From contig CAJWWH010000019.1 of the NCBI GenBank assembly GCA_913048545.1, forward strand, positions 1 through 19,696: DNA of 19,696 bases, read 5' to 3'. The translations under genes and the position numbers were made by a program. Position 1 is the stretch's first letter. Each line of letters opens with the position of its first letter. This document shows positions 1 through 19,696 of the stretch, piece after piece. The notes under the pieces are model-generated. The model saw nothing but the letters and a program-made list of their open reading frames with translations, was not told where the DNA came from and did not search any database. Source of the stretch: an uncultured Opitutia bacterium. Lineage in GTDB: Bacteria; Verrucomicrobiota; Verrucomicrobiae; Opitutales; MB11C04.

Positions 1-384
1 TCTCCAAGAAAAATAATCTTTCCCACCTATACCATCACCCGAAATATTCCTTATGTCCCCACCCCGTTGGCAGCGGATAAATTAATCTTTTTACTAGCCG
101 ACAGCGGGATTGCTTCCTGTATGGAGAGACACACCGGAAAAATTTTTTGGCGGGAAAGATTGGAGGGGAATTTCTTTGCCTCCCCCATAATAATCAACGA
201 TGTCATCGTTATCGTGTCCCGCATGGGTGAAGTTACCACCCTGAAAATTAATGATGAAAAAATAACCTTCCTTGGGAAATCCCAACTTGGTGAGCTCACT
301 CACAACACCCCCGCCGTGGGAACTAATTCTTTATTTTTTCGAACCTACTCAAAACTTTTTTGCTTACCCTTCGAACAACTTTGA
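1..384 (+). CDS. PQQ-like beta-propeller repeat protein, C-terminal part (5' end outside window)
   Basis: The reading frame is open from the first base to a TGA at 382-384, so this is the last ~127 residues of a longer protein; any start inside the window (for example TTG at 67) is artificial. The visible part has PQQ/BamB-like propeller blades: a segment ending in HTGKIFWRERL, followed by NFFASPIIINDVIVIVS, the usual 'G..W...... SPii..d.viv.s..G' pattern in which each blade carries a Gly and a Trp in fixed places. Such propellers occur in exported or periplasmic scaffold proteins and in PQQ dehydrogenases. No enzyme residues are visible here, so a scaffold or unknown role is safest. It ends 42 bases before the next gene on the same strand. 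Family assignment is fairly sure; function is not known. Confidence 0.7.
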   Translation, partial: SPRKIIFPTYTITRNIPYVPTPLAADKLIFLLADSGIASCMERHTGKIFWRERLEGNFFASPIIINDVIVIVSRMGEVTTLKINDEKITFLGKSQLGELTHNTPAVGTNSLFFRTYSKLFCLPFEQL

Positions 385-426
385 ACATAATCGATTTCTT
401 AAATTAATTTTTTACCTTAAATCACC

Positions 427-954
427 ATGAAAATATTATTTAATCTATCCTTACTTGTAGCATCGCTCTCTCTTTTGACAGTCTCTGTTTCACTTCAGGC
501 TGAATCAATTGAAGTGGCGGGGTACTCCTTCGCCTCTCCTTCAAACTGGAAATCTTCCACTCCCACTTCCAAAATGCGCAAAGCTCAGTTCAAGGTTACC
601 GGAGAAGAAGACAAGGACGCAGAAGTAGCTTTCTTCTATTTTGGAAGCGGTGGTGCGGGTGGAGTGAAAGCCAATGTAGATCGTTGGATGAGCCAATTTG
701 AAGAAGCGAAAGAAAGGAAAATTAAAACCACGACTATTGGTGAAACCCCGGTTACCTATGTACAGGCACATGGAACCTTTTTAAGCGGCGGTTTTGTGGG
801 GCCGAAAACACCCAAGCCTAACTTCGCGCTGCTGGCAGCAATTGTAGAGGGGAAAAATGGATCGATATTTATTAAAATGACCGGACCGAAAAAGACAGTG
901 GAGAGCCAGGTTTCAGCAATGAAAAAAATGGTGCTTGATTCATTGGACAAATAA
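427..954 (+). CDS. exported protein of unknown function (175 aa)
   Basis: I do not recognise a named family. The protein starts with a clear signal peptide (residues 1-25: a Lys at position 2, a Leu/Val/Ser-rich core, and an Ala-type cleavage site SLQA before ES). The mature part of ~150 residues is a small soluble alpha/beta domain with the pattern 'P..W', 'MRKAQF', 'AEVAFFYFGSGGAGGVKANV', 'RW..QF' and a Lys-rich C-terminus. Small secreted proteins of this general look are common in Verrucomicrobia and Planctomycetes (recollection, not searched). The ATG has no Shine-Dalgarno sequence in front of it, as for most genes here. It faces the amidase gene tail to tail with a 13-base gap and no obvious terminator hairpin. 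The gene is certain as an ORF; its role is unknown. Confidence 0.75.
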   Translation: MKILFNLSLLVASLSLLTVSVSLQAESIEVAGYSFASPSNWKSSTPTSKMRKAQFKVTGEEDKDAEVAFFYFGSGGAGGVKANVDRWMSQFEEAKERKIKTTTIGETPVTYVQAHGTFLSGGFVGPKTPKPNFALLAAIVEGKNGSIFIKMTGPKKTVESQVSAMKKMVLDSLDK

Positions 955-967
955 TCACTGCTCTAGC

Positions 968-2287
968 TTATTTCCGAATGGGCAGGAAACTTTTCCTGAT
1001 TCCTTCGGACACACATTCCGCATACTCTTCGATCAGGCTTTGCCTTTGCATGCCATCGATTGATTTCTTACCCGGGTAATTCCCTAGAATGATTCTCTGA
1101 AAAGCATCCCGGGAATTCGCAACATAAGGCTCAAGAAAAACCACCGGGCAATAATAACTCCGGTTGGCGAGAAGGTTGCGTGCCCAGACCCCCGGAACGG
1201 AACCAATTTTCAGGGCGTTAGGCCCTTTATAACGAAAAGCGGGCAATTGTGTTAATCCGGAAAATGTACGGGAAATACACTCAGCGACTCTTTGTTCCGT
1301 CCGTGCCCAACCATTCACCAACCGATAAATCATTTCAAATCTTTGGCGGTCATCAGATAGTTCTCCCCCCATATAACATCCATTAACCAGAACATGAAAA
1401 TCATTCCTCTCCACCAATTCCTGTTTCTCACTACTTGGCCACGGTGCAGCGTTCAAATGCAGACAAATTACCAAGTCTGGCCGAACAACCTCGTTTACCA
1501 GTTTTGCCCGGGCACGAATTTCCGAAATTCGGTAAAAAAGAACTTCCCTTCTCTTTCTCAGCATTTTTTCTCTTTCCCCGGGCTCATATTTTTTCTTTAG
1601 ATTCAACTCCTTTTCCCTAACCCACAAATCCGCCTCCTGATCGAAGTCACCTGGTCGATTGGAAGTTACGGGCTCATTCTTCTCCCTTAGTAAAACTACT
1701 TTTGCTCCATTCCCGACAAGCTTTTCCTTCAATCTCTTCGCCACCAGAAGTGCGAGCTCTCCCTCTTTTACTGGTGGATGACCGTTCGATGAGAAATGCC
1801 TTCCCTCCATTAGTGAAAATCTTCCACCAATATGTCCGGGATCCAAGGCAATCCTCAGGCCTTTCAGAGAATTATTTTTATCTGGATCCGACCACTCAAT
1901 TTCCCTTGGTAAAGTTTGATTCTGATCAGAAAAATAAAGTTTATACCACTCATCCCCACCCTTTTTCTTGCGAATCAAAACTTCAGCTTCTTTTATCTTG
2001 ATCCAATTTTCGTACCAGGATGTCCTGGGACAATAAATATTCCTTAACGCCTGCTCGAAATACTCTTTACTAAACTTGGCCTGAAACGGATCGAGTACTT
2101 GCCAGTCCGGTGACTGGACAGAGTCAAGATTCGCCTCACTTGTAAGTGGACGGGCACATAAAATTAAACTCACAAACAATCTCAACCACACAGGAGAATT
2201 ACAATGGGGATTGAAAAAGGGTTTGCAAAGTTTTTTCTTTTTGCCGAGGACTTTTAAATCAAATCTCACCAAAGATGAACTTTTCAA
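968..2287 (-). CDS. N-acetylmuramoyl-L-alanine amidase (Amidase_3 family), exported
   Basis: This should be a zinc amidase that cuts the bond between N-acetylmuramic acid and the peptide stem of peptidoglycan. With the 439-residue reading, the zinc and catalytic residues can be placed: H152 in LDPGH (148-152), E175 in VKEGELAL, H277 in VICLHLNA, and catalytic E386 in VFLEPYVANS, which stands where the family has 'vE.GFlSN'. Roughly residues 205-255 are a charged stretch between the 'LLREKNEP' strand and 'RISEIRARAKLVNE'; it looks like a lineage-specific insertion. The N-terminus is uncertain: the longest frame starts with TTG at 2287 and overlaps the divergent sigma54 regulator by 13 bp. A GTG at 2191, just before a hydrophobic LFVSLILCA segment, would give a shorter signal peptide and free ~80 bp for promoters. 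Function is confident, start is not. Confidence 0.88.
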   Translation of the reverse strand: MKSSSLVRFDLKVLGKKKKLCKPFFNPHCNSPVWLRLFVSLILCARPLTSEANLDSVQSPDWQVLDPFQAKFSKEYFEQALRNIYCPRTSWYENWIKIKEAEVLIRKKKGGDEWYKLYFSDQNQTLPREIEWSDPDKNNSLKGLRIALDPGHIGGRFSLMEGRHFSSNGHPPVKEGELALLVAKRLKEKLVGNGAKVVLLREKNEPVTSNRPGDFDQEADLWVREKELNLKKKYEPGEREKMLRKRREVLFYRISEIRARAKLVNEVVRPDLVICLHLNAAPWPSSEKQELVERNDFHVLVNGCYMGGELSDDRQRFEMIYRLVNGWARTEQRVAECISRTFSGLTQLPAFRYKGPNALKIGSVPGVWARNLLANRSYYCPVVFLEPYVANSRDAFQRIILGNYPGKKSIDGMQRQSLIEEYAECVSEGIRKSFLPIRK

Positions 2288-3690
2288 GCAAACCTTCTTT
2301 ATTTTTTAAAGACAAAGAAATCCTACTTCTTGAAGATGACCTTCTATTAGCGAAGCGAATCGCATCCTTTTTAGAAAAAAATGGAAGCGAAGTAACTCAC
2401 TGTAAAAGTCTGCTCGAAGCCAGAAACGCACTGACCAGTCTAAATTACGAAGCCGCACTTCTTGATTTGAATTTGCCAGACGGTGAAAGTCTCGAACTTT
2501 TTCGTGAGGGGATTATTCCTGACAACACTTCGACAGTTTTGATGACTGGGGAGGGAGGAATACGGTCCGCAGTCGAAGCCATTCAACTCGGAGCTGCGGA
2601 TTACTTGGCAAAACCATTTGATCTCGAAGAGCTCCCACTCATTTTTGCTCACGCGGACAATCGTAAAAAGAGCACCCGCTTGCGACAACATGCTCAAGAA
2701 AAAGTGAAAAGAAAAACAGACAATCTCTTTTTTGAAGGTTCTTTTGAGGGAGATTTAGAAAATCTTGAAAAAATTCTTAGTGCAGATGATCGTTTGAAAA
2801 CACATCTCCCCCCCCTACTGATTGACGGACCGACCGGTTCGGGGAAATCAACTTACGCACGCTGGATCCACGCCCACGGACCAAGGTCTGAAAACTCATT
2901 TGTGGAAGTAAATTGCTCAGCAATTCCAGACAGCTTAGTGGAATCGGAGCTTTTTGGTCATGAAAAGGGGGCATTTACGGATGCCCAAAATGCTCGAATC
3001 GGGCTTTTTGAAGCTGCCGATCAGGGAACGCTTTTCCTCGATGAAATCGCCAGTCTGTCTCTTCCCGCCCAAGCCAAAGTTTTACTTGCTATCGAAAATG
3101 GAATTATCCGAAGACTGGGTGGAACTAAGGAGATTAAGGTGGATGTCAGAATCATCGTTGCCGCCAATCAGGACCTGAGGGAAATGATTAAAGAAGGGCA
3201 ATTCAGAGAAGACCTATTTCACAGACTGGATCTTCTCAGGATCAAAATCCCCCCGTTGAACTCCAGGGGAAAGGATATTTTGCCCTTGGCCAGGCATTTT
3301 CTCAAAACTCTGTGTCAAAAATACAAACTTCCTGTTCCTCCACTGTCCAAAAAAAGTGAGGATCTCCTCCTGGCTCATTCATGGACCGGTAATACCCGGG
3401 AGTTAATCCATGAGCTCGAACGAACTTTGGTGATGAGCGAAAAAGGCAAAAGTTTGGAGATTTTACCGGCTCGCGTATCTTCCGTGGTGCATCAATCAGA
3501 ACTCGAACATGAAGATTGGCTCAATCCGTCTTTCTCCTTTCCCAAAGATGGATTCGATTTGGAGAAAGAAGTTATAAGATTGATTCAGCTGGGTATTCAA
3601 CAATCAAACGGGAATATTTCCGAAGCAGCCAGGCTTCTTGGTGTGCCAAGGGACTATATCCGCTACCGACTTCAGAAAAAAGGGGCGTGA
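2275..3690 (+). CDS. sigma54-dependent response regulator (NtrC/AtoC-like)
   Basis: Three domains are readable. Residues ~15-128 are a receiver: acidic pocket E20-D22, phosphoacceptor D64 in ALLDLNLPDG, T91 and K113 in LAKPFD. Residues ~150-390 are the AAA+ sigma54-activating domain: Walker A GPTGSGKS 185-192, the sigma54-contact loop ELFGHEKGAFTDA ending at 237, and Walker B TLFLDE 252-257. The loop reads GAFTDA, not the canonical GAFTGA. The C-terminus (~440-471, NISEAARLLGVPRDYIRYRL) is a Fis-type DNA-binding helix-turn-helix. It should be activated by phosphorylation and then open sigma54 promoters. The likely partner kinase is encoded at 6228-7556. The ATG overlaps the longest reading of the divergent amidase by 13 bp and lacks a Shine-Dalgarno sequence. 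Paired palindromes that could be its own binding sites begin 3 bp after its stop codon. Confidence 0.95.
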   Translation: MNFSSKPSLFFKDKEILLLEDDLLLAKRIASFLEKNGSEVTHCKSLLEARNALTSLNYEAALLDLNLPDGESLELFREGIIPDNTSTVLMTGEGGIRSAVEAIQLGAADYLAKPFDLEELPLIFAHADNRKKSTRLRQHAQEKVKRKTDNLFFEGSFEGDLENLEKILSADDRLKTHLPPLLIDGPTGSGKSTYARWIHAHGPRSENSFVEVNCSAIPDSLVESELFGHEKGAFTDAQNARIGLFEAADQGTLFLDEIASLSLPAQAKVLLAIENGIIRRLGGTKEIKVDVRIIVAANQDLREMIKEGQFREDLFHRLDLLRIKIPPLNSRGKDILPLARHFLKTLCQKYKLPVPPLSKKSEDLLLAHSWTGNTRELIHELERTLVMSEKGKSLEILPARVSSVVHQSELEHEDWLNPSFSFPKDGFDLEKEVIRLIQLGIQQSNGNISEAARLLGVPRDYIRYRLQKKGA

Positions 3691-3692
3691 TC

Positions 3693-3741
3693 TTTGGGGA
3701 TTATTTCCAACCAGCCCCATCAATTTGGGGATTATTTCCAA
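3693..3741 (+). promoter_or_regulatory. two direct copies of an 18-bp imperfect palindrome, candidate activator sites
   Basis: The sequence TTTGGGGATTATTTCCAA occurs exactly at 3693-3710 and again at 3724-3741, a 31-bp period, which is close to three helical turns. Each copy is itself an imperfect palindrome, TTGGrrAT-n-ATyyCCAA, the shape expected for a dimeric Fis-type helix-turn-helix. The centres are about 110 and 140 bp upstream of the start point predicted from the -24/-12-like element, the usual distance for upstream sites of sigma54 activators. Identity and spacing are seen directly; binding by the regulator encoded just upstream is inferred. Confidence 0.6.
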
Positions 3742-3815
3742 ATATGCCGAATGCCATGCAGATTAAAAATATTGTTAATTTATGATAATAAACATCTTAA
3801 GAAATCCCTCAGCTT

Positions 3816-3831
3816 TGGCATTATAAATGGT
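3816..3831 (+). promoter_or_regulatory. near-consensus sigma54 (-24/-12) promoter for the coiled-coil gene
   Basis: TTGGCATTATAAATGG gives a -24 element with the essential GG at 3817-3818 and CA after it, then exactly ten bases to a second GG at 3829-3830 where the consensus has GC. The C to G change at -12 weakens the match. The predicted transcript start (~3842) leaves a leader of about 29 bases before the ATG at 3871. Support comes mainly from its position downstream of the paired palindromes and of a sigma54 activator gene. Confidence 0.4.
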
Positions 3832-3870
3832 TAAATCAATCCACAGTTTAGAATAATAACCACAATAGAT

Positions 3871-4800
3871 ATGAAAAAATTAATTACCTTATTACTGATC
3901 GCCAACCTATGGGTCGCTTGGGCAGCCGCACAGCAAAAGCCTTCCTTTGAAATCAAGATTGGAGAAACTCAAGATCGTCCTAAATTTATAAAAAAAGATT
4001 TCCCAAGACATTGGGGCAAGCCACCGGAAGTTCAACTACGAGATTATGTGGATCTTCCCAAAGGTTTTGGTAAAGGAAGTTCTACATTGGCATATTGGAT
4101 CAAAGAAAATCTTAAAGAAGACTCCATCAAAAAGCCCGACATCCTTACTGACAGAGAAAAACTGGATCCCCGGAAATATGAAGCCGAAGTTATGGGAAAA
4201 GTAAAGGAAGGCAGTATTACCAGAGATGAAGCCCAGAAAAAACTAGGTGCACTGAGGGAAGAGATGGAGAAAAAAGGTGAATTCAAGCGCCCAAAACGTC
4301 CACAAAAACCTGAACTCAGCGACTCGGTAAAGGAAAGTATTTCCAACATTAAATCTCAGCAGGAAGCCCTTCATCGTTCGATGAAAACAAAGCTTGCGGA
4401 TCTCGGCAAAGACGCATCCAAGGAGGATATGCGTGATGCAATTGAAACATTCAAGGCGGAAAATAAGGAAAAATTCGATGCCATCAAGGAAGCAAATGAA
4501 GCGATTCGTGATAGTATTGAAGCTTCCCGACCCGCGAAACCTGAACGTCCTGAACTTACCGCAGAACTTAAAGTCAAAGTGGAGGCTCTCAAAGAAAAAG
4601 AGAAGGCACTGCACACTGCACGCAAGGAACTCAACAGCCAGTTGAAAGAAGCTTCCAAGGAAGAGAAGAAAACTTTGATCAGTGAGTTCAAAGAAAACAA
4701 CAAGGTCAAACACGAGGAAATCAAAACGAAATCAAAAGAAATTAAGGAAGAAATCCGGGCCCTTGTGGAAACGGAAGCGACCCGAACTTCAGATCTTTGA
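3871..4800 (+). CDS. exported Lys/Glu-rich coiled-coil protein with a duplicated 75-residue unit
   Basis: No named family is recognised. Residues 1-20 form a clean signal peptide ending in AWAAA. Residues ~21-100 form a distinct segment rich in Pro, Lys and aromatics (HWGKPPEVQLRDYVDLPKG). From ~100 onward the protein is highly charged helix with coiled-coil character. Residues ~146-220 and ~226-300 are two copies of one unit: each begins [KR]PEL, has EALH or KALH near position 20, ASKE near position 37, then F-K-x-(E)N-(N)K and IKE-type helices, with one single-residue gap between them. It is probably a secreted or periplasmic helical rod. It lies downstream of the putative sigma54 sites and is followed by a strong terminator, so it may be its own transcription unit. 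The ATG start is clear. Confidence 0.75.
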   Translation: MKKLITLLLIANLWVAWAAAQQKPSFEIKIGETQDRPKFIKKDFPRHWGKPPEVQLRDYVDLPKGFGKGSSTLAYWIKENLKEDSIKKPDILTDREKLDPRKYEAEVMGKVKEGSITRDEAQKKLGALREEMEKKGEFKRPKRPQKPELSDSVKESISNIKSQQEALHRSMKTKLADLGKDASKEDMRDAIETFKAENKEKFDAIKEANEAIRDSIEASRPAKPERPELTAELKVKVEALKEKEKALHTARKELNSQLKEASKEEKKTLISEFKENNKVKHEEIKTKSKEIKEEIRALVETEATRTSDL

Positions 4801-4827
4801 TTTTTAATTTAATCATTTACAGTAAAA

Positions 4828-4863
4828 AAAGGAGTGGGATTATCCCACTCCTTTCTTTTGTTT
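4828..4863 (+). terminator. rho-independent terminator after the coiled-coil gene
   Basis: GGAGTGGGA at 4831-4839 pairs perfectly with TCCCACTCC at 4843-4851 around a TTA loop. Flanking AAA/TTT extend the stem to 12 bp, and a T-rich tail (TTTCTTTTGTTT) follows. This is the clearest terminator in the window. It separates the coiled-coil gene from the outer-membrane protein gene. Confidence 0.9.
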
Positions 4864-4897
4864 GGCACATTAAGTAAAAAAGAATTAGACTGAGTCC

Positions 4898-6163
4898 TTG
4901 ACTTCCTACTTTATCAAATTGAACTACGGTTCTTTTCTTTTTACGCTATTTCTCAAGATTTCTGCTCACTGCTCCGGTCAAGTAAATCAAGAACAAGAGA
5001 TAGAAAATTTTCATTCAGATATTCATTCTGAAGAGAATTCTTCTGAGATGGGTGAGGGAGTACCGATTCCCCTGTCCGACGAAGAACTAAGTCAACTTCT
5101 TTTCGGCGACCTGTCAGAGATGCCCACCGAAGAAATAACCATATCCGAAACTAAAGTGTGGTTGCATTCTATTTCTGCTTCCATGGGATTGGGATACTCG
5201 GACAATCCGATGTTTGGACCCTATACAAGAAAAAGTAGCGGATTTGTTGAACTGGGAACCGAGTCCTTCGTGCTCAGGCAGGGTAATCCTGATTATTTAA
5301 GCTATCTTTATTTTTATGGCGAAGGAAAGCGGTTTTTTGACCTGCCTGAAGGCAAGCTTTCTGGACTACTACTTGTGCAGGCGGAGCATTCATATAAACC
5401 AAAAGCTTCAAATTTTTCTTTTGGCGTAAAAGGGCGCCATATTTACTTCGACCAGGCATTTGACTTTTCTGACCTCGGTCTACCGTTTTCAATGCAGGTG
5501 CAGTCCAATAAGTCCGAATTAATTCCCCACATTGGCTATCGCATTTCACCCAAAACTAAACTTGCGATTGAATGGACGCAGGGGATTGACCGATATGACA
5601 ACCCGTCGGAGAACTACCGGGATCAAAAATTTCAGGGTGCCATCGAATGGAAAATTAACGACAAATATACTTGGAAAGGAAAAGCTTTTTATCATGGTTT
5701 AGAATACGATCAAAGAAAGCGGAAGGATGAGAACGGGAATAGTTTGGATGGTGATCTTGATACATCTAAGATCGGTGGAAACATTGGACTCGAGAAAGAA
5801 TCGGAATTACCATGGATGAGTTCAATTGGATTGCGGGTAAGGTATGAACAACTTTCAGATAACGCGGGTGCTTACTATGACTATCGAAAGACGGGAGCCA
5901 AGATCTCCCATGAAATGAAAGTCGGTGAGTGGAGTTCGTCCGTGGAACTTGGATTGACTGACTATCAATACCAGGTTCGGAAAGTTTCTTCAGGAATAAC
6001 ATTGGATAGACAGAGTTACACCGTGGATCTTCAACTAAATAGACACATTACCCCAGCTTGGAAATCCTACCTAAAATGGGGCTATGAACACGATCGATCT
6101 AATTCTCCTGATTACCAGTATTACACCAATTTTTGGTCATTGGGACTTGCCTGGGAAAACTAA
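4898..6163 (+). CDS. predicted outer-membrane beta-barrel protein (421 aa)
   Basis: The N-terminus is a weak signal-like hydrophobic stretch (YGSFLFTLFLKISAHC), followed by an acidic linker (~30-85) and then a long series of amphipathic beta-strands from ~90 to the end. Many strands are bounded by aromatic residues (FGVKGRHIYF, YTWKGKAFYHGLEYD, WKSYLKWGYEHD), and the protein ends in a strand that finishes WSLGLAWEN, a typical outer-membrane barrel terminus. The pattern resembles 'outer membrane beta-barrel' proteins that follow regulators or secretion genes. No substrate can be deduced. There is no ATG before residue ~51, and a stop lies in frame at 4886-4888, so initiation must be at TTG 4898 or possibly TTG 4919. 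It follows a terminator, so it needs its own promoter. Its gene ends 64 bases before the histidine kinase start. Confidence 0.72.
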   Translation: MTSYFIKLNYGSFLFTLFLKISAHCSGQVNQEQEIENFHSDIHSEENSSEMGEGVPIPLSDEELSQLLFGDLSEMPTEEITISETKVWLHSISASMGLGYSDNPMFGPYTRKSSGFVELGTESFVLRQGNPDYLSYLYFYGEGKRFFDLPEGKLSGLLLVQAEHSYKPKASNFSFGVKGRHIYFDQAFDFSDLGLPFSMQVQSNKSELIPHIGYRISPKTKLAIEWTQGIDRYDNPSENYRDQKFQGAIEWKINDKYTWKGKAFYHGLEYDQRKRKDENGNSLDGDLDTSKIGGNIGLEKESELPWMSSIGLRVRYEQLSDNAGAYYDYRKTGAKISHEMKVGEWSSSVELGLTDYQYQVRKVSSGITLDRQSYTVDLQLNRHITPAWKSYLKWGYEHDRSNSPDYQYYTNFWSLGLAWEN

Positions 6164-6167
6164 AAAT

Positions 6168-6188
6168 AATTGCATAAAGTATACAATT
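6168..6188. promoter_or_regulatory. 21-bp inverted repeat upstream of the histidine kinase
   Basis: AATTGCATA-AAG-TATACAATT is an inverted repeat with 8 of 9 positions matching, lying 4 bases after the barrel gene's stop and 40 bases before the kinase ATG. The shape suits an operator for a dimeric regulator, and the TATACAATT half could also overlap a -10-like element. No regulator can be assigned. Confidence 0.35.
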
Positions 6189-6227
6189 ATCAAACTGCAC
6201 TCCAAACAGAAGCATATCTTTATTTGA

Positions 6228-7556
6228 ATGAATAAGCCAGACCAGCGAAGGATCACCCTATTGGCAATAATTTCACTTTTTGCCTTGCTTACTTTTGTCC
6301 TGCAACGATTTGCACTTGATCAATTTTATGAGTTGGCCCTTGAACGGGAAGCCAAATCTCTTCATCCAAAAGTTGAAATTTTACTTCAGGAGATTGACAC
6401 CGAAATAATGGACGAAAATCTGATGTATATCGAACTGGGCTTGGAGGAATTAATTTATGACGATCTCGATGTCTTACGACTTTTGGCACTGAGAAGCCTT
6501 GAAATCCCCGAAGTTCGCTATGTCAATTGTTTCAACAAAGTTGCAGAACATCTTGATCTTGCAACCAATGTGGAAACGAAGTCATTTGACCCGATTGCCC
6601 TACAAGAGGCTAAAAATTCTTTTGCCTCCGTTCGGTTACTGGACAAAGAAGTTTCGATCATTTTTCCAATCGGAAAACTGGGGGAAATTGGATTCATCGA
6701 ACTCGGTATCGACGCAAAACCGACAATTATTCCCGAGCGCAACGCTATTAAGCAACAAGTGATCAATCAGGGACTGTTTGTCTTTTTAGTCGGCTCAGTC
6801 TTGCTGTTTTTTGTTTTCGAACTCTTTTTTAAAAGATTAAAAAAAGCGGAAAATACTTTGATCGAAAAATCTGAAAATCTGAAGCAGGCTAATAAAAGAC
6901 TCTCTTCTGCGTGTAAATCAGCTGGTTTGGGTGCGATTTCCGCTCACCTGTTCCATGCAATCAAGAGCCCCCTCATGGGCTTAAAGAATTTGGACCTCGG
7001 ACAGAACAGCGAAGATCAGGAAACTGCAGTGCAGGTACTGAGGAGCACCACCCAAAAGATTGAAAGTCTGATCCATGAAACCCTCAATAGTCTCCGTGAA
7101 CATGAACTCGATGAAGAAAGCTATTCTTTTGGAGTCGGGGAGCTTTTGTCCATTACCGCCAACAAATTCAACCACGGCACAGATGAACCCAAAGTCGCGA
7201 TTCTATCCAGCTCAATAGATTCCCAAAAAATTGACAACTTAAAGGCAAACCTGCTGTTGCCCATCTTGCAAAACCTGATTCAGAACGGTCTCGAGTCAGG
7301 CCCCAATGCCAAAGTCTTCATTAAAGCCGAACTCAAAAATAAAACCCTCGCATTCCTCGTGATGGATAACGGATCCGGCATTTCACGAGAGGTGAAAGAA
7401 AAATTGTTTTCACCCATGCAAAGTTTCAAGAGTAACGGTAGCGGTATCGGCCTGGCTATTTGTAAGGAATTAGCCGCTCAGATGAATGCCATTATATTTT
7501 TAAAAACAAGCTCGCCTGAAGGGTCTACTTTTTGTGTGGAATTTTCAAGGCAATGA
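6228..7556 (+). CDS. membrane-bound sensor histidine kinase
   Basis: Residues ~10-28 and ~180-200 are two transmembrane segments enclosing an extracytoplasmic sensor region of ~150 residues of no recognised family. After a short coiled linker comes the dimerisation/phosphoacceptor helix with H243 in LFHAIKSPL, a variant of the usual 'HE..NPL'. The ATPase domain has the N-box LPILQNLIQNGLESG (N349, N353), G1 DNGSGIS from D380, and G2 GSGIGLAIC from G404. The order and NtrB-like style fit a kinase for a sigma54 response regulator, and the only response regulator in the window is encoded at 2275-3690, two genes away. Pairing is inferred from proximity. The gene ends 15 bp before the next large secreted-protein gene, so the two are likely co-transcribed. 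The start is ATG, without a Shine-Dalgarno sequence. Confidence 0.92.
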   Translation: MNKPDQRRITLLAIISLFALLTFVLQRFALDQFYELALEREAKSLHPKVEILLQEIDTEIMDENLMYIELGLEELIYDDLDVLRLLALRSLEIPEVRYVNCFNKVAEHLDLATNVETKSFDPIALQEAKNSFASVRLLDKEVSIIFPIGKLGEIGFIELGIDAKPTIIPERNAIKQQVINQGLFVFLVGSVLLFFVFELFFKRLKKAENTLIEKSENLKQANKRLSSACKSAGLGAISAHLFHAIKSPLMGLKNLDLGQNSEDQETAVQVLRSTTQKIESLIHETLNSLREHELDEESYSFGVGELLSITANKFNHGTDEPKVAILSSSIDSQKIDNLKANLLLPILQNLIQNGLESGPNAKVFIKAELKNKTLAFLVMDNGSGISREVKEKLFSPMQSFKSNGSGIGLAICKELAAQMNAIIFLKTSSPEGSTFCVEFSRQ

Positions 7557-7571
7557 TTACATAGTGTCCAT

Positions 7572-10500
7572 TTGATTTATATTCCAAATTTGAACCTTCC
7601 ACTTACTAAAAACCCTTCAAATGATTTAGTCCGGTATTTTTTGCTGTTCACAATTCTGCTTGCCGCTCCTTTTGCGAGTTATTCAAATCCGTCTCTGAAA
7701 TGGACAACCCCCTACTCTACCAATGGAACAGTCTTCTCCTCTCCATCCATTGCGGATGATGGTACAGTGTATATCGGTTCCAACGATAACAAGTTACATG
7801 CGATCCACTCTGACGGAACTGCCAAGTGGACATTCAGCACCGGAGATTGGGTGGATTCCACCCCGGCAATCGGACCGGACGGAACGGTGTATGTAGGATC
7901 GTGGGATAATCAGATTTACGCAATTAACCCTTCCGATGGTACCAAGTTATGGGATTTCAATACCAGTAGCAGCGTTATTGCATCACCCTCAATCGGAGTG
8001 GATGGAAAGATATACTTTGGATCAAAAGATGATTTTTTCTACGCCCTTGAATCAAATGGTTCTCTCGCCTGGGAAGTTTACATTGGTAATCCAGTCTCTT
8101 CATCCGCTGCATTAGGTCAGGATGGAACAATCTATTTTGGGGATGAAAACGGCACATTTCATGCCCTTAATCAGGATGGCTCAACGAAATGGACCTACTT
8201 GGTGGATGAAGTTGCGGATGCAAATAAATCTATCCTTTCGTCTCCGGCAGTTGATCTTGTTGGTAATATATTCTTTGGATGCGGGAATGGATACTGCTAC
8301 TCAATTTCGGACAATGGAAACAGTGCATCATTGGCCTGGAAATACCAGACCGGTGACCGGGTGGATGCGTCTCCGGTGCTTGGCACCTCAAACGAAGTTT
8401 TTTTTGTATCCCGCGATGGATACCTCCGTTCAATTGACACCAGTACCGGTATCATTAACTGGGAAGTTTTTTGCGGAGATGTGTTTTACAGCTCGCCAGT
8501 GGTAGACTCAAATGGACGGGTTTATGTTATTGGATACACAGGATTTGGTGAAAACCATCTTTTTGCCTTTGATACAAATGGAAGCCTTGCCTGGGATACG
8601 AATAGCACATCTTCCCCTCTTTCCATTGGCGGACTCGTGGATTCCTCGCTTGCCCTTGACCAAAATGGAACACTTTTCTTTGGATGCTTTGATAATAAAG
8701 TGTATGCAGTCAATGTGGGTACAGGCTTGGCAGATAGTCCATGGCCACAGTTTAAGAGGGGAAATAATCGAAACGGGGCATGGCCAAGCTTTTTAGTTGA
8801 AGTTGGGCTGTCACCATCCGGGGCGGGTGAAGTGAATGGAAGTGGGATTTACAATCAAGGGGCAACCGCCACATTATCCGTAAGTTCAAATATAAATGAT
8901 GGTTATAGTTTTGGGTATTGGAGCGGAGACCAGGCGGGTTCATCTAATCCGCTGACCTTCGGGGTAAATTCCCATTTAAATATAACCGCAAATTTTAACC
9001 TTAATTCCTATTTACTCGAGGTAAACTCAGGTATTGGAGGAACAGCAACCGGAAGCACAAGCTTACCCCATGGCTCACTCGCTCCAATTAGCGCCTCAAC
9101 CAGCCCTGGGTATTCTTTTAGCGGATGGACGGGGGGTGGGATAACAGATGCTGCCGCACTGTCCACTACTGTCACTATGACCCAAGCGAGAACAGTGACG
9201 GCAAATTTCACTCCTAATTTATACGCTATTAATATTAATGTCTTACCCATAGGAGCAGGGACCGTAACCGGTGCTGGCAATTATAGCTATGGTAATTCGG
9301 TATCTCTCCAGGCAGCCCCGGACGCATCTCAGGGATATAACTTTTTGAATTGGAGTGGTTCTTCGGTCAGTTCAGATAACCCGTATAACTTTCAAGTTTA
9401 TTCCGATCTCAATCTGACTGCGAACTTTGCTCTGAATGCTTACAGTCTTACAGTGAATGCAGGGACCGGAGGAGTGGCGAGTGGAAGCACTAGCTCACCC
9501 CATGGTTCACTCGCTCCTATTAGTGCCACACCCCATTCTGGCTATTCTTTTGCCGGGTGGATCGGAGACGGCATTAGCGATCCATCTTCCCCTTCCACCA
9601 CAGTAAGTATGACGAAAGCACGAACGGTCGCCGCTTCTTTTTCACTCAATTCTTATCCGCTTACCCTGCTCGTGGACGATGGAGGAACAGTTTCTGGTGA
9701 CGGTAATTTTACCCACGGAACAAATGCACCGATTTTAGCAGTCCCCAATCATGGTTATTCGTTTACCGGCTGGACCGGTGACGGGATTACCGACCCCACC
9801 TCCGCATCCACCACCGTGCAAATGAATCAGACCCAAACAATTACGGCCAATTTTCAACTCAATACCTATGCGCTCTCCTTAAATTCAAGCACCGGCGGAT
9901 CAGTATCCGGAGATGGAAACTTTACCCACGGCAGCAGTGCTTCTATCGTGGCCACCCCTGCGGTTGGCTATTCTTTTAACGGATGGACCGGTGACGGGAT
10001 TGCCGACTCCACTTCTGCTTCCACTACTGTGAGTATGACGGAAGCACGTACCGCCTCAGTCACATTCTCGCTCAATTCCTATAATTTGAATATAATTTCA
10101 GAAGGGAACGGCACGGCCATAGGTGAGGGTAATTTTTCTTACAATTCACTCGCTCCTGTAAATGCTTTCCCTCAGTCGGGATATGTTTTCTTAAATTGGA
10201 CCGGCACCGGAATCACCGACCTTAATCAGTCCTCCACTACCGTCCTAATGAATCAGGACCGAAATGTGACCGTGCGATTTGGTGAAAAAACCTTATCCTC
10301 CACCCATTTGTTTATCTCTTCTATCCCGAGCAATGGAGGCACCACTTCAGGAGCAGGCAGTTATTCCTTGGACGAAAATGCGACTATTTCTGCTTCCCCT
10401 CTTCCGGGTTACTCCTTTTCTTCCTGGTCTGGAAGCGGAGTGGTGGATCCTCTCTCTGAGGAAACTAATATTATTATGGAAGAAGACCTTAATATTTCTG

Positions 10501-11477
10501 CTGTTTTTAGTCAAAATTCCTATAACCTTTTTTTGGCTTCAGGATCTGGGGGTAGTATATCCGGATCAGGTAGTTTCCAACACGGAACCAATGCCATTAT
10601 TTCAGCCTCTCCTTCCGAAGGGTATCTTTTTAACGGGTGGAAAGGAAACGGGGTTTCTTCTCCCTCTTCGCTCATCACCACCGTCAGCATGACCGAGACC
10701 CGTAATATTTCCGCTTTATTCACAAAAAAATTCTTCGCCCTTACCATTAATCCAACTGCTGGTGGAGCAGTAACCGGAGCTGGTTCCTACGCTTTCGGAT
10801 CGTCTCCTTCAATAACAGCCTTTCCGTTTGACGGTTATTCTTTCTCTTCATGGATCGGAAATGGAGTCACTAACTCACTTTCTTCGACCAGTACTGTAGC
10901 CATGAATCAAGACCGTAATATTTCTGCCTTATTCTCAATTAATTCTTATGATCTCGTTATCAATGCGGGTACCGGAGGTTCGGTTTCAGGTGCGGGTTCC
11001 TTCACTTTTGGATCAACTCCCTCAATCACAGCCAACCCCCTTGAGGGATACTCCTTCACATCCTGGACAGGTACTGGAATCAATAATTCCCTTTCCCCTA
11101 GCACTATTGTAACCATGAATCAGGACCAAAATGTCACTGCTTTATTTTCAAGAATTATGCTATCAAGCAAAATCCTCGCAGACGGACGCGAACACAATTG
11201 GTATGAAAGCATGTGGTTCGGAAGTTTTTACGAATCTGCCTCAGGTTGGTGCTATCATTCTGACCTTGGTTGGATTTATCCATATTTCTCCGAAAATTCA
11301 TTTTGGATCTGGTCCCCTGATTTAAAATGGCTTTGGATCAGCTCATCGACCTATACCAATTCATTTGCCTGGTCGGAAAATGAAAAAAACTGGATTTATT
11401 TGGATTTAAAAAATAGCTCAGGTCCACGAATTTATAGTTACGAAAAGACTGCCTGGCAGGGTTTTACCATCGAGTAA
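7572..11477 (+). CDS. giant secreted protein: PQQ-type propeller + 11 InlB-like repeats + Trp-rich C-terminus
   Basis: This 1301-residue protein has a signal peptide (hydrophobic core YFLLFTILLAAPFA, cleavage near SYS-N). Residues ~37-400 are a PQQ/pyrrolo-quinoline-type propeller whose blades repeat 'SSP.I..DGTVY.GS.D...YAi...G...W'. Residues ~408-1193 are eleven ~70-residue repeats of the divergent InlB B-repeat type: GG-x-V-x-G-x-G, then GYSF-x-x-W-x-G-x-G, then TTV-x-M, then a closing strand 'ANF' or 'ALF'. Residues ~1197-1301 are a Trp-rich domain with 11 Trp in about 105 residues. No LPxTG, transmembrane anchor or enzyme motif is seen, so an adhesion or surface-matrix role is inferred. 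There is no upstream ATG, so TTG at 7572 is the best start (a later TTG at 7641 would lose the basic part of the signal peptide). It follows the kinase gene by 15 bp and is probably in its operon. Confidence 0.85.
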   Translation: MIYIPNLNLPLTKNPSNDLVRYFLLFTILLAAPFASYSNPSLKWTTPYSTNGTVFSSPSIADDGTVYIGSNDNKLHAIHSDGTAKWTFSTGDWVDSTPAIGPDGTVYVGSWDNQIYAINPSDGTKLWDFNTSSSVIASPSIGVDGKIYFGSKDDFFYALESNGSLAWEVYIGNPVSSSAALGQDGTIYFGDENGTFHALNQDGSTKWTYLVDEVADANKSILSSPAVDLVGNIFFGCGNGYCYSISDNGNSASLAWKYQTGDRVDASPVLGTSNEVFFVSRDGYLRSIDTSTGIINWEVFCGDVFYSSPVVDSNGRVYVIGYTGFGENHLFAFDTNGSLAWDTNSTSSPLSIGGLVDSSLALDQNGTLFFGCFDNKVYAVNVGTGLADSPWPQFKRGNNRNGAWPSFLVEVGLSPSGAGEVNGSGIYNQGATATLSVSSNINDGYSFGYWSGDQAGSSNPLTFGVNSHLNITANFNLNSYLLEVNSGIGGTATGSTSLPHGSLAPISASTSPGYSFSGWTGGGITDAAALSTTVTMTQARTVTANFTPNLYAININVLPIGAGTVTGAGNYSYGNSVSLQAAPDASQGYNFLNWSGSSVSSDNPYNFQVYSDLNLTANFALNAYSLTVNAGTGGVASGSTSSPHGSLAPISATPHSGYSFAGWIGDGISDPSSPSTTVSMTKARTVAASFSLNSYPLTLLVDDGGTVSGDGNFTHGTNAPILAVPNHGYSFTGWTGDGITDPTSASTTVQMNQTQTITANFQLNTYALSLNSSTGGSVSGDGNFTHGSSASIVATPAVGYSFNGWTGDGIADSTSASTTVSMTEARTASVTFSLNSYNLNIISEGNGTAIGEGNFSYNSLAPVNAFPQSGYVFLNWTGTGITDLNQSSTTVLMNQDRNVTVRFGEKTLSSTHLFISSIPSNGGTTSGAGSYSLDENATISASPLPGYSFSSWSGSGVVDPLSEETNIIMEEDLNISAVFSQNSYNLFLASGSGGSISGSGSFQHGTNAIISASPSEGYLFNGWKGNGVSSPSSLITTVSMTETRNISALFTKKFFALTINPTAGGAVTGAGSYAFGSSPSITAFPFDGYSFSSWIGNGVTNSLSSTSTVAMNQDRNISALFSINSYDLVINAGTGGSVSGAGSFTFGSTPSITANPLEGYSFTSWTGTGINNSLSPSTIVTMNQDQNVTALFSRIMLSSKILADGREHNWYESMWFGSFYESASGWCYHSDLGWIYPYFSENSFWIWSPDLKWLWISSSTYTNSFAWSENEKNWIYLDLKNSSGPRIYSYEKTAWQGFTIE
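8793..11150 (+). repeat. eleven tandem ~210-bp coding repeats (InlB B-repeat-like)
   Basis: Eleven head-to-tail copies of a ~70-codon unit lie inside the giant secreted protein gene. Protein identity is strong at GYSF..W.G.G and TTV.M. There is higher-order structure: repeats 1 and 3 resemble each other, as do 2 and 4 (both carry PHGSLAPISA), so an earlier two-unit block was duplicated. Repeats 5 and 6 share GDGNFTHG, and 10 and 11 share the SPSITA/TPSITA segment. Copies are still close enough at the DNA level to recombine. Confidence 0.85.
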
Positions 11478-11503
11478 TACCAGATGAATTTAAATAAGCG
11501 GAT

Positions 11504-11530
11504 AATATTTAATTTTTAAAAATCAATATT
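11504..11530. terminator. AT-rich inverted repeat between convergent genes
   Basis: AATATT at 11504-11509 and again at 11525-11530 flank the 12-base palindrome ATTTTTAAAAAT (11512-11523), giving a 27-bp AT-only hairpin between the giant protein's stop and the recR stop, partly inside the last recR codons. It could serve as a weak bidirectional terminator, but it has no GC-rich stem, so this is a tentative call. Confidence 0.25.
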
Positions 11531-12115
11531 CCGTCTGCTTTCAAGAGCACTTTTAAGGGTCATTTCATCTGCAAAAGTGACCCCACCACCGCTCGGTAAT
11601 CCAAATCCAATCCGGCTGACCCGAATATCTTGATTCCTCACAATTTCTTCCTGAATATAATGGCAGGTTGCCTCACTCTCCAAGTCATTACCAAGGGCCA
11701 AGATCACTTCTTTTATTCCTCCCTCCTTAATTCTTTTGCTCAAAGCCGACAAATTTAGTTGTTCAGGACCAATCCCTCGTAGGGGAGATAATTTGCCTTG
11801 TAGTACATGGTAAAGTCCCCTGTATGCACTGGAACGTTCAACTGCAAAGAGATCGGGAACTCGCTCAATTACGCAAATAGACTCTCTCTCTCTTTCGCTA
11901 TCCAAGCAAATTGAGCATAAATCCCCTTCCGCTAAATTTCCGCATTCTTTGCAGGGACCAATTTTTTCAGAAGATTCCTGAAAAGATTTAATTAATTGAT
12001 TCAGTTTTTCGGGTTTCTCGACTAAGAGATGGAGAGCAATTCTTTCTGCCGAGCGGAAGCCCAGTCCCGGCAAACCCTTTAGTAATCGAACTAACTGGTC
12101 GTAACCAGGTGTCAC
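11516..12115 (-). CDS. recR: recombination mediator protein RecR
   Basis: RecR works with RecO (and RecF) to load RecA on single-stranded gaps during recombinational repair. The 199-residue length is typical. The N-terminus has a helix-hairpin-helix (LLKGLPGLGFRSAERIALHL); next is a four-Cys zinc finger, C55, C58, C67 and C70 (CKEC...CSIC); then the Toprim domain, starting SICVIERVPDLFAVE, with the RecR hallmark LSPLRGIGPEQL and the C-terminal VSRIGFGLPSGGG...DEMTL. The start is GTG at 12115, twelve bases after the ybaB stop, and no Shine-Dalgarno sequence is visible. The ybaB-recR pair is a very common bacterial arrangement. dnaX, which often precedes it, is not present here; an epimerase gene takes its place. 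Confidence 0.97.
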   Translation of the reverse strand: MTPGYDQLVRLLKGLPGLGFRSAERIALHLLVEKPEKLNQLIKSFQESSEKIGPCKECGNLAEGDLCSICLDSERERESICVIERVPDLFAVERSSAYRGLYHVLQGKLSPLRGIGPEQLNLSALSKRIKEGGIKEVILALGNDLESEATCHYIQEEIVRNQDIRVSRIGFGLPSGGGVTFADEMTLKSALESRRNIDF

Positions 12116-12127
12116 AAATACAAGATC

Positions 12128-12436
12128 TTAGAAAAGCCCGGGCATTTGCATGCCCCCAGTCAATCCATTCATTGCCTCATCGTTCTTCTTCTTCGCCTGC
12201 GCGGACGCATCCTGAACGGCTTGTAATATTGCTTCAGATACAAAATCGGTGTCTTCTTTAAGGAATTCAGGATCCAATTTTAAATCCTTGAAATCACCTT
12301 GACCTGAAATTTTGATCGAAACGGCACCACCCCCACCTGAAACTTCAATAATTTCCTCAGAAAGAAGGGCTTGAGCCTCTTCCATTTTCTGCTGCATTTT
12401 CTGTGCTTGCTTAAGTAGTTTTCCGACACCAACCAT
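12128..12436 (-). CDS. ybaB: nucleoid-associated protein of the YbaB/EbfC family
   Basis: A 102-residue DNA-binding protein that forms a small dimer and coats DNA; in several bacteria it is encoded just upstream of recR, as here. The sequence shows the N-terminal helix with KLLKQAQKMQQKMEEAQ, the conserved strand region ending SGGGGAVSIKISGQGDFKDL, then the LDPEFL..D and ILQAVQDASAQAKKK helix and a Met/Gly-rich tail (GGMQMPGLF). ATG start. It probably shares a transcript with recR and with the upstream epimerase gene, whose stop is 20 bases away. Confidence 0.95.
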   Translation of the reverse strand: MVGVGKLLKQAQKMQQKMEEAQALLSEEIIEVSGGGGAVSIKISGQGDFKDLKLDPEFLKEDTDFVSEAILQAVQDASAQAKKKNDEAMNGLTGGMQMPGLF

Positions 12437-12456
12437 CGTGATAAAAATTTAAAATA

Positions 12457-13332
12457 TTACTTATTTGAATCAAGAATTGATTCATAACCAGATTGAAAAT
12501 TAGCGTAGTGAGGAGACCACGGTAATTCATCCAAAATTCGATTGTTGGAAACTTTACGATTCGGAGTGCCATCCTTATCATCTTCCATGAATTTAGGTTC
12601 CTCTGATTGAAATTTTTGAGAAAGCCAGGAAACAATCTGGCCCCTTGTTGCGTGACTTCCGTCAGTTACATTGTAAATCCGACCAATATTCGAATCATCA
12701 GCCTCCAGGCAATTAATGATTGCACTAACTGCATCATCTCTGTGGATAAGGTTCAAGACACGGTCGGAATTCCCACCAAGGTCCTGACCACTTTTCACTT
12801 TATCAACCAGCAAATGCCGGTCAGGGCCATAAAGACCGGCCAGCCTTAAAATGAAACTCCTTTGCACAGATTCAACTGGCGGAAAACATTTTTGTTCCGC
12901 GGCCAATAGCAATCCACCTTTTTCAGATACACCTGCACAGGATGAAGTTTCATCAACCAGTCTTTTCTGTGTTTGAGGATAGACTGAAATGCTGCTGGTG
13001 AATATGAAACTTTTCACACTCCCCTGTTCCAACCATTTCATAATGGATTCCTGTCCATCAATGTAAGAAGAAATATATCCCTCGTTATCCGGGGAAGATG
13101 CACCCACACAATTGACGACAAAATCCTGTTTCGGATTGAGATGCCCGTGCCAGTCGTTGTCTTGGATTTGAGCTTCAACAACCTGAGCGACTCCGAGTGA
13201 ACGAAGATTCTCTGCCGTCTCTTTATTTCTCGTTAAAGCAGAAACATCCCAACCCTTCTCGATGCAGTGTTCAGCGAGAGCAGTTCCCAAATATCCGCAA
13301 CCTAAAATAGTAACAGAATGTTTCATCATCAT
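12457..13332 (-). CDS. atypical NAD(P)-dependent epimerase/dehydratase (SDR, YeeZ-like)
   Basis: This is an extended short-chain dehydrogenase-type Rossmann protein. The nucleotide-binding motif GCGYLG follows the start directly, and NCVGASSP, FTSSISVYPQ, LRLAGLYGPDR and LIHRDDAV are the usual extended-SDR landmarks. The catalytic Tyr-x-x-x-Lys is missing: where it is expected the sequence reads LLLAAEQ. It therefore belongs to the 'atypical' SDRs such as YeeZ/SDR5-type proteins, often NADP binders with no proven reaction. The frame is open up to a TTG at 13362, but the fold begins after three consecutive ATGs at 13332, 13329 and 13326, so one of these is the start; AGG lies 7 bases before the first. 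It likely heads the epimerase-ybaB-recR transcript. Substrate unknown. Confidence 0.85.
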   Translation of the reverse strand: MMMKHSVTILGCGYLGTALAEHCIEKGWDVSALTRNKETAENLRSLGVAQVVEAQIQDNDWHGHLNPKQDFVVNCVGASSPDNEGYISSYIDGQESIMKWLEQGSVKSFIFTSSISVYPQTQKRLVDETSSCAGVSEKGGLLLAAEQKCFPPVESVQRSFILRLAGLYGPDRHLLVDKVKSGQDLGGNSDRVLNLIHRDDAVSAIINCLEADDSNIGRIYNVTDGSHATRGQIVSWLSQKFQSEEPKFMEDDKDGTPNRKVSNNRILDELPWSPHYANFQSGYESILDSNK

Positions 13333-13362
13333 TTTATACCTAAATTTTCTCATAAAAGTCAA
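13333..13362 (-). promoter_or_regulatory. sigma70-like promoter for the epimerase-ybaB-recR operon
   Basis: On the minus strand TTGACT (13357-13362) and TATAAA (13333-13338) are separated by 18 bp, close to the -35/-10 consensus. The -10 box abuts the triple ATG, so transcription would begin inside or just before it. The message could be leaderless, starting at the third ATG, or the true promoter may lie elsewhere. Confidence 0.4.
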
Positions 13363-13406
13363 GATTGAGTCTGCTTAACGATCTTGCTTGAATAAAAGGG
13401 TAATTT

Positions 13407-13901
13407 ATGAATAAAAGCATCGTCATGCACATTTTATTTGTATGTTGGGGAAATATTTGCCGATCCCCCGCGGCGGAAGCGACTTTTCGTAAACTATTGG
13501 AGGAGCGTTCCCTGGAAGATCAAATAACCTGCGATTCCGCCGGGACAATTGGACAACATAATGGAAATCCTCCTGATCCAAGAATGCAAAAAGCGGCGAA
13601 AGCCCGACAATTACCCATTGGAGGAACGGCAAGAATCGCAAATAATCAGGATTTTCATGATGCGGATTTACTCCTCACAATGGATAATTTTAATTTTTCT
13701 GAACTTTCCAAACTCGCTCCCAATTCAAATCTGAAATCAAAGATCAAACCCTTTTGTGATTATGTACAACCGGATGTGAATGAAGTTCCGGATCCGTACT
13801 ATGGGGGTGAATCGGGTTTCGAAAATGTGCTGAATATTCTTGAGGAAGGATGTTACAATTTGCTCAACGATCTCGAAAAAGAGCTTGAATCTGCAAAATA
13901 G
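13407..13901 (+). CDS. low-molecular-weight protein-tyrosine-phosphatase-like phosphatase
   Basis: A cysteine phosphatase of the arsenate reductase/LMW-PTP fold, 164 residues. The P-loop is FVCWGNICRSP with nucleophile C13, C18 and R19 (family: C-x-G-N-x-C-R-S); the general acid is D129 in VPDPYYGG. Family members remove phosphate from protein tyrosines, but those encoded next to fructosamine-kinase homologues have been linked to removal of 5-phosphate groups from sugar adducts on proteins. The downstream neighbour is exactly such a kinase gene, with essentially no gap, so the deglycation role is plausible here. The start at 13407 has an AGGG-like ribosome site 6 bases upstream, one of the few in the window; ATG at 13425 is the alternative. 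The gene is divergent from the epimerase, with a ~74-bp shared promoter region. Confidence 0.92.
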   Translation: MNKSIVMHILFVCWGNICRSPAAEATFRKLLEERSLEDQITCDSAGTIGQHNGNPPDPRMQKAAKARQLPIGGTARIANNQDFHDADLLLTMDNFNFSELSKLAPNSNLKSKIKPFCDYVQPDVNEVPDPYYGGESGFENVLNILEEGCYNLLNDLEKELESAK

Positions 13902-13908
13902 TTTTCCA

Positions 13909-14787
13909 TTGGAAGACCTATCCATCATTACCGACGCGATTTCCCGCAAACTCGGTGAATCCATCTCAATCACTTCAGTCCAACCGGTCTCAGGGGGCTG
14001 CATAAACGAGTGCTTCCGATTAGATAGTGAGGGCTACCCCACTTTTTTCCTCAAAAAGAACTGCCTTTCCTTTCTGCCTTTTTTTGAAGCAGAAGCACTC
14101 GCCCTGAAGGAAATTAAAAGCTCAGATACTGTCCGGGTGCCGGATGCCATATGTTTTGGGAAAACCGCTCAACATTCATTCCTTGTTCTCGAATTCATGG
14201 AGCTTGGAGGTAGTTCTGATTCGATACAAAAAAATTTAGGAAGGCAACTCGCACAAATGCACCGGTCATCCAAAGAATATTTTGGCTGGGAAATCGACAA
14301 CTGCATTGGCTCCACCCCACAACCCAATCCCAAAACCGAAAATTGGGTTAGCTTTTACCGGGATTTCAGGTTACTTCACCAATTTAATTTGGCCGAGAAA
14401 AAGGGAAGAGTGTTTAAAAATAAATCTGATCTGCTTGAGGGGATTGATGTTTTTTTTCACGATTACTCCCCCCACCCCTCGCTTCTTCATGGGGATCTTT
14501 GGGGAGGGAATTCCGCCTCCACTCAAGCGGGGGAGCCTTTTATTTTTGATCCCGCTTCTTATTACGGAGACCGGGAAACCGATTTGGCTTTTACTTATAT
14601 GTTTGGCGGATTTAGTTCTGCTTTTTATCTGGGTTATGAAAAAATTTATCCTCTCGACAAAGGCTTTCATACAAGAAAGATTCTTTACAACCTTTACCAT
14701 GAGCTTAACCACTTTAATTTGTTTGGGGGGGGCTACGCGAACTCAGCAGAATCCAGTATTAACCAATTAATGAAACACATACATTGA
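13909..14787 (+). CDS. fructosamine/ribulosamine 3-kinase family protein
   Basis: The kinase has an aminoglycoside-phosphotransferase-like fold and phosphorylates the 3-hydroxyl of ketoamines (glycated lysines), which then break down and free the protein. The hallmarks are present: VSGGCINECFRL near the N-terminus, catalytic HGDLWGGN (H194, D196, N201), and FDPASYYGDRE with D214 as the metal ligand. The frame is open back to 13840, inside the phosphatase gene, but homologues begin just before a segment matching IITDAISRKLGE, so TTG at 13909 (293 codons with stop) is chosen. No ATG is available, and TTG 13885 is another option. It lies 7 bases after the phosphatase stop, and its TGA overlaps the next gene's TTG. 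Family is sure; the exact substrate (ribulosamine, erythrulosamine or fructosamine) is not. Confidence 0.9.
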   Translation: MEDLSIITDAISRKLGESISITSVQPVSGGCINECFRLDSEGYPTFFLKKNCLSFLPFFEAEALALKEIKSSDTVRVPDAICFGKTAQHSFLVLEFMELGGSSDSIQKNLGRQLAQMHRSSKEYFGWEIDNCIGSTPQPNPKTENWVSFYRDFRLLHQFNLAEKKGRVFKNKSDLLEGIDVFFHDYSPHPSLLHGDLWGGNSASTQAGEPFIFDPASYYGDRETDLAFTYMFGGFSSAFYLGYEKIYPLDKGFHTRKILYNLYHELNHFNLFGGGYANSAESSINQLMKHIH

Positions 14788-15326
14788 AAAACGACTTGGA
14801 TCAAATCCTTCTCACTCAGAATGTGATCGAACAACGGGTAAAAAGTCTGGGAAAAGAAATTGACCAGCATTATCACGATCGTGAGATAATAATTATTACC
14901 CTTCTGGATGGGGCTATTGTTTTCACCGCAGACTTGATTCGTCATTTAGCCATTCCATTACGATTGGACTGCCTAAGAGTCTCAAGTTATGGTAACTCCA
15001 CCGATCCGGAAACTGCGCCTAGAATCCTAAGCTCATTAAAATCAGATGTAGCCGATAAACATGTTCTATTGGTGGACGATATATTGGATACCGGAAATAC
15101 ACTTCGCCGGGTGCACGATGAAGTGTCTTCTAAACGACCCGCATCTGTGCATAGCTGCGTGTTTTTAGACAAACCGGACCGCAGGCAAAATTCATTCAAG
15201 GCGGATTGGGCAGGGTTTTCCATACCCGATGAATTTGTGGTCGGTTATGGACTGGATTATGCAGGTCGTTACAGGCAACTCCCTTATGTGGCCACATTAA
15301 AGCCTGCAATCTACGCTACAGAATAA
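14784..15326 (+). CDS. hpt: hypoxanthine phosphoribosyltransferase
   Basis: A purine-salvage enzyme that converts hypoxanthine or guanine plus PRPP to IMP or GMP. The PRPP-binding motif VLLVDDILDTGNT spans residues 94-106, with the acidic pair D98-D99. The SSYG loop (67-70), the base-binding K130 in FLDKPDRR, and GYGLDYAGRYRQLPYV (154-169) are all typical, and the 180-residue length is normal. There is no internal Met at all in the protein, and homologues begin almost exactly at this point, so initiation at TTG 14784 is nearly forced. That TTG overlaps the kinase stop as TTGA, a 4-base overlap suggesting translational coupling. The link between salvage and deglycation may be only co-transcription. 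Confidence 0.96.
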   Translation: MKNDLDQILLTQNVIEQRVKSLGKEIDQHYHDREIIIITLLDGAIVFTADLIRHLAIPLRLDCLRVSSYGNSTDPETAPRILSSLKSDVADKHVLLVDDILDTGNTLRRVHDEVSSKRPASVHSCVFLDKPDRRQNSFKADWAGFSIPDEFVVGYGLDYAGRYRQLPYVATLKPAIYATE

Positions 15327-15341
15327 ATCCTCCTCAAACCT

Positions 15342-15944
15342 TTGAAAAATCCGATAAGACAAATTTACGATTGGACTCTCTCACTGGCAAAAAAGAAAAC
15401 ATCAAGTGCCTGGCTTGCGGTGCTTTCATTTGCGGAGGCAAGTTTCTTTCCAATCCCCCCCGATGTTTTACTCATTCCCCTTTGCTTAGGGGCATTGCGA
15501 AAAGCAGTTTATTTTGCCACAATTTGCTCGGTCGCATCGGTGTTGGGAGGACTGGCAGGGTATGCCATTGGCCATTTTGCCTGGGATGGATTACAGGAAT
15601 ATTTCTATCAGTATGTTCCGGGATTCACCAAAGAGAAATTTTCCCGCATTGCAGACTGGTATGAAGAATGGGGTTGGCCCCTTGTTTTCCTGGCCGGTTT
15701 TTCTCCGATTCCTTACAAAATTTTCACGATTGCCAGCGGAGTGTTAGGAATGGCACTTTTACCCTTTACCTTGGCTTCTGCAGTCAGTCGTTCTGGCCGC
15801 TTTTTTTTAGTCGCACTACTCATTTCTAAGTTCGGGGAACCGATGAAAGAATTAATCGATAAGCACTTCAATAAATTAGCACTCGCTTTCGGCCTTCTTT
15901 TAATCGGTGGTTTTTTAGTGCTGAAACTTTTGGTCAAACACTGA
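15342..15944 (+). CDS. YqaA-type membrane protein (VTT/DedA superfamily)
   Basis: An inner-membrane protein of 200 residues with about five hydrophobic segments (~24-50, 58-80, 112-135, 140-165, 178-197). The signature SFAEASFFPIPPDVLLIPL and the later VFLAGFSPIPYKIFTIASG with a conserved Arg (SRSGRFF) are characteristic of the YqaA branch of the VTT/SNARE-associated family. Relatives in the wider family act in membrane homeostasis and lipid scrambling; a specific role for this branch is not established. The start is TTG at 15342 (TTG AAA AAT), matching where homologues begin; no ATG precedes the conserved region. It follows hpt by 15 bases and ends 2 bases from the convergent thymidine kinase stop, so there is no room for a separate terminator. 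Confidence 0.88.
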   Translation: MKNPIRQIYDWTLSLAKKKTSSAWLAVLSFAEASFFPIPPDVLLIPLCLGALRKAVYFATICSVASVLGGLAGYAIGHFAWDGLQEYFYQYVPGFTKEKFSRIADWYEEWGWPLVFLAGFSPIPYKIFTIASGVLGMALLPFTLASAVSRSGRFFLVALLISKFGEPMKELIDKHFNKLALAFGLLLIGGFLVLKLLVKH

Positions 15945-15946
15945 CC

Positions 15947-16537
15947 TCACACCGCTCTTGTTCCGGTTTCTCCCCTGGTGAAACAACTCCGGCATAATGA
16001 AACATAACGTTCATTCCCCCCGATTTCGATCTGAGCCCCTTCCGTTTCCATATCTCCTGCCGCACTCACCCGTGCATTCATGATTGCCTTCTTACCACAG
16101 TGACAAACCGTTTTGATCTCCTTGATCTCATCGGCCCAGGCCATCAGGAATTTGCTTCCCTCAAAAACATCCCCTTTAAAATCGGTCCGTATTCCATAAG
16201 TCAGTACTGGAATCTCGGTAGTATCGACTATTTTGGTTAACTGTCTGACTTGAGCCTCGTTCAAAAATTGAGCCTCATCCACAAGAATACAATCCAGTTT
16301 CCCAGTTTCCTGCTCCTTTTGAACAAAGTCAAAAAGGTTGTCGTCCTCACTAAACGCATGGGCTTTTTTCTTAATCCCAATCCTCGAACTTATTAAACCC
16401 GTGCCCTCTCGGTTATCTAATTTTGCCGTAAAAAGAAGGGCCTTCATACCCCGCTCAAAATAGTTGTGATTGGCCTGAAGCAATGCGGTGGATTTTCCCG
16501 CATTCATAGAAGAGTAATGAAAATATAACTTTGCCAT
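15947..16537 (-). CDS. tdk: thymidine kinase (type II)
   Basis: The enzyme phosphorylates thymidine to dTMP in the salvage pathway. The phosphate-binding loop SSMNAGKST (9-17), the ILVDEAQFL segment with catalytic E88, and the zinc lasso with C145, C147, C182 and C185 (VCHCGKKA...CRSC) identify the bacterial tetrameric class. The length of 196 is typical. ATG start at 16537. It lies 42 bases downstream of the ABC-F gene on the same strand and is likely co-transcribed with it. Confidence 0.97.
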   Translation of the reverse strand: MAKLYFHYSSMNAGKSTALLQANHNYFERGMKALLFTAKLDNREGTGLISSRIGIKKKAHAFSEDDNLFDFVQKEQETGKLDCILVDEAQFLNEAQVRQLTKIVDTTEIPVLTYGIRTDFKGDVFEGSKFLMAWADEIKEIKTVCHCGKKAIMNARVSAAGDMETEGAQIEIGGNERYVSLCRSCFTRGETGTRAV

Positions 16538-16579
16538 CCTGAAATTAAGGCAAACCTTACAACTACTTCGAGTAAAGAA

Positions 16580-18184
16580 TCAAACTTCTTCCGTTTTGAG
16601 CCTTTCCATATACTCGCTCACATTACAGGTAAGCATACGGGTTTTGTTGGGGGACACTTCCAGTACTTTTGTCACAACACTGTCCAAAAATGACCGGTCA
16701 TGACTCACAATCAATGCAGTTCCATCAAATATATTCAATGCCTCCTGAAGCACCTCCTTACTCCGAATGTCTAAGTGGTTAGTTGGCTCATCCATGATCA
16801 GGAAATTACATGGCTTCATTAAAAGCTTGGCTAAGGCCACCCGGTTACGCTCGCCACCGGACAACACAGAGGTTTTTTTAAATACATCATTTCCACTGAA
16901 AAGGAGGGCTCCCAGGGCGGCCCTCGGGTTCGCATCTGGATTGTCATGCAACTCCTCCTCCACCTCGGCTAGCACCTCGTTGTCCGGATTCAGCTCCTCA
17001 GCCTGATGCTGGGCAAAATATCCAATCACCGTATTGACCCCGACATCACGGGTTCCCTCCTGATAAGGTTCAACCCCTGCCAATATACGAGCCAGTGTTG
17101 ACTTACCGGCTCCATTCACTCCGACTACGGCAATACGGTCACCCTTTTCAATCCTCAGGTCCAATCCATTAAATACCTCCAAGTCACCATAAGCTTTTCG
17201 CAAACCTTCAATTTCAACTACCTTATGACTCGCTGGAGGAGAGGGAGGAAATCGGAAGTAAATTTTCTTTTCATCCGCCTCGGGTTTAACAATTTCCATT
17301 TTTTCCAACGCCTTGATACGGCTCTGCACCATGGCAGCTTTTTTAAGATTTGAACGAAATCGGTTTATAAATTCTTTTTCCTTTTCAATTTCCTTCTTTT
17401 GACTGACATGGGCTTTTCTCTGCCTTTCCTTACGGGCAGCACTTTCCTTTAAATAAAAACTGTAATTTCCTTTGTAATTAATCAAATCTCCAAACTTCAG
17501 CTCCATTGTCCGGTCGGTAACAGTTTCTAAAAAAGCACGGTCGTGGGAAATAACCAAAATTGCCCCCTGATAATGCTTCAAGTAATGCTCCAACCAGTTT
17601 TGAGCCACCACATCCAGGTGATTGGTGGGCTCATCCAGAATCAACAGGGATGGTCCCTGCAAGAGTAATTTACCCAAGGCAATCCTCATCTGCCACCCAC
17701 CAGAAAACTCCTCTAATTGGCGATCCATGTCTTCCTTTGAAAAACCCATCCCGGTAAAAACTTTATCCACCCGGGCGTTCATTTTTTCGGGTTCATAAGC
17801 AGCAAGTTGCTCTTCCCATGCACCCATCATATCAATTAAGTCATAAAATTCCTCTGTGTCCGGTTCCATTTCACCTAGTTCAATCTCCGCCTCATCAAGC
17901 TTTTTTTTAACCGCAATTGCATCTGAAAAAGCCTTGCCCGCCTCTTCCCGTAAAGTGCATCCGTCCGCTGAAATTCCGTCCTGAGGCAAATATCCAACCG
18001 TAGCATAGTCCGGTTTTTCCACACTTCCCGAATCGGGAGTCTCTTCGCCCATTAGCAAACGCAAAAGAGTGGTTTTACCGGAACCATTTGGGCCTGTTAT
18101 GGCAGTGAATCCCGATTGGAATGGGATGGATACTTCTCCTCCAAATGACTTGAAGTTGAGAACGTCTATCCTTACTAATCGCAT
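16580..18184 (-). CDS. ABC-F family ATPase with a chimeric N-terminus
   Basis: From Walker A onward this is a standard ABC-F protein, a soluble two-cassette ATPase of the class that acts on ribosomes. Cassette 1 has GPNGSGKTT (31-39), signature FSGGWQ (160-165) and Walker B LILDEPTNHLD (181-191). An ABC-F linker with KKAAMVQSRIKALEKME (281-297) follows. Cassette 2 has GVNGAGKST (355-363), LSGGE (441-445) and IMDEPTNHLD. Cassette 2 is preceded by the normal ABC-F start (LRKAYGDLEVFNGLDLRIEKGDR, ~328-350). Cassette 1 lacks its equivalent: residues 1-30 instead read like an SMC protein. The real ABC-F start, roughly 30-36 codons, is therefore probably missing, and the ATG at 18184 belongs to another gene. 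Subfamily (EttA, Uup, YbiT and so on) cannot be settled. It is co-directional with tdk. Confidence 0.9.
   Translation of the reverse strand: MRLVRIDVLNFKSFGGEVSIPFQSGFTAITGPNGSGKTTLLRLLMGEETPDSGSVEKPDYATVGYLPQDGISADGCTLREEAGKAFSDAIAVKKKLDEAEIELGEMEPDTEEFYDLIDMMGAWEEQLAAYEPEKMNARVDKVFTGMGFSKEDMDRQLEEFSGGWQMRIALGKLLLQGPSLLILDEPTNHLDVVAQNWLEHYLKHYQGAILVISHDRAFLETVTDRTMELKFGDLINYKGNYSFYLKESAARKERQRKAHVSQKKEIEKEKEFINRFRSNLKKAAMVQSRIKALEKMEIVKPEADEKKIYFRFPPSPPASHKVVEIEGLRKAYGDLEVFNGLDLRIEKGDRIAVVGVNGAGKSTLARILAGVEPYQEGTRDVGVNTVIGYFAQHQAEELNPDNEVLAEVEEELHDNPDANPRAALGALLFSGNDVFKKTSVLSGGERNRVALAKLLMKPCNFLIMDEPTNHLDIRSKEVLQEALNIFDGTALIVSHDRSFLDSVVTKVLEVSPNKTRMLTCNVSEYMERLKTEEV
18071..18094. other. probable chimeric junction at Walker A codons
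   Basis: Minus-strand codons for G31 to T38 (GPNGSGKT) are the last point compatible with both an SMC N-terminus (upstream side) and an ABC-F cassette (downstream side). SMC proteins continue SN after GSGK, whereas this one continues TTLLRLLMGEETPDSG, pure ABC-F. A conserved ~20-base stretch of this kind is a classic point for mis-joining two genomes. Confidence 0.75.
18074..18184 (-). CDS. SMC-family N-terminal fragment (rest of gene missing)
   Basis: The first 37 residues carry the hallmark of SMC/condensin ATPases: a short R-I-D-V-L strand, then NFKSFGG, then IPF, then GFTAITGPNGSGK. In SMC proteins 'FKSF...IPF..GFT.I.GPNGSGKSN' stands at the very N-terminus, as here. ABC-F proteins do not have this sequence. 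Two of its three isoleucines use ATA, like the nadB gene beyond it and unlike the bacterial genes to the left. The fragment would be the 5' end of an smc gene divergent from nadB. The 'NFKSFGG' style looks more archaeal than bacterial (impression only). Confidence 0.7.
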
Positions 18185-18356
18185 TTCCCGATCCCCAGAA
18201 AGCGGTTTTTTTCACCACTTCAGACGGGAAGCGGCTCTCGGTGGCATTATCAACATTGAGTATCAACGAGGGCGCAGCATGCCGATTAGTAGGGTTAATT
18301 GTAATCACCGTTTTTTTCTGCCAAGGTTCAATTCAGTGGGTCTTTTGGACCGATCA
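18185..18356. other. divergent intergenic region between the SMC-like start and nadB
   Basis: About 170 bp with no gene I can support. Minus-strand frames here are open but not protein-like. A plus-strand frame in phase with nadB is also open (alternative ATG at 18279 with GAGG 7 bases upstream), but homologues do not extend this far. Promoters for both divergent genes would have to be here; no clear -35/-10 or archaeal TATA/BRE element can be called with confidence. Confidence 0.5.
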
Positions 18357-19696
18357 ATGGAGAGCGTGCGTGGCATTGATTTCGATGTCGTGATTGTCGG
18401 TTCTGGTATCGCTGGATTGTTCACTGCACTGCGGTGCACGCAGAGGGGGCTAAGTGTACTGGTGGTTACAAAGAGCAGGATTGCATCATCTTCGACCAAT
18501 TGGGCTCAAGGGGGTATCGCTGCAGTTCTAGATGTGAATGACGAAAAGGCAATAGAAGCCCATGTCCTAGATACGATATCTTCTGGAAAGGGCCTCTGTG
18601 ACGAAGAAGTGGTTCGCTCAGTCGTGTCTGAAGCCGCCCACAGAATATCCGATCTGGTATCTTTTGGTGTGGGGTTCGATAGTGGGATTGACGGTTATCA
18701 CAAAGCAAGAGAAGGCGGCCACTCCGAGGCTAGAATTCTGCATTCCAAGGATCGAACGGGTGCGGAAATAGAGGGTGCGTTGGAAGCGGCGGCATCCGGA
18801 GAAGGGATGACAGGGCTCGTCATAAAGGAAGATTGGATGGCAATCGACATAATTCAGAAAAAGCATGAAGATCCATTATCCGGGATTTGCGGGATATGGT
18901 GTCTAAAGCCAGATGGGCTAGTGGAAACGATACGTGGATCTGCAGTAATACTTGCCACAGGAGGCTGCGGGATGCTGTATAATTCAACAACAAACCCCAC
19001 AATTGCAACGGGTGATGGCGTTGCAATGGCGTCAAGATGTGGTGCTGATATTCGCGATATGGAATTCGTACAATTCCACCCTACAGCATTAGAGGGTCAA
19101 GAACGACCTTTCCTTATCACTGAAGCGATGAGAGGGCATGGAGCGGTCTTGATGACTGTAGAAGACCACGTCAGATGGCGTAGGGAAGGTGGATTGGCCT
19201 CTGAATATTCATACATGAAGAAATACTCTCCAATGGGTAGTCTGGGGACTAGAGATGTGGTGGCAAGGGCGACTGACGCGGAGTTGAAGATGAGTGGTGA
19301 ATCGCATGTTTTGTTAGTAACCGAACATCTTGTTGAGGATTATTTGCGCGAGTCATTCCCGACAATATGCAAGCGTCTTGATGAACAGGGATTGATTCTT
19401 GGGCCGGATCCAATACCCGTTCGCCCTGCTGCACACTATCTTGTCGGGGGGATATCTGTCGATCGGTTTGGCAGAGGTCTGAAAGATGGAGAGGTCATTC
19501 CAGGCCTATATGCCATTGGAGAAACAGCCTGCACAGGCCTCCATGGTGCCAATCGTCTAGCTTCCAATAGTCTTCTTGAAGCGGTGGTTTTTGCTGAAAG
19601 ATGCTCGGAGCATGTGTCTGAATTCACCTCTGGGGCGAATAAAATCGAAGATATTCCTGATTGGAGAGCTGAGGGGCTGCCTGAGTTGATTGAGCA
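18357..19696 (+). CDS. nadB: L-aspartate oxidase, 3' end outside window
   Basis: A flavoprotein that oxidises L-aspartate to iminoaspartate for de novo NAD synthesis. The frame is open from ATG 18357 to the window edge (446 codons). The FAD-binding strand FDVVIVGSGIAG starts at residue 8; the NadB hallmark SSSTNWAQGGIAAVL follows. Then come VQFHPTAL and PFLITEAMRGHGA, GSLGTRDVVARA, RPAAHYLVGGI, and GLHGANRLASNSLLEAV. NadB rather than succinate dehydrogenase is favoured by AQGGIA, PAAHYLVGGI and the length. Roughly the last 70-90 residues are missing. ATG 18279 (26 codons earlier) is an alternative start with a better ribosome site, but it adds a non-conserved leader. Codon use is unlike the rest of the window: ATA 12, ATC 5, ATT 14. 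Confidence 0.93.
   Translation, partial: MESVRGIDFDVVIVGSGIAGLFTALRCTQRGLSVLVVTKSRIASSSTNWAQGGIAAVLDVNDEKAIEAHVLDTISSGKGLCDEEVVRSVVSEAAHRISDLVSFGVGFDSGIDGYHKAREGGHSEARILHSKDRTGAEIEGALEAAASGEGMTGLVIKEDWMAIDIIQKKHEDPLSGICGIWCLKPDGLVETIRGSAVILATGGCGMLYNSTTNPTIATGDGVAMASRCGADIRDMEFVQFHPTALEGQERPFLITEAMRGHGAVLMTVEDHVRWRREGGLASEYSYMKKYSPMGSLGTRDVVARATDAELKMSGESHVLLVTEHLVEDYLRESFPTICKRLDEQGLILGPDPIPVRPAAHYLVGGISVDRFGRGLKDGEVIPGLYAIGETACTGLHGANRLASNSLLEAVVFAERCSEHVSEFTSGANKIEDIPDWRAEGLPELIE

Follow-up and report, generated by a model that had tools for sequence, protein, structure and literature searches.

Chimeric nodes of the de Bruijn graph are one described origin of chimeras in metagenome assemblies (PMC8171044). 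In the part of that work drawn on here, the chimeric contigs join sequence of two organisms at a common stretch, as does the window (the whole 19,696-nt stretch of DNA that was analysed); however, they concern evolutionarily similar species, whereas the window appears to unite a bacterium with an archaeon through a conserved motif, with only ~17 shared bases. For chimeras formed during MDA, the excerpted part of PMC1855051 reports that more than 70% of the junctions were primed at 2 to 21 complementary bases and that 85% of the chimeras were inversions within one genome. The window resembles them in the short shared stretch of fitting size at its junction. Unlike most of them, it brings together two genomes in direct register. 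Mixtures of bacterial and archaeal DNA are also on record in marine data, which the window resembles in this respect: according to the excerpted part of PMC11247762, GUNC flagged ~11% of marine MAGs and 1% of SAGs, and one bacterial marine MAG contained a Thermoplasmatota-like contig. That example is a whole misbinned contig, whereas the join in the window lies inside a contig.

We consider it very probable that the contig analysed here is a technical chimera, made up of ~18.07 kb of DNA from an Opitutales-like member of the Verrucomicrobiota on the left and ~1.6 kb from a Poseidoniales-like marine archaeon on the right.

A reading frame with two kinds of ATPase sequence

The features on which the argument turns are the following.

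15342 to 15944, plus strand: membrane protein that we take to be YqaA/DedA-like, of the left lineage; 75 to 89% identity in eight of nine stretches
15947 to 16537, minus strand: thymidine kinase (PF00265), adjoining the ABC-F gene; a usual neighbour in the left lineage
16580 to 18184, minus strand: ABC-F-like ORF of 534 amino acids, reading MRLVRIDVLNFKSFGGEVSIPFQSGFTAITGPNGSGK followed by TTLLRLLMGEETPDSG...
16580 to 18090, minus strand: body of an ABC-F ATPase gene of Verrucomicrobiota (Opitutales type), residues ~33 to 534, its own first ~35 residues missing
18074 to 18090, minus strand: 17-base stretch CAAATGGTTCCGGTAAA holding the join; the relative G002 has it at the corresponding position of its ABC-F gene
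18074 to 18184, minus strand: first 37 codons of an archaeal-type smc, ending in the Walker A sequence GPNGSGK
18336 to 19696, plus strand: 5′ part of an archaeal-type nadB (L-aspartate oxidase), cut by the window end and divergent from the smc start

As a whole, the 534-residue ORF matched the ABC-F model NF000355 (412.6 bits vs. a cut-off of 380), and it contained the ABC_tran_Xtn linker (PF12848; 2.4e-25) and two PF00005 stretches, corresponding to two ABC cassettes. Residues 1 to 37 searched alone matched SMC_prok_A (TIGR02169; 6.8e-13) and SMC_prok_B (TIGR02168; 3.6e-10), both at the N termini of the models. The ORF thus has the start of an SMC N-terminal head up to Walker A (residues 1 to 37) and is ABC-F after K37. 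The SMC continuation, that is, GKSN followed by the coiled coils, the hinge and the C-terminal head, is absent from it, and so is the normal start of the first ABC-F cassette before Walker A (LAYG...DRIALVGSNGSGK). The frame stays open through the junction, and Walker A is kept intact.

In the same register, residues 1 to 32 agreed with the 120 listed SMC relatives at 22 to 32 of the 32 positions, vs. 4 to 6 for the 120 listed ABC-F relatives. Judged by these counts, the SMC-like start is far beyond chance. The original prediction, which had read residues 1 to 37 as an SMC N terminus and everything after K37 as ABC-F, described and located the odd gene correctly: its first part is borne out by the TIGR02169 and TIGR02168 matches and by two SMC proteins identical over these 37 residues, and its second part by NF000355, PF12848 and the alignment with the closest ABC-F protein (below).

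Relatives of the ABC-F part and of its neighbourhood

The ABC-F protein search scored 7994 relatives, chosen as the candidates sharing most words with the query, and listed the best 120. The best match, P0003, differed from the window at a single position in 502 residues (33 to 534), with Leu in the window and Ile in P0003 at position 280; P0004, whose source name is Opitutales bacterium, showed three differences over the same residues. Both proteins have the ordinary ABC-F start ...GPRDRIALVGSNGSGKTT, which is the same or nearly so in the other 15 of the 17 proteins aligned. The lead-in DR[IV]A[LI]VGxNGSGK was present in 116 of the 120 listed relatives, and the first Walker A was uniform (GSNGSGKT in 118 of 120). 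FKSFG occurred in the first 60 residues of none of the 120 listed out of the 7994 scored. Because of the P0003 and P0004 starts and these motif counts, we conclude that an intact, near-identical ABC-F copy without the SMC start exists. ABC-F homologues with an SMC-like start, which had been named beforehand as one part of the evidence that would refute a misassembly, were sought and not found among the 120 listed relatives; the proteins were clustered at 90% identity, and the P0003 cluster, with its 24 sequences, could hide a fusion copy.

The gene order on this side is that of the left lineage. A thymidine kinase gene lies beside the ABC-F gene in seven of nine stretches (L001, L116, L118, L119, L120, L122 and L123; not L117 or L121). 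Seven stretches extend at least 1.3 kb upstream of the ABC-F gene. In six of these (L001, L116, L117, L118, L120 and L121), a divergent open frame lies nearest, within 0.5 kb, whereas L119 has other genes there; the contigs of L122 and L123 end at this point and have no upstream DNA. The divergent frame, presumably with MORN-like repeats and a start of the lipoprotein type, usually adjoins the ABC-F gene in this lineage. Neither NadB nor SMC was matched in the nine ABC-F stretches (E ≤ 1e-10) or in 26 ABC-F loci of relatives (E ≤ 1e-3), two of which are the same place in TMED40 and some of which have little or no upstream DNA.

Relatives of the SMC start and of nadB

The SMC search was scored on residues 1 to 40 and returned 1397 proteins with E values up to 10, the best 120 of which were listed. 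By the tool's stated factors, it covered lengths of 439 to 1398 residues, so that another 534-residue fusion would have fitted; no second SMC-ABC-F fusion of this length was present among the 120 listed matches. P0243 and P0244, SMC proteins of 1293 residues, were identical to the window at 37 of 37 residues, and all 120 listed relatives shared at least 27 of the 37. Each of the 120 contains GPNGSGKSN, and none contains DEPTNHLD, the ABC-F signature, or continues as ABC-F. Organism names were attached to six of the 120 (P0317, P0324, P0343, P0344, P0348 and P0360), all of them archaeal: Poseidoniales, Thalassarchaeaceae or Euryarchaeota. The SMC scan of viral contigs yielded no loci. SMC_prok_A searched against TMED40 gave six matches, none above the family cut-off; because only 4 of 14 control genomes passed this cut-off, no weight was placed on the result.

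The nadB gene starts at GTG 18336 or ATG 18357. Its product was closest to P0123 (93% identity), followed by a match at 92% and three at 74%. Three of the 120 listed NadB matches carried organism names (P0180, P0183 and P0238; 61 to 62%), again all archaeal, the names being Marine Group II euryarchaeote, Thalassarchaeaceae archaeon and Thalassarchaeum. With P0123 as the query, we searched 177 genomes from the order to which TMED40 belongs, a selection out of a larger group. Matches were obtained in 144 of them, those listed at no more than 50% identity and the best full-length ones at 43 to 49%; the NadB piece of the window itself was 46 to 47% identical to four left-order NadB matches. By these values, the nadB in the window is foreign to the left lineage. 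The source of the right-hand segment appears archaeal-like, judging from named NadB and SMC relatives that are more distant than the closest matches.

A scan of genome contigs gave at least 80 loci and no archaeon among them; one belonged to a close bacterial relative (L001, from TMED40), and otherwise the scan found bacterial nadB. The NadB scan of viral contigs gave four loci at 33 to 42% identity. An archaeal smc-nadB neighbourhood was not found in a second genome in the genome-contig scan, with its at least 80 loci, or in the viral-contig scans. Reading from the window alone, smc and nadB would be divergent neighbours in the archaeal source.

The claim that the right-hand ~1.6 kb is foreign to the rest thus agrees with the SMC and NadB relatives when set against the left order. 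The relatives of the window also point to a marine origin. The composition check proposed along with that claim was run, and its outcome is suggestive only: GC content is 43.6% on the left vs. 49.1% on the right, and the right part stands at a tetranucleotide distance of 0.351 from the left, a value equalled or exceeded by 3 of 42 overlapping segments of the left part. These three all lie in the repeat-rich gene, at ~8.4 to 10.8 kb.

The junction at Walker A

On the evidence of sequence relatedness, two sources are joined in this contig: its halves differ in their closest relatives, and the switch from one to the other falls within a stretch encoding a motif common to the proteins of both parents. 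The ABC-F gene of G002, whose product is 92% identical to P0004, reads GTGGGGTCAAATGGTTCCGGTAAAACCACT where the window reads ACAGGCCCAAATGGTTCCGGTAAAACCACT. The two agree from CAAATGGTTCCGGTAAA onward. To the left of this 17-mer, the window encodes SMC residues, with P32 encoded by CCA vs. Ser by TCA in the ABC-F relative. Because of this agreement on one side and the SMC residues on the other, the switch can be assigned to positions 18074 to 18090; since the final residues, NGSGK, are common to both parents, it can be placed anywhere in this interval. The original prediction that genes of two genomes meet within the bases encoding Walker A is upheld, and the join is narrowed accordingly.

The 17-mer occurred in 3 of the 177 genomes of the left part's order: at the junction site in G002, in Walker A of another ABC ATPase in G091, and at a place other than Walker A in G165. 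In the other close relatives, the motif is unchanged as protein but spelled with synonymous base differences, so that G002 is the only close relative with the exact 17-mer, which is presumably also what the left parent itself had at this site. On the SMC side, the shared stretch is seen only at the protein level, where all 120 listed relatives have PNGSGK. With the archaeal bases deduced from it, the overlap would be ~17 bases, or 18 should the serine codon that follows in the archaeon start with A. For genomes of 2.5 and 2.0 Mb and equal base frequencies, a simple formula gives ~580 17-mers and about two 21-mers shared by chance.

Origin of the join

The archaeal smc and the bacterial ABC-F gene probably share these ~17 identical bases for the P-loop (P)NGSGK and would have been joined there. 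With the same motif in the same register in both genes, the product would be an in-frame join resembling one gene. We infer that the join is technical and was made outside a cell, because both halves are near-identical to intact proteins, the fusion was found in no listed relative of either side, the join falls in a short shared motif, and the junction lies 1.6 kb from the window end. The assembler may be responsible for it, or else a molecule or read that became chimeric during amplification or library preparation. Possible causes thus include a chimeric molecule, an error in a read, and a step of merging or gap filling. A misassembly had been put forward as the simplest explanation, with natural recombination as less likely. 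The lack of a fusion among the 240 listed relatives favors a technical join of this kind, of which the assembler specifically is one of two technical causes. The smallest k of the usual short-read assemblers is ~20 to 21. A plain exact k-mer join is thus not fully accounted for, because an overlap of ~17 bases falls short of it; such a join with k of at least 21 was considered and is not directly supported by a deduced overlap of 17 or 18 bases.

A recent natural transfer would place the same event in a cell, with archaeal smc-nadB DNA recombining into the Verrucomicrobiota ABC-F gene via the shared P-loop bases and giving a real in-frame fusion, expressed as an SMC-ABC-F hybrid ATPase. The reading frame across the junction is open, as this requires, and so short an identity might serve as a recombination site. 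However, the fusion was seen in none of the 120 ABC-F and none of the 120 SMC relatives that were listed, and an intact ABC-F protein with one difference exists in P0003. Moreover, the identity of the SMC part to an archaeal-type protein at all 37 residues would make the event very recent, and the window shows the foreign segment at one end only. We regard a natural transfer as very unlikely.

Less likely still, to the point of being hardly credible, is a functional, domain-swapped family of ABC-F proteins whose first cassette has an SMC-type start. The ATP-binding folds of SMC and ABC-F proteins are related, and Walker A is intact through the in-frame join, but no second member was present among the 240 listed ABC-F and SMC proteins (clusters at 90% identity). 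Just as negligible is an ordinary ABC-F gene with a normally variable N terminus and no chimera, which has nothing in its favor beyond the shared NGSGKT and is refuted by the matches of residues 1 to 32 (4 to 6 of 32 for ABC-F, 22 to 32 for SMC); the archaeal type of the adjoining nadB and the uniform first Walker A of the relatives also speak against it.

With a technical join as the preferred explanation, the hybrid gene is almost certainly an artefact and no new protein. It provides a worked case of a conserved P-loop fusing bacterial and archaeal DNA in frame, a join that looks like a single plausible gene to gene callers and to searches with the whole protein. Taken at face value, the window would suggest that nadB had been transferred between domains and that SMC and ABC-F form a new fusion. 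Before annotation or binning, the contig should be split at 18074 to 18090, and the hybrid should not enter the annotation as a real gene.

Further observations on the left-hand lineage

The contigs of two close relatives (L087/L122, G002:C156; L099/L123, G150:C104) break off within the 5′ end of their copy of this ABC-F gene, the former 82 bases before the 17-mer and the latter at residue 74, which may mean that assembly of this region was difficult in G002 and G150 as well.

The left side of the window shows synteny with TMED40 (L001): the genes and their order agree from the ABC-F and thymidine kinase genes through a large repeat-bearing ORF. The one stretch in which the YqaA/DedA-like gene was not seen is L119, whose contig ends before its place. 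The repeat-bearing ORF of the window (7572 to 11477) encodes 1301 residues with many GYSFxGWxGxG repeats; at the matching place in TMED40 (L001, 11690 to 17179), repeats of this kind also occur in a 1829-residue ORF, where they follow a start that we take to be sulfatase-like. This difference suggests an exchange of the N-terminal module.
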